Positions 1-64,000 of a DNA stretch of 64,000 nucleotides are shown here, in pieces. The stretch is from NCBI GenBank assembly GCA_910575775.1, contig CAJTEY010000005.1:1-64000 (forward strand), read 5' to 3'. The notes beneath the pieces are model-generated. The model was not told where the DNA came from. It did no database searches and saw nothing but the letters and a program-made list of their open reading frames with translations. The first letter of the stretch is position 1. Each line of letters opens with the position of its first letter. Origin of the DNA: Lachnospiraceae bacterium (GTDB lineage Bacteria > Bacillota > Clostridia > Lachnospirales > Lachnospiraceae). Both the position numbers and the translations under genes were made by a program.

Positions 1-50
1 AATTAAGAGGCGCGAAGCGCCGCATTTTTAGAATGATTTGTCAAGTGTTT

Positions 51-79
51 TTGGCAAAAAGTGGGGGAATTTTTATAAA
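51..79 (+). promoter_or_regulatory. Candidate sigma-A promoter for the PspC gene
   Basis: TTGGCA at 51-56 and TATAAA at 74-79 are separated by 17 bases, upstream of the PspC-domain gene. A short GGCGC-GAA-GCGCC hairpin at about 9-21 followed by ATTTTTA precedes it and may terminate a gene lying before the window. Confidence 0.5.
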
Positions 80-153
80 ACTGGATTTGAGAGCCGCAGA
101 CAATAAGGGCTGGAGAATCCGAGAGGCTATTACACTGAAAAAGGAGGATAACG

Positions 154-363
154 ATGAACAATGATATGAAAAAACTGATGAGATCAAGAGGAAGCAGGAT
201 GATATGCGGCGTCTGCGGGGGAATCGGGGAGTATCTGAACATAGATCCCACGCTGGTGCGTCTGATCTGGGCGATCTGCTCCGTGGCGAGCGTCGGTATG
301 GGACTGCTTGTCTATTTCATCGCGGCGGTGGTGATGCCGGAGAGTGATGATATTATGATGTAG
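154..363 (+). CDS. PspC-domain small membrane protein
   Basis: A 69-residue protein almost entirely made of one PspC domain. After a basic N-terminus (residues 1-15) comes the typical glycine-rich GVCGGIGEYL stretch and the DPTLVRLIW motif, then one hydrophobic segment at about residues 39-62. A strong AAGGAGG ribosome site lies 7 bases before the ATG. PspC proteins are inner-membrane partners of the phage-shock/envelope stress response, but stand-alone versions like this one in Firmicutes have no firm role. No other psp gene is nearby, so the role in stress is only inferred. Confidence 0.85.
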   Translation: MNNDMKKLMRSRGSRMICGVCGGIGEYLNIDPTLVRLIWAICSVASVGMGLLVYFIAAVVMPESDDIMM

Positions 364-446
364 GAAAGGGAAGCAGATGAAGAAACATTGGTTGACCGTG
401 AAGGTCAACAAACCGATATGAAATAGAAATAAACCGATGGAATAAG

Positions 447-482
447 AGGACGGGAAGATACATTATGTAAGCTTCCCGTCCT
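447..482. terminator. Inverted repeat between convergent genes
   Basis: An 11-bp perfect stem (AGGACGGGAAG 447-457 with CTTCCCGTCCT 472-482) lies between the convergent PspC and ECF genes. Neither side has a real T tract, so it is a weak or factor-dependent terminator candidate. Confidence 0.45.
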
Positions 483-558
483 TGTTCCGATTAAGACACA
501 GGTTTCATCCGGGCACCGGGAATCCGCATGATATTTGGCTGCGGCGGATATCTGCCCG

Positions 559-1140
559 TCATATCGAAAAGAACAGTCCCGATTTTTTCAGTGCAGGCCG
601 CAGCGCGTTGTATACCAGAACGGCCACGATCGTGGATGTCACCGCGTTGATCGAGGTGGACGCCACATTCCACGCCAGAGTCACTTCCGCAGCGGGTTTT
701 CCAAGAATCGCCAGCTTGTAGAAATAACCGATCAGGGGGTCAAAAATCACGTTGAACAAAAGACCGCCCACAGCGGCGATGAAAGACCATTTGTATACTT
801 TTTTCGTGTCAGTTTCGGTGCTGACGTGTGCGAGTTTGTGGGCGATCAGGCCGGTGATCAGGCCGATGCAGAATTTCAGAATAAAAGTTTTCGGGGCGTA
901 GACCACATACACCGGGTCAAAGAGATCGCCGATGGTCATGCCGATGGCGCCGCCAAGACCGCCGTAGACACCGCCCAGGAGCAGTGCGCCCAGCACGCAG
1001 ACCGCGTTTCCCAGATGGATGGAGGTGGCATCGCCCCCCGGCAGGGGAATTTTGATCTGTAAGAAGGTAAACACCACATAAGATAATGCGGCAAAGATAC
1101 CCGTAAATACAAGTTTCAACAGTTTCTCGTTTTTCATCAT
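559..1140 (-). CDS. ECF transporter S component, substrate unknown
   Basis: A 193-residue hydrophobic protein with about five to six membrane segments. It has the S-component look of energy-coupling-factor vitamin transporters: a short basic N-terminus, an early helix ending in IKIPLPGGDATSIHLGN, and a small-residue-rich ALLLGGVYGGLGGAIGMTIGD region. S components bind one vitamin or precursor in the membrane and borrow a shared EcfA/A'/T module, absent from this window. The substrate cannot be told from sequence. The 5' leader (minus strand, about 1141-1200) has a small CGGCAAACGCCG hairpin but no riboswitch that I recognise. It is transcribed convergently to the PspC gene. Confidence 0.8.
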   Translation of the reverse strand: MMKNEKLLKLVFTGIFAALSYVVFTFLQIKIPLPGGDATSIHLGNAVCVLGALLLGGVYGGLGGAIGMTIGDLFDPVYVVYAPKTFILKFCIGLITGLIAHKLAHVSTETDTKKVYKWSFIAAVGGLLFNVIFDPLIGYFYKLAILGKPAAEVTLAWNVASTSINAVTSTIVAVLVYNALRPALKKSGLFFSI

Positions 1141-1280
1141 GTCTTCAGCCTTTCTGCGGTTTTCCTAAAAATTTCGGCGTTTGCCGTCCGATAATCTTAT
1201 CTTATACGCAAATGACTATTTTAAAAGTACCACTTTGTATTTTTTTGGGCATACCAGTTGAAGGATTGTGGAATGTAAAC

Positions 1281-1292
1281 AAAAACGTTTTT
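1281..1292. promoter_or_regulatory. Upstream LacI-type operator half-match
   Basis: AAAAACGTTTTT is a perfect 12-bp palindrome with the central CG typical of LacI-family operators. It sits 110 bases upstream of the second, longer site. Two sites this far apart could allow repression by looping. Confidence 0.5.
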
Positions 1293-1350
1293 ATAAAGCG
1301 ACATAAATTGCTTAAAATTGGTGAGATTATGACAAAAAAATAAAATGTTA

Positions 1351-1379
1351 TTGACACTATCATGTGATTAATGTATGAT
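1351..1379 (+). promoter_or_regulatory. Promoter of the sugar ABC/GH30 operon
   Basis: A perfect TTGACA (1351-1356), 17-bp spacer and TATGAT (1374-1379). It lies in the 337-bp AT-rich gap (1141-1477) between the divergent ECF gene and the binding-protein gene. The gap otherwise holds only the two LacI-type palindromes. Confidence 0.8.
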
Positions 1380-1390
1380 TTAGATACAAA

Positions 1391-1408
1391 AATAAAAACG
1401 TTTTTATT
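1391..1408. promoter_or_regulatory. LacI-family operator, perfect 18-bp palindrome
   Basis: AATAAAAACGTTTTTATT is a perfect palindrome starting 12 bases after the -10 box, so a bound repressor would cover the transcription start. The same left half recurs at 7201 inside the GH3 start. The LacI-family gene at 6152 is the obvious candidate regulator, an inference from proximity. Confidence 0.75.
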
Positions 1409-1477
1409 AAAGAAAAGGCAAGAAATTGTTATGAAAATGAAAAAGGGAAGTATGATACCTATTTTAGGAGGGATGAC

Positions 1478-2833
1478 ATGAAAAAGAGAATGATAGCTTT
1501 ACTGATGATGTCAGCGCTTGTGTTTGGAACAGGCGGATGCGGCGGAACAGGGGAGATGCCGGAACCTGCATCCCCGGAACAGGGATCCGATAGTTCCGCG
1601 GATGGGCAGACGGAGGCGGATCCGGAAAATACGGGAGAGGGAGAGACTGAGGCAGACCGGTCCGTGCTCTCGGGCACGCTGGAAGTGTGGTCTTCCGGGG
1701 AGGAGCTGGGACGTTTCGTGGAAGGATTTCAGGCGGCGTATCCCGATGTGACAGTGAATATTACCGTAGTGCCGAATGAGGATTTTGTTGCAAAGCTGAC
1801 GCCGACTCTTGCAGGCGGACAGGGGGCGCCGGATGTTTTTACCGGGGAATCGGACTATGTCAAGTATCTGGTGGAATCCGGCTTCTGGGATGATCTGGAA
1901 GGGGCGCCCTACCATGCCGATACATCGGACATGTGGGAGTATGTGGCCAGTGTCGGCCGGGATTCGGGCGGCACGCTCCGGGCGCTGAGCTGGCAGGCAA
2001 GTCCCGGTTCTGTGATGTACCGCCGCGATATGGCGCGGGATGTGCTGGGCACGGACGACCCGGAAAAGGTGGCCGAAATGATCAACAGTGATGAGGCCAT
2101 GCTCGATGTGGCGGCCAGATTGAAGGAAAAAGGAATTAAAATGTTCGCCAGCTGGCAGGATATTTTAAATATGCAGTTTTCAAACAGAAGCAATCCGTGG
2201 GTGGCAGATAACAGGCTGGTGATTGACGAGTCGATGCTCTCCTTTATGGATATGGCCAAAACCATTACGGAAAACGGATATGACCTGGGTGTGGATCCGT
2301 GGGCGCCGGAGTGGAGTGCGGCTGTGGAAAGCGACGACACATTCTGCTATGTACTGCCTTCATGGGGGTATCAGTTTGTGGTAAAACCTTCTGCGGATAC
2401 CACAAAAGGAGAATGGGCGATGTGCCAGGGGGCGGTGCCCTATGTGAAAGGCGGAACATGGGTTGGCATTTATAAAGACAGTCCGAACAAGGATCTTGCC
2501 TGGGCATTTATGGAGTACTGCTGTCTGAACAGCGAAGCGCAGAAGGCTTACGGCGCGGAGTATGGCGAGTACGTTTCCTTAAAATCTGCGGACAAGGCGC
2601 TTGCAGAGCAGGACGGGGAAGAGGTGCTGGGCGGACAGAATCCGTTTGCCTTCTACAACAGTCAGATGGAAAAGCTGCCGGCTGATCTGATGACGGCTTA
2701 CGACGGCACGATCAACAATGCATTTTTGTCCGCAGCGAAGGATTATGCCACAGGCGTTAAGAGCAAAGAGGAGGCCCTCGATGCATTCAAGGCCGATGTA
2801 GCCAATGCGTATCCGGAGATTACGGTTGAGTAA
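1478..2833 (+). CDS. Sugar ABC transporter substrate-binding lipoprotein
   Basis: A 451-residue extracellular solute-binding protein of the family 1/MalE type. It starts with a lipoprotein signal peptide whose lipobox places the lipidated cysteine at residue 21, followed by an acidic Ser/Pro/Glu linker to about residue 65. The mature domain opens with a GTLEVWSSGEELGRFVEGF strand-helix typical of the fold. An AGGAGGG ribosome site precedes the ATG. It should capture an oligosaccharide outside the membrane and deliver it to the two permeases that follow. The locus has no ATPase gene, so the system probably shares an MsmX-type ATPase encoded elsewhere. The sugar is not known; the neighbouring GH30 and GH3 enzymes suggest a beta-linked glucoside. 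Confidence 0.9.
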   Translation: MKKRMIALLMMSALVFGTGGCGGTGEMPEPASPEQGSDSSADGQTEADPENTGEGETEADRSVLSGTLEVWSSGEELGRFVEGFQAAYPDVTVNITVVPNEDFVAKLTPTLAGGQGAPDVFTGESDYVKYLVESGFWDDLEGAPYHADTSDMWEYVASVGRDSGGTLRALSWQASPGSVMYRRDMARDVLGTDDPEKVAEMINSDEAMLDVAARLKEKGIKMFASWQDILNMQFSNRSNPWVADNRLVIDESMLSFMDMAKTITENGYDLGVDPWAPEWSAAVESDDTFCYVLPSWGYQFVVKPSADTTKGEWAMCQGAVPYVKGGTWVGIYKDSPNKDLAWAFMEYCCLNSEAQKAYGAEYGEYVSLKSADKALAEQDGEEVLGGQNPFAFYNSQMEKLPADLMTAYDGTINNAFLSAAKDYATGVKSKEEALDAFKADVANAYPEITVE

Positions 2834-2921
2834 GGCTGCAGGACACCGCAGGGCCGGTCCGATGGCTGGCCCTGTATCCTTTCTGTGAGAAAGGGAAGAA
2901 AACGGATAGGGGAGGTTGACG

Positions 2922-3833
2922 ATGAGACAGCGCAAAGGCAGACGACATACGGTGAGCAAAAGCCGTTACGGATACTTTTTTATCGCTCCGTTTTTCATTG
3001 TGTTTGCTATATTCAGTCTGTATCCGATTCTGTACACCATATTCTTAAGCTTTCAGAGCTGGGATGGTCTGGGGCCGGTAAACAGCGTTGGGGTAAAAAA
3101 TTATGAGAGACTGCTGAAGGATGAGGTTTTCTATCAGTCGCTCTGGAATACCTTTCGGATGTGGATGATGAATTTTATACCGCAGATACTGACGGCTCTT
3201 GTGCTCTCGGCTGTGTTCACTTTTCACAGAATCCGGGGCATGAGGTTTTTCCGGGCAGCGTTTTATCTGCCGAATCTGATCACGGCGGCATCTGTGGGAC
3301 TTTTGTTCAATTTACTGTTTGACGGTGACAAATCAGCGATGAACCATATATTGACAAAGATCGGACTGCTGGAAGAGCCTTTTGCTTTTTTCAACAGTAT
3401 GGTATTCGCCTCGGGGCTGGTATCTTATATCCAATGGTGGATGTGGTTCGGGTATACAACCGTTATCGTCATGGCGGGTATCACCACGGTGGATTCCGGC
3501 ATTTACGATGCGGCGATGGTTGACGGCGCAACAAGAACTCAGACATATGTGAAAATTACCCTGCCGATGATACGCCCCACGCTGATCTATCTGTCCATCA
3601 CGTCCATCATTGGAGGCATGCAGTTGTTTGACGTCCCGGCGACGCTGACCAACAGTCTGGGAGATCCCCGCAAGTCCATATTGACGACTGCGATGTATCT
3701 CTACAACCAGGGCTTCCGAAACCACAACTACGGTTATGCATCCACGGTTTCGGCAGGACTGTTTGTTATCATTGCCATATTGAGTGCCTTGTGCATGAGC
3801 GCATTACAGAAAAAGGAGCGTGAAGGACAATGA
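2922..3833 (+). CDS. Sugar ABC transporter permease, MalF type
   Basis: A 303-residue membrane protein with six predicted segments. It carries the binding-protein-dependent permease (EAA) loop in the form DAAMVDGATRTQTYVKITLP at about residues 195-214, which docks to the ATPase. I chose the ATG at 2922, 6 bases after GGGGAGG; an in-frame TTG at 2916 touches that ribosome site and is unlikely. It is the first of two permeases and its stop overlaps the start of the second by four bases (ATGA), which implies coupled translation and a 1:1 heterodimer. Confidence 0.92.
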   Translation: MRQRKGRRHTVSKSRYGYFFIAPFFIVFAIFSLYPILYTIFLSFQSWDGLGPVNSVGVKNYERLLKDEVFYQSLWNTFRMWMMNFIPQILTALVLSAVFTFHRIRGMRFFRAAFYLPNLITAASVGLLFNLLFDGDKSAMNHILTKIGLLEEPFAFFNSMVFASGLVSYIQWWMWFGYTTVIVMAGITTVDSGIYDAAMVDGATRTQTYVKITLPMIRPTLIYLSITSIIGGMQLFDVPATLTNSLGDPRKSILTTAMYLYNQGFRNHNYGYASTVSAGLFVIIAILSALCMSALQKKEREGQ

Positions 3834-4657
3834 CAAAGATGAGCCGCCGTTTTTTTAAAGGGATGATTTATGCTTTTTTGATCTTTTTGCTGATGCTTTC
3901 CGTGGTGCCTTTTTATCTGGTGATGATCAATGCGAGCCACAGCAGCTTTGATATTGTGACAAAACTGAATCTGTGGCTGGGAGATGCGCTGGCGGAAAAC
4001 TATCGGACGATGCAGACCCATGTCAACATTTGGCGCGGATTTGCGAACAGTCTGCTGATTTCTGCTTCGTATACGCTTCTGACAGGATATTTCGGGGCTT
4101 TTGTGGCGTATGGATTTGCGAAATTTGATTTCAGAGGAAAAAAGATGCTGTACGGAATCGTTTTGGCATCCATGATGATTCCGTCCCAGGTCAGCATCAT
4201 AGGATTCTACCAGTTGAATTTAAAGCTGCATCTTCTGAACACTTACTGGCCGTTCATCCTGCCGGGAATTGCCAGCGCGTCCACCGTGTTTTTTATGCGG
4301 GGGATCATTACCCAGAGCATACCAGATTCGATGATTGAGGCGGCGCGCGTGGAAGGATGCGGGGAACTGCGGATTTTTAACCGGCTGGTGTACCCATGTG
4401 TCCTGCCGGGGATTGTGACCATGTGCATCTTTAATTTTGTAGCCAGCTGGAACAGCTATATCGGGCCGCTCATCATAGTGAGTGACAGCAGGAAATATAC
4501 GATGCCGGTGATGATTTCCATGATCAAGGGGCTGTATCTGACGAATTATGGAGCCATGTACCTGGCGATTGCGATTTCGGTGGTGCCGATTATCATTGTG
4601 TTCTGTATCCTGTCAAAGTATATCGTGAATGGAATGACTGCCGGGGCGGATAAATAG
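3830..4657 (+). CDS. Sugar ABC transporter permease, MalG type
   Basis: A 275-residue permease of the CUT1 family with six membrane segments. The cytoplasmic coupling loop reads IEAARVEGCGELRIFNRLVYP at about residues 168-188. Translation is coupled to the preceding permease through an ATGA overlap. With that gene and the lipoprotein it makes a complete import channel except for the ATPase. A GH30 gene follows after 28 bases, so imported sugar is probably cleaved in the cytoplasm by enzymes of the same operon. Confidence 0.92.
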   Translation: MTKMSRRFFKGMIYAFLIFLLMLSVVPFYLVMINASHSSFDIVTKLNLWLGDALAENYRTMQTHVNIWRGFANSLLISASYTLLTGYFGAFVAYGFAKFDFRGKKMLYGIVLASMMIPSQVSIIGFYQLNLKLHLLNTYWPFILPGIASASTVFFMRGIITQSIPDSMIEAARVEGCGELRIFNRLVYPCVLPGIVTMCIFNFVASWNSYIGPLIIVSDSRKYTMPVMISMIKGLYLTNYGAMYLAIAISVVPIIIVFCILSKYIVNGMTAGADK

Positions 4658-4685
4658 CGGATGGCCCGGAAATGGAGGATTTTTT

Positions 4686-6032
4686 ATGGGACAGATTATT
4701 TGGCGTTTTTCCAATGAGAAGGCGCAGTGGGAAAAGAAGGAAGCAGGTAAGGAGGGAACGGCGGACGCACTGCTGTATCTGGACGGCAGGGAATATCAGA
4801 CCATGCATGGATTCGGGGGCTGTCTGAATGAGCTGGGCTGGCAGGCGCTCGAGCGGCTTTCCGAACCTGTGAGGGAAAACGTGCTCAGAGAGCTGTTTGA
4901 GCCGGGCGAAGGGCGAACGAACCTGAATTTCTGCCGGGTGCCGATCGGCGCAAACGATTATTCCTTTGACTGGTACAGTCTGGACGAGACGCCGGGCGAC
5001 TTTGCCCTGGAACACTTTTCCATTGAAAGGGACCGTCTGGCGCTCATTCCCTATATTAAGGCGGCAAAGCGCTATGCGCCGGAGTTAAAACTGTTTGCTT
5101 CGCCCTGGAGCCCGCCCACATGGATGAAAGATCCCCCGGTGTACAATTGGGGCAGACTGGTCAGGACGCCCGAGGTGATGCAGGCCTATGCAGACTATTT
5201 TGTCAAGTACATCACGACCTATGGGCAGGAAGGAATAGAAATAGAGCAGGTGCATGTGCAGAATGAACCCGTAGCCAATCAGAAATTCCCTTCCTGTATG
5301 TGGACGGGGGAGGAACTGGGAGCGTTTATCCGGGATTATCTCGGGCCGACAATGGAGAGGGCCGGACTGTCTACAGAACTCTGGCTTGGCACCATCAATG
5401 CGCCGGGCTGTGATTATCACAGGCTGATTTTCGATAAATGGGCGACGGAAGACTATGACTATTTTGCAAATACGGTGCTGATGGATCCGGAGGCGGCGCG
5501 CTATATAACCGGCGTCAGCTACCAGTGGGGAGGGAAAATTGCCATCCAGAGGACTTTTGAGAGCTGGTGGCCAAGGTTCCGTCTGATGCAGTCGGAAAAC
5601 GAGTGTGGATTCGGGGATAACACATGGGAGTACGCGCGCTATGTCTGGACGATGCTGAAACACTATATCGGAAATGGGGCGGAAAGTTATCTGTACTGGA
5701 ATCTGGTGCTGGAGCCTATGGGGGTGAGCACATGGGGAGATCCGCAAAACGCCATGATTACGGTCAGTCCGAATACTGGTGAGGTAGTTTACAATCCGGA
5801 CTTTTATGTGATGAAGCACTTTTCATCGGTGATACAAAGGGGCGCGGTGCGGCTGGGCGCGGCCGGCGCTTTTGCCGGAGACAGTCTGGTATTCAGAAAC
5901 CCGGACGGTTCGCTTGTACTGGAACTGTTCAACCCCTTTGACAGGGTGGTCAGGGTAGGCTACCGGGAGGCAGGGATCATCCGCCTGTTTGACCTGGAAC
6001 CGAAATCGGTCAACAGTATTGTGATGACGTAA
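4686..6032 (+). CDS. Glycoside hydrolase family 30 enzyme
   Basis: A 448-residue GH30 (glucosylceramidase-like) TIM-barrel hydrolase with a short C-terminal beta domain at about residues 385-448. The early MHGFGGCLNELGW motif (40-52) and SPWSPPTWMK (139-148) are family hallmarks. By motif, the acid/base is Glu194 in VQNEP and the nucleophile Glu304 in MQSENE. There is no signal peptide, so it acts in the cytoplasm on sugar brought in by the upstream transporter. GH30 members split beta-glucosides, beta-1,6-glucan or beta-xylosides; the subfamily cannot be fixed by eye. A GGAGG ribosome site precedes the ATG. Confidence 0.9.
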   Translation: MGQIIWRFSNEKAQWEKKEAGKEGTADALLYLDGREYQTMHGFGGCLNELGWQALERLSEPVRENVLRELFEPGEGRTNLNFCRVPIGANDYSFDWYSLDETPGDFALEHFSIERDRLALIPYIKAAKRYAPELKLFASPWSPPTWMKDPPVYNWGRLVRTPEVMQAYADYFVKYITTYGQEGIEIEQVHVQNEPVANQKFPSCMWTGEELGAFIRDYLGPTMERAGLSTELWLGTINAPGCDYHRLIFDKWATEDYDYFANTVLMDPEAARYITGVSYQWGGKIAIQRTFESWWPRFRLMQSENECGFGDNTWEYARYVWTMLKHYIGNGAESYLYWNLVLEPMGVSTWGDPQNAMITVSPNTGEVVYNPDFYVMKHFSSVIQRGAVRLGAAGAFAGDSLVFRNPDGSLVLELFNPFDRVVRVGYREAGIIRLFDLEPKSVNSIVMT

Positions 6033-6041
6033 TGTCGGCAA

Positions 6042-6070
6042 TTGCGGACCCTATGATTTTGTGTTAAAAT
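6042..6070 (+). promoter_or_regulatory. Promoter of the LacI-family regulator
   Basis: TTGCGG (6042-6047), 17-bp spacer, TAAAAT (6065-6070). This gives the regulator its own promoter apart from the upstream ABC/GH30 operon. Confidence 0.5.
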
Positions 6071-6092
6071 TTTATCAAATATTCTTTTGGGT

Positions 6093-6103
6093 GAAACCGT
6101 TTC
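6093..6103. promoter_or_regulatory. Possible operator in front of the LacI gene
   Basis: GAAACCGTTTC is an odd-centred 11-bp inverted repeat 23 bases after the -10 box. Within TGAAACCGTTTCGT it partly matches a CcpA cre site and partly the LacI sites at 1391 and 7201. It could serve autoregulation or catabolite control. Confidence 0.35.
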
Positions 6104-6151
6104 GTACAGGGTGGAAGCCGGGAAGAGGATAACGGGGCGGGAGAAGGTACA

Positions 6152-7153
6152 GTGGCATTGCGGAAGGTGACAATTAAGGATGTGGCCAGGGAGGCGGGCG
6201 TTTCCATATCGACGGTTTCCAATGCGCTAAACGGGGTGGACGTGCTCCACCCTGATACAAAACAGCACATATTGGAAGTGGCGGAGAGGCTGCATTATGT
6301 GCCGAATTTAAACGGCAGAAATCTGAAGGCGAAGGAGACCCGCGTCATCGGGCTTTTTATCACTTCGATCAAGGGGCCTTATTACGGTGTTCTGGTGGAT
6401 GCGGTCTATCAGGGCTGCAAGAAGTACGGCTATGAACTGAATATTTACATCAGTGACAAAACCGACAATATGATGGCCAATATATTCGGCAGAAGAATTG
6501 ACGGCGCTGTCATTTTAAATGAACATATCAAGGAAAAAGAGGAAAAATTTCTCGCAGACAATCAGTTCCCGACGGTCTTTATTGACAGAGAGCTGAAGGG
6601 GGATACCATCTCCAGCGTGGTTTTTGATTCCTATCATGAGGGGGAAATGGTGGCAAAGTATCTGCTGGAGCTTGGGCATACCAGCTTCGCCTATGTGCGC
6701 GGCGTGGAGAATAACTTTGACAATACCCAGAGACTAAACGGTTTCCGGGACGTGCTAAAAAGGGCGGGCATCGTTCTTTTGCCGGATTATATCATCGACG
6801 GCGAGTATGAAACGGACGCTGCCTATCATTCCATGAAAAAATTCATGGATGAGATGAGGCCGCTGCCGGAGGCCGTCTTTGCGGCAAACGATTTGAGCGC
6901 CATCGGCGTGATCGAGGCGCTCACCGAGGAGGGAATCCGGGTGCCGGAGGATGTGAGCGTGGTGGGTTGTGACGATATTGAGATCGTCAAGCTTTTGAAG
7001 CCCTCGGTCACTACGGTCAGGACATCTTTCGAGAAACAGGGCGCCCTGTCGGTGGCGCGTCTGATTGACTTGATAAAAGGAGAGAAAAAGGGAACGATAG
7101 ACATCCTGCAGGGCAGGGTGATTCCCCGGGAATCCACATGCGTCAGAGAGTGA
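6152..7153 (+). CDS. LacI-family transcriptional regulator
   Basis: A 333-residue repressor. It has an N-terminal helix-turn-helix and hinge (residues 4-60: TIKDVAREAGVSISTVSNAL, then a hinge helix with NGRNLKAKETR) and a periplasmic-binding-protein-like effector domain that starts at VIGLFITS and ends with the usual SVVGCDDIE and TTVRTSFEKQG motifs. Translation starts at GTG 6152, after GAGAAGG. It sits between the ABC/GH30 operon and the GH3 gene, both of which carry AATAAAAACGTTT sites, so it most likely represses both and responds to a breakdown product of the imported sugar. That assignment is inferred from context. Confidence 0.92.
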   Translation: MALRKVTIKDVAREAGVSISTVSNALNGVDVLHPDTKQHILEVAERLHYVPNLNGRNLKAKETRVIGLFITSIKGPYYGVLVDAVYQGCKKYGYELNIYISDKTDNMMANIFGRRIDGAVILNEHIKEKEEKFLADNQFPTVFIDRELKGDTISSVVFDSYHEGEMVAKYLLELGHTSFAYVRGVENNFDNTQRLNGFRDVLKRAGIVLLPDYIIDGEYETDAAYHSMKKFMDEMRPLPEAVFAANDLSAIGVIEALTEEGIRVPEDVSVVGCDDIEIVKLLKPSVTTVRTSFEKQGALSVARLIDLIKGEKKGTIDILQGRVIPRESTCVRE

Positions 7154-7191
7154 ATGGCGGATGGTGAAAAACAGGAAGGCAGTGTATATTC

Positions 7192-9951
7192 ATGTGTAAA
7201 AATAAAAACGTTTCGAAAATATGCAGGCGGGCGGCGGCGCAGGGGGCGGTTCTGCTGAGGAACCGCAGGCACATTCTCCCGCTTGTCAGAGAAGACCATG
7301 TGTCGGTATTTGGCAGATGCCAGATTGATTATTACAGAAGCGGCACAGGATCGGGAGGCGCGGTCAACGTGCCTTACGCGGTCAGCCTGCTGGAGGGACT
7401 GCGGGCTGACGGGGTCCGCGTCAATGAAGAGGTGGCGGAAGGGTATGAAAAGTGGCTGGCCGTCCATCCCTTTGATGACGGCGGGGGCGGCTGGGCATGT
7501 GAGCCGTGGTGCCAGCAGGAAATGCCGCTGGAGGAAGAGATGGTCCGCCGCGCGGCGGCGCACTCCAATAAGGCGCTTGTGGTGATCGGGCGGACGGCGG
7601 GAGAAGACAAGGACAACGCGGTGAAGGAAGGCAGTTATCTGCTGACGGCCGGGGAGCGGGAGATGCTCGCCTGCGTGTGCAGAAATTTCCGGGATGTGGC
7701 CGTGGTATTAAATGTTTCCAACATCGTGGATATGCAGTTTGTGGAGGAACATCCGGCTGTGGGGGCGGTAGTCTATGCGTGGCAGGGCGGCATGGAAGGC
7801 GGAAACGGAATTGCCGATGTGCTGACGGGCAGGGAAGTGTTCCAGGGAAAGCTCACGGACACTATTGCACGGCATATAACGGATTACCCTTCGGACCGGA
7901 ATCATGGCGGCGTTTCTGAAAATGTGTATCAGGAAGATATTTATGTGGGGTACCGCTATTTTGAGACGTTTGCCAGGGATGCGGTGCTGTACCCTTTCGG
8001 ATATGGTCTTTCTTATACGCAGTTCGAGCTGTCGGAGGCTTCGGTATGTATCGAGGGAAAGGGCACGGACACGAAGCTGATTTTCACCTGCAGCGTAAAA
8101 AATACAGGGACGGTATACGGAGGCCGTGAGACGGTGCAGCTCTATGTGCAGAAGCCGCAGGGCTGCCTTGGAAATCCGGCAAAGGAACTGATCGGGTTTG
8201 TGAAGACAGGCCATCTGGAATGCGGCGAGGAGGAAAAAGTGCGGATTACGGCGGACATGTACAGTCTCGCCTCCTATGACGACAGCGGAGCCGGCGGCCA
8301 TAAGAGCGCCTATGTGCTGGAAGCGGGAGCTTACTCTTTCCATGTGGGGACGGACAGCAGGAATACACGACCGGTGCCGGTGAACGGGGCGGAGAATTGG
8401 GAGGTGCAAAAGATCCTGCCGGTAAAGACGTGCGAGGAGGCGATGGCGCCATCCAGGAGTTTTGGGCGTCTGCGGGTTCTGGTGGATGAAAATGGCGCTG
8501 TCACACCCGGATATGAACCGGCCCCCGTGAGAACGGCTGACCTTCGGAGACGGATAGAGGACCGGCTGCCGCCCGCAGCTGCTTACACCGGCAGCCGGGG
8601 ACTGCTGTTAAAGGATGTGGCGGAGGGAACCTGTACGATGGATGCGTTCATAGCGCAGCTGTCTGAGGAAGATCTGGCCGCCCTTGTGAGAGGGGAAGGG
8701 ATGTGCAGCATTAAGGTAACGCCGGGAACGGCGGCTGCTTTTGGCGGTGTGTCTGACAGTCTGCTCGGATTTGGCATTCCCATAGGCTGCTGTGCGGACG
8801 GCCCCTCGGGCATCCGTATGGATAACGGTGCGGCGGCCACACAGGTGCCGATCGGGACGCTGCTTGCGTGCACATGGGATGAGGCGCTTGTGGAAGAGCT
8901 GTATGCCTGCATTGGCGAAGAGATGGTGGAAAACGGGATAGATGCGCTCCTTGGGCCGGGCATCAATATACACAGGCACCCGTTAAACGGAAGGAATTTC
9001 GAGTATTTTTCGGAAGATCCGCTGCTTTCGGGCAGGATGGCGGCTGCCGTTGTCAGGGGAATCGGGCGTCACAAAGTATATGGGGTGATCAAGCATTTTG
9101 CCTGCAATTCCCAGGAGACAGGGAGAAACACCGTCAATGCGGTGGTCTCGGAGAGAGCTTTGCGCCAGATTTATCTTAAGGCTTTTGAGATTGCGGTCAG
9201 GGAAGGGAACGCGCAGGCCGTTATGACTTCCTACAATCCTGTAAACGGCCACTGGGCGGCATCCGCCTATGATCTGACGACTACCATACTGCGCAGAGAG
9301 TGGGGCTTTGACGGAATGGTTATGACAGACTGGTGGGCCTGTATGAACGATGCGGCGGATGGCGGAGAAGCATCGGGTACCCGCACGGCGGATATGGTGC
9401 GTTCGCAGAACGATGTGTATATGGTAGTAAATAACAACGGCGCAGAAATTAATGCGTCGGGAGATGATATCATGGAGGCGCTTGCCGGAGGCAGGCTCAC
9501 CGTCGGGGAGCTGCAGAGAAGCGCCATGAATATATGCGGTTTTCTGATGAAAACGCCGGCTATGCAGAAGGAGGATTTCCGCAGGACACAGATACCCCTG
9601 TTTCGCGCGGCGCAGACGGGAGGGGATGCGCCGGATGGGGAGAATCGGATCCACTTACATATATCCTCGCCTTCAGAGCGGGTATTTGACCTGCCGGAGG
9701 GCGGAGTTTACGATGTAATCGTAAAACTGATGTCCCCGCAGACGGACCGGGCGCAGACGGTGTGCAGGACCACGCTGAACGGGGAACGCTTTGCCACATT
9801 CCAGACGAACGGAACGGAGGGCAGGTGGATTATGCAGAAGCTGCTTCGCGCGCAGATGGAGAAGGGCGGATACCGGCTTGCCTTTCAGTTTCCCAAGCCG
9901 GGGATGGAAATCGCTTATATGGAGCTGCGCAGGGTCGGGGCAGAGACATGA
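7192..9951 (+). CDS. GH3 beta-glucosidase with permuted domain order
   Basis: A 919-residue glycoside hydrolase family 3 protein in which the usual domain order is reversed. The alpha/beta sandwich ('C-terminal' GH3 domain, GRTAGEDKDNAVKEGSYLL at about 140-158) comes first. A fibronectin-III-like domain follows (about 275-395). The catalytic TIM barrel follows that (about 465-790), with the nucleophile Asp713 in MVMTDWW. A beta-rich tail of about 100 residues closes the chain. Permuted GH3 enzymes are known from ruminal Clostridia such as Ruminococcus albus and Butyrivibrio. No signal peptide is present. The ATG lies 12 bases after AGGAAGG. Codons 4-9 overlap a LacI-type operator. Confidence 0.9.
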   Translation: MCKNKNVSKICRRAAAQGAVLLRNRRHILPLVREDHVSVFGRCQIDYYRSGTGSGGAVNVPYAVSLLEGLRADGVRVNEEVAEGYEKWLAVHPFDDGGGGWACEPWCQQEMPLEEEMVRRAAAHSNKALVVIGRTAGEDKDNAVKEGSYLLTAGEREMLACVCRNFRDVAVVLNVSNIVDMQFVEEHPAVGAVVYAWQGGMEGGNGIADVLTGREVFQGKLTDTIARHITDYPSDRNHGGVSENVYQEDIYVGYRYFETFARDAVLYPFGYGLSYTQFELSEASVCIEGKGTDTKLIFTCSVKNTGTVYGGRETVQLYVQKPQGCLGNPAKELIGFVKTGHLECGEEEKVRITADMYSLASYDDSGAGGHKSAYVLEAGAYSFHVGTDSRNTRPVPVNGAENWEVQKILPVKTCEEAMAPSRSFGRLRVLVDENGAVTPGYEPAPVRTADLRRRIEDRLPPAAAYTGSRGLLLKDVAEGTCTMDAFIAQLSEEDLAALVRGEGMCSIKVTPGTAAAFGGVSDSLLGFGIPIGCCADGPSGIRMDNGAAATQVPIGTLLACTWDEALVEELYACIGEEMVENGIDALLGPGINIHRHPLNGRNFEYFSEDPLLSGRMAAAVVRGIGRHKVYGVIKHFACNSQETGRNTVNAVVSERALRQIYLKAFEIAVREGNAQAVMTSYNPVNGHWAASAYDLTTTILRREWGFDGMVMTDWWACMNDAADGGEASGTRTADMVRSQNDVYMVVNNNGAEINASGDDIMEALAGGRLTVGELQRSAMNICGFLMKTPAMQKEDFRRTQIPLFRAAQTGGDAPDGENRIHLHISSPSERVFDLPEGGVYDVIVKLMSPQTDRAQTVCRTTLNGERFATFQTNGTEGRWIMQKLLRAQMEKGGYRLAFQFPKPGMEIAYMELRRVGAET
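7201..7217. promoter_or_regulatory. LacI-type operator inside the GH3 start
   Basis: AATAAAAACGTTTCGAA shares its first 13 bases with the perfect palindrome at 1391-1408. It lies 9 bases into the GH3 coding sequence. A bound repressor here would block transcription elongating from the regulator promoter, or a promoter inside the end of the lacI gene. Confidence 0.45.
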
Positions 9952-9978
9952 TATGACAGAGTAAATGAGAGAGCAGGA

Positions 9979-10008
9979 GGAGTCTGTTGGTGCAGACTCC
10001 CCTTTTTT
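9979..10008 (+). terminator. Rho-independent terminator after GH3
   Basis: Stem GGAGTCTG (9979-9986) with CAGACTCC (9993-10000), a 6-base loop, then CC and a six-T run at 10003-10008. It closes the glucoside locus. Confidence 0.85.
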
Positions 10009-10140
10009 GTCGGGAAAGAGGACGAAATAGCCAAAACCCAGAGATAAAATTTGTGGCTATTCACAATGAGCTGCCTATTCAGACTGACAGAATTATATGA
10101 TACAATAAAAAATCATTATGACATAAACGAGGATATTTTT

Positions 10141-12165
10141 ATGGTCTTAAGTTGTATCGTGTTCGCTCTTGCAGCGTTTTGCGCGTTTGTCTGCGCTGTC
10201 ATTACCTACAAAAAGAAAACGCATCTGGCCTTTGTTACGGGTACTATGTTTCTGGCGGCCTGTGCGGTGAACCTCACCTATCTGGCAAGAATCGGCGCGG
10301 GCACTTACTTTGCAGCTTCTCTTACAACCAGCGTCTATTTTGTATGCCTGGATTTTCTTGTTCTGTCTATGGTCTACTATATGGCAGAGTTTACCCAGTC
10401 AAAAATGGAAAAGCCGCGCTCGAAACGCATATTGATTTTCACGTTCTATTTTCTGACTTTTATTGACGCGGCGATTCTGATACTCAATGTTTTCCGAGAA
10501 GTGATTCTCCGCTACCAGTACCAGGCGGACAGTATCTATGCCATAAAATACATGTTTGAGCTTAAGCCGGGATTTTACCTGCATCTGGCTTTTGTGTATC
10601 TGCTTGTGGCCGTGATTCTGTTCCTGCTGATCCGGAAGACCGTAAATGTGCCGAAAATATACCGCGCCAGATATGCCACCACCCTTCTGTCGCTTGGCGT
10701 GATCGGTCTGCTCACCATCCTGTATATGCTGGAAATTTTGACCCTGCCTGTGGATGCGGCGGTGCTGGTTTACGGGTTTGTCTGTCCGCTTGTCTACAGA
10801 AATACCTTCGACTATTCTTCGAAGGGGATGCTGAATACCACCCGCAAGATGGTGTTGGAATATATGGGCATGCCGATGATTCTTTTTGACTATGAGGGGT
10901 ACACGGCAGATACGAACCGGGATATGCGGGCGCTTTTTCCAGCGCTGGAGGATCAGCAGAACCGTATCAGCATGACGGATTTTCTACAGCTTGGCGCATT
11001 CCGCGATTTGCAGAGCATTGATTCGGATCAGACGTTTGACTGGGAGAATCCGGGCAGCGCGGGAGCACGCAGATATCACTGTGTCTTTAACTGCCTGAGG
11101 GACGGGAAGGGTCAGATTATCGGTCATCTTCTCATAATGAAAAACCTGGAGACGGAGCGGGATATGCTAACCCAGCTTTACTCAAAGAACAGTTTTTACA
11201 GCGAGACGGACAAGCTGCTTGCCGGGGGAGTATACCCGGTGACAGTGGTGGTGTGCAACGCCAACGGGATCGGAATTGTCAATGATGTGTACGGCTGGCG
11301 CAAGGGCAATGAACTGCTCAGGCAGGCGGCCGGTCTTTTGCGGGAAAATCTGCCGGCTGGCGCAGTTCTGGCAAGGCTGGCGGACGGGGACATGGCTGCG
11401 GCGCTCACAGAGGTGGAACAGGAATATGCAGTTCGTCTTTTTGAGCATATCAAGGAGCAGTACAGACAGGGCAATGATACAGGAATCAATACGGATATCG
11501 AATACGGCATCGCTGTGATCCGGGATCAGACAAAGAGCGTGGAGGAGGCTGTCAGAGAGGCATCGGAGAGCATGCGCACGAAAAAGCTGATGAACCAGTC
11601 CTCCAAGAAGAGTTCGCTGCTGGATTCCCTGGCACAGACGCTGACGGAGAGTGATTATGAGACGGAGGAGCATGTGGAGCGCACCAGGGAGATGGCGATC
11701 CGCCTCGGGAAGGCGCTTTCCTTATCGGACGGGGATCTGGGTAAACTGGCGCTTTTGGCGGTGCTTCACGACATCGGGAAGATTGCCATTCCCCATGCCA
11801 TCCTGATCAAACCCGGAAAACTGACGGACGCGGAGTGGGAGATTATGAAGACCCACACGGAGAAAGGGTATCGGATTGCCAACGCCTCCAAGGAACTGAA
11901 GCCAATCGGTGAATATATTCTCCATCATCATGAGCGGTGGGACGGCGGCGGGTATCCGGGAGGTCTTGCGGGGGAGGAAATACCGCTTCTTTCCCGGATT
12001 ATCACGGTGGTGGATTCCCATGACGTGATGGTGCATGACAGGCCCTATCACAAGGCGATGAGCGGGAAGGATGCGGAGGCGGAGCTTCGCCGCTGCTCCG
12101 GCACCCAGTTTGATCCGAACCTGGTGGAAGTATTTCTGCAGGTGCTTGGGGAGGACGCATCATGA
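10141..12165 (+). CDS. Membrane HD-GYP phosphodiesterase with degenerate GGDEF
   Basis: A 674-residue protein. Residues 1-230 form about seven membrane helices of the kind found in 7TM histidine-kinase sensors. A PAS-like stretch (about 245-340) follows, then a GGDEF-fold domain (about 345-480) whose signature has decayed to ADGDM, then a complete HD-GYP domain with HDIGK at 543-547 and HHERWDGGGYPGG at about 594-606. HD-GYP enzymes hydrolyse cyclic-di-GMP (some cyclic GMP-AMP). The degenerate GGDEF may only bind GTP or c-di-GMP as an activator. I prefer ATG 10141, 7 bases after GAGGA and directly before the first helix. In-frame TTG 10051 or ATG 10066 would add 25-30 residues but have no ribosome site. 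Confidence 0.88.
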   Translation: MVLSCIVFALAAFCAFVCAVITYKKKTHLAFVTGTMFLAACAVNLTYLARIGAGTYFAASLTTSVYFVCLDFLVLSMVYYMAEFTQSKMEKPRSKRILIFTFYFLTFIDAAILILNVFREVILRYQYQADSIYAIKYMFELKPGFYLHLAFVYLLVAVILFLLIRKTVNVPKIYRARYATTLLSLGVIGLLTILYMLEILTLPVDAAVLVYGFVCPLVYRNTFDYSSKGMLNTTRKMVLEYMGMPMILFDYEGYTADTNRDMRALFPALEDQQNRISMTDFLQLGAFRDLQSIDSDQTFDWENPGSAGARRYHCVFNCLRDGKGQIIGHLLIMKNLETERDMLTQLYSKNSFYSETDKLLAGGVYPVTVVVCNANGIGIVNDVYGWRKGNELLRQAAGLLRENLPAGAVLARLADGDMAAALTEVEQEYAVRLFEHIKEQYRQGNDTGINTDIEYGIAVIRDQTKSVEEAVREASESMRTKKLMNQSSKKSSLLDSLAQTLTESDYETEEHVERTREMAIRLGKALSLSDGDLGKLALLAVLHDIGKIAIPHAILIKPGKLTDAEWEIMKTHTEKGYRIANASKELKPIGEYILHHHERWDGGGYPGGLAGEEIPLLSRIITVVDSHDVMVHDRPYHKAMSGKDAEAELRRCSGTQFDPNLVEVFLQVLGEDAS

Positions 12166-12229
12166 GACGCGCTTTCCGGGAATGGCAGATTCAGTCAGCC
12201 TCTTTTCGAAGAAGGCCGGGAAATGGGAA

Positions 12230-12258
12230 TTGACAAACGGGATGTAATTGACTATAGT
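12230..12258 (+). promoter_or_regulatory. Promoter of the valS T-box leader
   Basis: Perfect TTGACA (12230-12235), 17-bp spacer, TATAGT (12253-12258). Transcription would start at about 12265 and run through the T-box leader. Confidence 0.8.
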
Positions 12259-12264
12259 ATTAGA

Positions 12265-12540
12265 TAATTGTAAAGGTGATGACAGAGAGGAGTACACAAA
12301 GACCGCCGCCAGAGAGAGGAAACGGAAGCTGGGAGTTTCCTTCGGAGAGGGCTTGTGGAATGTGGCTCTGGAACCGGGATGCAGAATGTTTTCGCGGGTG
12401 ATATGGCGGAAACGGCAGTAAGCGTCCACGCGTGATCTGCGTTAACGGATCGGAGGCCGGAAGGCTTCGCTGAGTGATAAATGAAGGTGGTACCGCGTAA
12501 CTACGCCCTTTGTCAGGAGACTGGCAGAGGGCGTTCTTTT
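12265..12540 (+). ncRNA. T-box riboswitch controlling valS
   Basis: The leader holds the conserved T-box AAGGTGGTACCGCG at 12484-12497. A terminator follows: stem ACGCCCTTTG (12503-12512) with CAGAGGGCGT (12525-12534), then TCTTTT. Upstream parts include a stem-I-like region with GGAGTAC near 12293 and an AGAGAG motif near 12314. T-boxes read the charging state of a tRNA; with valS downstream the tRNA should be tRNA-Val. I could not assign the specifier codon with confidence. Uncharged tRNA would stabilise the antiterminator and allow valS transcription. Confidence 0.9.
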
Positions 12541-12542
12541 GC

Positions 12543-12666
12543 GCGCATAAGCAGAGTCAGAAAGCGACAGAGACAGGATGCGTGCCTGCACGCAAGACTG
12601 TCTATGGCGATTTATGAGGAGCAACGCGAACGAGAAATGCGGAGCATTTCGAGTCTGCTTATGCGC
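12543..12666. repeat. Structured intergenic repeat, copy 1
   Basis: A 124-bp element. Its ends form a 16-bp inverted repeat with one mismatch (12543-12558 with 12651-12666, core CATAAGCAGA). Inside are two hairpins: arm 1 with AGACAG/CTGTCT (12571-12576, 12598-12603) capped by GCGTGC-CT-GCACGC (12580-12593), and arm 2 GAAATGC-GGA-GCATTTC (12634-12650). Related copies lie at 20134-20271 and, inverted, at 58490-58614. It sits in the valS mRNA between the T-box terminator and the ribosome site. Confidence 0.85.
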
Positions 12667-12717
12667 AGAGTCAGATGTCAGCATGTCCGTGTGCAGTGAA
12701 AAAAGGAGGAGAAGACC

Positions 12718-15414
12718 ATGAGCAGAGAACTCGCAAAAACCTACGATCCGAAAGGCATCGAGGACAGATTATACCAGAAATGGCTGGACAAGAAGTATTT
12801 TCACGCCGAGGTGGACAGGACGAAAACTCCTTTCACCATCGTGATCCCGCCGCCAAACATCACTGGGCAGCTCCACATGGGACATGCCCTTGACAATACC
12901 ATGCAGGATATCCTGATCCGCTATAAGAGGATGCAGGGCTACAATGCGCTCTGGCAGCCGGGGACAGATCACGCCTCCATCGCCACAGAGGTGAAGATCA
13001 TCGAGAAGCTGAAGGAGGAGGGGATCGACAAGAACGATCTCGGCAGGGAAGGCTTTCTGGAACGTGCATGGGACTGGAAGAAAGAGTACGGCGGCCGTAT
13101 TGTCTCCCAGCTTAAGAAGCTCGGTTCTTCCTGCGACTGGGACAGGGAGCGTTTCACCATGGATGAGGGCTGCAACAAGGCAGTTACGGAAGTCTTCTGC
13201 AAGATGCACGAGAAAGGCTGGATCTACAAAGGAAGCCGCATCATCAACTGGTGCCCTGTATGCAACACTTCTATTTCTGACGCGGAGGTGGAGTATCAGG
13301 AGCAGGCGGGACATTTCTGGCATATCAAATATCCGTTGGTTGACCAAGATGGTCAGCCCAGTAAGACGGAGTTTCTTGAGTTTGCGACGACACGCCCGGA
13401 GACGATGCTCGGCGATACCGCTGTGGCGGTGAACCCCAACGATGAGAGATATACCTATTTAAAGGGAAGACAGGTCTGGCTGCCTATCGTAAACAAGGCC
13501 ATTCCCGTAGTGGAAGACGAGTATGTGGACATGGAGTTCGGGACAGGCGTTGTGAAGATTACGCCCGCCCATGACCCCAACGATTTCGAGGTGGGCAAAC
13601 GCCACAACCTGCCGGAAGTCAACATTATGAACGATGATGCCACCATCAATGCAAACGGCGGCAGATATGAGGGACTTGACCGGTACGAGGCGAGAAAGCG
13701 GATCGTGGAGGAACTGGAGAAAGAGGGGCTTCTCGTGCGGATCGAGGACTATTCCCACAACGTAGGCACCCATGACCGCTGTAAGACGACCATCGAGCCG
13801 ATGATCAAGAAACAGTGGTTCGTAAAGATGGACGAACTGATCAAACCTGCGGTGGAGGCGGTGAAGAAAGGCGAGATCAGGCTCATCCCGGAACGCATGG
13901 ACAAGATTTATTACAACTGGACGGATAACATCCGCGACTGGTGCATCAGCCGCCAGCTCTGGTGGGGGCACAGGATTCCTGCTTACTACTGCGACAAGTG
14001 CGGGGAGATTGTGGTGGCGAAGGAAGCGCCCGGCGTGTGTCCGAAGTGCGGTGAAACCCATTTCACCCAGGATCCCGATACACTGGACACCTGGTTTTCC
14101 TCGGCTCTGTGGCCGTTCTCCACGCTTGGGTGGCCGGAAAAGACGGAGGATCTGGAATACTTCTATCCCACGGATGTGCTGGTGACAGGGTATGACATTA
14201 TTTTCTTCTGGGTTATCCGCATGATATTCTCCGGCTATGAGCAGATGGGAGAGAAGCCTTTTAAGACGGTGCTGTTCCACGGTCTTGTGCGGGATTCCCA
14301 GGGGCGGAAGATGAGCAAGTCCCTTGGCAACGGCATTGATCCGCTGGAGATCATCGACCAGTACGGTGCGGACGCGCTCCGCCTTACGCTGATCACGGGA
14401 AACGCGCCCGGCAACGATATGCGTTTCTACTATGAAAGAGTGGAGGCGAGCCGGAATTTTGCAAACAAAGTCTGGAACGCGTCCCGCTTCATTATGATGA
14501 ACATGGATCAGGAGGAGGAAAAGACCGGGAAACGCGGCTGGGAGACTTCCTATGCAGAGATCAGGGAAAGCCTGTACCCGGTGGACAAATGGATTATCTC
14601 GAAACTGAATACGCTTGTGAAAGATGTGACGGACAATATGGACAGCTTCGAGCTGGGCATTGCGGTGCAAAAGGTTTATGATTTTATCTGGGACGAGTTC
14701 TGCGACTGGTATATCGAGATGGTGAAGCCCCGTCTTTACAGCACGGAGACAGGCGGGGAGGAAGGAAAGCTGGCTGCGCTCTGGACGCTGCAGAACGTGC
14801 TCACCTCCGCCCTCAAGCTCCTGCATCCGTACATGCCTTTCATCACGGAGGAGATTTTCTGCACGCTGCAGACAAAGGAGGAATCCATCATGGTTTCCGA
14901 GTGGCCCGTCTTCCGGGAGGACAGGCGGTATGACAGCGAGGAGACCGCGATTGAGCTGATGAAGGAGGCGGTGCGCGGCATCCGCAACGTGAGAACGGAG
15001 ATGAATGTGGCGCCTGGCCGGAAGGCGGCTGTGTATGTGGTCAGTGAAAAGGAAGACGTTCGCCTGATCTTTGAGGAGGGCAGGCAGTTCTTCCAGGCGC
15101 TGGCGGCGGCATCGGAGCTGACCGTCCAGGCGGACAAGAGCGGTATCGACGACAGCGCTGTTTCCGTGGTGATCCCGAACGCAGCGGTTTATATTCCTTT
15201 CGAGGAGCTTGTGGATATCGCCCAGGAGATCGAGCGGCTGAAAAAGGAACAGAAGCGGCTGGAAGGAGAGCTTGCCAGAGTGCAGGGGATGCTCGGCAAC
15301 GAGAAATTCATGTCCAAAGCGCCGAAACAGAAAGTGGACGAGGAGCGCGCAAAGCTTGAAAAATATGCGCAGATGAAGGCACAGGTGGAAGAGCGGCTCT
15401 CGCAGCTTATGTAA
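12718..15414 (+). CDS. valS: Valyl-tRNA synthetase
   Basis: An 898-residue class I aminoacyl-tRNA synthetase that joins valine to tRNA-Val in the cytoplasm. The HIGH motif appears as HMGH (residues 53-56, after PPPNITGQL) and KMSKS at 531-535. The editing domain (about 190-340, [15 protein letters not shown]) is present, so it can clear mischarged threonine. A zinc-ribbon-like CDKCGE...CPKCGE pair lies at about 423-445. The C-terminal 65 residues form the coiled-coil arm usual for ValRS ([17 protein letters not shown]). The ATG follows AAAAGGAGG. It is controlled by the upstream T-box leader. Confidence 0.98.
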
Positions 15415-15568
15415 CTGCGGTTTGCGAAGGGCGTGGGCTGAACCAGTGAAAAATTTAATAAATAACCACTGGAAAAGTAGGCGAAATTGGTGTAAGGTAT
15501 ATGTAAGAATAGTAGTTTGGGAACATATGACGTGCGATTCATAGAAATAGAGAAAGGAGGTGAGTCAC

Positions 15569-17146
15569 GTGGCGGAGGTGAATCTGTCCTCGGAACAGCT
15601 TAATAAACTGAAAGCAGCAATGGCGAGGGCAAAGGGACTGGATCCTGCGGCGGTTCAGCAGGCACCAGCCGGACGGCCGGCAGCGGCGGCGGTGGAAACC
15701 AAGGCTGAACCCAAAATGGCGGCGGAAACGGCAGTGGCGGTTGAGACGAGAATACCTCCAACGGAGTCGAAGCTGGCAGAAGGCACTTATCTGCGGATCG
15801 ACGAGGACGAGATGGCGGCGTGGCTTTACCTCTCACCGCCGGCAGAGGGACAGACATATACGAAGCGTGATCTGGAGAATTATCTGGAGTTAAACGGTGT
15901 GATCAAAGGGTATCACAGCTCCAATCTGTCGGCCATGGTGAAAAAAAAGGTGTATGACAGAGAAATTCTGGTAGCGAAAGGAGCGGAGAAGAAACCCGGA
16001 ACGGATGGGTATTTCGAGTATCTTTTCGCGCCGGAAGAACATGTCGGCCCGAAGGTAAAGGAGGACGGCTCGGTGGATTATTCCAGTATGAGCGCCCTCC
16101 AGAACGTGCATAAAGGCGATAAGGTAGCGATCTATCACTATGCGGAGCAGGGGGTGGACGGCTATACGGTTGTCGGCGGGGAGATGAAGGCTGATCCGGT
16201 GAGGGATCTGCCGCCTATGAGAGGAAAGGGCATCACCAGGGAAAACGGTGTTTACTATGCGCAGAGCGACGGTAAGATCGAGGTTAAGGACGGCAAGATA
16301 GACATTCAGAACGTGCATGAAATCATGGGCGATGTGGATGCGATTATCGGTAAAATTGAATTTTTCGGTGACATTATTATCAATGGCAATGTGGAGGGCG
16401 GCATCATCATCCGTGCCGGGCGAAACATTGAGGTTCACGGTACTACGGGTGCAGCATCTTTGTTTGCCGGCGGTGATGTGATGCTTACGCGCGGCATTCA
16501 GGGCGGTGGCAAGATTTCTGCAAGAGGAAATGTTTTTGCGGAGTTTATCGAAAACACGACAGTGGATGCGGGCGGACTGGTACAGGCAAATGTCATTCTG
16601 AATGCGAAAGTAGCTGCAAAGGATAAGGTGATTACCATAGGCAAGAGAGGGGCGATCATCGGCGGTTACGTCCATGCACTTAAGGGCATAGAGGCGATGA
16701 CTGCGGGAAATGATGTGGAGCTGAAGACCATTCTGCACTCTGGCTATGCACCGGAGTCCTTTGACAGACTTTTGGAGGCAAGGCGGAAGGAAGCGGAGAT
16801 CAAGGAGAAGCTTTCCAAGCTGGTGGACACCATGACGGAGGCGTTGCGCGAGAAACGAATGAGAGGCGCGAACACTTCGGGGAGTACAGAGGCGAGTCTT
16901 CTGGAGTGGAACCACTTGAAGGATGAATACTTTGTGGAGCTCGATAAGATAGCCCACGAGAGAGAAGAACTGGAGACTACCATGGAGGTGGGCAGGGATT
17001 CTTACATTAAGATAGATGGCAATATATACCGCAATGTGGTGGTGGGCATCAATGCCGAGCAGATGACGCTTGACCGGAACACCTGCTATATGAAGTATGC
17101 TGCCGAGAAGGGTGTGATCGAGGGAACGGTGATCATACACAACTGA
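15569..17146 (+). CDS. FapA/DUF342-family polymer-forming-like protein
   Basis: A 525-residue cytoplasmic protein of the FapA (flagellar assembly protein A, DUF342) family. After an Ala-rich N-terminal linker (about 12-70), residues 75-200 form the N-terminal domain. Residues 210-395 form the repeating beta-helix region (GNVEGGIIIRAGRNIEVHGT, then AKVAAKDKVITIGKRGAIIGG). The C-terminal part is a charged coiled coil followed by a small beta domain (YIKIDGNIYRNVVVGI). I use GTG 15569, 8 bases after AGGAGG; the in-frame GTG at 15560 overlaps that site. FapA homologues affect flagellar or polar functions in some bacteria, but no flagellar genes lie here and the role is unknown. Confidence 0.82.
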   Translation: MAEVNLSSEQLNKLKAAMARAKGLDPAAVQQAPAGRPAAAAVETKAEPKMAAETAVAVETRIPPTESKLAEGTYLRIDEDEMAAWLYLSPPAEGQTYTKRDLENYLELNGVIKGYHSSNLSAMVKKKVYDREILVAKGAEKKPGTDGYFEYLFAPEEHVGPKVKEDGSVDYSSMSALQNVHKGDKVAIYHYAEQGVDGYTVVGGEMKADPVRDLPPMRGKGITRENGVYYAQSDGKIEVKDGKIDIQNVHEIMGDVDAIIGKIEFFGDIIINGNVEGGIIIRAGRNIEVHGTTGAASLFAGGDVMLTRGIQGGGKISARGNVFAEFIENTTVDAGGLVQANVILNAKVAAKDKVITIGKRGAIIGGYVHALKGIEAMTAGNDVELKTILHSGYAPESFDRLLEARRKEAEIKEKLSKLVDTMTEALREKRMRGANTSGSTEASLLEWNHLKDEYFVELDKIAHEREELETTMEVGRDSYIKIDGNIYRNVVVGINAEQMTLDRNTCYMKYAAEKGVIEGTVIIHN

Positions 17147-17174
17147 TTCTGACAGGCAGAACGTGGAGACCAAA

Positions 17175-18482
17175 ATGGAACAATCCTTTGATACTTACGG
17201 GGCGGCGGTGGATTATATCAACGCCACCCCTAAATTTACGACAAAAAACAGCAGGGAGGATACCGCGCGTTTCTGGGAACGTCTCGGATATCCGGCGAAG
17301 AAAAGCAAGATCTTACACATAGCAGGCACAAACGGAAAGGGCTCCGTTTGTGCTTATTTGTCTTCTGTCCTGGGAAAGGCGGGCATCTCCTGCGGTATGT
17401 TTACCTCGCCTCATCTTGTGAGCATGAGGGAGCGGTTTGTGATCAACGGGACGATAGTGTCCGAGGCAGATTTTTTGTACGCCTTTGGTATGGTGATGGA
17501 GGGTGTGAAAGGGTTGCCGGCCGCCAGCCATCCCACCTTTTTTGAACTGTTGTTTTTTATGGCAATGGTGCTTTTTGAGAAATATGGCGTGGAGTATGCG
17601 GTTTTGGAGACGGGTCTTGGAGGCCGGCTTGACGCCACGAACGTGGTGGAGGAAAAGAAGCTGTGCATCATAACGTCCATCGGTTACGACCACATGGAGT
17701 ATCTGGGAGAGACGCTGTCTGAGATTGCCGGGGAGAAAGCGGGAATCATGCGTCCAGGCGTGTTTGTGGTATACCCGGACAGACTGGAGGAAGTGACCAG
17801 CGTCATGGAGGCGTGTGCGGAGAAAATCGGGGCAAAAACCTTTCCGATAGGGAAAGATGCGATAAAAGAAATGAAGATTAGGCATAAAACGATTGATTTT
17901 TCTCTTCATTTACACTATTATGATTATATTGGTTTTACTGTGTCTACTTCTGCACTTTATCAGGTGGAAAACGCGGCTCTTGCCGCAAGTGCCCTGGCGC
18001 TTCTGGATGACAGGCGGATCACGGTTTCCGCGCTGCAGGACGGGATCAGGGAGATGGTCTGGGAAGGCAGAATGGAGGAAATCCTGCCGTCGGTATATCT
18101 GGACGGCGCCCATAATGCGGACGGGATCAGAGCCTTTCTGGAGACGGTAAAACAGCATGCCTGTGCCGGAAAAAGAAGGCTTCTCTATTCCACGGTGCGG
18201 GACAAGCAATACACACAGGCGGCAGCGCTGCTTGCACAGGCAGATCTTTTTGACGAGATATGTCTTGTGCCTTTACAGGGAGAGCGGGCGCTTCCACTTG
18301 CACAGCTTACGGATTGTTTCGGACAATATACCGGATTTGACATAAAAGCTTACGAAACACTTGATATAGCGCTTTCGGAGCTGTTTGCACACAAAAATGA
18401 CGGGGATGAGGTGTATATTGTCGGTTCATTATATTTGGCGGGCGAGGTAAAAGCCCTTTTGAGGAGATTCGATAATGATTAA
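17175..18482 (+). CDS. folC: Folylpolyglutamate/dihydrofolate synthase
   Basis: A 435-residue Mur-ligase-type enzyme that adds glutamate to folates (and may also make dihydrofolate from dihydropteroate). The P-loop is GTNGKGS at residues 51-57, followed by the omega-loop region with TSPHLVSMRERF. Further family motifs are ETGLGGRLDATNV and the C-terminal YLDGAHNADGIRAFL. ATG 17175 is preceded by GTGGAG at suitable spacing; an in-frame GTG at 17163 would add four residues. Its last 8 bases overlap the next small gene, so the two are probably co-translated. Confidence 0.95.
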   Translation: MEQSFDTYGAAVDYINATPKFTTKNSREDTARFWERLGYPAKKSKILHIAGTNGKGSVCAYLSSVLGKAGISCGMFTSPHLVSMRERFVINGTIVSEADFLYAFGMVMEGVKGLPAASHPTFFELLFFMAMVLFEKYGVEYAVLETGLGGRLDATNVVEEKKLCIITSIGYDHMEYLGETLSEIAGEKAGIMRPGVFVVYPDRLEEVTSVMEACAEKIGAKTFPIGKDAIKEMKIRHKTIDFSLHLHYYDYIGFTVSTSALYQVENAALAASALALLDDRRITVSALQDGIREMVWEGRMEEILPSVYLDGAHNADGIRAFLETVKQHACAGKRRLLYSTVRDKQYTQAAALLAQADLFDEICLVPLQGERALPLAQLTDCFGQYTGFDIKAYETLDIALSELFAHKNDGDEVYIVGSLYLAGEVKALLRRFDND

Positions 18483-18621
18483 TTTTGAAGAGGAACTGAA
18501 AAAGTTCCACCCCAGTCTGGAAGTGGAGGACGCAGAGGAAGCGATCTACAATCAGGATCTGACGGATATGGCGGATCTGATGGTGAAGATCGTGAAGGAA
18601 TCGAAGAAAGCAGGAGAATAG
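18475..18621 (+). CDS. Small acidic protein of 48 residues
   Basis: An open frame of 48 codons beginning at ATG 18475, overlapping the end of folC by 8 bases, with GAGGAG 8 bases before its start. The product is acidic and likely helical (MINFEEELKK at the start, VKIVKESKKAGE at the end). It lies directly before the zinc-ribbon/TPR gene (13 bases apart), so all three are likely one transcript. I do not recognise the family. The good ribosome site and tight packing argue that it is real. Confidence 0.65.
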   Translation: MINFEEELKKFHPSLEVEDAEEAIYNQDLTDMADLMVKIVKESKKAGE

Positions 18622-18634
18622 GGGATTGGCATAG

Positions 18635-20056
18635 ATGAACTGTTATCAGTGTGGCTGTACGCTGTCTGAACATGATTTTTGCACGAACTGTGGTGCCGAT
18701 GTAGCCCTTTACAAGAGGATCATATATATATCCAACCGTTTCTACAACGACGGACTGGAGCGGGCCGGCGTCAGGGATCTGACGGGTGCGATTACAAGTT
18801 TGCGGCAGAGCCTTAAATTTAACAAGAATAATGTGGAGGCCAGAAACCTTCTCGGGTTGGTTTATTTTGAGACCGGCGAGGTGGTGGCGGCCTTAAGCGA
18901 GTGGGTTATCAGTAAGAATATGCGTCCGAAGAAAAACATTGCGGACGATTATATCAATATGATCCAGACGAACCAGAACCGTCTGGACACCATCAATCAG
19001 ACGATCAAAAAGTACAATCAGGCGCTCACTTACTGTAACCAGGAAAGCCTTGACCTGGCGGTGATCCAGTTAAAGAAGGTGCTGTCCTTAAATCCGAAAT
19101 TTATCCGGGCACACCAGCTTCTGGCGCTTTTGTACATCAACAGCGAGGAGTGGGAACGGGCGAAGAAAGAGCTGGGCAAATGTCTGGAGATTGACACAAA
19201 CAATACAGCTACGCTCCGCTATCTGAAGGAAGTGGATGAGATGCTGCTTCCCGAGGAGGGCGTGAAAAATTCTTCTAAGAAAAAGAAGTCGGAGGAGATT
19301 GTCAAGTACCAGAGCGGCAACGAGACGATTATCCAGCCGGTGAATATGAAGGAGGGCAGGGGCGTTACTTCCCTGCTGAATCTGGGAATCGGTCTGGCCA
19401 TCGGTATCGCTATCGCTTTTTTCCTGATTCTGCCGGCCAGAATACAGACAGCCAGGGCAGGCATAGACGAGGATCTGCGCAAGGTCAGCGAGCAGTCCGA
19501 CGCAAAGACGGCTACCATAGATGAACTGCAGCAGCAGCTCGGGGAGCTGCAGGCGCAGAATGAGACATTGCAGCAGGATCTGGCAGCGTATATGGGGAAG
19601 GACGGCACGCTTAAATCTGTGGAAAGCCTGATGAAAGCGGCCGGCGCATATCTGACGAATCCAGATGATGTCATTGCGGTTGCAGATTATCTGACGGAGA
19701 TCGAGGCAGAGCGGGCGCAGGAGGAAGAGCATGAGAGCTCGGAGGCCTTTGACACCCTTTACAATACGCTGCTGGCACTGATCGGGCCGAAGATTGCAGA
19801 GTCCTACGACGAGGACGGACATGCGGCGTTCTGGGCAGGGAACTATGCGGATGCCATTCCGAATCTGGCAAAGGCGTTCCAGTATGATGCCACCAACGGG
19901 CAGGCGCTCTTTGATCTGGGCAACTCATACTACCGTATGGGAGAGAAGCAAAAAGCGGCGGAAATCTACCGGCAGGTCATCGAGCTGTTCCCCAACACGG
20001 AGAAGGCTGACAAGTCAGCGGGATTTCTGGCGGAGATCGAGGGCGCGGAGGAGTAA
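18635..20056 (+). CDS. Zinc-ribbon and TPR membrane protein
   Basis: A 473-residue protein. Residues 1-20 form a zinc ribbon with two CxxC pairs (Cys3/Cys6 and Cys16/Cys19). Residues 30-205 are tetratricopeptide repeats on the cytoplasmic side (RNLLGLVYFETGEVVAALSE, AHQLLALLYINSEEWERAKK). One membrane helix lies at about 247-267. A Gln-rich coiled coil follows (about 280-320). The C-terminus has two more TPR units (AIPNLAKAFQYDATNGQALF, AEIYRQVIELFPNTEKADKS). A single-pass protein with TPRs on both faces suggests a scaffold linking cytoplasmic and envelope partners. Its function is not known. A terminator follows at 20108. Confidence 0.8.
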   Translation: MNCYQCGCTLSEHDFCTNCGADVALYKRIIYISNRFYNDGLERAGVRDLTGAITSLRQSLKFNKNNVEARNLLGLVYFETGEVVAALSEWVISKNMRPKKNIADDYINMIQTNQNRLDTINQTIKKYNQALTYCNQESLDLAVIQLKKVLSLNPKFIRAHQLLALLYINSEEWERAKKELGKCLEIDTNNTATLRYLKEVDEMLLPEEGVKNSSKKKKSEEIVKYQSGNETIIQPVNMKEGRGVTSLLNLGIGLAIGIAIAFFLILPARIQTARAGIDEDLRKVSEQSDAKTATIDELQQQLGELQAQNETLQQDLAAYMGKDGTLKSVESLMKAAGAYLTNPDDVIAVADYLTEIEAERAQEEEHESSEAFDTLYNTLLALIGPKIAESYDEDGHAAFWAGNYADAIPNLAKAFQYDATNGQALFDLGNSYYRMGEKQKAAEIYRQVIELFPNTEKADKSAGFLAEIEGAEE

Positions 20057-20107
20057 GGCGCAGCATCCGCAGAACACGGAAGAAAACATAAAAAAAGATA
20101 CGAAAGA

Positions 20108-20138
20108 GAACGTGATGGAAACATCATGTTCTTTTTTT
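20108..20138 (+). terminator. Terminator after the zinc-ribbon/TPR gene
   Basis: GAACGTGATG (20108-20117), GAAA loop, CATCATGTTC (20122-20131) and seven T's (20132-20138). The T run merges with the outer end of repeat copy 2. Confidence 0.85.
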
Positions 20139-20271
20139 GCGCGTATAAGCAGAGTCAGAAGACGTCAAAGCCGGGCAGCATGCTTGCATGCGTGACAGGC
20201 TATGACGGCTTATGACGAGCAACGCGAGTGAGAAATGCGGAGCATTTCGAGCCTGCTTATACGCGCAAAAA
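20134..20271. repeat. Structured intergenic repeat, copy 2
   Basis: A 138-bp element with a perfect 19-bp terminal inverted repeat: TTTTTGCGCGTATAAGCAG at 20134-20152, complement at 20253-20271. Arm 1 has AGCC/GGCT (20169-20172, 20198-20201) capped by GCATGC-TT-GCATGC (20178-20191). Arm 2 is GAAATGC-GGA-GCATTTC (20232-20248). Compared with copy 1 the arm-1 stem bases change on both sides so that pairing is kept. It lies between a terminator and spoIIAA and ends 41 bases before that start. Confidence 0.85.
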
Positions 20272-20311
20272 GCAGAGACAGATAGATTGCGAAAAGGAGG
20301 GTTTACATAAT

Positions 20312-20623
20312 ATGGATGAAGACTATAAAGTAATTGACAATTATCTAATGATAAGGATGCCGGCAGAGGTCGATCATCATCAATCGGTTGACATAAGTAA
20401 AAGAGCGGACAGGTATATTGTCTCGAAGCAGGTGGGGAATGTGGTTTTTGATTTCGAGAGGACAACCTTTATGGACAGCTCGGGCGTGGGGGTTATTCTG
20501 GGACGTTACCGAAAGATTTCCTGCTTTGGGGGGAAGGTTTATGCGGTGAATGCGGGCAGCAGAATCAGGCGTCTGCTTCTTCTGTCCGGGCTTGAAAATA
20601 TTGTGGAACTGGTTGAAAAGTAA
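20312..20623 (+). CDS. spoIIAA: Anti-sigma-F factor antagonist SpoIIAA
   Basis: A 103-residue STAS-domain protein. The motif FMDSSGVGVILGRY (about 53-66) holds the serine that SpoIIAB phosphorylates, here Ser57 in DSSG. In its unphosphorylated form SpoIIAA binds SpoIIAB and frees sigma-F in the forespore. ATG 20312 lies 12 bases after AAAAGGAGG. A longer in-frame reading from 20228 would run into the repeat element and is rejected. It is the first gene of the classic spoIIA operon, followed by the kinase and sigma factor. Confidence 0.95.
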   Translation: MDEDYKVIDNYLMIRMPAEVDHHQSVDISKRADRYIVSKQVGNVVFDFERTTFMDSSGVGVILGRYRKISCFGGKVYAVNAGSRIRRLLLLSGLENIVELVEK

Positions 20624-20705
20624 ACTGTGCAGCCGCAGGCTTTGTGTCTGCGCGCTGTCTGCCATAGACTCGAAATAAGAGGAGTGCCAAGAAAAGGAGG
20701 AAGAT

Positions 20706-21194
20706 ATGATAGAGGTTACGGAAAAGAAAGATTACAGGCTGGTGACCAATGAAATGCGCCTGGAATTTGCGGCGGTATCGGACAATGAAGCTTTTGCGAG
20801 GATGGCGGTGTCAGCATTTATCGCCCCCTTAAATCCAACGCTTGAGGAGCTTTCCGATGTGAAGACGGCGGTGTCGGAGGCGGTGACCAACGCGATCATA
20901 CACGGCTACGGAAACAGAGGGCGTGTGACGGACAGGGTGCAGATGAACTGTGAGCTGCGGGGCAGTATTCTGGAGGTGGAAGTTGTTGACCGGGGCGTGG
21001 GCATGGAGGACGTGAACCGCGCGATGGAACCGCTCTTTACGACCCGGCCGGAGTGGGAGCGCTCCGGCATGGGATTTGCCTTTATGGAAGCTTTTATGGA
21101 TGAGCTGGAAGTCTTTTCTGAGCCGGAGCTTGGAACTACCGTGCGCATGTATAAAAAGATCGGACTTGGCGGCTGGATCGTCAGTGAGGAGTAG
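20706..21194 (+). CDS. spoIIAB: Anti-sigma-F factor and kinase SpoIIAB
   Basis: A 162-residue GHKL-type serine kinase, slightly longer than the usual 140-150 residues. The N box is TAVSEAVTNAIIHGY (about 57-71), the G1 box VDRGVGMED (about 97-105), and the G2 box ERSGMGFAFMEAF (about 119-131). It binds and holds sigma-F, and phosphorylates SpoIIAA. AAAAGGAGG lies 5 bases before its ATG. It ends 3 bases before sigF, consistent with coupled, stoichiometric expression of the sigma factor and its inhibitor. Confidence 0.95.
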   Translation: MIEVTEKKDYRLVTNEMRLEFAAVSDNEAFARMAVSAFIAPLNPTLEELSDVKTAVSEAVTNAIIHGYGNRGRVTDRVQMNCELRGSILEVEVVDRGVGMEDVNRAMEPLFTTRPEWERSGMGFAFMEAFMDELEVFSEPELGTTVRMYKKIGLGGWIVSEE

Positions 21195-21197
21195 CCT

Positions 21198-21953
21198 ATG
21201 GAGGAAACTGCCGTATTAATCGAACGATCACAGGCAGGAGATAAGGCGGCGAGAGAAGTACTGATAGAAGAAAACCTGGGGCTTGTGCGGCACATAGTCA
21301 AGCGTTTCACGGGCAGGGGGTATGATGTGGAAGATCTGTTCCAGATCGGATGCATCGGTCTGATTAAAGCGATCGACAAGTTTGACCTGAACTTCGGGGT
21401 GCGTTTTTCCACCTACGCGGTGCCCATGATACAGGGCGAGATCAAACGGTTTCTGAGGGATGACGGCATGGTGAAGGTGAGCCGTACTTTGAAAGAAAAC
21501 GGCTGGAAGATCAAGCAGGCGGCGGAGCGGCTGTCCCAGCTTTACGGCCGGGATGCGACCTTGCAGGAACTGTCTGCGGAGACAGAGCTGGAAATAGAGG
21601 ATATTGTGATGGCCCTGGATGCCAACGTGGAGGTGGAGTCCATTTACAAGTCCGTCTACCAGTCCGACGGCAATGAAATTTATCTGGTGGATCAGGTAGT
21701 GGGAGAAGGCGCGGGATGCACCGCAGGACTGAACCGGGCAAGCGAGGACGTGGAGAAAGAAAAAATTTTGAATCATATGTTGCTGGAACAGCTCATGGGA
21801 ATGCTCTCGGATACGGAAAGGCAGCTCATCCAGATGCGGTATTTTCAGGACAAGACGCAGGTGGAGGTGGCCAGGAGCCTTGGGATCAGCCAGGTGCAGG
21901 TCAGCCGGATGGAGAAAAGGATTCTGCTGCGGCTCAGGAGAGAGGTGGGGTGA
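21198..21953 (+). CDS. sigF: RNA polymerase sigma-F factor
   Basis: A 251-residue sigma-70-family sporulation factor (SpoIIAC). Region 2 contains DLFQIGCIGLIKAIDKFD and FSTYAVPMIQGEIKRFLRDD. Region 3 has LKENGWKIKQAAERLS. Region 4 ends with LSDTERQLIQMRYFQDKTQ and the helix-turn-helix SLGISQVQVSRMEKRIL. It is the first forespore-specific sigma factor and is held off by SpoIIAB until septation. The start is ATG 21198, immediately after spoIIAB. No terminator is obvious after the gene; the decayed AT-rich patch begins there. Confidence 0.96.
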   Translation: MEETAVLIERSQAGDKAAREVLIEENLGLVRHIVKRFTGRGYDVEDLFQIGCIGLIKAIDKFDLNFGVRFSTYAVPMIQGEIKRFLRDDGMVKVSRTLKENGWKIKQAAERLSQLYGRDATLQELSAETELEIEDIVMALDANVEVESIYKSVYQSDGNEIYLVDQVVGEGAGCTAGLNRASEDVEKEKILNHMLLEQLMGMLSDTERQLIQMRYFQDKTQVEVARSLGISQVQVSRMEKRILLRLRREVG

Positions 21954-22052
21954 GAGAAGAAAAGGCGGATTGCGTCGCTGCTGGTTAGGTTAACACCGAA
22001 TACATTTAATAATTGGCAGTTACGTCTAAAAGCAGCTCAAGGTAATGGAACA

Positions 22053-22098
22053 GGCCTTACATGTCCCGGCAGAACAGCTATAATAAATTTGTAAGGCC
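22053..22098. promoter_or_regulatory. Inverted repeat spanning a promoter
   Basis: GGCCTTACA (22053-22061) and TGTAAGGCC (22090-22098) are perfect 9-bp arms that flank a promoter-like TTACAT (22057-22062), 16-bp spacer and TATAAT (22079-22084). This resembles a repressor-controlled promoter for the small frameshifted gene that follows. Confidence 0.45.
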
Positions 22099-22130
22099 GA
22101 TATGAGTCATATGATAGAAAGCAGGTGATA

Positions 22131-22309
22131 ATGTACCGTGTGAAAAAGAACTGAATGTGAATCTTTTAGATCAGTTAGATTTGTTAGAAAGACTGGAAAT
22201 GGCAGATAAAGATGGCGGTTATGAAAAAATAAAGCAGCAGCTCGCATTTGAGAAGAAATGTATTGAGCGGAAGCTTTATCAGAATCCGTCGCTTATAGAA
22301 ACGAATTAA
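22131..22309 (+). pseudogene. Small gene with a one-base frameshift
   Basis: An ATG at 22131, after AGCAGGTGAT, opens a frame that stops after seven codons. A +1-base correction in the five-A run at 22143-22147 would join it to a 53-codon frame ending at TAA 22307-22309, giving a helical charged protein of about 59 residues (it would start MYRVKKELNVNLLDQLDLL). Either a base was lost in a homopolymer (mutation or sequencing error) or the second frame starts at GTG 22157 without a ribosome site. I do not recognise the family. Confidence 0.45.
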
Positions 22310-22336
22310 AACAGAACCGCAACTGTTGAATCGTAT

Positions 22337-22379
22337 AAAAGTGTAAAGCCTGATGAATGGTTCAGGGCTTTACACTTTT
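22337..22379. terminator. Bidirectional terminator
   Basis: AAAAGTGTAAAGCCTGA (22337-22353) pairs with TCAGGGCTTTACACTTTT (22362-22379) with one bulged G. It has A's on one side and T's on the other, so it can serve both the + strand small gene and the convergent Xre-like gene. Confidence 0.8.
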
Positions 22380-22591
22380 TAGTTTGAGGTAAAAATGATA
22401 CCGACAGGGTTAGATTTAAAAAAGGCGTTGTAATCGACTTGAAATAAAGCTGCCAGAGCAACCAGTTCGGAAATCTCGATTCCTTGTAGCTGCAAATGCG
22501 TGGTAACCTGTTCCTGTGTTAAATGAGCCTGTTTGTGAAGTCTAAGGATATTATTGCCAAAGTGTATGTCTTGTTTCAGTTTTTGAGCCAT
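22379..22591 (-). pseudogene. Xre-type repressor with an internal deletion
   Basis: A 70-residue protein that starts like a small Xre helix-turn-helix regulator (MAQKLKQDI, then NILRLHKQAHLTQEQVTTHL) and ends like one (ELVALAALFQVDYNAFF). The stretch between them, which normally carries the recognition helix and the KIEAG-type turn (about 15 residues), is missing: IEIS joins directly to ELVAL. The deletion keeps the frame. It probably cannot bind DNA as the full protein would. The start is ATG 22591 after AAGGTGAT; an in-frame TTG at 22597 is less likely. Two perfect operators lie upstream. Confidence 0.6.
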
Positions 22592-22611
22592 AAACAATCA
22601 CCTTGATGGTT

Positions 22612-22629
22612 TGCAATAAATAAATTGCA
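22612..22629. promoter_or_regulatory. Operator 1 of the Xre-like gene
   Basis: TGCAAT-N6-ATTGCA, a perfect inverted repeat (22612-22617 and 22624-22629) 20 bases upstream of the minus-strand ATG. Confidence 0.55.
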
Positions 22630-22663
22630 TTTTATTGGTTTTAATAGTTTTGTGGAATATAAT

Positions 22664-22681
22664 TGCAATATTTACATTGCA
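22664..22681. promoter_or_regulatory. Operator 2 of the Xre-like gene
   Basis: A second TGCAAT-N6-ATTGCA (22664-22669 and 22676-22681), identical in arms and spacing to operator 1. It overlaps a minus-strand TTGCAA that lies 16 bases before TATTAA, a candidate promoter. The pairing indicates a dimeric regulator controlling its own gene. Confidence 0.55.
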
Positions 22682-22717
22682 ATAGGGGATTACGTGCGCC
22701 TCAGTATTGATCATTCG

Positions 22718-23042
22718 GCTATTGTAATAGGAAAAAGCGGGAATACGCTTACGACGGCGCTGAACTGACTGGTCCTTTCATCCGCACGATTGCCGATGGG
22801 GATTATCATATTGTTACGCAGTAAGAGGAACCCAGACCAGACAAAGAGATGCAGGTGAAGCTGAACGGGAAGGTGTTAAGCAGCGATAATTATGAAATTA
22901 CGGGATATACGAACAATATCAACAAGGAGAATGCGACAGTTACCATAAAAGGCAGGAATGACTGCGGGGGTGTGAAGACGGTCAGGTTTAAGATCAGGGG
23001 AAAAGGGGGGTGGTGGTGGAGATAGCACCAGAATGTCCGTAC
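22718..23042 (+). pseudogene. Decayed YDG-type surface protein
   Basis: Three short frames in order look like one broken cell-surface protein. About 22728-22824 encodes EYAYDGAELTGPFIRTIADG and stops at TAA. From 22849 a second frame encodes VKLNGKVLSSDNYEITGY and later NATVTIKGRNDCGGVKTVRF. Near a run of six G's (about 23005) the frame should shift to read KGGGGDST, the glycine linker usual after such domains; in the current frame it stops at 23025. Repeats with YDG and 'YEITGY...ATVTIKG' are common in Lachnospiraceae surface proteins. There is no intact start, signal peptide or anchor. Confidence 0.55.
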
Positions 23043-23194
23043 TTTAATATTTTGTTGTATGAATGAACAGAATCCCAGGCGGCGAATTGCGCATTGAAAA
23101 CAGCCTCGATATATGGTACAGTGGGTTGTGTAAGAGATATTTCCAAATATCAAACATAAGGCAAGTGCCGGCAGAGGAAGATGAGGATAAAACA

Positions 23195-23872
23195 ATGGAA
23201 CAGTACAAGCAGGAATTTATCGGCTTTATGATAGAGAGCCGGGTATTGCAGTTTGGAGATTTTACCTTAAAGAGCGGCAGGAAATCCCCGTTTTTTATGA
23301 ATGCAGGTGCCTATGTGACGGGAGCGCAGTTGAGAAAGCTGGGAGAATATTATGCGAAAGCGATTCATGACAAGTACGGATTGGATTTTGACGTGCTGTT
23401 CGGACCGGCTTACAAGGGCATTCCTCTGACAGTGGCCACGACCATGGCGATCAGTGAGCTTTACGGAAAGGAGATTCGCTACTGCTCCAACAGGAAAGAG
23501 GTGAAGGATCACGGCGACACCGGGATTCTGCTTGGCTCCAAACTGAAAGACGGCGACAGGGTGGTCATCATAGAGGATGTGACCACATCCGGGAAATCCA
23601 TTGAGGAGACATTCCCCATCATCAAGGCGCAGGCGGATGTTTCCATTCAAGGGCTGATGGTGTCCTTAAACCGAATGGAAAAGGGACTTTCCAGCGATAA
23701 GAGCGCGCTTGATGAGATCAAGGAGAAGTATGGATTTGAGACGGGCGCGATTGTCACCATGGAGGAAGTGGTGGCATGCCTTTACAATAAGCCTGTTGAC
23801 GGTGAAATTTATATTGACGATGACATAAAGGGGCGGATTGACGCTTACTATGAAACTTACGGGGTAAGATAG
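23195..23872 (+). CDS. pyrE: Orotate phosphoribosyltransferase
   Basis: A 225-residue enzyme of pyrimidine synthesis that joins orotate and PRPP to give orotidine monophosphate. The PRPP-binding motif reads VVIIEDVTTSGKSIEE (about 128-143). The N-terminal FTLKSGRKSPFFMN motif contacts orotate. The ATG at 23195 is 7 bases after GAGGA; an upstream in-frame ATG at 23063 would prepend 44 unrelated residues from the decayed region. It stands alone, without other pyr genes. Confidence 0.96.
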   Translation: MEQYKQEFIGFMIESRVLQFGDFTLKSGRKSPFFMNAGAYVTGAQLRKLGEYYAKAIHDKYGLDFDVLFGPAYKGIPLTVATTMAISELYGKEIRYCSNRKEVKDHGDTGILLGSKLKDGDRVVIIEDVTTSGKSIEETFPIIKAQADVSIQGLMVSLNRMEKGLSSDKSALDEIKEKYGFETGAIVTMEEVVACLYNKPVDGEIYIDDDIKGRIDAYYETYGVR

Positions 23873-23889
23873 TGATGTAAACCATTATG

Positions 23890-23930
23890 GGGAATGCGAA
23901 ACATTCCCTGGATTGTCGCTGTCGTGCGAC
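23890..23930. other. Tandem hairpins after pyrE
   Basis: GGGAATG-CGAAA-CATTCCC (23890-23908) is followed by GTCGC/GCGAC (23915-23930). Neither has a T tract. The first hairpin resembles arm 2 of repeat copy 3 (GGAATGCGAAGCATTTC), with about two differences in 17 bases, and may be a remnant of that family. Confidence 0.4.
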
Positions 23931-23957
23931 ACTCTGTGAAAGGAGCGGTGACAGATT

Positions 23958-24110
23958 ATGGAAGAAAGAACCTATAAGATCATGGGCGGGGCAGGAGCCT
24001 TAAACCTCGCATTCGGCGTGGTGATCATGGTGGTAGGCATAGCCGGGGGCGTGCTCTTGGTCATCAGCGGCGCGAAGCTTCTGGCGGGAAGAAATAAGAT
24101 ATTATTTTAA
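23958..24110 (+). CDS. Small membrane protein of 50 residues
   Basis: A 50-codon frame starting at ATG 23958 after AAAGGAGCGG. The first ten residues are polar (MEERTYKIMG). Residues 14-43 are one long hydrophobic, glycine-rich membrane segment (FGVVIMVVGIAGGVLLVISG), followed by a basic tail. It is probably a single-pass or hairpin membrane peptide. The next gene also encodes a small membrane protein. No function can be given. Confidence 0.7.
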   Translation: MEERTYKIMGGAGALNLAFGVVIMVVGIAGGVLLVISGAKLLAGRNKILF

Positions 24111-24176
24111 AGAAAAGAGGGTGTTTTCGGCGAGAACGAAGATGCCCTTCTTCGTTATACGGGAGGCGGACACAGG

Positions 24177-24494
24177 GTGAAGAAAAACGGTTACATGTTT
24201 ACCAATAAAGAGCATACGCTGAAAGGGATTATGGCTACGATTCTGGGTGTGATTTCCCTGGCATCTTTGGTTTACGTCATTGCAGACAGCTATACAAAGG
24301 CGGGAGATGTGCCGCTGCAGTACGGGGCAGTGGCGTTTTTGACGATGATCTTTGCTTTTGTTGGCATTGTGCTGGGGGTCATGTCCAAATCTGACAGAGA
24401 TAAGTTTTATTTTTTCAGCTATCTGGGAATCGTATTAAATGTACTGGTGCTTGCGGCGCTCAGCGTGATTTTGTATGCGGGGGCGTACGCCTGA
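24177..24494 (+). CDS. Small four-helix-type membrane protein (DUF6142-like)
   Basis: A 105-residue protein with three hydrophobic segments (about residues 17-35, 48-67 and 80-103) and a polar N-terminus with NKEHTLKG. It starts at GTG 24177, 10 bases after GGGAGG. The pattern matches small Lachnospiraceae membrane proteins that I associate with DUF6142, but that label is from memory only. It lies 16 bases before the M29 aminopeptidase gene and may share its transcript. Confidence 0.65.
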   Translation: MKKNGYMFTNKEHTLKGIMATILGVISLASLVYVIADSYTKAGDVPLQYGAVAFLTMIFAFVGIVLGVMSKSDRDKFYFFSYLGIVLNVLVLAALSVILYAGAYA

Positions 24495-24510
24495 TAAAAG
24501 GGAGGTAATT

Positions 24511-26574
24511 ATGCGACAGGAAGAGTTAATTGCGGAACGCTGTGGACTTGCCATGGCGAGGATCAGAGAAATACCGGGTGAGTCAATCTGTGGGGAAGCT
24601 TACCAGGATTATTTTTGGCAGATGGCGAAGTTTGTTTCGCTGATGGATCAGACGTACACGCTGGTGGAGGACGGAACGCTCAGACGGATGGGGCTGGAGG
24701 AGCTGAAAGAGCATAATCACGCGCTCTATGCGGATATTCTGCCGGAGAACTACGGGGAGAGCTATGCAAATCCAGACTATGCGACGGATCGACTGGGTAA
24801 GTCAATTGGACAATGTCTGTCCTTTTTATACACGGAACTGCGTGCCATGATTCCGGCGGCATATGAGCAGAACCGCGTGTCCTTGACAGTCAAGGCAGAG
24901 CTTCTGCTGGAGGTCTACCAGCTTTTTGTCTGCGCGGCGCAAGAGGAGAGGGAACCGGACGCAGAGGAGCTGCGGGAGAGCCTTTACTGGTATGTGAGCG
25001 ATTACTACGAGGCGGAGTTTGAGGAAAAGAGCATGACACTTCTGGACGCGGACCGGGATTTTGCCCACCGTATCATTATGGAGAGCGATCTGTCGGATCT
25101 GCGCTACCTCTATTATTTCGGGGAGTATGTCACGGAGAACGAACGGAAGACGGCAGCGCATCTGAACGGGATGTCCCCGGAAAAAATAAAGCTGATGGCG
25201 GATACTTACACGGAGGGCTACCGCATCGGGTTTGAGGTGACCAACAAGGACATCTCCATCAAAGAAACGGTGACAATCCGCTATTTCCTCGGATTTGAGC
25301 GGGTTATCAGACAGGCGGTGCAGAATTTTGACCAAATCGGTCTGCAGTCGACCTTCTGCCGGGCGGGAACAAATATCTTTCAGGGCAGGAGTGTGAACAA
25401 AAACGGTTATTGCGGCGCGAACCCCAATAAACAGTACGACTATGACCATAAGGAGGATATGGCGCTCTTTCTGGACGGGGCGCTGGCGGAGAGAAGAGTA
25501 GAAGCCGTGCGCAATGTCTTCGAACGGCAGAAGGAACTGGCGGCCCTTTACGGCGGACCGGCGGTGGTGGAGAGCTTCGGGGAGATCCCTTTCGTGCCGG
25601 AAAACAAGGAAACGGCATGCCGTCTGAGTGAAAAACAGCAGAAGCTTTCGGTTTCCAACGCGGGAAAGATAGCCGATATCCAGAATGAGTATATCAAAGG
25701 CGAGGAGCACAGTTTTACGATTATCGCTTTCCCTGTGCCGCAGATCGGGGAGCGGTACGAGGAAATTTTCGACGATGTGGTGCGCATCAATACGTTGGAT
25801 TACATGCTTTACCGGGATATCCAGCAGAAGATCATAGATGTGCTGGACAAGGGTTCGACCGTACTGGTCAAAGGCATGAACGGGAATGAGACGGACATAA
25901 AGGTGCAGCTTCACAAGCTGGATGATCCCCGGACCCAGACCAATTTTGAAAACTGTGTGGCGGATGTCAATATCCCTGTGGGAGAGGTGTTTACTTCGCC
26001 ACAGCTGGCAGGTACGGAAGGACTGCTGCATGTGCCGCGGGTGTTCCTGCATGAGCTGGAGTACCGGGATCTGCGGCTTCATTTTAAAGACGGTTTCGTG
26101 ACGGACTATGGCTGTGGCAACTTCGCGGGGGAGGAGGACAATCGCAAGTATATCAGAGACAATGTGTTCCATCATCATGAAAAACTTCCGCTTGGAGAGT
26201 TTGCCATCGGCACGAACACGACGGCGTTCTGTGTGGCGAGAAAATACGGAATCGAGGATAAACTGCCGATTCTGATTGCGGAAAAGACGGGACCACACTT
26301 TGCACTGGGGGATACCTGTTATTCCCATGAGGAGGAAGTGAGAAGCTACAATCCGGACGGGAAGGAGATTGTGGCCAAAGAGAATGAAGTGTCAGCTTTA
26401 CGTGACACAGATGTCAGCAAGGCATATTTCCAGTGCCACACGGATATTACGATCCCGTATGATGAGCTTGGGGAGCTTTCAGTGTTGACCGAATCGGGAG
26501 AAAAATATGTGATTATCCAGAATGGTCAATTTGTGCTGCCGGGATGTGAGGAGCTGAATAAGGCGCTGCGCTGA
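24511..26574 (+). CDS. M29-family aminopeptidase with long N-terminal extension
   Basis: A 687-residue protein. The C-terminal 330 residues match M29 metallo-aminopeptidases (AmpS/PepS/AmpT). Expected ligand motifs are present: NIPVGEVFTSP with Glu492, LGEFAIGTN with Glu563, and EKTGPHFALGDTC with Glu591, His596 and Asp601. M29 enzymes remove N-terminal residues from peptides in the cytoplasm using Co or Zn. Typical members have about 410 residues; the first 280 here form an alpha-helical extension with no motif that I recognise. The ATG at 24511 follows GGGAGG at 6 bases; the frame extends upstream into the previous gene without a better start. Confidence 0.85.
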   Translation: MRQEELIAERCGLAMARIREIPGESICGEAYQDYFWQMAKFVSLMDQTYTLVEDGTLRRMGLEELKEHNHALYADILPENYGESYANPDYATDRLGKSIGQCLSFLYTELRAMIPAAYEQNRVSLTVKAELLLEVYQLFVCAAQEEREPDAEELRESLYWYVSDYYEAEFEEKSMTLLDADRDFAHRIIMESDLSDLRYLYYFGEYVTENERKTAAHLNGMSPEKIKLMADTYTEGYRIGFEVTNKDISIKETVTIRYFLGFERVIRQAVQNFDQIGLQSTFCRAGTNIFQGRSVNKNGYCGANPNKQYDYDHKEDMALFLDGALAERRVEAVRNVFERQKELAALYGGPAVVESFGEIPFVPENKETACRLSEKQQKLSVSNAGKIADIQNEYIKGEEHSFTIIAFPVPQIGERYEEIFDDVVRINTLDYMLYRDIQQKIIDVLDKGSTVLVKGMNGNETDIKVQLHKLDDPRTQTNFENCVADVNIPVGEVFTSPQLAGTEGLLHVPRVFLHELEYRDLRLHFKDGFVTDYGCGNFAGEEDNRKYIRDNVFHHHEKLPLGEFAIGTNTTAFCVARKYGIEDKLPILIAEKTGPHFALGDTCYSHEEEVRSYNPDGKEIVAKENEVSALRDTDVSKAYFQCHTDITIPYDELGELSVLTESGEKYVIIQNGQFVLPGCEELNKALR

Positions 26575-26636
26575 TGGAAATGGCGCGAACTTCGGGAAGC
26601 AGAACGGTGCTCTGCCTGCACTGGTGAGAAAATGGG

Positions 26637-26665
26637 TTGCGCAATCGGGGGAAATCTAGTACACT
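26637..26665 (+). promoter_or_regulatory. Candidate promoter of the pur genes
   Basis: TTGCGC (26637-26642), 17-bp spacer, TACACT (26660-26665), about 58 bases upstream of purE. I see no purine-riboswitch core in this leader. Confidence 0.45.
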
Positions 26666-26722
26666 GTAGAGTAAGAAACTTTGTTTTGATACAAGATGTT
26701 GTGGTTTAGGAGGTAAATGCGG

Positions 26723-27232
26723 ATGGCACAGGTAGGCATCGTGATGGGCAGTGATTCGGATATGCCCGTTATGGCGAAGGCGGCGGAACTTTTGGAGGAA
26801 CTTGGTGTTTCCTATGAAATGACGATTATTTCCGCCCACAGGGAACCGGACGTGTTTTTCGAGTATGCGAAGGGCGCAGAGGAGAAGGGTTTTAAGGTGA
26901 TTATCGCGGGAGCCGGAAAGGCGGCGCATCTGCCGGGCATGTGTGCGGCAATTTTTCCCATGCCGGTGATTGGCGTGCCCATGAAAACTTCCGATCTGGG
27001 TGGGGTGGATTCCCTCTATTCTATTGTACAGATGCCTTCAGGCATTCCGGTGGCTACGGTTGCGATAAACGGCGGGCAGAACGCCGGGATTCTGGCAGCG
27101 AAGATTCTGGCGGTCTCGGACGGGGCCCTTTTAGAACGGTTAAAGAACTATTCGGAGAGCCTGAAGGAGAGCGTGCAGGAGAAGGACGCAAAGCTGCAAG
27201 AGGTTGGGTATAAGACTTATCTGAAAGCATAG
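26723..27232 (+). CDS. purE: N5-carboxyaminoimidazole ribonucleotide mutase
   Basis: A 169-residue class I PurE that moves a carboxyl group to make CAIR in purine synthesis. The N-terminal [13 protein letters not shown] motif, the SAHREP motif (about 41-46) with the conserved His, and [11 protein letters not shown] are all present. ATG 26723 is 9 bases from AGGAGG; ATG 26717 is too close. First gene of a purE-purM-purN-purD run. purK, purF, purH, purC and purL are not in the window. Confidence 0.96.
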
Positions 27233-27254
27233 GGCAGGCATTAAGGAGGAAAAA

Positions 27255-28280
27255 ATGGATTATAAGACAGCGGGTGTGGATATCGAGGCGGGTTACCGTT
27301 CCGTGGAACTGATGAAGCAGTATGTGAAGGGAACGATGCGGCCGGAGGTATTAGGCGGGATCGGCGGATTTTCCGGCGCTTTTTCGCTTGAGAAAATTAA
27401 GGATATGGAAAAGCCAGTGCTTCTGTCGGGTACGGACGGTGTGGGCACGAAGATACAGCTTGCCTATCTGATGGATCAGCATGACACCGTGGGAATCGAC
27501 TGCGTCGCCATGTGTGTCAATGACGTGGTGTGCGCGGGTGCGGAACCGCTGTTTTTCTTAGATTACATAGCATGCGGGAAAAATTATCCCGAGAAGATCG
27601 CTGCGATCGTGAAGGGCGTTGCCGAGGGCTGTAAGCAGGCGGGAGCGGCTCTGGTCGGCGGTGAGACGGCGGAGCATCCGGGACTGATGCCGGAGGATGA
27701 GTATGATCTTGCCGGTTTTGCGGTGGGTGTTGCCGAGGAGAAGGAGCTGATCACGGGGGCGGACATCAGACCCGGTGACGTGCTGGTCGGCATTGCGTCT
27801 TCCGGCGTGCACAGTAACGGATTTTCCCTCGTCAGAAAGGTGTTTGACGTAAAGAAGGAGACGCTCAGCGTGTATCATGAGGAGCTTGGCGCGACGCTGG
27901 GGGAGACATTGCTTACGCCCACGAAAATTTATGTGAAGGCGCTTCGGGAGGTCAAAAAGGCGGGCGTTACCGTAAAGGGCTGCAGTCATATTACAGGCGG
28001 CGGCTTCTATGAGAATATTCCGAGAATGCTGCCGGATGGCATCGGGGCCAGGGTGGAGAAGGGCAGCTTTGAGATGCCGCCTGTTTTTGCGCTCCTGCAG
28101 AAGACAGGGAATCTGGAAGAGAAGATGATGTACAATACCTACAACATGGGACTCGGCATGGTGCTGGCAGTGGATGCCGCAGATGCGGATCAGACCATCG
28201 CGGCTTTGAAAGCGGCTGGTGAGAAGGCATGGGCAGTAGGGGAAGCCGTGCCGGGAAATCATGAGGTAGTGATTTTATAA
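27255..28280 (+). CDS. purM: Phosphoribosylformylglycinamidine cyclo-ligase
   Basis: A 341-residue AIR synthetase that closes the imidazole ring of FGAM with ATP. It has the signature opening [32 protein letters not shown] (about 59-70), the glycine-rich [11 protein letters not shown] (about 133-143) and [13 protein letters not shown]. Full length. AAGGAGG is 5 bases before the ATG, and the gene is 22 bases after purE. Confidence 0.97.
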
Positions 28281-28372
28281 ATGGCTCAGCCGTGCCGGGA
28301 GCACGTTTGGTGAATGGGTGTGGGCTGAACTGTCATAAGAAGGGGATGGGGAGTTGCGATTGGAGGATAAGT

Positions 28373-28999
28373 ATGCTTAGAGTAGTGGTATGTGTGTCCG
28401 GAGGAGGCACAAACTTGCAGGCAATTATTGACGGCATCGCGCAGGGAGCCATCTTTCATACGGAGATTGTCCGTGTGGTGAGCAACAATCCCGATGCCCG
28501 CGCTCTTGAGAGAGCGAAGACGGCGGGGATTGAGAGCGTGTGTGTGTCACCGAAGGATTACGGGGACAGGCAGCAGTTTGAGGCGGCTTTAATCCGCTGC
28601 GTGGAGGAGGCTGAGCCGGATCTGATTGTGCTGGCGGGCTTTATGGTAAAGGTGCCGGCAGAGCTGATCAGAAAATATGAAAACAGGATAGTCAATGTGC
28701 ATCCTTCCCTGATTCCTGCTTTCTGCGGAACAGGTTATTACGGACTGCGGGTGCACGAGGAAGCGCTTAAGCGCGGTGTGAAAATAACAGGTGCAACGGT
28801 ACATTTTGTGGATGAGGGGATGGATACCGGCCCGATCATCAAACAGAAGGCGGTAAAGGTGCACGAGGACGATACGCCCGAAACATTACAGAGAAGAGTG
28901 ATGGAGGAGGCCGAATGGGTGCTTCTGCCATGGTGTATCAATCTCATCGCGGCGGGTCAGGTAAAAGTGGAAAACGGCCGGGTGACGGTAGTGGAATAA
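28373..28999 (+). CDS. purN: Phosphoribosylglycinamide formyltransferase
   Basis: A 208-residue folate-dependent GAR transformylase. The N-terminal VCVSGGGTNLQAIIDG binds the phosphate. The catalytic region NVHPSLIPAFCGTGYYGL (about 106-123) carries the His, and HFVDEGMDTGPII supplies the Asp. ATG 28373 is 6 bases after GGAGG; the longer in-frame reading from 28292 adds non-family sequence. A 7-bp hairpin (ATGCGGA/TCCGCAT at 29002-29020) separates it from purD. Confidence 0.96.
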   Translation: MLRVVVCVSGGGTNLQAIIDGIAQGAIFHTEIVRVVSNNPDARALERAKTAGIESVCVSPKDYGDRQQFEAALIRCVEEAEPDLIVLAGFMVKVPAELIRKYENRIVNVHPSLIPAFCGTGYYGLRVHEEALKRGVKITGATVHFVDEGMDTGPIIKQKAVKVHEDDTPETLQRRVMEEAEWVLLPWCINLIAAGQVKVENGRVTVVE

Positions 29000-29047
29000 C
29001 AATGCGGACAATCTCCGCATCATGGAAGATGTGAAAGGAAAGGAAAA

Positions 29048-30319
29048 ATGAAAATTTTGATCGTGGGAAGCGGCGGCAGGGAACATGCGATAGCGATGGC
29101 TGTGGCGAAGAGCCCCAGAGCTGACAAAATTTACTGTGCGCCCGGCAATGCGGGAATCGGGCAGATTGCGGAATGCGTGTCCATCGGAGCCATGGAGTTT
29201 GATAAGCTTGTGGCTTTTGCCAAAGAGAAAGCCATTGATCTGACGATTGTAGGCATGGACGACCCGTTAGTTGGCGGTCTGGTGGATGAGATGGAGGCGG
29301 CGGGTCTCAGGGTGTTCGGTCCCCGGAAAAATGCGGCAGTTCTGGAGGGCAGCAAGGCGTTCTCCAAGGATCTGATGAAAAAATATAAGATTCCCACGGC
29401 GGCCTACGAGAATTTTGACGATCCGCAGAAAGCACTTGCCTATCTGGAGACAGCGAAAATGCCGGTGGTATTGAAGGCGGACGGTCTTGCGCTCGGTAAG
29501 GGCGTGCTGATCTGTGAGACGCTTGATGAGGCGAAGGAAGGCGTGCGCACCATCATGGAGGATAAAAAGTTCGGTTCGGCGGGCAACCGCATGGTGATCG
29601 AAGAGTTTATGACGGGACGGGAGGTTTCCGTGCTCTCCTTTGTGGACGGGAAGACGATAAAAATCATGTCCTCCGCGCAGGATCATAAGCGGGCGATGGA
29701 CGGTGACCAGGGACTGAACACAGGCGGTATGGGTACATTTTCGCCCAGTCCTTTCTATACGGAAGAGGTGGATGCGTTCTGCCGTGAGCACATTTATCAG
29801 GCGACCGTGGACGCCATGGCTGCGGAGGGCAGACCATTCAAGGGGGTCATCTTCTTTGGCCTGATGCTGACTCAGGACGGACCGAAGGTGCTGGAGTATA
29901 ATGCGCGTTTCGGTGATCCGGAGGCCCAGGTTGTGCTTCCCCGGATGAAAAACGATATGATCGATGTGGTGGAGGCGTGTATTGACGGCACGCTTGACCA
30001 GATAGATCTCTCTTTTGAGGACAATGCGGCGGTATGCGTGATTCTGGCGTCGGAAGGATATCCCGTTTCCTACGAGAAAGGTTTTGAGATTACAGGGCTT
30101 AACAACTTTGATGAGAAGGACGGGTACTACTGTTTCCATGCGGGAACGGCGTTGAAAGATAATAAGATAGTCACAAACGGCGGCAGAGTGCTTGGCATCA
30201 CGGCAAAGGGAGCGACTCTGAAGGAGGCGCGGGCGAATGCCTACGCGGCGACGGAGTGGGTGCACTTCGACCGCCAGTATATGAGACATGATATCGGCAG
30301 GGCGATTGACGAGGCATAG
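29048..30319 (+). CDS. purD: Phosphoribosylamine-glycine ligase
   Basis: A 423-residue ATP-grasp enzyme that makes GAR from phosphoribosylamine and glycine. Motifs: ILIVGSGGREHAIA at the N-terminus, VLKADGLALGKGVLIC (about 141-156), the LNTGGMGTFSP loop (about 223-233) and ARFGDPEAQVVLPR (about 286-299). Full length, with AAAGGAAAGGAAAA before the ATG. It ends the visible pur run. Confidence 0.97.
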   Translation: MKILIVGSGGREHAIAMAVAKSPRADKIYCAPGNAGIGQIAECVSIGAMEFDKLVAFAKEKAIDLTIVGMDDPLVGGLVDEMEAAGLRVFGPRKNAAVLEGSKAFSKDLMKKYKIPTAAYENFDDPQKALAYLETAKMPVVLKADGLALGKGVLICETLDEAKEGVRTIMEDKKFGSAGNRMVIEEFMTGREVSVLSFVDGKTIKIMSSAQDHKRAMDGDQGLNTGGMGTFSPSPFYTEEVDAFCREHIYQATVDAMAAEGRPFKGVIFFGLMLTQDGPKVLEYNARFGDPEAQVVLPRMKNDMIDVVEACIDGTLDQIDLSFEDNAAVCVILASEGYPVSYEKGFEITGLNNFDEKDGYYCFHAGTALKDNKIVTNGGRVLGITAKGATLKEARANAYAATEWVHFDRQYMRHDIGRAIDEA

Positions 30320-30381
30320 ACGAAGAAGTATCAACGGAAGCAGAACAAGGTGATAGAAGAAGCGTAAAAGGGAGTGAAGTT

Positions 30382-30870
30382 ATGAGCAGAGAAGAAAGAA
30401 TCGAGATGCTCAAAAAGGAGTTTAGCGAGATCAATACCTATAACAGACCCACTTACTGTGCCGAATGCGGGGCAGTTATGGTCTTTAAGGGACTGGGAGA
30501 GTACCAGTGCGAGAAGTGCGGCGCCCGGGATTATGACGATTACGGAAAGGTGCGCAATTACGTCGAAATGCATATGGGAGCCAATGCGGCACAGACGGCC
30601 AAGGCTACCGGGGTAGCGCAAAAATCCATAAGGGATATGCTTAAGGAGGGAAAGCTGGAGATCGCGCAGAACTCAGCCATTTTCTTAAAATGTGAGATTT
30701 GCGGGGCAACGATCCGCAGCGGCAAATATTGTCCCAAGTGTGAGATGAATTATCACCATGATCTGGAGGAGATGGCAAGAAAAGCAAGGCACCATGGCGA
30801 TACGTTTGGCTACAGCACAGAGCGGCGCAAGGGCGAGGACGGTTCCAAGCGTTTCACAAGAGAACAGTAA
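30382..30870 (+). CDS. Zinc-ribbon/HTH regulator-like protein (YvyF-like)
   Basis: A 162-residue protein. A zinc ribbon (CAEC...CEKC, about residues 26-46) is followed by a helix-turn-helix-like stretch (AAQTAKATGVAQKSIRDMLK, about 70-89). A second zinc ribbon (CEIC...CPKC, about 104-119) follows, and then a basic tail. The arrangement recalls YvyF/TIGR03826 proteins of flagellar regions in Firmicutes, but no flagellar gene is nearby. AGTGAAG precedes the ATG. It probably binds nucleic acid or a protein partner; the role is not established. Confidence 0.7.
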   Translation: MSREERIEMLKKEFSEINTYNRPTYCAECGAVMVFKGLGEYQCEKCGARDYDDYGKVRNYVEMHMGANAAQTAKATGVAQKSIRDMLKEGKLEIAQNSAIFLKCEICGATIRSGKYCPKCEMNYHHDLEEMARKARHHGDTFGYSTERRKGEDGSKRFTREQ

Positions 30871-30902
30871 AAACTGACAAAGGACTGATAGGGGAGAACA
30901 GA

Positions 30903-32228
30903 ATGAAGATACGAAAGAGCGAACGGGTAAGAGGGGGACAGAGACATGTATGGAGGGCAGCCGCCATTTTCGGTGCGGCAGTTCTTCTTGCGTGGTGTAA
31001 TCCGATGGTGAGTCTGGCGGAGGCCACAGGCACCGTATTGCCCAATTCGGTCAATATCAGAAAACAGCCTGATCAGGAGAGCCAGGTGATCGGGAGCTCC
31101 ACTGTCGGCAAGGAAATCAGTATCCGGGGCAAGGTAGATGTCTCCGGTATCACCTGGTATCAGGTGTATGTGGACTCGAACACGATGGGCTATGTGCGCG
31201 CTGATATGATTGAGAAAAAGGGCGATGGGGATATTCCAACGGTCACTGTGGCGACGGAAAGTCAGACGACACAGTCACTGGAGGCCGGAGATGGCGGATC
31301 CCAGGAACCGTCATCTTCCGGCGGCACGGGCGGCGGCGCACAGGTGGAAGCCCAGGAAGGGATGGATCTTCAATATGCAAGCACCAAGGTGCAGGCGAAG
31401 GTGCGTCCCGATCCTTCCACGTCGAACAATCCGGTGGATTCCCTGACGCCCGGCACACAGGTGGTGGTGAGCGGCAAATCTGAAGGCAGCGACAGTAAGA
31501 CGTGGTATTTTGTTACCTTTACAGGATCAAACGGTTCGGAGAAAACAGGCTATATCCGCTCCGATCTGTTAGATCTGGGAGAGATGCTTCCCGTGGAGGA
31601 GGAGCCGGAGGAAGAGCCGGAAGAAGAGCCGGAAGAAGAGCCGGAGGCTGCACCGAAAAATGACTATGAACTGAAAATCGAGACCACCTCTGAAGGGGAG
31701 GAGGCATGGTATATTTATGATAATGTGACAGGACAGAAGCAGAAGCTTGTACCTCTTCTGGAATCTTCCTATTCCCAGTCGCTGGATGACGGGGATGAGA
31801 CGAAATCCATGGTGAAGCAGCGGATTGTGATCGTGGTACTGGCCGTGCTTCTGGTGATCTTTGTGATCGTGACGGTTATTATGGCATTTAAGCTGCGTGA
31901 TGCATACTATGAGGATTATGAGGACGACGAGGAGGAGGAAACACCCGATGAGCGTCCGTCAGCGAGACGGGCGGCGGAGAGAGAGAGAGAGCCAGGGCGC
32001 AGAGTTGTGGCGGAAGAAGAGCGCAGACCCCGCAGAAGGGAAGAGCCGGAAGCCGGAGCGGACAGGCAGGAGCGCAGGCGGCGGGAACGGGAAGTAACTT
32101 ATCGGGAAGAGCCGGATGTGCAGGAAGCTGTCAGACCTGCGAGGACGCGCAAAGCTAAGAATTTCCTTCTGGACGATGACGAGTTTGAATTTGAGTTTTT
32201 AAATATGGACGATAAGGATCTGAGATAA
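30903..32228 (+). CDS. SH3b-domain single-pass membrane protein
   Basis: A 441-residue protein. A signal peptide (about 1-40, cleaved after SLAEA) is followed by a bacterial SH3 domain (about 43-103: GTVLPNSVNIRKQPDQESQV), a Ser/Gly/Gln linker and a second SH3b (about 155-225). Next is an acidic spacer of about four PEEE repeats encoded by 12-bp tandem units (31597-31647), then a membrane helix (about 303-325). The last 115 residues are a very charged, Arg/Glu-rich cytoplasmic tail. SH3b domains usually bind peptidoglycan, so this may sense the wall and signal inward. It lies 2 bases before the GntR-clpC pair, which may place it in the same transcript. Confidence 0.8.
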   Translation: MKIRKSERVRGGQRHVWRAAAIFGAAVLLAWCNPMVSLAEATGTVLPNSVNIRKQPDQESQVIGSSTVGKEISIRGKVDVSGITWYQVYVDSNTMGYVRADMIEKKGDGDIPTVTVATESQTTQSLEAGDGGSQEPSSSGGTGGGAQVEAQEGMDLQYASTKVQAKVRPDPSTSNNPVDSLTPGTQVVVSGKSEGSDSKTWYFVTFTGSNGSEKTGYIRSDLLDLGEMLPVEEEPEEEPEEEPEEEPEAAPKNDYELKIETTSEGEEAWYIYDNVTGQKQKLVPLLESSYSQSLDDGDETKSMVKQRIVIVVLAVLLVIFVIVTVIMAFKLRDAYYEDYEDDEEEETPDERPSARRAAEREREPGRRVVAEEERRPRRREEPEAGADRQERRRREREVTYREEPDVQEAVRPARTRKAKNFLLDDDEFEFEFLNMDDKDLR

Positions 32229-32230
32229 GA

Positions 32231-32614
32231 ATGTTTATTGAGATAGATTTTAACAGCGATCAGGCGATTTATATGCAGCTGAGGGATCAGATCATTATGG
32301 GAATCGCCTCTTCCCGGTTTCAGGAGGGAGAGATGCTCCCCTCTGTCAGACAGCTTGCGGATACCATCGGCATCAATATGCACACGGTCAACAAAGCCTA
32401 CACCGTTTTAAAACAGGAGGGTTATGTGAAGGTGGACCGCAGACGGGGTGTGATGGTTGCTGTGGACATCGACAGGATGCGCGCTATTGAGGAAATCAGG
32501 GAGGATCTGTTAGTCACCCTGGCAAAGGCAAGCTGTAAGAATATTTCCGGAGAAGAAGTGCATGCTCTTATAGACGAGATCTATGAGGAATATGGGAAAG
32601 GAATGAGAGAGTAG
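32231..32614 (+). CDS. GntR-family regulator, short YtrA type
   Basis: A 127-residue regulator. The winged helix spans residues 1-75 (AIYMQLRDQIIMGIASSRFQ, then LPSVRQLADTIGINMHTVNK) and is followed by only a short helical tail of about 45 residues, the size of YtrA-subfamily repressors that usually control ABC transporters. Here the stop codon abuts the start of clpC with no gap, so the two are translationally coupled. This suggests it controls clpC or its own operon in the place usually held by CtsR. The ligand is unknown. Confidence 0.85.
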   Translation: MFIEIDFNSDQAIYMQLRDQIIMGIASSRFQEGEMLPSVRQLADTIGINMHTVNKAYTVLKQEGYVKVDRRRGVMVAVDIDRMRAIEEIREDLLVTLAKASCKNISGEEVHALIDEIYEEYGKGMRE

Positions 32615-35068
32615 ATGCAGCCACAATTTACGGATAAGGCGAAGGCAGCGCTGATCCTGGCGGAGAGGGCAGCGAGAAGCTTACGGCAGAGTTATGTGGG
32701 AAGCGAGCATATCCTGTTGGGACTATTACGGGAGAATACAGGCGTTGCGGCGACCGTGCTTGTGAATAACGGTGTGGACGTGATGCGATTGAAAGAAATG
32801 ATAAAGGATCTGATCGTGCCGGAAACCTCTGTGCTGATCGCGGAGCGGGACGGATATTCTCCACGTGCGCAGGCGATTCTGGAGGAGGCACACAGACAGG
32901 CGGATAGATTTCACAGCGATAAGACAGGGACGGAGCACATTCTGCTGGCGGTTTTGAAGGAGGGGGAGAATGTTGCGGTCAGGCTGTTAAACACCATGGG
33001 TATTTCGGTGCAGAAGCTTTATGTGGATGTGCTCGTAGCCATGGGTGAGGACGGTGCGCTCTATAAAGAAGATTTGGTCAGAAAGCAGAATAAGAAAAAG
33101 GGTAACACATCAACCCTTGACCATTACAGCAGAGATCTGACGGCGCTTGCCAGAGAGGGAAAGCTTGACCCGGTAATCGGCAGGGAGGAGGAGATTACCA
33201 GGGTGGTGCAGATCTTAAGCCGCCGCACGAAGAACAATCCCTGTCTGGTGGGAGAGCCGGGTGTCGGCAAGACGGCGGTAGTGGAAGGCCTCGCATCGAG
33301 AATCGTGACAGGAGACGTTCCCTTTACGGTGCAGAATAAGAGACTGCTGACGCTTGATCTTTCGGGTATGGTGGCAGGCAGCAAGTACCGCGGCGAGTTT
33401 GAGGAGCGGATCAAAAAGGTCATCAAAGAAGTGATCGAGGACGGCAATATCATCCTGTTTCTGGATGAGATGCACACCATTATCGGCGCAGGCGGCGCGG
33501 AGGGTGCAATCGACGCTTCCAATATATTAAAACCCTCCCTTGCAAGGGGCGAAATCCAGCTGATTGGCGCCACCACCATTGCGGAGTACCACAAGTATGT
33601 GGAGAAGGATGCGGCGCTTGAGAGACGGTTCCATCCGGTGACGGTGGAGGAGCCTACGATTGAGGAGACGGAGAATATTCTGCGGGGCATTGCTCACAAG
33701 TATGAGGAACATCACCGGGTAACCATCACTCCGGAGGCAATCAGCGCGGCGGTGGCACTGTCGGCCCGTTATATCAATGACAGGAATCTGCCGGATAAGG
33801 CGATTGACCTGATCGACGAGGCTTCGGCGGCTGTGCGTCTGCATGTGACGAAGCAGCCCGACAAGCTGCAGGAGCTTTCGGAGGAGATTGATAAGATTGA
33901 TCTGCAGATTGAGCGCTCGATCCGCATGGAAGCGTTTACGCAGGCGGCCGAACTGAAAAAGAAGCAGGAGAACTGTATTAAAAAATATGAACGCACAGTC
34001 AGGCGGCTGGAGCAGGAAGAGCAGAATCGTGCCTATGTGGTGGGGGAGAACGAGATTGCGGAAGTGGTGGCGCTCTGGACGAAGATCCCCGTGAAGAAAC
34101 TGGCGGAGAAGGAGAGTGAGCGTCTGCTGAAACTGGAGTCCATTCTCCATAAGCGGGTGATCGGTCAGGAGGAGGCAGTCGTGGCGGTGGCGAAGGCGAT
34201 GCGGCGAGGCAGAGTGGGTCTTCAGGATCCCAACCGGCCCATCGGTTCCTTCCTGTTCCTGGGGCCTACCGGTGTGGGAAAGACCGAACTTTCCAAGGCA
34301 CTGGCGGAGGCCATGTTCGGCTCGGAAAATGCGTTGATCCGGGTGGATATGTCGGAGTACATGGAGGGGCATTCGGTGTCCAAGATGATCGGATCGCCTC
34401 CGGGTTATGTGGGATTCGAGGAAGGGGGACAGCTCTCTGAGAAGATCCGCAGGAATCCGTATTCGGTTGTTCTTTTTGATGAGATCGAGAAGGCACATCC
34501 GGATGTGTTCAATGTGCTTCTGCAGGTGCTGGACGACGGACATATTACCGACTCCAAAGGGCGGAAAGTGAGCTTTAAGAATACCATTCTGATTATGACC
34601 TCGAATGCCGGTGCGCAGCGTATCATCGACCCGAAAAATCTGGGATTCGGCGCGGCCGAGACGGAGAAGCAGAGTTATGATAAGATGAAAGGTAAGGTTA
34701 TGGAGGAGGTGAAGCGCCTCTTTAAGCCGGAGTTTATCAACAGAATTGATGAGATCATGGTATTCCATCCTTTGAATAAGGAGGATATGAAAGCGATTGT
34801 CACACTGCTTTCCAAAAATCTGTCAAAGCGCTGCAAGGAGCAGATGGATATTGAGCTGAGTGTCGGCTCCGCCGTGAAGGAGCATCTGATTGAAAAGCAT
34901 ATAGACGTCAAGATGGGGGCAAGACCCATGAAACGGGCAATCCAGTCGGAGATTGAGGATGCTTTGGCAGAGGAGATTCTGGCCGGAAAGGTGAAGAACG
35001 GCGATAAGGTATCCGTAGGGCTGAAGAATAAGAAAATAACCTTCACAGTAAAACCTGTGCAGGTATAA
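32615..35068 (+). CDS. clpC: Clp protease ATPase subunit ClpC
   Basis: An 817-residue AAA+ unfoldase that feeds proteins to ClpP. The N-terminal Clp repeat domain spans about 1-145. The first ATPase module has Walker A GEPGVGKTA at about 213-221. A UVR/coiled-coil middle region lies at about 400-470. The second ATPase module has GPTGVGKTE at about 550-558, with SEYMEGHSVSKMIGSPPGYVG. The C-terminal D2 domain is complete (IDVKMGARPMKRAIQ). The usual ctsR-mcsA-mcsB partners are absent; the upstream neighbour is the GntR gene. The ATG follows the GntR stop directly and relies on GGAATGAGAGAG-type upstream sequence. Confidence 0.95.
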   Translation: MQPQFTDKAKAALILAERAARSLRQSYVGSEHILLGLLRENTGVAATVLVNNGVDVMRLKEMIKDLIVPETSVLIAERDGYSPRAQAILEEAHRQADRFHSDKTGTEHILLAVLKEGENVAVRLLNTMGISVQKLYVDVLVAMGEDGALYKEDLVRKQNKKKGNTSTLDHYSRDLTALAREGKLDPVIGREEEITRVVQILSRRTKNNPCLVGEPGVGKTAVVEGLASRIVTGDVPFTVQNKRLLTLDLSGMVAGSKYRGEFEERIKKVIKEVIEDGNIILFLDEMHTIIGAGGAEGAIDASNILKPSLARGEIQLIGATTIAEYHKYVEKDAALERRFHPVTVEEPTIEETENILRGIAHKYEEHHRVTITPEAISAAVALSARYINDRNLPDKAIDLIDEASAAVRLHVTKQPDKLQELSEEIDKIDLQIERSIRMEAFTQAAELKKKQENCIKKYERTVRRLEQEEQNRAYVVGENEIAEVVALWTKIPVKKLAEKESERLLKLESILHKRVIGQEEAVVAVAKAMRRGRVGLQDPNRPIGSFLFLGPTGVGKTELSKALAEAMFGSENALIRVDMSEYMEGHSVSKMIGSPPGYVGFEEGGQLSEKIRRNPYSVVLFDEIEKAHPDVFNVLLQVLDDGHITDSKGRKVSFKNTILIMTSNAGAQRIIDPKNLGFGAAETEKQSYDKMKGKVMEEVKRLFKPEFINRIDEIMVFHPLNKEDMKAIVTLLSKNLSKRCKEQMDIELSVGSAVKEHLIEKHIDVKMGARPMKRAIQSEIEDALAEEILAGKVKNGDKVSVGLKNKKITFTVKPVQV

Positions 35069-35102
35069 TAAGGTATAATTATGACATTAGGAGGAAAGAG
35101 CG

Positions 35103-35513
35103 ATGGCTGTAGTAGAGGAGTTATTGCGCGCGGAGAGTGACAGGATGATCAGCTTTGGCAATCATAAGCTGGCGGCAAAGGCGAAGCTGGAGGATTATGA
35201 GCATGGCGGAAATCTTTATAAGGTAAAGACCTTTAAAGAACTGACGAAGCTGGAGAAAAACGGCATGTTTGCCTATGAATCAGAGCCGGGTACCAGTGTG
35301 AACCGTTTCGAGGAGACGGAGAACGGCCTTACCTTCACGGTGGAGGGTGACGAGGATGCGCAGATCACGGTGGGACTTGAGGAGGACACGGTTTACAAAG
35401 TGTTTGTGAACGGTGCTAACGTGGGCGAGATGAAGACGAACCTGAGCGGGAAGCTGAGTATCAGTGTGGAACTTGCAAGTGTCGGAGCGGTGGAAGTAAA
35501 GATTGTCAAGTAG
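35103..35513 (+). CDS. Conserved Lachnospiraceae protein, function unknown
   Basis: A 136-residue soluble protein with a helical N-terminus (VVEELLRAESDRMISFGNHK) and a beta-rich C-terminal half that ends with paired strands (SISVELASVGAVEVKIVK). GGAGGAAAG lies before the ATG. Similar proteins in gut Clostridia have carried the label 'endosialidase', but nothing catalytic is visible at this size and I would not use that name. It is followed by a long hairpin and radA. Confidence 0.6.
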   Translation: MAVVEELLRAESDRMISFGNHKLAAKAKLEDYEHGGNLYKVKTFKELTKLEKNGMFAYESEPGTSVNRFEETENGLTFTVEGDEDAQITVGLEEDTVYKVFVNGANVGEMKTNLSGKLSISVELASVGAVEVKIVK

Positions 35514-35530
35514 GCGGTTTTAGTGAAGAG

Positions 35531-35576
35531 TCGGGGTTTTGGCTGACATGTATGTCATGTTTAGCTAAAACCCCGA
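35531..35576 (+). terminator. Long hairpin before radA
   Basis: TCGGGGTTTTGGCT (35531-35544) pairs with AGCTAAAACCCCGA (35563-35576) with one G-T pair, and an inner GACAT/ATGTC stem fills most of the loop. Only TTTA follows, so termination is possible but not strong. It ends 26 bases before radA. Confidence 0.55.
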
Positions 35577-35602
35577 TTTAATGAGCGCGAAAGGGGAAGG
35601 AT

Positions 35603-36967
35603 ATGGCAAAGGGAAGATCGACGGCGTTTTTTTGTCAGAGCTGCGGCTATGAATCCTCCAAATGGCTTGGACAGTGTCCGGGCTGCAAGGAATGGAATAC
35701 CATGGTGGAGGAGGCTGCCGCCGGAAAGGGAGGCGGCGTGAGAGGCATCGCTTCCGGGAAAAGAGCTGCAGAGCCGGTGAGTCTGAAACAGGTGGATCTG
35801 CGAGAGGGAGAGCGCATGACCACGCATATAGCCGAGCTTGACAGGGTGCTTGGCGGCGGGCTTGTGCCCGGCTCGCTCACGCTGGTGGGAGGCGATCCGG
35901 GTATCGGCAAGTCCACCCTGCTTTTGCAGGTGTGCAGACATATGGCGGCTGACGGCCGTAAACTTCTATATATATCGGGAGAGGAATCTTTGCAGCAGAT
36001 CAAAATGCGGGCAAACCGAATTGGCGAGTTTTCGGATCAGCTTCTCCTTCTGTGCGAGACGAATCTGGAAACCGTAGAACAGACCATCCGGAAACAATTG
36101 CCTGCGGTGGCAGTCATTGACTCGATCCAGACAATGTACCGGGAGGAGATTTCTTCTGCGCCGGGCAGTGTCTCACAGGTGAGGGAGTCCACAAATGTGC
36201 TCATGCAGCTTGCCAAGGGGCTGGGCATTTCCATTCTGATTGTTGGCCACGTAACCAAGGAGGGAACGGTGGCTGGGCCGAGGGTTTTGGAGCATATGGT
36301 GGATACCGTACTTTACTTCGAGGGAGACCGACATGCCTCCTACCGAATCCTGCGGGGGGTCAAGAACCGCTTCGGTTCCACCAATGAGATCGGTGTCTTT
36401 GAGATGAAAGAGGAGGGACTTGCGGAGGTGAAGAATGCCTCCGAGTTCATGCTCAGCGGCAAACCGGAGGGAGCAAGCGGTTCCGTGGTGTCCTGCTCCA
36501 TGGAGGGAACCCGGCCCATTCTGTTGGAAATTCAGGCCCTTGTCTGCCACAGCAATTTCGGTATTCCGAGAAGACAGGCCACGGGTATGGACTTAAACCG
36601 GCTAAATCTCCTGATGGCTGTCTTGGAAAAACGTTTAAATCTGCAGATGTCGGATTGTGACGCCTATGTGAATCTGGCGGGCGGTATGCGGATCGCAGAG
36701 CCGGCCATTGATCTGGGCGTTGCCATGGCGGCAGCTTCCAGCTTTAAGAACAGGGCGATCGACGACAGAACCATCGCCTTCGGGGAAATCGGTCTGAGCG
36801 GGGAAGTGAGGGGCGTCTCCCAGGCTTCCCAACGGGTGGCGGAGGCGGCGAAGCTTGGTTTCACCACATGCATACTTCCGGCGGTTAATGCGGGGCAGAT
36901 CAAGGTGAAAGAAGGGATTCAGGTGATCGGCGTTAAAACCGTGCGGGATGCGATAGACTTGATTTAA
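35603..36967 (+). CDS. radA: DNA repair protein RadA
   Basis: A 454-residue RecA-like DNA helicase/branch-migration factor. The N-terminal zinc finger (CQSCGYESSKWLGQCPGC, residues 11-28) precedes the ATPase with Walker A GGDPGIGKST (about 97-106). The RadA-specific KNRFG motif is present at about 255. The C-terminal Lon-protease-like domain (about 280-454: GGMRIAEPAIDLGVAMAAAS) has the usual layout. GAAAGGGGAAGG lies before the ATG. RadA acts in recombination and repair of stalled forks. Confidence 0.97.
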   Translation: MAKGRSTAFFCQSCGYESSKWLGQCPGCKEWNTMVEEAAAGKGGGVRGIASGKRAAEPVSLKQVDLREGERMTTHIAELDRVLGGGLVPGSLTLVGGDPGIGKSTLLLQVCRHMAADGRKLLYISGEESLQQIKMRANRIGEFSDQLLLLCETNLETVEQTIRKQLPAVAVIDSIQTMYREEISSAPGSVSQVRESTNVLMQLAKGLGISILIVGHVTKEGTVAGPRVLEHMVDTVLYFEGDRHASYRILRGVKNRFGSTNEIGVFEMKEEGLAEVKNASEFMLSGKPEGASGSVVSCSMEGTRPILLEIQALVCHSNFGIPRRQATGMDLNRLNLLMAVLEKRLNLQMSDCDAYVNLAGGMRIAEPAIDLGVAMAAASSFKNRAIDDRTIAFGEIGLSGEVRGVSQASQRVAEAAKLGFTTCILPAVNAGQIKVKEGIQVIGVKTVRDAIDLI

Positions 36968-37055
36968 CGGCACTTGTGTGGTACGATATCCGAGGCTATT
37001 TCTATTTTTACGGTTATGGTACAAAGGGGAAATGGGTTCTGACAAAGGAGTCAGT

Positions 37056-38144
37056 ATGGACAAGGGAAAGCAGGACTTTCGAGGCAGCATACCTCTTCTG
37101 ATAGTGGAAATCTTTGTTCTGGCTATCGCTGTCGGCGTGATGTATGTAGTGGTCACGATGACAAGCGAGGTAAATCACAAGGAAATTGACGAGGAAAACA
37201 TCGTTATTAACGAAGAAATCGTCAAGAAGAAGACAACCGAAGTGAAACAGACGGAGAAAGAGAAAGAGGAGGTAAAGAAAAAGGGATACCGCAACATTGC
37301 ACTTTTCGGCGTGGATGCCAGAGACGGAGAACTGGGGAGAGGCACGAGAAGCGACACCATTATGATTGCCAGTATTAACCAGGATACGCAGGAAATTAAA
37401 CTGATTTCCGTGTTCAGGGATACCTATCTGAATCTGAGCAACGATTCTTACAACAAATGTAATACGGCCTATGCGCAGGGCGGGCCGGAGCAGGCGATCA
37501 ATATGCTGAATATGAATCTGGATCTGGATATCACGGACTATGTGACGATCGGTTTTTCGGGACTGATCGATGCTGTGGACGCGCTGGGCGGCGTGGAGAT
37601 AGAGATTACGGACTCAGAGATTTCCCATCTGAACAATTATCAGCTCTGCATGGCGGAGGAACTCGGCGTGGATTATATCCCGGTTGAGCAAAGCGGCAGA
37701 CAGCTTTTAAACGGGATGCAGGCCACGGCATACTGTCGGATCCGTTATACAAGAGGAGACGATTTCAGGAGAGCGGAAAGACAGAGAGAAGTGCTCAGAG
37801 CGATGATGGATAAGGCAGGTGGTGCGTCGGTCGGTACGTTGACTGATATGGTTAATGCTGTCCTGCCGCAGGTGGAGACCTCTCTTGATGTGGATGAGGT
37901 TTTGAGCGTGCTTGGCAGTGTGGCGGGTTATAATATGGCGGTCAGTGACGGGTTTCCCTTTGAGGGAGGCAGGGCCGGCGCCAATGTGGGAAGCAAGGGT
38001 AGTTGTGTGATACCGATGGATCTTGAAGAAAACGTACGGCAGCTGCATCAGATGCTTTATCCTGAGAACAGCTACACGCCTTCCTCACGGGTAGCACAGA
38101 TCAATGAGGAGATCAAAGCGCAGACTGGAGAATATATACAATAA
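37056..38144 (+). CDS. LytR-CpsA-Psr family cell-wall ligase
   Basis: A 362-residue LCP protein. A short cytoplasmic N-terminus, one membrane helix (about 13-35) and a Lys/Glu-rich juxtamembrane stretch precede the LCP domain (about 80-275). That domain has the Arg/Asp residues of the family: GRGTRSDTIMIASIN, LISVFRDTYL and YCRIRYTRGDDFRRAERQ. LCP enzymes transfer polymers such as teichoic acid or capsule from lipid carriers to peptidoglycan outside the cell. ATG 37056 is 5 bases after AAAGGAG; an earlier ATG at 37032 sits too near its ribosome site. It is followed by a hairpin at 38148. Confidence 0.9.
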   Translation: MDKGKQDFRGSIPLLIVEIFVLAIAVGVMYVVVTMTSEVNHKEIDEENIVINEEIVKKKTTEVKQTEKEKEEVKKKGYRNIALFGVDARDGELGRGTRSDTIMIASINQDTQEIKLISVFRDTYLNLSNDSYNKCNTAYAQGGPEQAINMLNMNLDLDITDYVTIGFSGLIDAVDALGGVEIEITDSEISHLNNYQLCMAEELGVDYIPVEQSGRQLLNGMQATAYCRIRYTRGDDFRRAERQREVLRAMMDKAGGASVGTLTDMVNAVLPQVETSLDVDEVLSVLGSVAGYNMAVSDGFPFEGGRAGANVGSKGSCVIPMDLEENVRQLHQMLYPENSYTPSSRVAQINEEIKAQTGEYIQ

Positions 38145-38147
38145 AGG

Positions 38148-38176
38148 GACAGCAGTTCGCAGATGGGACTGCTGTC
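38148..38176 (+). terminator. Hairpin after the LCP gene
   Basis: GACAGCAGT (38148-38156) with ACTGCTGTC (38168-38176), 11-base loop, followed by TGTGTG rather than T's. A weak terminator or attenuator before the ABC exporter gene. Confidence 0.45.
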
Positions 38177-38203
38177 TGTGTGCGGAAGGGGCATACCGAT
38201 ACG

Positions 38204-40000
38204 ATGAAAAAACTGTTGATTTATTTAAGGGATTACAAAAAGGAGACGGTTTTTGCGCCGCTCTTTAAAATGCTGGAGGCGACGTTTGAACTATTTGTGC
38301 CTCTTGTGATGGCGGCGATTATTGACCGGGGTATCGGGCAGGCGGATACGGGATATGTGTTGAAGATGGGCGGGATTCTGGTTGCCCTTGGACTGATCGG
38401 GCTGCTGTGCTCCATCACGGCACAGTATTTTGCGGCGAAGGCGGCAGTGGGCTTTTCCACCGGCTTAAAGCACGCGCTGTTTGATCATATTCAGAGTCTG
38501 TCCTTCACGGAAATTGACACGCTTGGTACTTCGACGCTGATTACCCGCATGACCTCCGATGTGAATCAGGTGCAGAACGGCGTCAACATGGTGCTGCGGC
38601 TGTTTCTTCGTTCGCCGTTTATCGTGTTCGGCGCGATGATTATGGCATTTACCATTGATGCGAAGGCGGCCATGATTTTTGTGGTGACGATTCCCCTTCT
38701 CGCGGTGGTCGTATTTGGAATTATGGCTTTAACCATGCCCATGTACAAAAAGGTGCAGGCCGGGCTGGATGCGGTGCTCTCCACAACGAGGGAAAACCTG
38801 ACGGGTGCGCGCGTAATCCGCGCGTTCCACAAGGAGGAAGAGGAGACCGGGCGGTTTGAGGAGAAAAACGGTTTTCTCACACATCTGCAGCTCGTCGTCG
38901 GACGAATCTCCGCATTGACCAATCCAGTCACTTATATTATCATCAATGCGGCTACCATACTTCTGCTCTATACGGGCGCGGTGCGCGTGGACAACGGCAG
39001 CATTACCCAGGGCGAGGTGGTGGCTCTTGTCAACTACATGTCGCAGATTCTCGTGGAGCTGATTAAACTGGCAAATCTGATTATTACGATTACCAAGGCG
39101 CTGGCCTGCGCCAATCGGATTGAGGCGGTTTTCGAGGTGGAGTCCTCCATGCGGTGGCAGGAGGCGGCTGCCTGTGCGGACAGCGAGAGCGGTCTGACAG
39201 CAGGAGGCGGCAAGGCTTCCGGCACGGACGCGCGGCAGGGAAATCAGAGCGGGCAAAAGGCGCAGCGGGATCTGGCCGTGGAGTTCGATCATGTACATCT
39301 GACGTACGGCGGGGCTGGCGCGGAATCCCTGAGCGATATCCATATACAGGTGCCAAAGGGCCAGACTGTGGGCATCATAGGCGGCACTGGCTCCGGCAAA
39401 TCTTCCCTGGTGAATATGATTCCACGGTTTTATGACGCAACCGCAGGCACGGTGCGTGTGGACGGCCGGGACGTGAAGCTTTACGGAATGGAGGAGCTGA
39501 GGGAAAAAATCGGCATTGTTTTGCAGAAGGCGGTGCTTTTCAGAGGAACGATCCGGGACAATCTGCGGTGGGGAAAGGGAGACGCCACGGATGAAGAGCT
39601 GTGGGAGGCGCTGCGGCTTGCGCAGGCAAAAGAGTTTGTGGAGACGAAAGAGGGACGGCTGGACGCTTTCGTGGCGCAGGAAGGACGCAATCTTTCCGGT
39701 GGCCAGAGGCAGCGGCTTACCATAGCGAGGGCGCTTGTGGCGAAGCCGGAAATTCTGATTCTGGATGACAGCGCATCGGCGCTTGACTACGCCACGGATG
39801 CGGCGCTTCGCAGGGCGCTGAAAGAGCTGCCCGGTGAGACAACGGTGTTTATCGTGTCGCAGAGGGCTTCCTCCATCCAGCATGCAGATCAGATCATTGT
39901 ACTGGAGGACGGTGAGATGGCGGGAATCGGCACCCATGAAGAACTGCTGGCCGAATGCGAGGTCTACCAGGAGATCTACTATTCGCAACGGCAGACTTGA
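38204..40000 (+). CDS. ABC exporter half-transporter with degenerate ATP site
   Basis: A 598-residue type IV ABC exporter: six membrane helices (about 1-310) fused to an ATPase domain (about 365-598). Walker A is GGTGSGKSS (about 392) and the signature LSGGQRQRL is canonical. The Walker B catalytic position is Asp instead of Glu (ILILDDSASALD, about 517-528), which marks the degenerate site of heterodimeric exporters. A low-complexity insert (about 330-358) lies before the ATPase. Its partner is the next gene. ATG 38204 is preferred over GTG 38180. Family relatives (BmrC/BmrD, TM287/288) pump drugs, lipids or peptides; the substrate here is unknown. Confidence 0.9.
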   Translation: MKKLLIYLRDYKKETVFAPLFKMLEATFELFVPLVMAAIIDRGIGQADTGYVLKMGGILVALGLIGLLCSITAQYFAAKAAVGFSTGLKHALFDHIQSLSFTEIDTLGTSTLITRMTSDVNQVQNGVNMVLRLFLRSPFIVFGAMIMAFTIDAKAAMIFVVTIPLLAVVVFGIMALTMPMYKKVQAGLDAVLSTTRENLTGARVIRAFHKEEEETGRFEEKNGFLTHLQLVVGRISALTNPVTYIIINAATILLLYTGAVRVDNGSITQGEVVALVNYMSQILVELIKLANLIITITKALACANRIEAVFEVESSMRWQEAAACADSESGLTAGGGKASGTDARQGNQSGQKAQRDLAVEFDHVHLTYGGAGAESLSDIHIQVPKGQTVGIIGGTGSGKSSLVNMIPRFYDATAGTVRVDGRDVKLYGMEELREKIGIVLQKAVLFRGTIRDNLRWGKGDATDEELWEALRLAQAKEFVETKEGRLDAFVAQEGRNLSGGQRQRLTIARALVAKPEILILDDSASALDYATDAALRRALKELPGETTVFIVSQRASSIQHADQIIVLEDGEMAGIGTHEELLAECEVYQEIYYSQRQT

Positions 40001-40020
40001 ATACCCCAAAATGGCGTTGA

Positions 40021-40086
40021 GAGCTGGCTCACAAAGCAGGCGTTGTGTTCGAGTTTGCGGAGCAAATCTCGCAATCGAGCCAGCTC
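40021..40086. repeat. Small structured element between the ABC genes
   Basis: A 66-bp sequence with the outer perfect 10-bp inverted repeat GAGCTGGCTC/GAGCCAGCTC (40021-40030, 40077-40086). Inside are arm 1 CACAA/TTGTG (40030-40034, 40043-40047) and arm 2 GAGTTTGC-GGA-GCAAATCTC with one bulge. The layout (outer stem, two arms, second arm capped GC-GGA-GC) is that of the larger repeat family at 12543, 20134 and 58490, although the sequence differs. Confidence 0.6.
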
Positions 40087-40170
40087 GATTTGTTATAGGG
40101 CGGACGCCCGACATGAATAAATTGGCGAAGACAATTTATGAATGGCACGGCATATATAGAGGAGGACAAG

Positions 40171-41907
40171 ATGGGACAGAAAGAGACGTTCGGCAGGGTT
40201 TTGCGGTATATTAAAAAATACTGGCTGTATCTGGCAGCATCCATCGTTATGGCTAGCGTGACAGTGGCGCTGACCTTGTATTTCCCGATTTTGACCGGCA
40301 GAGTCATTGATCTGGTTATCGGTGCGGGACAGGTAGACTTCGGGAACGTGTTCGTCATTTTGAGGCAGATGGCGGTGATCGCTGTCGCCACTGGGGCAGC
40401 CCAGTGGATTATGAATGTGTGTAACAATAAGATGACTTATCGGATCGTGCAGGACATCCGAAACGATGCATTCCGCAGGATAGAAATTCTGCCTTTGAAA
40501 TATATTGACGCGCATTCTTACGGCGAGGTGGTGAGCCGGGTGATCGCAGATGTGGATCAGTTTGCGGACGGGCTGCTGATGGGGTTTACGCAGTTCTTTA
40601 CCGGGGTCATTACCATTTTGGGGACGCTTGGATTTATGCTCAGTGTCAATGTGGCTGTCACGGGTGTCGTTGTACTGGTGACACCATTGTCGTTTTTTGT
40701 CGCCGGGTTTATTGCAAAGAAGACGTTTACCATGTTCCATTTACAGTCGGAGACGAGAGGCGAGCAGACGGCTCTGATCGAGGAGATGGTGGGGAACCAG
40801 AAGGTGGTGCAGGCTTTTTCCCACGAGGATGAGGCGCTGGCGGAGTTTGATGAGATCAACGGCAGACTGCAGGGCTGCTCCCTGCGGGCCATCTTTTTCT
40901 CCTCCCTTACAAATCCATCTACCCGGTTTGTCAACAATCTGGTGTATGCGGGCGTAGCGGTTGTGGGAGCGGTCTATGCTGTTCACGGGGGGATCAGCGT
41001 GGGTCAGCTTTCCTGCTTTCTCTCCTATGCGAACCAGTATACGAAGCCTTTCAATGAGATCTCAGGCGTGGTGACGGAACTGCAGAATGCGCTTGCCTGC
41101 GCGGCGCGGATATTTGCACTGATCGAGGAGGAATCTCAGACGCCGGAGCCGGAAGGTGCAGTGACGTTGAAAGACGTGGAGGGGCGCGTGGAGCTATCCC
41201 ATGTGGACTTTTCCTATGTGCCGGATAAAAAGCTGATTACGGATCTGAACCTGGCGGTGAAGCCGGGCCAGAGAGTGGCTATTGTGGGTCCTACGGGCTG
41301 TGGAAAAACGACGGTGATCAATCTGCTGATGCGGTTTTATGACGTGGACAAAGGGAAAATCTGTGTGGACGGCGCAGATATCCGGGAAGTGACGAGAAGG
41401 AGCCTGCGTGAAAATTACGGGATGGTATTGCAGGAAACATGGCTGAAATCCGGGACGATCCGGGATAATATCGTGATGGGCAGGCCGGACGCCACGGAGG
41501 AAGAAGTAATCGCCGCCGCGAAAGCGTCCCATGCCCACAGTTTTATCAAGAGACTTTCCAAGGGGTATGATACGGTGATCGGGGAGGACGGCGGAAGCCT
41601 TTCCCAGGGACAGAAACAGCTCCTTTGTATTACCAGAGTGATGCTCTGCCTGCCCCCGATGCTGATTCTGGATGAGGCGACCTCCTCCATAGATACGCGC
41701 ACGGAAATTCGGATTCAGAAAGCGTTTGCCACCATGATGCAGGGGAGAACGAGCTTTATCGTGGCCCACAGGCTTTCCACCATCCGGGAGGCGGATGTGA
41801 TTCTGGTTATGAAAGACGGAAATATCATAGAGCAGGGAAATCACGAGACACTGCTTGGCAAGAAGGGCTTTTATGCAGGACTTTATGAAAGTCAGTTCGC
41901 CTTGTAG
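40171..41907 (+). CDS. ABC exporter half-transporter with consensus Walker B
   Basis: A 578-residue partner of the preceding gene: membrane domain (about 1-305) with EGYD-type coupling loops, then an ATPase with Walker A GPTGCGKTT (about 373-381). Walker B has the catalytic Glu (LILDEATSSID, about 498-508). The signature motif is altered to LSQGQKQ (usually LSGGQ). Together with the partner's Asp-type Walker B, this gives one active and one inactive ATP site, as in TM287/288-type heterodimers. AGAGGAGG lies 6 bases before ATG 40171. Its 3' end overlaps the convergent lipoprotein gene by 16 bases. Confidence 0.92.
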   Translation: MGQKETFGRVLRYIKKYWLYLAASIVMASVTVALTLYFPILTGRVIDLVIGAGQVDFGNVFVILRQMAVIAVATGAAQWIMNVCNNKMTYRIVQDIRNDAFRRIEILPLKYIDAHSYGEVVSRVIADVDQFADGLLMGFTQFFTGVITILGTLGFMLSVNVAVTGVVVLVTPLSFFVAGFIAKKTFTMFHLQSETRGEQTALIEEMVGNQKVVQAFSHEDEALAEFDEINGRLQGCSLRAIFFSSLTNPSTRFVNNLVYAGVAVVGAVYAVHGGISVGQLSCFLSYANQYTKPFNEISGVVTELQNALACAARIFALIEEESQTPEPEGAVTLKDVEGRVELSHVDFSYVPDKKLITDLNLAVKPGQRVAIVGPTGCGKTTVINLLMRFYDVDKGKICVDGADIREVTRRSLRENYGMVLQETWLKSGTIRDNIVMGRPDATEEEVIAAAKASHAHSFIKRLSKGYDTVIGEDGGSLSQGQKQLLCITRVMLCLPPMLILDEATSSIDTRTEIRIQKAFATMMQGRTSFIVAHRLSTIREADVILVMKDGNIIEQGNHETLLGKKGFYAGLYESQFAL

Positions 41908-42392
41908 TAAGAGGCGTCCTTATTGTAGTCCATAGATTCCGAACGGATGTCCTTGATCCGGCCGTCTTCCCAGTCAAAAACAAGATACTGGTAGACAACG
42001 GCGTGATGCTCCAGATACGCTTCGTCGGTCAAAAACGACAGAAGTGTATCCTTCTCAATTTCGTTATCCTCGCAGAAGCTGTCGATCTCCACGGCCGCGC
42101 CGTCCACAAAGAAGGAGGGTAGGATCGTGGTCAGGGAGGCATCAAAGGGAATATCCTCTGCGGCAAGGAACTGATAGTCGCCGCCGTTCACGGAAGAGAG
42201 AATGTCGTAATCCTTGTAGGCAGTTAAAAAGGTGTCTGCACCGTCTCCGATTTTTACACCGCGGATGGTCTGCGCCGTCTCCGCATCCAGATCATAGTCG
42301 GTGGCGGACAGAAGCGGTTTTTCCTCGCCGCAGGCGCACAGCGCAAGTGAGAGAGAAAACGTCAGGATAAGGAGAAGCGCGGTCTTTTTCAT
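41892..42392 (-). CDS. Hypothetical lipoprotein
   Basis: A 166-residue protein with a signal peptide and lipobox (LALCAC, lipidated Cys at about 21). The mature part is acidic, with a short conserved-looking start (GVKIGDGADTFLTAYKDYDI) reminiscent of small secreted proteins of gut Clostridia. It is transcribed towards the ABC exporter and overlaps its end by 16 bases. I do not recognise the family. The tRNA-Trp terminator lies about 65 bases upstream of its start. Confidence 0.7.
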   Translation of the reverse strand: MKKTALLLILTFSLSLALCACGEEKPLLSATDYDLDAETAQTIRGVKIGDGADTFLTAYKDYDILSSVNGGDYQFLAAEDIPFDASLTTILPSFFVDGAAVEIDSFCEDNEIEKDTLLSFLTDEAYLEHHAVVYQYLVFDWEDGRIKDIRSESMDYNKDASYYKAN

Positions 42393-42458
42393 AGGAATCC
42401 TCTTTCTGGAGCGGCAGGCTCCTGTGTTTCAACAATAGTGTAGTGCGCATAAAAGTAA

Positions 42459-42480
42459 CCCGTGAGCGGCAGCTCACGGG
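42459..42480 (-). terminator. Terminator of tRNA-Trp
   Basis: CCCGTGAGC/GCTCACGGG with a 4-base loop, followed on the minus strand by TTACTTTTAT. It lies 10 bases downstream of the tRNA 3' end. Confidence 0.75.
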
Positions 42481-42489
42481 CCATAATAA

Positions 42490-42560
42490 CAGGGGCAGTA
42501 GGAATCGAACCCACATCGATGGTTTTGGAGACCACTGTTCTACCTTTGAACTATGCCCCT
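42490..42560 (-). tRNA. tRNA-Trp (CCA anticodon)
   Basis: A 71-base cloverleaf on the minus strand. The acceptor stem is AGGGGCA/TGCCCCT, the D arm GTTCAAAGGTAGAAC, the anticodon loop CTCCAAA with anticodon CCA, and the T arm TGGGTTCGATTCCTA. The discriminator base is G, as expected for bacterial tRNA-Trp. The 3' CCA is not encoded. It has its own promoter and terminator. Confidence 0.93.
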
Positions 42561-42597
42561 TCAATGTTTGGCAGATCGAAGAAAACCGCCGAAAATT

Positions 42598-42626
42598 ATT
42601 ATAGCATAGGTGAGGGGAGAGCGCAA
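42598..42626 (-). promoter_or_regulatory. Promoter of tRNA-Trp
   Basis: On the minus strand TTGCGC (42626-42621), 17-bp spacer, TATAAT (42603-42598), about 37 bases before the tRNA 5' end. Confidence 0.75.
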
Positions 42627-42705
42627 GCCACATTTTGCAAATATATAGAGATTTCACATATCATATAAACCATAAAATAAGTACAAGGGAAAGGATGGAA
42701 AGAGA

Positions 42706-43152
42706 ATGTTAGAACAGGCAGGAGTTATGTTTGACAACATGGAAGCGATGATGTACCGCTTGAAAAAGAAAGCTTACAAGGAGCGGATGGAACTGTTTCG
42801 CGAAAAAAACGAGGCGATTCTCTCGGAGATGACTGGCTTTGTGGAGCAGGCGGAAGAACAGGAGCGGGACGAGGCGGCGGCGCAGGTGGCGAAAGCTCTT
42901 GCGAATGCGGTGGAGGCGCGTTTCGCCAAACGGGGAAAAATCAGCGGAAGGAGCCAGATGGACATTAATCTGTTTATGATTTACTTCGTCTTTCCGGCGA
43001 TCCTTTTGACGCACAGCGAATATGCCGGCCGGCTTGCCGACGCGATCCGGGACGAATGGCGGGGACACTTTAAGAACAGTGCACAGCTTAGCTATACAAC
43101 AATTGAGGAGATCAGCGGCACTTTTCAGGAGAAATTTCTTGGATTATTTTAA
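42706..43152 (+). CDS. Conserved hypothetical protein
   Basis: A 148-residue, largely helical and charged protein. Residues 10-75 are predicted coiled coil rich in Glu, Lys and Ala. The C-terminal half has a more hydrophobic patch (MDINLFMIYFVFPAILL, about 85-101) that could be buried rather than membrane. GGAAAGGATGG precedes the ATG. I do not recognise the family. A perfect hairpin (43170-43194) lies between it and the convergent GH42 gene. Confidence 0.65.
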   Translation: MLEQAGVMFDNMEAMMYRLKKKAYKERMELFREKNEAILSEMTGFVEQAEEQERDEAAAQVAKALANAVEARFAKRGKISGRSQMDINLFMIYFVFPAILLTHSEYAGRLADAIRDEWRGHFKNSAQLSYTTIEEISGTFQEKFLGLF

Positions 43153-43169
43153 GTTTTTGAGACATGTCG

Positions 43170-43194
43170 GAGGCGGCGCAGGCAGCGCCGCCTC
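43170..43194. terminator. GC-rich hairpin between convergent genes
   Basis: GAGGCGGCGC/GCGCCGCCTC is a perfect 10-bp stem with a 5-base loop, without a T tract on either side. It may stop transcription from both directions. Confidence 0.5.
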
Positions 43195-43200
43195 ATGGCG

Positions 43201-45291
43201 TCACAGTTCTTCCAGAATCAGAAAATCCCAACAGGAGAGGGAGAGACGCGTCCCTTCTTTTATGACAGCAGCATCACTGGCTGCTGAATGCGGCTTTTGC
43301 CCCGAAAGAAGCAGGCGGGCGTCCGTTCCGTGGTAGACGGTTTCCTGTGTTTCCTCAGAATAATTGAAATAGTAAGTGATTTCTTTTTGCAGGCCGTTTC
43401 TGCCCCGTTTGACAATCAGGGGAAAGACGGCTTCTTCTCTGGGCACTCCGGCCTTTTCGCAGAGAAAGCCAAGGAGTCTTTTCAGCACATCCCCGTCGGT
43501 ATAACATCCAAGATAGGCGGCATAGCCTTGACCGAAGCAGTTTCCCGTCAGGGCGGCGCTGTCATCCCAGTGGGGGTGATCGTAACAGGCCAGTGTCTCG
43601 GCGGCTTCGGGGAGCAGGAGTTCCATCCATTTGTGAACCGTGTATTTCTGTTTCGGTGCGGCTGAGGAATTGACCGCATGAGTTTTTTCATCCGCAGCAG
43701 ATGTGGAAACTGTTTTCTGATCCGCTTTCAAACCGACATTCACAGCGTTCGTAAACTGGTCGTAGGTCATGCCGAAGACGTCGGTCAGGCCGTGGGGGAG
43801 ATCATCGTGATATATTTTCAACATCCTGTCGGCTACCGCTGTTTTGAAGGTGGAGAGCAGAACGCCTCCCGCCTGCACATAGTTTCTGAGTGCGTCCGTA
43901 AGCCGGTCGGAAACGCTGTAGAGCGCGGGTGTAATCAGCAGTTTGTATTGACTGAATAAGTCGATATCTCTCTCGGCTGAGAGGATGTCGCATTCCACGT
44001 TCATATCATAGAGCGCATCGAAAATCCAGCGGAAAACATCGTTGTAGGCGGGGCCGTCCTGGATGGGAAACCATTGCAGGGCGTCCAGGGAGACGTTGTC
44101 CAGAAGGATGCCTACGGAATGATGTTTTTCAAGATTGACCAAATGAGTACCGAACTCGGCAAAGTCCGCGCCGATGCGGCAGCACTCCCGGTAAGAGGCG
44201 TTTTCCTTCAGGTTGTGGCTTAAGACACCCTTCCAGTAGGATTCAATGGCATTGTGGATGGAGTGCCAGTGCCAGTATTCCACACAATTTGCGCCGTTTG
44301 CCAGGTGGCTGAAAGCCTGCAGGCGCAGCTGTCCCGGATAGGAAAGCCAGCCGTGATTGCCCTGTGCTTCGGTTTCCAGAACAAGATAATTGTCCTTTTT
44401 TAAGGAGCGGGCAATGGCGCCGCCAAAGGCAATTTCCCTGCCTGTCAGATCCTGTGCCGAGGGATGGTAGATGTCGCATCCGGCTATGGTGAGCGGACGT
44501 GAGGCTTCCCACTGGTCCACCTCCGGCTGAAGGCCGAAGGAGAAGCCGCGCCAGTCGTAGTCGAAATTCTGTGTGATAAACTGATCCGGGCGGGCGTAGG
44601 AGGCAACGATCTCTGCCTGTACGGCAAGAAAATCAGACACCAGTTTTCTCTGGAATTTCCGATATTCCTCACCGAGACTGGCGTTGATGGTGCCGCGCAC
44701 GTCGGGAAAATCTTCCCACGCATTGATGCGGTTGCTCCAGTAATCAAGCCCCCACGCCTCATTTAAAAGGGTGAGATCGTCATTAAAAAGTTTCCGCACA
44801 TAGGCGGCAAACTTTTTCTGTGCGTAGGCGGAACAGGTGTCATAGGACTTGGTTTCATTGTCGAGCTGGAAACCGATCACATGGTCGTAGGGCTGTACTT
44901 CCTCCATCAGCCTGCGGATGATGCGCTCCGCATGTTTTAAGTACATGGGGTGGGCGATGTCCATATTCTGCCTGTGGCCGTAGCGTCCCTGTCCGGCGTG
45001 GGTTTCGGTAATGATATCCGGGTATTTGCGGGCAAGCCATGTGGGAACCGCATAGGTGGGGGTGCCCACAATCACCTGGAGGCCGTGCTTTTTCGAGCAG
45101 GACAGCATCCGATGCAGATGGGTGAAATCGAAAACGCCGTCCTGCGGCTCCCAGGTGCTCCATGTGGATTCTGCGATGCGGATCACGTTCATGCCCGCCT
45201 TTTTCATCATTTCCATATCGGTTTCGATGCGGTCTACGGGAAGATACTCATCGTAGTAAGCTGCGCCGTAGAGAAGTTTATCCGTTTTCAT
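43201..45291 (-). CDS. Beta-galactosidase, GH42 family
   Basis: A 696-residue cytoplasmic GH42 enzyme that releases galactose from short beta-galactosides. The TIM barrel spans about 1-380 (ESTWSTWEPQDGVFDF at 41-56 is a family signature). The acid/base by motif is Glu146 in QLDNE and the likely nucleophile Glu306 in LVLETE. A GATase-like trimerisation domain (about 390-610) and a small C-terminal beta domain follow. No signal peptide. AGAGGTAACGT lies before the ATG on the minus strand. It stands alone; no regulator or transporter is adjacent. Confidence 0.92.
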   Translation of the reverse strand: MKTDKLLYGAAYYDEYLPVDRIETDMEMMKKAGMNVIRIAESTWSTWEPQDGVFDFTHLHRMLSCSKKHGLQVIVGTPTYAVPTWLARKYPDIITETHAGQGRYGHRQNMDIAHPMYLKHAERIIRRLMEEVQPYDHVIGFQLDNETKSYDTCSAYAQKKFAAYVRKLFNDDLTLLNEAWGLDYWSNRINAWEDFPDVRGTINASLGEEYRKFQRKLVSDFLAVQAEIVASYARPDQFITQNFDYDWRGFSFGLQPEVDQWEASRPLTIAGCDIYHPSAQDLTGREIAFGGAIARSLKKDNYLVLETEAQGNHGWLSYPGQLRLQAFSHLANGANCVEYWHWHSIHNAIESYWKGVLSHNLKENASYRECCRIGADFAEFGTHLVNLEKHHSVGILLDNVSLDALQWFPIQDGPAYNDVFRWIFDALYDMNVECDILSAERDIDLFSQYKLLITPALYSVSDRLTDALRNYVQAGGVLLSTFKTAVADRMLKIYHDDLPHGLTDVFGMTYDQFTNAVNVGLKADQKTVSTSAADEKTHAVNSSAAPKQKYTVHKWMELLLPEAAETLACYDHPHWDDSAALTGNCFGQGYAAYLGCYTDGDVLKRLLGFLCEKAGVPREEAVFPLIVKRGRNGLQKEITYYFNYSEETQETVYHGTDARLLLSGQKPHSAASDAAVIKEGTRLSLSCWDFLILEEL

Positions 45292-45379
45292 ACGTTACCT
45301 CTTTCTTGTATTATTTGCTGTCTGTCAGTCAGTTGCGCTTTCAGGGAGAAACGGCTGGTTTCTAAACCACAGCGTCTTG

Positions 45380-45784
45380 TCAGAGCATGGTTTCCAGATG
45401 CGCGACCGCCAGACGGATGTATTCACCCAGGGAATTTTCCCCACATCCGGCGATAAAGTGGTTGCAGCGGTTTACGGGAACCAGAATCTTAAAGGCTCTG
45501 CTTGCGCCGACAGCGGTGGCGATTGCGGGGGTAATCTCCCCGAGCAGGGCATTTGCAAAGACGATGCCCACAGGGCCGATGATGATATCCGCATCGGCTG
45601 CGTTTACCAGTACGGCGTTCTCTCCCGTTGCCCCGAAGTCTGCGCCTGCTTTTAGCATGGCGGCAGTGGCGGCGGTGTTGGTGCCGATGGCGTAAAGCTC
45701 CAGGTTTTTATGTTTTGCACGGATCTGTTCGATGACGGTCTTGCCGATCCGGCCGCCCTGTCCGTCGATGACGGTAATTTTCAT
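45380..45784 (-). CDS. DUF3842-family protein
   Basis: A 134-residue protein with a Rossmann-like N-terminus (KITVIDGQGGRIGKTVIEQI) and several short hydrophobic strands (ADIIIGPVGIVFANALLGEI). It matches the compact DUF3842 family of Clostridia as I remember it. The nucleotide-binding look suggests a small dinucleotide- or ligand-binding protein, but the function is unknown. AAGGAGG lies before the ATG. Confidence 0.8.
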   Translation of the reverse strand: MKITVIDGQGGRIGKTVIEQIRAKHKNLELYAIGTNTAATAAMLKAGADFGATGENAVLVNAADADIIIGPVGIVFANALLGEITPAIATAVGASRAFKILVPVNRCNHFIAGCGENSLGEYIRLAVAHLETML

Positions 45785-45865
45785 GCGGGTTCCTCCTTGT
45801 CCGTTTTATCAAATCGTCCGCAGTGCATTTTTGAAAAATCTGCGGTCTTTTTTGCCATCGCGTAC

Positions 45866-45893
45866 ATTATAGCATAGGCGCACAGCGTAGCAA
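45866..45893 (-). promoter_or_regulatory. Promoter of the DUF3842 gene
   Basis: Minus strand: TTGCTA (45893-45888), 16-bp spacer, TATAAT (45871-45866). This AT-rich gap (45785-45988) also separates the divergent spoVA genes, whose sporulation promoter I could not place securely. Confidence 0.65.
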
Positions 45894-45988
45894 CGTATAA
45901 AATAAAAAATTTTCCTTATAATATCCGTTATCAAATTATTGCGATGCGATAATTGTACCGACAAAAATGGTGGGAAACGGGAGAAGTT

Positions 45989-46624
45989 ATGTCAACTAAT
46001 AGCACGACAATTTATCTGAAAGTGGAACAGAATGTGGAGGTGCAGAAGCCGGAAGTGTGCGTCAAGGATATGGCGGCGCTGACCTGCGCTGACCCCCATG
46101 TGCTTGCAAAAGCGAAAGCTCTTAAAATGTGGACCTTTCAGGAGGGAAAGAGCAGGAGGCAGGTGATCAGTGCACTCAAGGTCATTGCAGAGATTGAGAA
46201 GGCATGTCCCGGTGTGAGTGTGGAGAACCTGGGAGAGACGGACGTGCTGGTGGAGTGGATCAGCGTGGACAGGCACAAGGGCTTTACCCAGTGGTGCAAG
46301 CTGGCGTTTGTGTCCCTGGTCAGCTTTTTCGGCACGGCTTTCACCATTATGGCTTTCCACAATGATATCGGGATCAACGAAGTGTTCTCAAAGCTCTATG
46401 AGATGGTGATGGGTTTCCGGGGGGACGGGTACGGAATTCTGGAACTGTCCTACTCGACAGGTCTGGCGGTTGGGATTATCGTATTCTTTAACCATATCGG
46501 CGGCAGGCGGATCACCAAAGACCCGACTCCGATCGAGGTGGAAATGCGGATTTATGAGGAGGATGTGAATAAAGCGCTCATTGCGACGGCGGACAGGGAG
46601 GGAAAGACCATTGATGTTTCTTAA
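45989..46624 (+). CDS. spoVAA: Stage V sporulation protein AA
   Basis: A 211-residue SpoVAA. The N-terminal 95 residues form a soluble domain (STTIYLKVEQNVEVQKPEVC and later VENLGETDVLVEWI). Two membrane helices follow (about 110-130 and 150-170), then a tail with TKDPTPIEVEMRIYEEDVNK typical of the family. It acts in the forespore inner membrane with the SpoVA channel that moves dipicolinic acid. ATG 45989 follows GGGAGAAG; the upstream in-frame ATG has no ribosome site. It overlaps spoVAB by 11 bases. Confidence 0.9.
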   Translation: MSTNSTTIYLKVEQNVEVQKPEVCVKDMAALTCADPHVLAKAKALKMWTFQEGKSRRQVISALKVIAEIEKACPGVSVENLGETDVLVEWISVDRHKGFTQWCKLAFVSLVSFFGTAFTIMAFHNDIGINEVFSKLYEMVMGFRGDGYGILELSYSTGLAVGIIVFFNHIGGRRITKDPTPIEVEMRIYEEDVNKALIATADREGKTIDVS

Positions 46625-47099
46625 ACAGCTTCTTCTTGCGGTGATCGGGGCGAGCGCGGGGCTGATCGTGTCAGCGGGCGTGTTTACGGTGCTGATTTCG
46701 GTCGGACTGATCCCCCGGTTTGCGGGAAAAATGCATGTGGCAAAAAAGGTGTTTGCGCTGGAGGAGATGGTGATACTCGGCACGCTGACGGGGAGCTATT
46801 TCAGCGTTTTTGGAGAGTGGGGACAGGTCGGGGCCTTTGTGCGGACGCATGCGCTGTTCGGGACGGCCACCGAGGGCGTGTGGAATATTGCGGGCACGCT
46901 GATACAGATTGTGTTCGGCCTGTTTGCGGGAATCTTTGTGGGATGTCTTGCACTCGCCATAGCGGAGATGCTAAACACCATTCCCGTTTTTGCCAGAAGG
47001 ATCGGCTTCCGCCATGGGCTGGGGATTGCGATACTGGCCGTGGCGCTCGGAAAACTGACAGGGAGTCTGGTCTATTTTACACAGCGGGTATTTTTGTGA
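46614..47099 (+). CDS. spoVAB: Stage V sporulation protein AB
   Basis: A 161-residue membrane protein with four to five helices. The N-terminal helix (LKQLLLAVIGASAGLIVSAG), the GKMHVAKKVFALEEMVILG segment and the NTIPVFARRIGF motif are characteristic of SpoVAB. Its start lies inside the end of spoVAA, so the two are coupled. Its stop overlaps a GTG that opens another frame (see findings). Role: part of the spore dipicolinate uptake apparatus, exact task unknown. Confidence 0.9.
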   Translation: MFLKQLLLAVIGASAGLIVSAGVFTVLISVGLIPRFAGKMHVAKKVFALEEMVILGTLTGSYFSVFGEWGQVGAFVRTHALFGTATEGVWNIAGTLIQIVFGLFAGIFVGCLALAIAEMLNTIPVFARRIGFRHGLGIAILAVALGKLTGSLVYFTQRVFL

Positions 47100-47270
47100 C
47101 GGCAGTTATTCTTGTGGGCATGAGGCCGACAGGGCAGACCGGGGAAGGAAGAGTGGATATAAGAACAGCAGAGAATATAAAGGAAACAGAGGACATAAGA
47201 GCAGCAGAGGATATAAAGGAAGCAGAAGATAGAAAAGAAGCAGAAAACAGGAAAAAGGAGAAGAGAAACC

Positions 47271-47807
47271 ATGTCACAGAATCAGCAGGAAAAGATGACG
47301 CAGAGGGACAAGGCAGTGCAGGAAAAGACGATACCGCAGGAAAAGATGACACAGCAGGAGAAGGAGCAGGCGTACAGGCAGCATGTGGAGCAGACAACGC
47401 CGAAATACAGTATGCCTGTCCGCATGGCGAAAGCCTTTGCCATGGGAGGAATCATCTGTGTGATTGGACAGCTCATTTTAAACTATGCCACAAACAATAT
47501 GGGGCTGGATAAGGAGACCGCCGGATCGTGGTGTTCCATGCTCCTTGTGTTTGCAAGCGTTGTGCTCACAGGGTTCGGCATTTATCCGAAGTGCGTGGAA
47601 TGGGGCGGCGCAGGCGCGCTCGTGCCGATTACAGGCTTTGCGAACTCCGTGTCTTCGGCAGCGATCGAGTATCAGAAGGAAGGACAGGTGTACGGCATCG
47701 GTTGCAAAATCTTTACCATTGCCGGGCCGGTGATCCTGTACGGCATCTTTACGAGTTGGGTGCTGGGGGCAGTGTACTGGGTCGGAACGCTTTTGGGGAT
47801 TGTGTGA
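47271..47807 (+). CDS. spoVAC: Stage V sporulation protein AC
   Basis: A 178-residue membrane protein. Residues 1-48 are a polar, Gln/Glu/Lys-rich extension, longer than usual. The SpoVAC core follows, with four helices and the signatures MAKAFAMGGIICVIGQLI and GGAGALVPITGFANSVSSAA (about 120-140). SpoVAC is a core piece of the DPA channel. AAGGAG is in front of the ATG. A terminator overlaps its stop codon, and spoVAD/spoVAE do not follow. Confidence 0.93.
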   Translation: MSQNQQEKMTQRDKAVQEKTIPQEKMTQQEKEQAYRQHVEQTTPKYSMPVRMAKAFAMGGIICVIGQLILNYATNNMGLDKETAGSWCSMLLVFASVVLTGFGIYPKCVEWGGAGALVPITGFANSVSSAAIEYQKEGQVYGIGCKIFTIAGPVILYGIFTSWVLGAVYWVGTLLGIV

Positions 47808-47825
47808 GGAAACCCGCACAATCCC
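47796..47825 (+). terminator. Terminator overlapping the spoVAC stop
   Basis: GGGATTGTGTG (47796-47806) pairs with CGCACAATCCC (47815-47825), with one G-T pair, followed by TGTTTGGTTT. The left arm contains the last codons of spoVAC. Confidence 0.7.
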
Positions 47826-47839
47826 TGTTTGGTTTGATC

Positions 47840-47867
47840 TTGACAATGCTTTTCCGTATGTTATACT
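47840..47867 (+). promoter_or_regulatory. Promoter of the biotin operon
   Basis: TTGACA (47840-47845), 16-bp spacer, TATACT (47862-47867), directly followed by a BirA-type inverted repeat. Confidence 0.75.
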
Positions 47868-47870
47868 CAT

Positions 47871-47903
47871 ATTGTCAACTTTCTAAAGGAATTGGTTGAC
47901 GAT
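47871..47903. promoter_or_regulatory. BirA operator
   Basis: ATTGTCAAC (47871-47879), 15-base spacer, GTTGACGAT (47895-47903): an inverted repeat with one mismatch, with the length and spacing of BirA sites in Firmicutes. It begins 3 bases after the -10 box, so BirA bound to biotinyl-AMP would block initiation of the bio genes. Confidence 0.8.
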
Positions 47904-47936
47904 AAAAAAACAAATGACAAGAAACGGAGGATGACT

Positions 47937-48557
47937 ATGGAAAAGAGACTCTCTTTCGAAAGGGAAAAGAACGGAAAACAGACGGCAGACGGCCGGAGGA
48001 TCAGCACACAGGAGCTGGTGCTTGGCGGTGTCTTTACGACTCTCATCGCGGTGGGAGCGTTTATCAAAATTCCCGTGCCCGTGGTGCCCTTTACCCTGCA
48101 GTTTCTGTTCACCATGCTGGCGGGACTTCTGCTGGGGGGCAGGCGGGGCGCGATGAGCGTCGGCGTCTATATTCTGCTTGGACTGATCGGACTGCCCATC
48201 TTCGCAGAGGGAGGGGGCTTCTGGTACATATTAAAGCCAAGCTTCGGCTATCTGCTCGGATTTATGCTGGCGGCTTATGTGACCGGCAGGATGGTGGAGC
48301 GCAGGGCACGGTTGTCGACTGGATGGGTCACAGCAGTGAATTTTCTGGGACTTTTCATCGTGTACGCGGCCGGAATGATATATTACTATGTCATCTGCAA
48401 TTATGTGATTGACACGCCCATTGCACTCGGGCCGCTGTTCCTGTACTGTTTTGTGCTGGCGGTTCCAGGTGATATCTGCCTGTGCGTGCTGGCGGCCATA
48501 TTGACTGTCCGGGTAAAACCTGTGTTTGACAAAATGAGGGGGAAAGGTGCGGTATGA
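47937..48557 (+). CDS. bioY: Biotin transporter S component BioY
   Basis: A 206-residue membrane protein with six helices. Its BioY motifs are IKIPVPVVPFTLQFLFTMLAG and GLLLGGRRGAMSVGVYILLGLIGLPIF. It binds biotin in the membrane and works with an ECF module. ATG 47937 is 6 bases after CGGAGG (ATG 47931 touches it). It carries a longer polar N-terminus (about 25 residues) than many BioY proteins. First gene of the BirA-controlled operon. Confidence 0.95.
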   Translation: MEKRLSFEREKNGKQTADGRRISTQELVLGGVFTTLIAVGAFIKIPVPVVPFTLQFLFTMLAGLLLGGRRGAMSVGVYILLGLIGLPIFAEGGGFWYILKPSFGYLLGFMLAAYVTGRMVERRARLSTGWVTAVNFLGLFIVYAAGMIYYYVICNYVIDTPIALGPLFLYCFVLAVPGDICLCVLAAILTVRVKPVFDKMRGKGAV

Positions 48558-49237
48558 GCAAAAATCTTTTTATCACAGGCACGGGAACCGATGTGGGAAA
48601 GACATATGTGACCAGTCTGGTCATTAAGAAGCTTCGGGAGAGCGGGGAACATGCCGCTTACTATAAGGCGGCCATGAGCGGCAATGAGAGAAGGCAGGAT
48701 GGCACGCTGATTCCGGGGGATGCGCTGTACGTGAAGGAAATTTCTGGGATTGCACAGCCTTTGGAGGAGATGTGTCCCTACCTGTACGAAAATGCGTATT
48801 CGCCTCATCTGGCGGCGAGGATAGAAGGCGGGCCGGTGGAGCTTTCTGTGGTGAAAGAAGGATTTCGTAAGGTCTGTGAGACATATGGCTATGTGACCGT
48901 GGAGGGCAGCGGCGGCATTGTCTGTCCTATCCGCTACGGGGAAGAGAAGATTATGCTGGAGGACGTGATAAAAGCGTTGGATCTGTCCTGTCTGCTTGTG
49001 GCAGAAGCCGGGCTTGGCACGATCAACAGTGTGGCGCTCACCGCAGAGTATATGCGCGTCAGAGACATTTCCATTGTGGGGATGATCTTTAACCGTTTTC
49101 ACCCGGGAAGTGTGATGGAGGAGGACAACATCCGTATGTGTGAGGAGCTGACGGGGCTGAAAACGCTTGCCTGCGTGCAGGAAGGCAGCAGGGAACTTGG
49201 CATGGATGCGGAGGCGCTGCGGGCACTTTATCGTTGA
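48554..49237 (+). CDS. bioD: Dethiobiotin synthetase
   Basis: A 227-residue ATP-dependent carboxylase that closes the ureido ring of diaminopelargonate. The P-loop is TGTGTDVGKTYVTS (residues 8-21). The substrate-binding lysines (YYKAAMSGNE) and the VEGSGGIVCPI motif are present. Its ATG overlaps the bioY stop by four bases, so translation is coupled. Known function, normal length. Confidence 0.95.
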   Translation: MSKNLFITGTGTDVGKTYVTSLVIKKLRESGEHAAYYKAAMSGNERRQDGTLIPGDALYVKEISGIAQPLEEMCPYLYENAYSPHLAARIEGGPVELSVVKEGFRKVCETYGYVTVEGSGGIVCPIRYGEEKIMLEDVIKALDLSCLLVAEAGLGTINSVALTAEYMRVRDISIVGMIFNRFHPGSVMEEDNIRMCEELTGLKTLACVQEGSRELGMDAEALRALYR

Positions 49238-49324
49238 TATGAAAGGTTAACATAATGTTGCTCGCGTGCTGCCTCAGAACAGGCAGGTTAGTTTACCTAA
49301 CATTAAAGAAAGGAGGACGTTACA

Positions 49325-50512
49325 ATGATCTGGTATCCTTATGAACAGATGAAAACCATGAAGCCGCCCTATGAGATTGTGGATGCAGAGGGCGTGTATC
49401 TATACACCGGGGATGGGGAAGCCATGATAGATTCCATCTCCTCCTGGTGGAGTGTGATCCACGGTTATAAACATCCCGCGCTCACGCATGCGATCAAAGA
49501 GCAGGCGGATGTCTTCTCCCATGTGATGCTTGGAGGACTGACCCACAAGGCGGTGCAGAAGCTGTCGGACAAACTGGCATCCTGGCTGCCCGGCGATCTG
49601 AATTACTGCTTTTTTTCGGATTCCGGGTCGGTGGCGGTGGAAGTGGCCCTCAAGATGGCGCTGCAGTTTAACGTAAATAGGAAGGATGGGAGAAAAACGG
49701 TACTCTCGCTCACCCACTCCTATCACGGGGACACCTTTAAGACGATGGAGGTCGGGGACGACGAGGACTACCACTTTGCCTTCGGGGAGAAGAAGGGGGT
49801 CATTCATATTGACACCCAGATCAGGGCGCTGGAGGAGGCCTTTGAGAAGTATCACGATGAGCTGAACTGCTTACTTGTGGAGCCGCTTCTGCAGGGGGCG
49901 GGCGGTATGCGGATGTACGATCTGGCTTTTTTGAGGCGGGCGAGACAGCTCTGTGACCAGTACGATGTGCTGCTTATCTTTGACGAGGTGGCTACGGGAT
50001 TTGGGAGAACGGGCTATCGGTTCGTGGCGGACAAGGTGCTGCCGGATATTCTTGTGCTCGGAAAGGCGTTGACAGGCGGATATATCGGGCACGCGGTGAC
50101 GGTGGCGGGAGAAAAGGTTTACTGCGGTTTTTACGGGGACGACCCGTCCCTTGCCCTGATGCACGGGCCGACCTTTATGGGAAATGCCTTGGCATGCAGT
50201 GTGGCTCTTGCTTCCATAGAACTGTTTGAAGGACAGAATTATATGGCGAAGATTCACAGAATGACGGAGGTGATGCGGCGGGAGATGTGTGCGTTCTTCA
50301 GTCCGAAAGTGCGGGAGGTGCGCATCATGGGTGGCTGCATCTGCGTGGAGGTGAACGACCGGGCGGATCTTGTGGGATACCAGGAGTTTGCGGCGAAGAG
50401 GGGTGTCTTTGCCAGGCCTTTCCTAAACTGCCTTTACGCGATGCCGCCCTATGTGATTGGGGAGGAGGAACTTGTGAAGGTGCTTTCTGTGATGAAGGAG
50501 TGGTTTGCTTAG
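49325..50512 (+). CDS. bioA: Adenosylmethionine-8-amino-7-oxononanoate aminotransferase
   Basis: A 395-residue class III PLP aminotransferase that turns KAPA into diaminopelargonate using S-adenosylmethionine. Motifs: ISSWWSVIHGYKHPAL (about 38-53), FSDSGSVAVEVALKMA (about 98-113), DEVATGFGRTG and the PLP lysine Lys247 in LGKALTGGY. It is slightly shorter than the E. coli enzyme. AAAGGAGGACGTTACA precedes the ATG. An 87-base gap separates it from bioD. Confidence 0.94.
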   Translation: MIWYPYEQMKTMKPPYEIVDAEGVYLYTGDGEAMIDSISSWWSVIHGYKHPALTHAIKEQADVFSHVMLGGLTHKAVQKLSDKLASWLPGDLNYCFFSDSGSVAVEVALKMALQFNVNRKDGRKTVLSLTHSYHGDTFKTMEVGDDEDYHFAFGEKKGVIHIDTQIRALEEAFEKYHDELNCLLVEPLLQGAGGMRMYDLAFLRRARQLCDQYDVLLIFDEVATGFGRTGYRFVADKVLPDILVLGKALTGGYIGHAVTVAGEKVYCGFYGDDPSLALMHGPTFMGNALACSVALASIELFEGQNYMAKIHRMTEVMRREMCAFFSPKVREVRIMGGCICVEVNDRADLVGYQEFAAKRGVFARPFLNCLYAMPPYVIGEEELVKVLSVMKEWFA

Positions 50513-50560
50513 TTTAATTAAGAAATACATCAATTCATAACACAAACGAGGTACATACGG

Positions 50561-51535
50561 ATGGACAGAATCAGACAGTTACAGGAAACAATATACCAGG
50601 GCAGGCTTCTCGAAAAAGAGGAGATCATGCCGCTGGAACATGCGCCCCTGGAGGAACTGTGCCGGGCGGCGGACGAGATCAGAAGGCATTTCTGCAAGGA
50701 TCGGTTTGACCTTTGCACGATCATAAACGGAAAGTGCGGAAAGTGCTCGGAAGACTGTAAATACTGCGCCCAGAGCGCACATTATGCCACAGCCTGCCGG
50801 GAATCCTATCCGCTGCTTTCCACGGAAAAAATCGTGGAGCAGGCGAAGCGCAGCGCGGCCCGGGGAGTCTTGCGCTACTCTGTCGTTACGAGCGGCAGGC
50901 GTCTCTCAGAGACGGAGATCGAGCAGGTCTGTGAGAGCATCCGCGCGGTGCGGCGTGAAGCTGGCATAGAGGTCTGTGTCTCCTTCGGCCTGCTGGGGGA
51001 AGCAGATTTCGTGAAACTTAAGGAGGCGGGGGCATCCCGTGTCCACTGTAATCTGGAAACTTCCAGGCGGTATTTCCCGCAGGTGTGTACGACCCACACT
51101 TATGCGGATAAGATAGAGACACTGCGCGCGGCGAAGAGAGCCGGACTGGACGTGTGCAGCGGCGGCATCATGGGGCTTGGGGAAATGATGGAGGATCGGA
51201 TCGACATGGCACTGACGGCGAGGGAGCTTGGGGTAACATCCATTCCTGTGAATGTGCTGAACCCGATTCCGGGCACGCCCTATGAGAACAACCGGACGCT
51301 GACCAATGAGGAAGTGCGCCGCATTGTGGCCATGTTTCGTTTTGCCCTCCCAGACGCCATGATCCGTCTGGCCGGCGGCAGAGGACTTCTTGGGGATAAG
51401 GGGGAGAAATGTTTTGCCGGAGGCGCGAACGCGGCCATCAGCGGGGATATGCTGACTACGGCAGGGATTACTGTAGAAACGGATATGGCGCTTCTGGAGC
51501 AGATGGGGTATACTGTGATAAAAGAGCCGTCCTGA
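50561..51535 (+). CDS. bioB: Biotin synthase
   Basis: A 324-residue radical-SAM enzyme that inserts sulfur into dethiobiotin. The [4Fe-4S] ligands are Cys62, Cys66 and Cys69 (CSEDCKYC). Further BioB features are VTSGRRLS, HCNLETSRRYFPQVCTTHTY and the C-terminal RLAGGRG with the Arg ligand of the second cluster. ACGAGGT precedes the ATG. It completes the last three steps of biotin synthesis here. Confidence 0.96.
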   Translation: MDRIRQLQETIYQGRLLEKEEIMPLEHAPLEELCRAADEIRRHFCKDRFDLCTIINGKCGKCSEDCKYCAQSAHYATACRESYPLLSTEKIVEQAKRSAARGVLRYSVVTSGRRLSETEIEQVCESIRAVRREAGIEVCVSFGLLGEADFVKLKEAGASRVHCNLETSRRYFPQVCTTHTYADKIETLRAAKRAGLDVCSGGIMGLGEMMEDRIDMALTARELGVTSIPVNVLNPIPGTPYENNRTLTNEEVRRIVAMFRFALPDAMIRLAGGRGLLGDKGEKCFAGGANAAISGDMLTTAGITVETDMALLEQMGYTVIKEPS

Positions 51536-51561
51536 CATGGGACGGAAAGAGGAAGGAGCGG

Positions 51562-51747
51562 ATGGTAAGTATGAACTCATTTCAGTACAAGGTCGTAAGC
51601 ATAGACGGTGACTACGCGAATCTGGAGCGCATCGACGCACCGGAGGACGGGTATAAGCTGGTGGCCCGCGCGCTTTTGCCGCCGGAGATCCGGGAGGGGA
51701 CGAAACTTTTATATGAGATGATGACATATACGATTCTGGAGGAATAG
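51562..51747 (+). CDS. Small conserved protein after bioB
   Basis: A 61-residue soluble protein (FQYKVVSIDGDYANLERID at the start, LLYEMMTYTILEE at the end) beginning at ATG 51562 after AGGAAGGAG. It looks like a small beta-barrel-like domain. It is in the operon position 26 bases after bioB, so it may be co-expressed with the biotin genes. I do not recognise the family. Confidence 0.7.
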   Translation: MVSMNSFQYKVVSIDGDYANLERIDAPEDGYKLVARALLPPEIREGTKLLYEMMTYTILEE

Positions 51748-51826
51748 AGAAAAATTATGTAAACCAGAATCCGGCATTGCATGAAGGGGAGCAGCGGCGG
51801 GTGGCCGGGTGGAGCTGTCAATGGTA

Positions 51827-51856
51827 TTGCTTTTTTGGGGCGGTTCCCTGTATAAT
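51827..51856 (+). promoter_or_regulatory. Promoter of the DUF512 gene
   Basis: TTGCTT (51827-51832), 18-bp spacer, TATAAT (51851-51856), 42 bases before the start. Confidence 0.55.
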
Positions 51857-51897
51857 TAAAAAACGGAAGTGTGGAAAACGGTTAAAGAGGTGCATAT

Positions 51898-53313
51898 TTG
51901 AATAGGATTGAGCATGTGGTGAAGGAGGTTATGCCCGGTTCCATCGCGGAAGAGATGGGAATAGAGGCGGGCGACGTCCTTCTTTCCATTAATGAAAACG
52001 AAATAGAGGATGTATTCGATTACCGATATCTGATGAAGGACGAGTATGTGGAGGCGCTTGTGCGCAAGGCAGACGGTGAGGAGTGGCTTTTGGAGATCGA
52101 CAAGGACTATGACGAGGATCTTGGCGTGGAATTTGAAAACAGCCTGATGAGCAGCTACCGTTCCTGCAGCAATAAATGCATTTTCTGCTTTATCGACCAG
52201 ATGCCGCCGGGGATGAGGGAAACCCTGTACTTTAAGGATGACGATTCCCGTCTTTCCTTTTTGCAGGGCAATTATATTACCCTGACCAATATGACGGAAA
52301 AGGATGTGGACCGCATCATCCAGATGCAGCTTGCACCCATCAATATATCTGTGCACACCACGAACCCTGCGCTTCGGTGTGAAATGCTGCACAACCGCTT
52401 TGCGGGGGAAAAACTGTGCTTTCTGAACCGTTTTTATGAGGGACATGTGGAGATGAACGGCCAGATTGTGTGCTGCAAGGGGGTCAATGACAAGGAGGAG
52501 CTCCGGCGCAGCATAGAGGATCTGATGAAATATCTGCCCTTTATGCGGAGCGTATCGGTGGTGCCTGCGGGAATCACGAAGTACAGGGAAGGCCTTTACC
52601 CGCTGGAATTGTTTACGGGGGAGGAGGCCGGAGCAGTCATTGACATGATTGAGGCGTACCAGAAAATCTGTTTTGACCGATATGGTCTACACTTCGTGCA
52701 TGCCAGCGATGAGTTCTATATGCTGGCCGAACGGGATTTTCCCGAGGAGGCGCGCTATGACGGGTATATCCAGCTGGAGAACGGTGTGGGCATGATGCGG
52801 CTGTTCCGGGAAGAGTTTGAGAAAACCCTGCAGGAGATTGTAAGTGACCAAAACAGTCAAAAGAGACTGGAAGGGGTGAAGCGCACGCTGACCATTGCGA
52901 CGGGAAAGCTGGCCTTTTCGGTGATGCGGGAGTCAGCGGAGGAACTGTGCGCCGTGTGTCCCGGCCTTACCATCCATGTCTGCCCGATCCGAAATGACTT
53001 TTTCGGGGAGACGATTACCGTGGCAGGACTGGTCACGGGACAGGATCTGACGGCCCAGTTGAGGGCACGGCAGCAGGCAGGGGAGACGCTGGGGGACATG
53101 CTGCTGATCCCGGCCAACATGCTGCGCAGCGGGGAAGAGGTTTTTCTGGATGACGTCACCGTGCAGGAGGTGGAGAAGGCCCTTGGGATCCCGGTAAAGG
53201 CAGTAGAGCCTGAGGGCAGGGATTTTGTGGAAGCGGCGCTGAATCCGGATTACTGTATGGGCAGGGACAATGACGGGTCGTCATTTGTATATGTAAAGGG
53301 ATATGACAGATGA
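51898..53313 (+). CDS. PDZ/radical-SAM DUF512-family protein
   Basis: A 471-residue protein of a family widespread in Clostridia. A PDZ-like domain (residues 4-70: VMPGSIAEEMGIEAGDVLLS) precedes a radical-SAM-like region with Cys90, Cys94 and Cys97 (CSNKCIFC). The DUF512 domain is at the C-terminus (about 265-440). Its function is not established, although it is often encoded near the der GTPase, which suggests a link to ribosomes. The start is TTG 51898, 6 bases after AGAGGTG. An ATG start would cut the PDZ domain. Confidence 0.87.
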   Translation: MNRIEHVVKEVMPGSIAEEMGIEAGDVLLSINENEIEDVFDYRYLMKDEYVEALVRKADGEEWLLEIDKDYDEDLGVEFENSLMSSYRSCSNKCIFCFIDQMPPGMRETLYFKDDDSRLSFLQGNYITLTNMTEKDVDRIIQMQLAPINISVHTTNPALRCEMLHNRFAGEKLCFLNRFYEGHVEMNGQIVCCKGVNDKEELRRSIEDLMKYLPFMRSVSVVPAGITKYREGLYPLELFTGEEAGAVIDMIEAYQKICFDRYGLHFVHASDEFYMLAERDFPEEARYDGYIQLENGVGMMRLFREEFEKTLQEIVSDQNSQKRLEGVKRTLTIATGKLAFSVMRESAEELCAVCPGLTIHVCPIRNDFFGETITVAGLVTGQDLTAQLRARQQAGETLGDMLLIPANMLRSGEEVFLDDVTVQEVEKALGIPVKAVEPEGRDFVEAALNPDYCMGRDNDGSSFVYVKGYDR

Positions 53314-53396
53314 TCTGGCAGGCGTGTCATACAAAACCGGCGGAAGATTGTCGTATTATGTAAACTTAATTGCAAGCGGAAGGGATCGGAACAGGC

Positions 53397-54020
53397 ATGT
53401 GTTATCATATAAAAAGATTGAACAATGACGGGATCGGGCATATTTACGACAGGTATATGAAATCGGATTTTCCGTCTGACGAGTTAAAGCCCCTGAGCCA
53501 CATCACCAGGAGCATGGATGCCGGCTATGGGTTTTCTCTGGGGATCTACGAAGGGGAAAATCTGGCTGGCTACGCTGTTTTTATTCTCTGTGAGGAGACG
53601 AGGTGTGCCCTGCTCGACTATTTTGCAGTCTTGAAAGAGCGGAGAGGCGGCGGGCTTGGTCACAGGGCCTTTCCACTTTTGGAAGCGTATTTTATGGAAA
53701 ATCTGCCGGAAATAGACGGCATTTATATCGAGTCCGAGCGGGTTTCGGCGGCTAAGGACGAGAAGCAGCGTCTGACAAGGCAGAGGCGAATTGCTTTCTA
53801 CCTTTCCTGTGGCTGTAGAATGACGCGGTTCCGTTCTGTCCTGTTCGGCGTGGACTACAGTGTTCTTTACAGACCAATCGGGGAGCGGGGGCAGGAGGTT
53901 TCTCTGGACGCGCTGGACACCCTCTACAAGAAGATGTTTAAGCCGGAGCATTACGCCCGGTCTGTGAGCCTTGCCATGATGGAGGAAAGCCAGGAAAAGG
54001 GCGGTTTTGAGGGAGTCTGA
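53397..54020 (+). CDS. GNAT-family acetyltransferase-like protein
   Basis: A 207-residue protein with a GNAT fold: the core runs from about residue 40 to 150 (GENLAGYAVFILC; YFAVLKERRGGGLGHRAFPL, where the usual R/QxxGxG/A motif is replaced by RRGGGLG). The C-terminal third (VLFGVDYSVLYRP and on) is unusual for small GNATs but common in this Clostridia group. It probably transfers acetyl from acetyl-CoA to an unknown acceptor. ATG 53397 is preferred over an in-frame TTG at 53370. Confidence 0.8.
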   Translation: MCYHIKRLNNDGIGHIYDRYMKSDFPSDELKPLSHITRSMDAGYGFSLGIYEGENLAGYAVFILCEETRCALLDYFAVLKERRGGGLGHRAFPLLEAYFMENLPEIDGIYIESERVSAAKDEKQRLTRQRRIAFYLSCGCRMTRFRSVLFGVDYSVLYRPIGERGQEVSLDALDTLYKKMFKPEHYARSVSLAMMEESQEKGGFEGV

Positions 54021-54034
54021 GAGCGGATTTTTTC

Positions 54035-54065
54035 TTGACGGTCAAGGGGAGGGCTATGGTATAAT
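54035..54065 (+). promoter_or_regulatory. Candidate promoter of the chemoreceptor gene
   Basis: TTGACG (54035-54040) and TATAAT (54060-54065) separated by 19 bases, a little longer than ideal, 49 bases upstream of the gene. Confidence 0.45.
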
Positions 54066-54113
54066 AAAATGGAATTATATGCCTTATACGCAGGAGAAGG
54101 GGGATAAGTGGGA

Positions 54114-55571
54114 ATGGAACTGGAAATTTTAAAAAATGAAGAAAAGCGGATGAACATGATTTTATTTGTTTTTCTGGATGTGATCCCGATTGTGGCTGTC
54201 GTGTATGTGCTCTTATTTAACGGCGGTTCGAGCAGGGATGCAGTCGCCCTGGCAATGGTGGCTGCGAGTTTACTGATCAAAGTGTTTGAAAAGAAGCTGG
54301 GAGCTTACGCGAAATACATGTATATTTCCGTGCTGCCGCTTTTTGGCGCACTGACTCTTGGAGTGGGGACGCCCGGTGTTTTCGGGGCTATGGTGGAAGC
54401 GTATTTTCTTGTTCTGTTTCTGGCGGTTCCCTATTATGATTTGTCGGTCATCAAGGTATGCGCGGCGGTGACTGTTGGAGTCAATGCAATTGGTCTCATT
54501 ATTTTCAGACAGGCATATCTGAGTATGTATACGCTGCCGATCTGGATCTTTATTATCATGGTGTATGTGCTTGCGATTGCGGCCGCCGCATTTATCGTGT
54601 TCCGGGCCAGATCCCTGTTCGCGGCGGTGGAGCAGAAGGAAGGAGAGGTGGAGGAGCTTCTGGAAAACATAAGGGGCGCCTTTGAAGGACTGCAGGAGTC
54701 TTCCCAGTCCATCTACGATTCCTTACATACTTTTGAGCAGAGCTCTTCGGAGATTGCGGCATCCACGGAGGAGATTTCCGCCAGTGTGGAGCAGCAGATT
54801 GAACAGGTGGAAGGCAGCATTCAGATTTTCAATGATCTGGACGGCAGGATCGGTGACTCGGAGGCCAGGGTGCTGCAGACGGTTGAGAATATGAAGCAGC
54901 TGGAGGAGAAGAACAACGAGGGTATTGTTTCCATCGGAGAACTGTCAAAGAAATTCAGTGAAAATATTAAAGCGACACAGGTGGCGTCCGAGGGTATGGC
55001 AGAGCTGGCGCAGAAGTCCAGTTCCATCGGGGAAATCATCGACAGCATCAGCCAGATCGCGAAACAGACCAATCTGCTTGCCCTGAATGCGGCCATTGAG
55101 GCGGCCCGGGCCGGCGAGGCGGGAAAGGGCTTTGCAGTGGTTGCGGATGAGATCAATGCGTTGTCGGGAGAATCGTCTTCGGCGACGCAGAAGATTGATG
55201 CGATACTGAAAGACATCATTGCCACCATCGACGATACAAACAAAGTGATTGACAGGAATACCGTGATTGTGCGGGAGTCCAGCGATAAGCTGGATGACAC
55301 GGTGAAGATTTTTGACACGATGCTGAAATCTTCCGAACAGGTGATTGAGGAGACGGACAAACTGCAGGGCGAACTGAGCGGCATTGTGGAGATCAAGGAG
55401 AGACTGCTGGATGCCATGACACAGGTGGAGAAAATATCGCAGATTTCCGTGCAGGGAACGACGGAGATCAGTTCTTCCACACAGCAGCAGGTGACTGGCG
55501 TGGAGACAATCCTGTCCTCTATGGCCAAAGTGCAGGCGGGCATCGACCGTCTTGCAAATATTTTGAGTTAA
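54114..55571 (+). CDS. Methyl-accepting chemotaxis protein, HAMP-less
   Basis: A 485-residue receptor. The N-terminus has about six hydrophobic helices (residues 15-165) without a periplasmic sensor loop. A long helical signalling domain follows directly, with no HAMP domain. The hairpin tip is [20 protein letters not shown] (about 317-336) and [18 protein letters not shown]. It should report to CheA/CheW. Because sensing can only occur in the membrane helices, it may respond to membrane-soluble or energy signals. ATG 54114 is used; an in-frame GTG at 54108 is closer to the AGGGGGAT site. Confidence 0.88.
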
Positions 55572-55605
55572 GGTTAAAATAGCATAGAGCAGAAAACAAT
55601 AACGG

Positions 55606-55631
55606 CATGTCCCGCTGATTGGCGGGACATG
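55606..55631. promoter_or_regulatory. Hairpin in the GTPase-nuclease leader
   Basis: CATGTCCCGC (55606-55615), loop TGATTG, GCGGGACATG (55622-55631): a perfect 10-bp stem between the chemoreceptor stop and the fusion gene start, 20 bases before the ATG. There is no T tract, so it may be a weak terminator or a leader control structure. Confidence 0.5.
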
Positions 55632-55651
55632 TTCGCGTATCGGGGGATACT

Positions 55652-58480
55652 ATGAGTATGAAAAAGACAGTCATCGGCCTGCTGGCCCATGTGGATGCAG
55701 GGAAAACGACATTGGCGGAACGTATACTCTATATGGCGGGAGAAATCAGAACCCCCGGCCGTGTGGATCACAGGGATACGTTTCTGGATACGGACGCGCA
55801 GGAGCGGGACCGCGGTATTACGATTTTTTCCAAGCAGGCGCGTTTTTCATGGAAGGACAGCGTGGTGACGCTGTTAGATACGCCTGGACATGTGGATTTT
55901 TCGGCGGAGATGGAGCGGACACTTCAGGTGCTGGACTGTGCGGTGCTCATCGTAAACGGCGCGGATGGGGTACAGAGTCACACGCTGACCTTGTGGAGGC
56001 TGCTGGAGCGCTACCGTGTGCCTGTATTTCTCTTTATCAATAAGATGGATCAGCCAGGGACAGATGCGGACAGATTGCTCCTGGGAGTACAGAAGGAACT
56101 GGACGGGCGCTGCGTATCCTTTCCGTGCGGGAAGGAAGAGCGGACGGATGCATTTTATGAGAACATTGCGGTCTGCGATGAGACATTGTTGGAGCGGTAT
56201 CTGGAGCGGCTGGAGCAGGGAAAGTCTCCGGTGAGCGATGCGGAGATTGCGTCGCTGATAGAAGGAAGAAAACTGTTCCCATGCTTTTTCGGTTCCGCCC
56301 TGCATGGAGACGGCGTGGCGGCATTGCTCGACGCGCTTTCGACATATGCGCCTGCACCAGAGTATGGGGAAGCGTTTGGCGCGCGAGTCTTTAAAATCAC
56401 GAGGGATGCGCAGGGCAACCGTCTGACGCATATCAAAGTGACCGGGGGCAGTCTCAAGGTCAAGCAGACGATAACGGCGTCCGCCGGACAGGACAGGGCG
56501 GGGACGCACCAGACAGAACCGCCGAAGCAGGATGGATCGGGGAGGTCAGATGCGGGCGTATCGGCAAAATCTGTCAGGACAGGCGGGGCGTCATCAGACT
56601 GCGTGGAAAAGATTGACCAGATCCGTCAGTATTCAGGAGAAAAATATGTGACGGTGCAGGAGGCGGAGGCGGGAAGCATCTGCGCGCTTCTGGGGCCGGA
56701 ACACACTTTTTGCGGACAGGGGCTTGGTGCGGAGCAGGAGCCGGTATGGCCGGTTTTGGAGCCGGTTATGACTTATCGGGTCAATCCGCCTGAGGGGTGT
56801 GATATCCATGATATGTATTCGAAGTTATGTAAACTTGAAGAGGAGGAGCCGCAGCTCCATCTGGTCAGGCAGGAGCACAGCGGGGAAATCCATGTCAGGC
56901 TGATGGGCGAGGTGCAGATTGAGATTTTAAGGAAGATGATACAGGAGCGCTTCGGCATGGAAGTGGATTTTGATGAGGGGAGCGTCCTCTACAAGGAAAC
57001 TATCACAGACGTGACGGAGGGGGTGGGCCACTTTGAGCCGCTCAGGCATTATGCGGAGGTGCATCTGATTTTAGAGCCGGGAGAGCGGGGCAGCGGCCTT
57101 ACCTTTCGAAGTTTGTGCAGCGAGGACAAGCTGGATCGGAACTGGCAGCGGCTGATTCTGACCCATTTGGAGGAAAAAACCCATCTCGGGGTCCTCACGG
57201 GATCCCCGATTACGGATATGCAGATTACGCTGGCGGCGGGAAAATCCCATGTGAAGCACACGGAGGGCGGGGATTTCAGACAGGCCACCTACCGCGCCCT
57301 CAGACAGGGACTGTGCAGGGCAGGGAGTGTGCTTTTAGAGCCGGTTTATGAATTTCGCATGGAACTTCCCGCCTCTCTGGTGGGACGGGCCATGACGGAC
57401 GTGCAGGCCATGAGCGGCCGGTTTGACGCGCCGGAGACTTTTGGGGAGGAGGCGCATCTTACAGGCACGGTTCCCGTTTCCGAATTTGGCGGCTATCAGA
57501 CAAAAATGCTGTCCTATTCCGGTGGAAAGGGGCGGCTGTTTACCAGGCTGAAGGGCTACGAACCATGCCACAATGCAGAGGAAGTCATAGAACGGACCGG
57601 CTATGAGGCGGAGCACGATACGGACAATCCGTGCGGTTCCGTGTTCTGCGCCCACGGTGCGGGATTTGTGGTGGAGTGGGACCAGGTGGAATCCTATATG
57701 CATCTGGAGCCGGCGCTGAAGGCGGGGTGGCGGCTGTCGGACGGCAGCATATACGGCGCGGATCATAAAAGCGACCAAAACGGTCAATGCTCCCGGTACG
57801 GACAAGGTGGCGGCGTCGGGGATAACGAGGCGGGAAACGGCGCCGGAGCGGGTAATTTTTCGGAACGCTATGCGAAAAGGTCCGCTGATGGCAGGTCGAC
57901 GGTTGACTTTATAGGTCAAGACGAGGTGGAGGAAATCTTTGCGCGTACTTTCGGCACAAAGGAGCCGAAAAAACAGGGTTGGGCCAGAACCATCCGGGCA
58001 AAGACGGCACCGCCTGCCGAGGTGGAGTACCACGGCAGTCAAAACAGGCAGGAGGAGTACCTTCTGGTTGACGGCTACAATATCATCTTTGCATGGGACG
58101 AACTTTCCGATCTGGCAGGAGCGGATCTGAATGCCGCCAGGTGCAGGCTGACGGATATTCTCTGTAATTATCAGGCGTTTCGAAAAATGCATCTGATACT
58201 GGTGTTTGACGCGTACCACGTGAAGGGCAATCCGGGCAGTGTGGAGCGGCATCACAATATTGATGTGGTCTATACAAAGGAGGCCGAGACGGCGGATCAG
58301 TATATCGAGAAGGTGACCCATGAGATGAGCCGGAAAAACCACCGTGTGCGGGTAGCCACCTCCGACGGGCTCGAACAGATCATCATAATGGGGGCCGGCG
58401 CCATCCGGGTTTCCGCAAGGGAACTTCTCGAGGAGATACGGGCGGCGGAGGCGGAGATGCGGGAGAATTATATCAGTTGA
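55652..58480 (+). CDS. TetM-like ribosomal GTPase fused to YacP/Rae1-type nuclease
   Basis: A 942-residue two-part protein. Residues 1-700 form an EF-G/TetM-like translation GTPase: G1 AHVDAGKTT (12-20), G2 ERDRGIT (51-57), G3 DTPGHVDF with catalytic His80, G4 NKMD (130-133). Domains II-V follow, including a Gly/Ser-rich insert at about 285-325 and LFTRLKGYE near 628-636. A low-complexity linker (about 705-800) leads to a NYN/PIN-like domain of the YacP/Rae1 family (about 802-925). Its acidic residues are intact: Asp807 (VDGYN), Asp853 (LVFDAYHVKG), Asp882 (ETADQY), Asp905 (TSDGLE). TetM's antibiotic-displacing loop is not kept; the loop here reads GKSHVKHTEGGDF, like EF-G. The role is probably ribosome rescue or A-site mRNA cleavage rather than tetracycline resistance (inferred). 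Confidence 0.85.
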   Translation: MSMKKTVIGLLAHVDAGKTTLAERILYMAGEIRTPGRVDHRDTFLDTDAQERDRGITIFSKQARFSWKDSVVTLLDTPGHVDFSAEMERTLQVLDCAVLIVNGADGVQSHTLTLWRLLERYRVPVFLFINKMDQPGTDADRLLLGVQKELDGRCVSFPCGKEERTDAFYENIAVCDETLLERYLERLEQGKSPVSDAEIASLIEGRKLFPCFFGSALHGDGVAALLDALSTYAPAPEYGEAFGARVFKITRDAQGNRLTHIKVTGGSLKVKQTITASAGQDRAGTHQTEPPKQDGSGRSDAGVSAKSVRTGGASSDCVEKIDQIRQYSGEKYVTVQEAEAGSICALLGPEHTFCGQGLGAEQEPVWPVLEPVMTYRVNPPEGCDIHDMYSKLCKLEEEEPQLHLVRQEHSGEIHVRLMGEVQIEILRKMIQERFGMEVDFDEGSVLYKETITDVTEGVGHFEPLRHYAEVHLILEPGERGSGLTFRSLCSEDKLDRNWQRLILTHLEEKTHLGVLTGSPITDMQITLAAGKSHVKHTEGGDFRQATYRALRQGLCRAGSVLLEPVYEFRMELPASLVGRAMTDVQAMSGRFDAPETFGEEAHLTGTVPVSEFGGYQTKMLSYSGGKGRLFTRLKGYEPCHNAEEVIERTGYEAEHDTDNPCGSVFCAHGAGFVVEWDQVESYMHLEPALKAGWRLSDGSIYGADHKSDQNGQCSRYGQGGGVGDNEAGNGAGAGNFSERYAKRSADGRSTVDFIGQDEVEEIFARTFGTKEPKKQGWARTIRAKTAPPAEVEYHGSQNRQEEYLLVDGYNIIFAWDELSDLAGADLNAARCRLTDILCNYQAFRKMHLILVFDAYHVKGNPGSVERHHNIDVVYTKEAETADQYIEKVTHEMSRKNHRVRVATSDGLEQIIIMGAGAIRVSARELLEEIRAAEAEMRENYIS

Positions 58481-58489
58481 CTTTATATA

Positions 58490-58614
58490 GAGCATAAGCA
58501 GGCTTGAAATGCTTCGCATTCCAAGCTCGTGTTGCTCGTCAGAACCCCCTCGAATCATCCGCTCATGCAGGCATGGCGTCTGGTTCGCGCGGCTTCTGAC
58601 TCTGCTTATGAGCG
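58490..58614. repeat. Structured intergenic repeat, copy 3 (inverted)
   Basis: About 125 bp, in the opposite orientation to copies 1 and 2. Terminal CATAAGCAG/CTGCTTATG (58493-58501, 58602-58610). Arm 2 is GAAATGC-TTC-GCATTCC (58506-58522). Arm 1 has GAACC/GGTTC (58542-58546, 58582-58586) capped by CATGC-AG-GCATG (58564-58575). It fills the gap between the GTPase-nuclease fusion and the two-component system. Confidence 0.8.
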
Positions 58615-58705
58615 CCTTAAGATATTTATAAGAAATCCCACGACTTTTTTATAAGGACTTCTTTTTATGATAAGTCCAGGCTTAGGAAAAGGGGGTAAGA
58701 TTTTC

Positions 58706-59404
58706 ATGGATGCATGTGTGCTGGTGGTGGATGATGACAGAGAGATCGTGCGGGCGATTGCCCTTCTTCTGGAGAAGGAAGGGTACCGCGTGCTCAAGGC
58801 CTACGACGGCATGGAGGCACTGCGGATTCTGGCGGAGACGGAGGTGCAGCTTATCATCATGGACGTGATGATGCCGAAGCTGGACGGGCTGTCAGCCATG
58901 ATGAAGATCAGGGAACGGAAGAACCTTCCGATCATTGTGCTGAGTGCGAAAACGGAGGAAACGGACAAGATTCTGGGTCTTTCTATGGGGGCGGACGATT
59001 ATGTGGCGAAGCCCTTCCATCCACAGGAGCTGGCAGCCCGAGTGAAAAGCCAGCTTCGCAGGTACACGATGCTGGGTGGCATTCATGCACAGAATGAGGA
59101 GGAAGAGATCGTAAACGGCAGACTCTGTTACCGTCTTAAGGAGCGCACGCTCTACGCGGACGGGGAGCCGGTCAGACTGACCGCCACGGAGACAAAGATC
59201 TTGGAGCTTCTGATGAAGAACCGTGGGCGGATCTTTCCGGCGGAGGAGATCTATGAGAGAGTCTGGGAGGAACCGTCCTTTTCGCCGGAGAATACGGTGA
59301 TGGTGCATATCCGGCACATCCGGGAGAAAATCGAACTCAATCCGAAGGAGCCAGAATATGTAAAGGTGGTGTGGGGCATTGGATACAAAATGGAAAAAAA
59401 GTAA
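58706..59404 (+). CDS. OmpR-family response regulator
   Basis: A 232-residue regulator. The receiver domain (1-120) has the phospho-acceptor Asp53 in IIMDVMMPK, Asp10/Asp11 in VVDDD and Lys at about 102 in VAKPF. A winged-helix DNA-binding domain (about 135-230) includes VRLTATETKILELLMKNRG and VMVHIRHIREKIE. It is close to the VanR group. ATG 58706 follows AAAAGGGGGTAAG; the earlier in-frame ATG (58667) is less well placed. Its last 26 bases overlap the kinase gene. Confidence 0.94.
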   Translation: MDACVLVVDDDREIVRAIALLLEKEGYRVLKAYDGMEALRILAETEVQLIIMDVMMPKLDGLSAMMKIRERKNLPIIVLSAKTEETDKILGLSMGADDYVAKPFHPQELAARVKSQLRRYTMLGGIHAQNEEEEIVNGRLCYRLKERTLYADGEPVRLTATETKILELLMKNRGRIFPAEEIYERVWEEPSFSPENTVMVHIRHIREKIELNPKEPEYVKVVWGIGYKMEKK

Positions 59405-62000
59405 ATCGGTATTCAGTTTTATGGCGTTTGCAACAGGATTGACCGTCATAGTCACCAATCTGATTCCTGCTGCAGGCATGGTGTCAGCTTTTGGCACGGA
59501 TATCCTTGAGGGACAGTCGGATTATCAGGAGAGCGGGGATTTCCGGGATCTGATCAGCGGAAAGCTGTCGGAGCTTATAGGTGTGGCAACTGCGGGAAAG
59601 GATGATTCGGGATACGTTACGGACTCCACGGGTGCGGTGTATAAGTTCATGGATGAATCTTATGACAGGTGGGTCGAGGAATTTCAGAATGAGCCGCTTG
59701 TGGAACAGGAAGAGATTGTCGTGGAGGATACTGCGGAATATGGGGCTGCAGCAGATTTTCTGAATAATCTGGAAGGGCCGGAGGCTTTTGGCGGGAACTG
59801 GGACGATTATCAGGCATATCTGGCGGAACAGCAGGCGCATTACGAGGAAATCGGGCTGGACAGTGTAGCCGATTACGATGACTTCTACGGTTATGGAGGG
59901 AATTATTACGACTATTATGGTTATGATTACGGGGATCAGGAGAGCCGGGACGCCTACATGGCGGATATGGCGCAGAACAAAAACCTCCGTTATGCGGTAA
60001 TCTACCAGAATAAGCTCCTCTATTCCAACATCGACGGCTTTGAGGACAAAGCGGGGCAGGAATGGACGGGCGAGGATTTTTCCAAGTCCATCGACGCGGC
60101 GGCGTACAACTTCACGCTCTGGTATAACAGGACCGGCGACGGCAAGGTACAGATCGTGAAGGACGGCTACGAGGTGGATGTATACGGCGACGGGATCTAC
60201 AGCGACAGAAACCGCTGGCGGGTGCCCGGGTATGCGAATTTTACGATAGGAGAGTCGGCAAAAGACGCGGTGGTCTTTTTGGCGGCGGCAAAGTTTCCGC
60301 AGCTTTATATTGTGAGTGAGGACGGACGAAGCGGCGTCACACAGTATGGCGGCAGGCTCTGCCGCATCCGGCAGAATACCTTATATCTTGCCAGCGCTGC
60401 GGAGCGGATCTGTATTTTTATGTCAATCGGCGTGCTCCTGCTGGCGGTCGGTCTTCTGATGCGAAAGGGCAGAAGGCGGGCGGTGGAATGGATTGCGGAC
60501 CGGCTTCAAAAAATCTGTCTGGAAATCAAATTGTCCTTCCTGCTTATTCTGGTGATTTTATTTACGGGAATGGGCGGGGGAGTGCTCGGACAGCTCGTCT
60601 GGTGGATCAGAAACGGGCTGGGGTATTATAACTGGAGTGGCGATTATATCTACGAGATGGCAAGGCTGACGAGTGCAGGGGGCTATCTGGCGCTCTGGTT
60701 CTGGCTCATCTATCTGGTTGTTCTGGACTGGCGGATGAATGGAAAACGGCAGAAGAAACCGATTTTTGATCTGCTCAAAGTGAAAGATTTTAAATATCCG
60801 ATTCAGAAAAGACTGGTGAGGAGACAGCGAAACACACTGATTGCGGAAATCAGTCTCCTGCTTCTGTTTGCGGGGGCGGTCTGTGCGCTCTGGATGATTC
60901 AGGGGGAACTGGTCAATTGGATCTCGGGCGGATACGGTTACAATTATGCGTATGAAACGGATCTATATGAAGCCGTGGCGGAAGATATGGGTTATCCCTT
61001 TCATATGAGATATGCTTACATGCTGATGGCAGAGGTCATATTTGGCGCACTGTTTGTCTTTACCGCGATTACTGTCGCGGGTTTAAAGAAAAACCGTCGT
61101 CTGGCGGTAGATATCGGTTTGCTCACAGACCGAATTCTGGCGGTGCGGGAAGGCAGTCTGGAAGGCGAACTGGTTTTGTCTGAGGACACTGATCTGCAGG
61201 AGGCGGCGGACAGCTTAAACCAGATACAGAAGGGCATGGAGACGGCGCTTGCAGAGCAGGTGAAGAGCGAGCGGATGAAGGTGGAACTGGTGACCAACGT
61301 GTCCCACGACATCAAGACGCCTCTCACCTCCATCATCAGCTATGCGGAGCTGCTGCGGCAGGAGAAAGAGCTGCCTCAGCATGTGAAAGAGTATATCCAG
61401 ATCCTTGGGGAAAAGGCGGAGCGGCTTCGCGGCATCGTGCAGGATGTGTTTGAGATCAGCAAGGCCACCTCGGGTCAGCTGCCGATGCAGATGGAGATGC
61501 TGGATATGGGAAAGCTCCTGCGGCAGACGCTGGCGGATATGAATGACCAGATTAGTCAAAGTACGCTTGTGATACGGACGTCGATTCCCGAGCAGCCGGT
61601 ATCTGTGACGGCGGACGGGCAGAGACTTTATCGGGTGTTCCAGAATCTTTTGCAGAACGCACTGCGCTATTCTCTGGAAGGTTCGCGTGTATATCTTTCG
61701 CTGACAGAGGAGGACGGGCGGGCGGTTGCGCGCATCAAGAATACTTCCGGCGTGGAGCTTTCGGACGGCAAGGACTTTACCGAGCGGTTTGTGCGCGGTG
61801 ACGCAAGCCGTACCGACGGCGGCAGCGGGCTTGGGCTTTCCATCGCGAAGAGCTTTACGGAAGTCTGCGGCGGGAAGCTTACGGTGGAGACGGACGCGGA
61901 TCTGTTTACGGTGACGGTTTCTTTTCCGATCGGCGGGGAGGAGACGGATCAGCGGATGGTGACAGGCGGGGAGACGCCGGAGGAGGTGGAGTCGGTATGA
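59379..62000 (+). CDS. Sensor histidine kinase with large Tyr-rich extracytoplasmic region
   Basis: An 873-residue kinase. A first membrane helix (about 12-32) is followed by a long extracytoplasmic part (about 35-335) with an acidic, Tyr/Gly/Asp-rich segment near 168-190 (NYYDYYGYDYGD). Several more helices occupy about 340-570. A linker then leads to HisKA with the phospho-accepting His643 (NVSHDIKTPLTS) and an HATPase domain with GSGLGLSIAKSF (about 813-824). The start is TTG 59379, preceded by GTGGGG, inside the response-regulator gene; the first ATG (59421) would cut into the first helix. The ligand is unknown. It pairs with the regulator before it and precedes an S41 lipoprotein. Confidence 0.9.
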   Translation: MDTKWKKSKSVFSFMAFATGLTVIVTNLIPAAGMVSAFGTDILEGQSDYQESGDFRDLISGKLSELIGVATAGKDDSGYVTDSTGAVYKFMDESYDRWVEEFQNEPLVEQEEIVVEDTAEYGAAADFLNNLEGPEAFGGNWDDYQAYLAEQQAHYEEIGLDSVADYDDFYGYGGNYYDYYGYDYGDQESRDAYMADMAQNKNLRYAVIYQNKLLYSNIDGFEDKAGQEWTGEDFSKSIDAAAYNFTLWYNRTGDGKVQIVKDGYEVDVYGDGIYSDRNRWRVPGYANFTIGESAKDAVVFLAAAKFPQLYIVSEDGRSGVTQYGGRLCRIRQNTLYLASAAERICIFMSIGVLLLAVGLLMRKGRRRAVEWIADRLQKICLEIKLSFLLILVILFTGMGGGVLGQLVWWIRNGLGYYNWSGDYIYEMARLTSAGGYLALWFWLIYLVVLDWRMNGKRQKKPIFDLLKVKDFKYPIQKRLVRRQRNTLIAEISLLLLFAGAVCALWMIQGELVNWISGGYGYNYAYETDLYEAVAEDMGYPFHMRYAYMLMAEVIFGALFVFTAITVAGLKKNRRLAVDIGLLTDRILAVREGSLEGELVLSEDTDLQEAADSLNQIQKGMETALAEQVKSERMKVELVTNVSHDIKTPLTSIISYAELLRQEKELPQHVKEYIQILGEKAERLRGIVQDVFEISKATSGQLPMQMEMLDMGKLLRQTLADMNDQISQSTLVIRTSIPEQPVSVTADGQRLYRVFQNLLQNALRYSLEGSRVYLSLTEEDGRAVARIKNTSGVELSDGKDFTERFVRGDASRTDGGSGLGLSIAKSFTEVCGGKLTVETDADLFTVTVSFPIGGEETDQRMVTGGETPEEVESV

Positions 62001-63415
62001 GGAGAAAAAGAGCCGCCATGTATCAGAGAAAAAGAATGTGGCTTGGCGGCATTTGTCTTAGCTTAAGCGTGGCGGTGGCGGCATGCGGGACGGGCGGGCG
62101 AACTGCCGGCTCGCGGGAGGCGCCGGACGCACAAAGTATGCAGGACAAAGAAGGCGCGCAGGTTCTTTCGGAAATGACCGACGAACAGAAAAACTGGATG
62201 GGCGGTCTCTCCGAGGAACAGCGGCTGGCAGACTTCAGGAGTCTGTGCGAGGGTTTGCGTGAAAACTACCCTTATGTGAAACAGGCTTCGCGACAGGAGG
62301 GTGCGGATCTGGATGTACTGGAAAGGACTTATCAGGAAAAAGTGGAACAGTGTGCGAACGACGATGCCTTTTTCTACGTGCTAAAGGAGTTTGCCGGGGA
62401 ATTTTCCTATACGGGGCATCTGGCTCTCTGGGGATTGCGCTATGAGAGCGAGCTTGCGTCCGCGCGGGAATATGTAAAAGAGCCGGGGCAGGAGAAAAGG
62501 TATCAGCCTTATGTGGACGCGCTGGACAATCCCGTCTCCCGGAAAACCTACGCTGCCATGACGGCTTATTATGAGGAAGTGGATCGTCTGACAGAAAAGA
62601 AGCGGGCGGCGGAGAATGGCGGAGAGCGCGGAGAAGAGGCGGAGGCTGGTGAAGCGGCAGCGGCAGACGGGGAAACCGCAGCGGTGGAGGCGATGCCTGC
62701 CAATGTGGAGACAAAGATTCTGGAGCCGGGAAAAACGGCATATGTTTTCATCGATGCCTTTGATCACGGGCAGATGGAGACCGACCGCGAAATACTGCTG
62801 CCTTTTTATGACAAAGTCAGGACGTATGACAATCTGATCATTGATATCACCAATAATTTAGGCGGCAGTATGGCATATTTTGACGAACTTGTAGTTGCGC
62901 CGCTGACAAAGGAGACGCTGACGGTACCCGGGTATCAGCTCTTTAAGGACGGGGAGAACAACAGAGCATTCCTGTATGTGGAGGAGGGCGTTTCATCCGG
63001 GCTGTATCATCCGGTCAGTGAACTTCCCTCGATGCCCGAACTGAATCGGGAGGACGCCGCGGACTGCGACTGGTTTTTGAGGGAGGATTATACGGTGGAG
63101 CCGGCGGGAGCCGGATTTGACGGGAAGATATGGCTGCTGGTGAGTGAAAACAATTATTCTTCCTCCGAGTATGCGGCAATGTTTTCCAAGGCCAGCGGCT
63201 TTGCAACGTTGGTGGGACGGACGACGCGCGGCGACGGGATCGGCACGGACCCGGCTTACCTGATTTTACCGAACAGCGGTCTGGTGGTGCAGTACAGCCT
63301 CATGTACGGGGTGACGGCGGACGGAAGCGGGAGCGAGGAGCATGGGACAGAGCCGGATTTTGTGAGCCCCGAGGGGGAGAGTGCGCTGGAGACTTGTCTG
63401 AGGCTGATAAAATAG
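61997..63415 (+). CDS. S41-family peptidase-like lipoprotein
   Basis: A 472-residue lipoprotein (lipobox with Cys30 after VAVAA). Its N-terminal helical part (about 45-200) contains LRENYPYVKQ, as in other S41 proteins. A low-complexity Glu/Ala stretch lies near 205-235. The C-terminal S41 fold (about 250-470) has DITNNLGGSMAYFDELV, the serine cluster at 388-390 in NNYSSSEYAAMF, and the GRTTRGDGIG loop. No PDZ domain is seen. S41 peptidases trim proteins outside the membrane; this one might act on the neighbouring kinase or on wall proteins. Its ATG overlaps the kinase stop (ATGA), so all three genes are one operon. Confidence 0.85.
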   Translation: MRRKRAAMYQRKRMWLGGICLSLSVAVAACGTGGRTAGSREAPDAQSMQDKEGAQVLSEMTDEQKNWMGGLSEEQRLADFRSLCEGLRENYPYVKQASRQEGADLDVLERTYQEKVEQCANDDAFFYVLKEFAGEFSYTGHLALWGLRYESELASAREYVKEPGQEKRYQPYVDALDNPVSRKTYAAMTAYYEEVDRLTEKKRAAENGGERGEEAEAGEAAAADGETAAVEAMPANVETKILEPGKTAYVFIDAFDHGQMETDREILLPFYDKVRTYDNLIIDITNNLGGSMAYFDELVVAPLTKETLTVPGYQLFKDGENNRAFLYVEEGVSSGLYHPVSELPSMPELNREDAADCDWFLREDYTVEPAGAGFDGKIWLLVSENNYSSSEYAAMFSKASGFATLVGRTTRGDGIGTDPAYLILPNSGLVVQYSLMYGVTADGSGSEEHGTEPDFVSPEGESALETCLRLIK

Positions 63416-63471
63416 GAATTGAAAACGCGGCAGGAACTGGAACGTGCATCTTTCGCAGCCGGCACCAAATA

Positions 63472-63502
63472 AGCAGGAGCCCGTCAAGGCTCCTGCTGTT
63501 TT
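63472..63502. terminator. Terminator shared by convergent genes
   Basis: AGCAGGAGCC (63472-63481), six-base loop, GGCTCCTGCT (63488-63497), then GTTTTT. The stop codon of the minus-strand DegV gene (63484-63486) lies in the loop. Confidence 0.85.
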
Positions 63503-64000
63503 TCTTTCCGTACAAACATCAGTCCGAACGCTCCGGCGCCGCAGTTGCTCGACACGGTGGCAGACGCTTTCTGGAGAATTATTTGATCGAAGTGGATATA
63601 TTTTTCCACGGTCTCCACAATCTCGTCAACCTGTTTCACGCTGCAGCCGGCGTAGGTGAGGAAGAGGATGCGTGTGTCGATCTGTCTGCTGTGCTGAAAC
63701 AGTTTTTTGATATACTGTCTGACCGCCCGGTGCATATTGCCGGATTCCATACACCATAGTTTCAGCCTGTTTTTGGACATGGCCAGAACCGGGTGGAGAT
63801 GCATCGTGGTGCACAGTCTGTGGACGGTTCCGCTTACCTTGCCGTTGCAGTAAAGGGCAGCGGTGTCCGGCACAAGGAAGTTTGAGAAAACACGTTCCCG
63901 GTATGCATCAAGCGCCTCTCGGATTTCCTCCACGGACCGTCCCGCCTCGGCCATTCCTGCGGCGTAGATCGCCATCAGACCGTGCCCGCTGCTGATGTGG
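63484..64000 (-). CDS. DegV-family fatty-acid-binding protein (partial)
   Basis: The C-terminal 170 or so residues of a DegV protein; the gene runs off the end of the window, so the start is not seen. Visible features are HISSGHGLMAIYAAGMAEAG, the FLVPDTAALYCNGKVSGTVH strand region and the C-terminal SATVSSNCGAGAFGLMFV, all typical of the DegV lipid-binding fold. DegV/FakB proteins bind fatty acids and present them to the FakA kinase. No fakA gene is in view. Confidence 0.9.
   Translation of the reverse strand, partial: HISSGHGLMAIYAAGMAEAGRSVEEIREALDAYRERVFSNFLVPDTAALYCNGKVSGTVHRLCTTMHLHPVLAMSKNRLKLWCMESGNMHRAVRQYIKKLFQHSRQIDTRILFLTYAGCSVKQVDEIVETVEKYIHFDQIILQKASATVSSNCGAGAFGLMFVRKEKQQEP

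Follow-up and report, generated by a model that had tools for sequence, protein, structure and literature searches.

A single open reading frame in the genome of a gut bacterium of the Lachnospiraceae encodes a translational GTPase and, behind a linker, the NYN ribonuclease domain of Rae1/YacP. On balance this fusion is probably the Rae1 of its lineage, a translation-coupled endoribonuclease that moved onto a translational GTPase and would cut mRNA at stalled ribosomes or at those whose A site is empty. The gene lies in the window, the 64,000-nucleotide stretch of contig CAJTEY010000005.1 that was analysed (Table 1). The Tet-YacP architecture itself has been known since Atkinson 2015 (BMC Genomics, PMC4342817) reported Tet proteins carrying a YacP-like NYN domain from ten clostridial species and proposed a role in antibiotic resistance. 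Compared by description, both sets of proteins unite a GTPase of the Tet family, in the wide sense, with a YacP-like NYN RNase in one protein of Clostridiales. The earlier account concerns ten species and possible resistance, whereas the fusion treated here is present in 103 of the 293 genomes of the class, falls outside the resistance clade and seems to replace free yacP. Added beyond PMC4342817 are the sister placement of the GTPase, its private extension, the fit to one fusion event, the replacement of free yacP and the rarity of an 'RR' tail. No other treatment of the fusion was recognised in the literature searched, the scope of which ended short of the Rae1 papers Leroy 2017, Condon 2018, Gilet 2025 and Deves 2023.

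Table 1. Features of the fusion gene and its upstream region, in window coordinates
Feature	Position	Strand	Basis or remark
10-bp perfect inverted repeat, 6-nt loop	55606..55631	.	between upstream gene and ATG
GGGGG, Shine-Dalgarno-like	55642..55646	+	first G 10 nt upstream of ATG; read by eye
Fusion gene, 942 aa: translational GTPase, linker, Rae1/YacP NYN domain	55652..58480	+	ORF and Pfam
GTPase (G) domain, residues 7-234	55670..56353	+	G1-G5 and catalytic-type His80 intact
EF-G domains III, IV and V, residues 370-641	56759..57574	+	Pfam
Tip loop III of domain IV, residues 530-542 (GKSHVKHTEGGDF), replacing the TetM loop	57239..57277	+	alignment
GTPase C-terminal part and private extension, residues 639-684 (C639...C666...H684)	57566..57703	+	common to unfused sisters
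Linker, residues 685-803	57704..58060	+	704-756 and 765-798 predicted disordered; short conserved helix E758, I762, T766
NYN/PIN-like RNase domain, residues 804-942	58061..58477	+	D807, D853, D882, D905 intact; without C-terminal tail of free YacPs

The frame runs from 55619 to 58480 on the forward strand; its first TTG would yield 953 aa and the ATG at 55652 yields 942 aa. Pfam matches GTP_EFTU at residues 7-234 (E 1.8e-52), EFG_III at 370-440, EFG_IV at 443-557, EFG_C at 560-641 and NYN_YacP (PF05991) at 804-940 (E 1.7e-48, 165.2 bits against a cut-off of 24.6), and the first part carries the G1-G5 motifs, catalytic His and domains III-V of a translational GTPase of the EF2 type. The original prediction of one frame with an EF-G/Tet-type GTPase, a disordered linker and an NYN domain is borne out by the ORF, Pfam, the alignment and the predicted models; G1 to G4, His80 and the four acidic residues of the nuclease are found in the alignment at the positions it gave, and the profile score upholds its assignment of the C-terminal domain. 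An erroneous joining of two genes during assembly is excluded for practical purposes, because both parts are within one ORF in all 80 named loci kept by the search and in a relative, 'Bacterium 1xD42-87', with 95% identity across residues 1-938. The hairpin ahead of the gene occurs once in the genome and, among the loci examined, otherwise only in L127, L128 and L131. Perfect stems of at least 8 were counted in 18 of 113 upstream stretches, compared with 2 in one shuffle. A regulated leader was considered and dropped: Rfam, applied to 12 loci, returned a lysine riboswitch at L064 and a 5S rRNA at L229, each lying over 1 kb away from the fusion.

Phylogenetic analysis places the GTPase as the sister clade of the tetracycline ribosomal-protection proteins (RPP), with 21 rows standing together at a support of 99/97. 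The seven RPP rows form their own clade (100/99), outside of which the fusions and their unfused sisters fall, and a constraint uniting the subfamily with EF-G was rejected (p-AU 0.007, with two EF-G rows only). This kinship, and tet_protect as the best NCBIfam match (418.5 bits), would fit the proposal named in PMC4342817, here read as resistance to tetracycline or another antibiotic with the nuclease as an added resistance mechanism, which we regard as very unlikely. The scores of the GTPase remain below the curated RPP values (418.5 vs 775 for NF012153; 258.9 vs 1100 for NF033148), while a true tet-type RPP elsewhere in the same genome clears both cut-offs (1197.6 vs 1100 and 820.2 vs 775). 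The EF-G cut-off, TIGR00484, is not reached either (304.8 vs 659.4). EF-G-type and EF-2-type proteins are among the best 50 rows of a fold search with the full-length predicted model, and the NYN part was therefore modelled separately. With TetM, TetO and TetW the fusion GTPase shares the order of domains G, III, IV and V, but it lacks their drug-displacing loop and adds a C-terminal extension; with EF-G it shares the GTPase motifs, domains III-V and a single conserved His, H533, at the domain IV tip, but it belongs to a separate clade and has other tip loops. The unfused sisters are 37-52% identical to the window GTPase and have the tip loops and the extension in common with it, but they terminate shortly past the extension, without linker or NYN domain.

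The tip loops were compared in 73 fusion rows (one gapped at loop III), 30 unfused, 7 RPP and 2 EF-G rows. Loop III reads KHTEGGDF in the fusion vs SPVSTPADF in RPP. H533 aligns with the EF-G His, and K535 occupies the column of TetM Pro-509, the role of which is treated in PMC8161019; Pro stands there in TetM, TetO, Tet36 and two other RPP rows, two of the seven RPP rows being without it too; no fused or unfused row has Pro in this column, where one fused row has a gap. An EF-G-like tip loop had been predicted, and this was partly right: the TetM loop is replaced and H533 is common with EF-G, but the remaining loop is private to the subfamily (KHTEGGDFR in loop III, GHFEPLRHYAEVH in loop I). 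The warning that a resistance label would be wrong agrees, at the level of sequence, with the unmet curated cut-offs, the position outside the RPP clade and the absent drug-displacing loop, and it is unlikely that the fusion confers tetracycline resistance. The private extension is predicted with high pLDDT to fold as helix-strand-strand-helix. The RPP and EF-G rows have no Cys at the position of C639, and most of them are gapped from 659 onward; C639, C666 and H684 possibly form a metal site.

The best solved relative of the NYN part is YacP/Rae1 of B. subtilis, 5MQ8/5MQ9 (E about 9e-28). The AF2 model of the domain (pLDDT 90.0) has the PIN-like Rae1 fold and in Foldseek matches 5mq9 with a TM of 0.82-0.83, an rmsd of 1.5-1.6 and 40-42% identity; the four active-site acidic residues are conserved in both fusions and free YacPs. 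For the B. subtilis protein, the studied orthologue, cleavage of mRNA on the ribosome has been described, and its gene is reported to be co-transcribed with yacO, the RlmB homologue (PMC6613710). Rae1 is free and tied to yacO, whereas the window domain is fused, lies elsewhere in the genome and is tail-less: 17 residues follow position 925, compared with at least 43 in all 39 free YacPs. The 'RR' tail signature is found in 2 of 73 fusions vs 24 of 39 free YacPs, the other 15 of which also lack 'RR'. Part of the tail is kept in 55 of the 73 fusions, with at least 30 residues beyond position 925; an N.L motif occurs in 29 of these 55 (25/39 free YacPs) and an E..R-type motif in 27 (36/39 free YacPs). 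As judged from the alignment, the fusions retain the catalytic core and rarely the Rae1-type tail signature. Since the tail is outside the matched core, the NYN_YacP assignment stands; the missing tail lowers confidence that the domain is a Rae1, not that it works like one. E908 is present in 38 and R919 in 39 of the 39 free YacPs, and the two occur together in just 38 of 73 fusions, so that the choice of target may differ from that of Rae1.

The genomic distribution suggests what the domain replaces. Free yacP usually resides beside rlmB, from where it is absent in 21 of the 22 fused genomes checked. In the genome studied here no NYN ORF lies beside rlmB and the fusion is the single NYN_YacP match at E 0.001; its neighbours in the window differ from those of the Rae1-type place beside rlmB and sigH. 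A second YacP match was found in 4 of the 103 genomes with the fusion, which seems to take the place of free YacP in roughly one third of the related genomes sampled. Because it is found where free yacP is missing, the predicted function of the NYN part as Rae1 gains indirect support. The sampled trees are compatible with one fusion event and retention across many families. In the NYN tree the single origin depends on omitting four long-branch rows; when these are included, the fused label requires three changes, of which strongly supported branches force one. If a resident yacP was captured a single time, the free copies that are missing trace in part to one event passed on by descent, and a p value for their absence therefore overstates their independence. 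Co-occurrence beyond the fusion did not hold up clearly: in genomes without the fusion, the association of the sister GTPase with YacP is only weak (13/19 vs 76/171, p 0.055).

Within the genus, NYN_YacP is present in 71 of 77 genomes, some ORFs being short, and in three of the six exceptions the GTPase ends less than 100 bases from a contig end. Of the 148 fusion loci, at most 11 have any one neighbour cluster nearby, most clusters being unnamed by profile search, and only two of the 1364 plasmid records with any match, one of them a Monoglobus record, have a place that covers 80% of the query. All of this speaks against resistance. Nucleases paired with translation factors are known from some defence systems, the logic of which would also suit a stress- or phage-triggered suicide nuclease targeting the ribosome; defence genes, however, are patchily distributed, unlike NYN_YacP in this genus, and with no PADLOC-DB match at E 0.01 such a role appears far-fetched. 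Two records labelled phage carry the fusion. In MT835514, six of eight tested ORFs have a PHROG match (exonuclease, helicase, protease, cation-efflux protein and two families of unknown function), and in MT835563 neither of the two ORFs tested has one. A phage origin was set aside, as we lean towards bacterial DNA, with an addAB-like pair by our own reading.

In the window protein about 120 residues link the two parts. A stretch of variable length, with a median of 126 residues of which about 42 are extension, separates the GTPase match from the start of the NYN domain. Its variability, and its predicted disorder in the window protein, are what would be expected if two independent ribosome factors shared one chain for convenience of expression or stoichiometry, with no mechanical coupling, as is the occurrence of the parts in separate overlapping frames in genome G118 (locus L101). 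Furthermore, 6 of the 19 genomes with the unfused sister have no NYN_YacP match; the GTPase therefore has a function independent of the nuclease, and such a convenience could be all that the fusion provides. This explanation is nonetheless rather improbable, given the one-origin trees with retention across many families, the small number of fused proteins with a Rae1-type tail signature and a short conserved linker helix, in which E758, I762 and T766 are nearly invariant (48 rows) and an I.xRT-type pattern recurs at 93 of 149 loci.

The same six genomes are consistent with a GTPase resembling EF-G2 or LepA that acts in recycling or biogenesis, with an NYN domain that matures rRNA or tRNA, so that the fusion would serve ribosome assembly or recycling rather than mRNA cutting. 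Free yacP lies in a run with rlmB and mrnC, which we take to be rRNA-processing genes, and NYN domains have been proposed to act in rRNA/tRNA maturation (PMC4342817). This role is doubtful in view of the mRNA cutting described for B. subtilis Rae1 and the clustering of the subfamily with Tet proteins rather than EF-G.

We therefore return to the fusion as a ribosome-directed Rae1, the action of which may be envisaged as follows. The GTPase would bind a stalled ribosome, or one with an empty A site, at the factor site, and domain IV would probe or clear the A site. Upon GTP hydrolysis domain IV would be released, the linker holding the NYN domain nearby, and mRNA exposed in or adjoining the A site would then be cut by the NYN domain; tmRNA might finally rescue the truncated complex. 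Domain IV and Rae1 are unable to fill the A site together, and the model therefore has to be sequential, unless the protein would act at the mRNA entry side or on an adjacent ribosome. In a more specific and tentative version, the protein may be a GTP-timed A-site nuclease, a two-step machine in many gut Clostridia in which the GTPase opens up a stalled ribosome at its A site, lets the tethered Rae1 domain cut the mRNA and replaces docking by the Rae1 tail.

A natural fusion to a factor-site GTPase provides a direct handle on how Rae1 reaches and recognises the ribosome, because GTPase, tether and nuclease can be disabled one by one. Nature supplies the comparisons: genomes with free YacP and the unfused sister GTPase, with the fusion, and with the GTPase alone. 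In sequence space this family, widespread in gut Clostridia, adjoins the tetracycline-resistance proteins but has no drug-displacing loop, a point that matters when resistance genes are counted in gut metagenomes. If the protein is a GTP-timed A-site nuclease, it would unite the clearing of ribosomes with the destruction of mRNA in a single factor, masked by its kinship to tetracycline-resistance proteins.

The fusion is neither an artefact nor rare. The possibility that an assembly error had joined two genes was checked against the relatives of the window protein. Scanning named genome contigs gave at least 590 confirmed relatives in at least 596 stretches, and among the best 80 of these GTPase and NYN domain lie in a single ORF in all 80, which argues against an artefact. 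In the genus of the window, 71 of 77 genomes contain NYN_YacP, some within short ORFs; in three of the other six (G007, G014, G051) the GTPase runs out less than 100 bases from a contig end. Of 293 genomes sampled from the class, taken as Clostridia judging by the named relatives, 192 have NYN_YacP matches and 126 have the GTPase subfamily at E <= 1e-45. An ORF of at least 840 aa is present in 96 of the 126; an NYN match in the same genome was confirmed by eye for all 96, and its place in the same ORF for those among the matches listed. Together with seven genomes that have both matches in shorter or broken frames and were counted as fused (G237, G254, G263, G363, G375, G380, G424), the fused genomes number 103. 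The GTPase match is partial or distant in four (G393, G425, G322, G235) and an unfused sister in 19, 13 of which possess NYN_YacP. Six genomes (loci L247, L248, L249, L254, L255, L262) encode the sister and have no NYN_YacP match, which indicates that the GTPase also functions independently of the nuclease. In the phylum sample, the E <= 1e-45 threshold is passed in 40 of 398 genomes, some of which lie outside the class; the matching ORFs reach at least 857 aa in 28 of the 40. Both parts share one ORF at 150 fetched loci; 149 loci, with L266 left out, yield 142 distinct proteins, judged on the last 500 residues. The fusion also occurs in two unannotated records labelled phage, L318 (MT835514) and L319 (MT835563), the former of which may be bacterial, going by its neighbours. 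The inverted repeat upstream of the window gene is found once in the genome and, among the fetched loci, elsewhere only in L127, L128 and L131.

Coordinates of the fusion gene, the upstream repeat and individual fetched loci
Feature	Source	Positions (strand)	Description
Fusion gene	window	55652-58480 (+)	942 aa
Perfect inverted repeat	window	55606-55631		10 bp, 6-nt loop; between upstream chemotaxis-type gene and fusion ATG
L101	G118	5516-8201 (-)	GTPase and NYN in separate, overlapping frames; a genuine split, a slip site or an error in the sequence
L266	G380 (one-contig genome)	5275-7995 (-)	GTPase over two frames: G-domain end / remainder plus NYN
L233	G381	3977-12187 (-)	only fetched fusion with rlmB and sigH within a few kb
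L286	G000:C32 (own genome)	5128-7206 (-)	separate TetM/W-family protein, 693-aa frame

The phylogeny against TetM and EF-G suggested with the original prediction was run on 26 rows: seven fusions, seven unfused sisters, seven of the tetracycline-protection type, and EF-G, RF3, LepA and TypA. The fusions join the Tet side, in one clade with sisters and tetracycline-protection rows (99/97) that is separate from EF-G, RF3, LepA and TypA, yet they fall outside the RPP clade (100/99) and form their own (100/100). A grouping of fusions and sisters with EF-G was rejected (p-AU 0.007, with long branches and only two EF-G rows as caveats).

The tip of domain IV, YYSPVSTPADF in TetM, TetO, Tet36 and the RPP-type protein of the same genome, is GKSHVKHTEGGDF in the window protein. 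Passages of PMC8161019 place Pro-509, conserved in TetM, in the tetracycline site. None of 73 fusions and 30 sisters has Pro in this column; Lys occupies it in 69 and 28, respectively. The proposal that the TetM loop had been replaced by an EF-G-like one thus holds for the loss; the likeness to EF-G is confined to His533 (70/73 fusions, one gapped, and 30/30 sisters in the alignment), which EF-G shares. Loop I (GHFEPLRHYAEVH) is private to fusions and sisters. Both also extend past domain V to residue 684, with C639 (72/73 and 30/30), C666 (69/73 and 28/30) and H684 (69/73 and 27/30), a stretch that RPP and EF-G rows lack. With 418.5 bits against NCBIfam tet_protect (cut-off 775), the position outside the RPP clade and the missing Pro-509, a resistance label is probably wrong, as had been supposed. 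The separate protein on G000:C32 scores 1197.6, above the curated TetM/W resistance cut-off, so that any resistance would reside in a gene of its own.

Within 5 kb, or less where a contig stops short, free yacP has as neighbours clusters read from their sequences as rlmB (34/39 loci), sigH (33/39), mrnC (33/39) and cysS (29/39); near the fusion they occur at 1, 1, 0 and 0 of 148 loci, a few of which are near-copies. The L233 position is perhaps a trace of the fusion's original place. In 24 hand-chosen genomes, 22 fused and two non-fused controls, rlmB was always located. An NYN ORF adjoins it in one fused genome, G472, which also carries the fusion; in nine others the 1.5-kb flank shows sigH after rlmB but lacks an NYN ORF, and in 12 nothing was recognised after rlmB. 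Of the controls, G337 has the NYN ORF beside rlmB and G399 does not. Four fused genomes (G472, G312, G365, G398) have two NYN_YacP matches each, the second in G472 being the free copy at rlmB. In the NYN tree, with four long-branch rows left out, the 70 fused rows, among them L101, are set apart from the 39 free ones by a single branch (96); with the four kept, the fused label needs three changes, only one of which is forced by strongly supported branches. On this sample, the NYN and GTPase trees fit one fusion event, with G118 and G380 as later splits or sequence errors. Among the unfused sisters of the 26-row tree G170 is the nearest, and its free YacP lies on another contig.

The four acidic residues of the NYN domain are intact in the alignment, as predicted, and the catalytic core is kept. 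The tail beyond position 925 comprises at least 43 residues in free YacPs vs fewer than 30 in 18 of 73 fusions, including that of the window. Near the end, RR is present in 24/39 free YacPs but in 2/73 fusions, and a tail Trp in 16/39 but in none of the 73; the N.L motif occurs in 25/39 free and 29/55 longer fused tails, an E..R type motif in 36/39 and 27/55. The 908/919 pair is E/R in 38/73 fusions and Q/L in 17/73; E908 and R919, near-invariant in free YacPs, switch jointly in these 17. Passages of PMC6613710 list R166P of B. subtilis Rae1, which by position falls in the C-terminal tail, among loss-of-function suppressors of efp. The tail might dock or orient free Rae1 on the ribosome, a role that the GTPase could have taken over in the fusions.

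Fusions of this kind are already known and little studied (Atkinson 2015, PMC4342817), and the window gene adds another member. In the literature searched, to which the main Rae1 papers did not belong, no mention came up of how widely they occur, of their position beyond the resistance clade, of the lack of yacP next to rlmB or of the altered tail. Domain IV of EF-G/TetM-type GTPases goes into the ribosomal A site. Rae1 cuts mRNA in, or entering, the same site, according to passages of PMC12320835, PMC10100781 and PMC6613710. Since domain IV and Rae1 use the same place, the two halves cannot act there simultaneously, and sequential action is favoured, all its steps being proposed for this protein: the GTPase would bind the ribosome, domain IV would probe or clear the A site and leave upon GTP hydrolysis, and the tethered NYN domain would then enter and cut the mRNA. 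Rescue by tmRNA, which is present, would follow.
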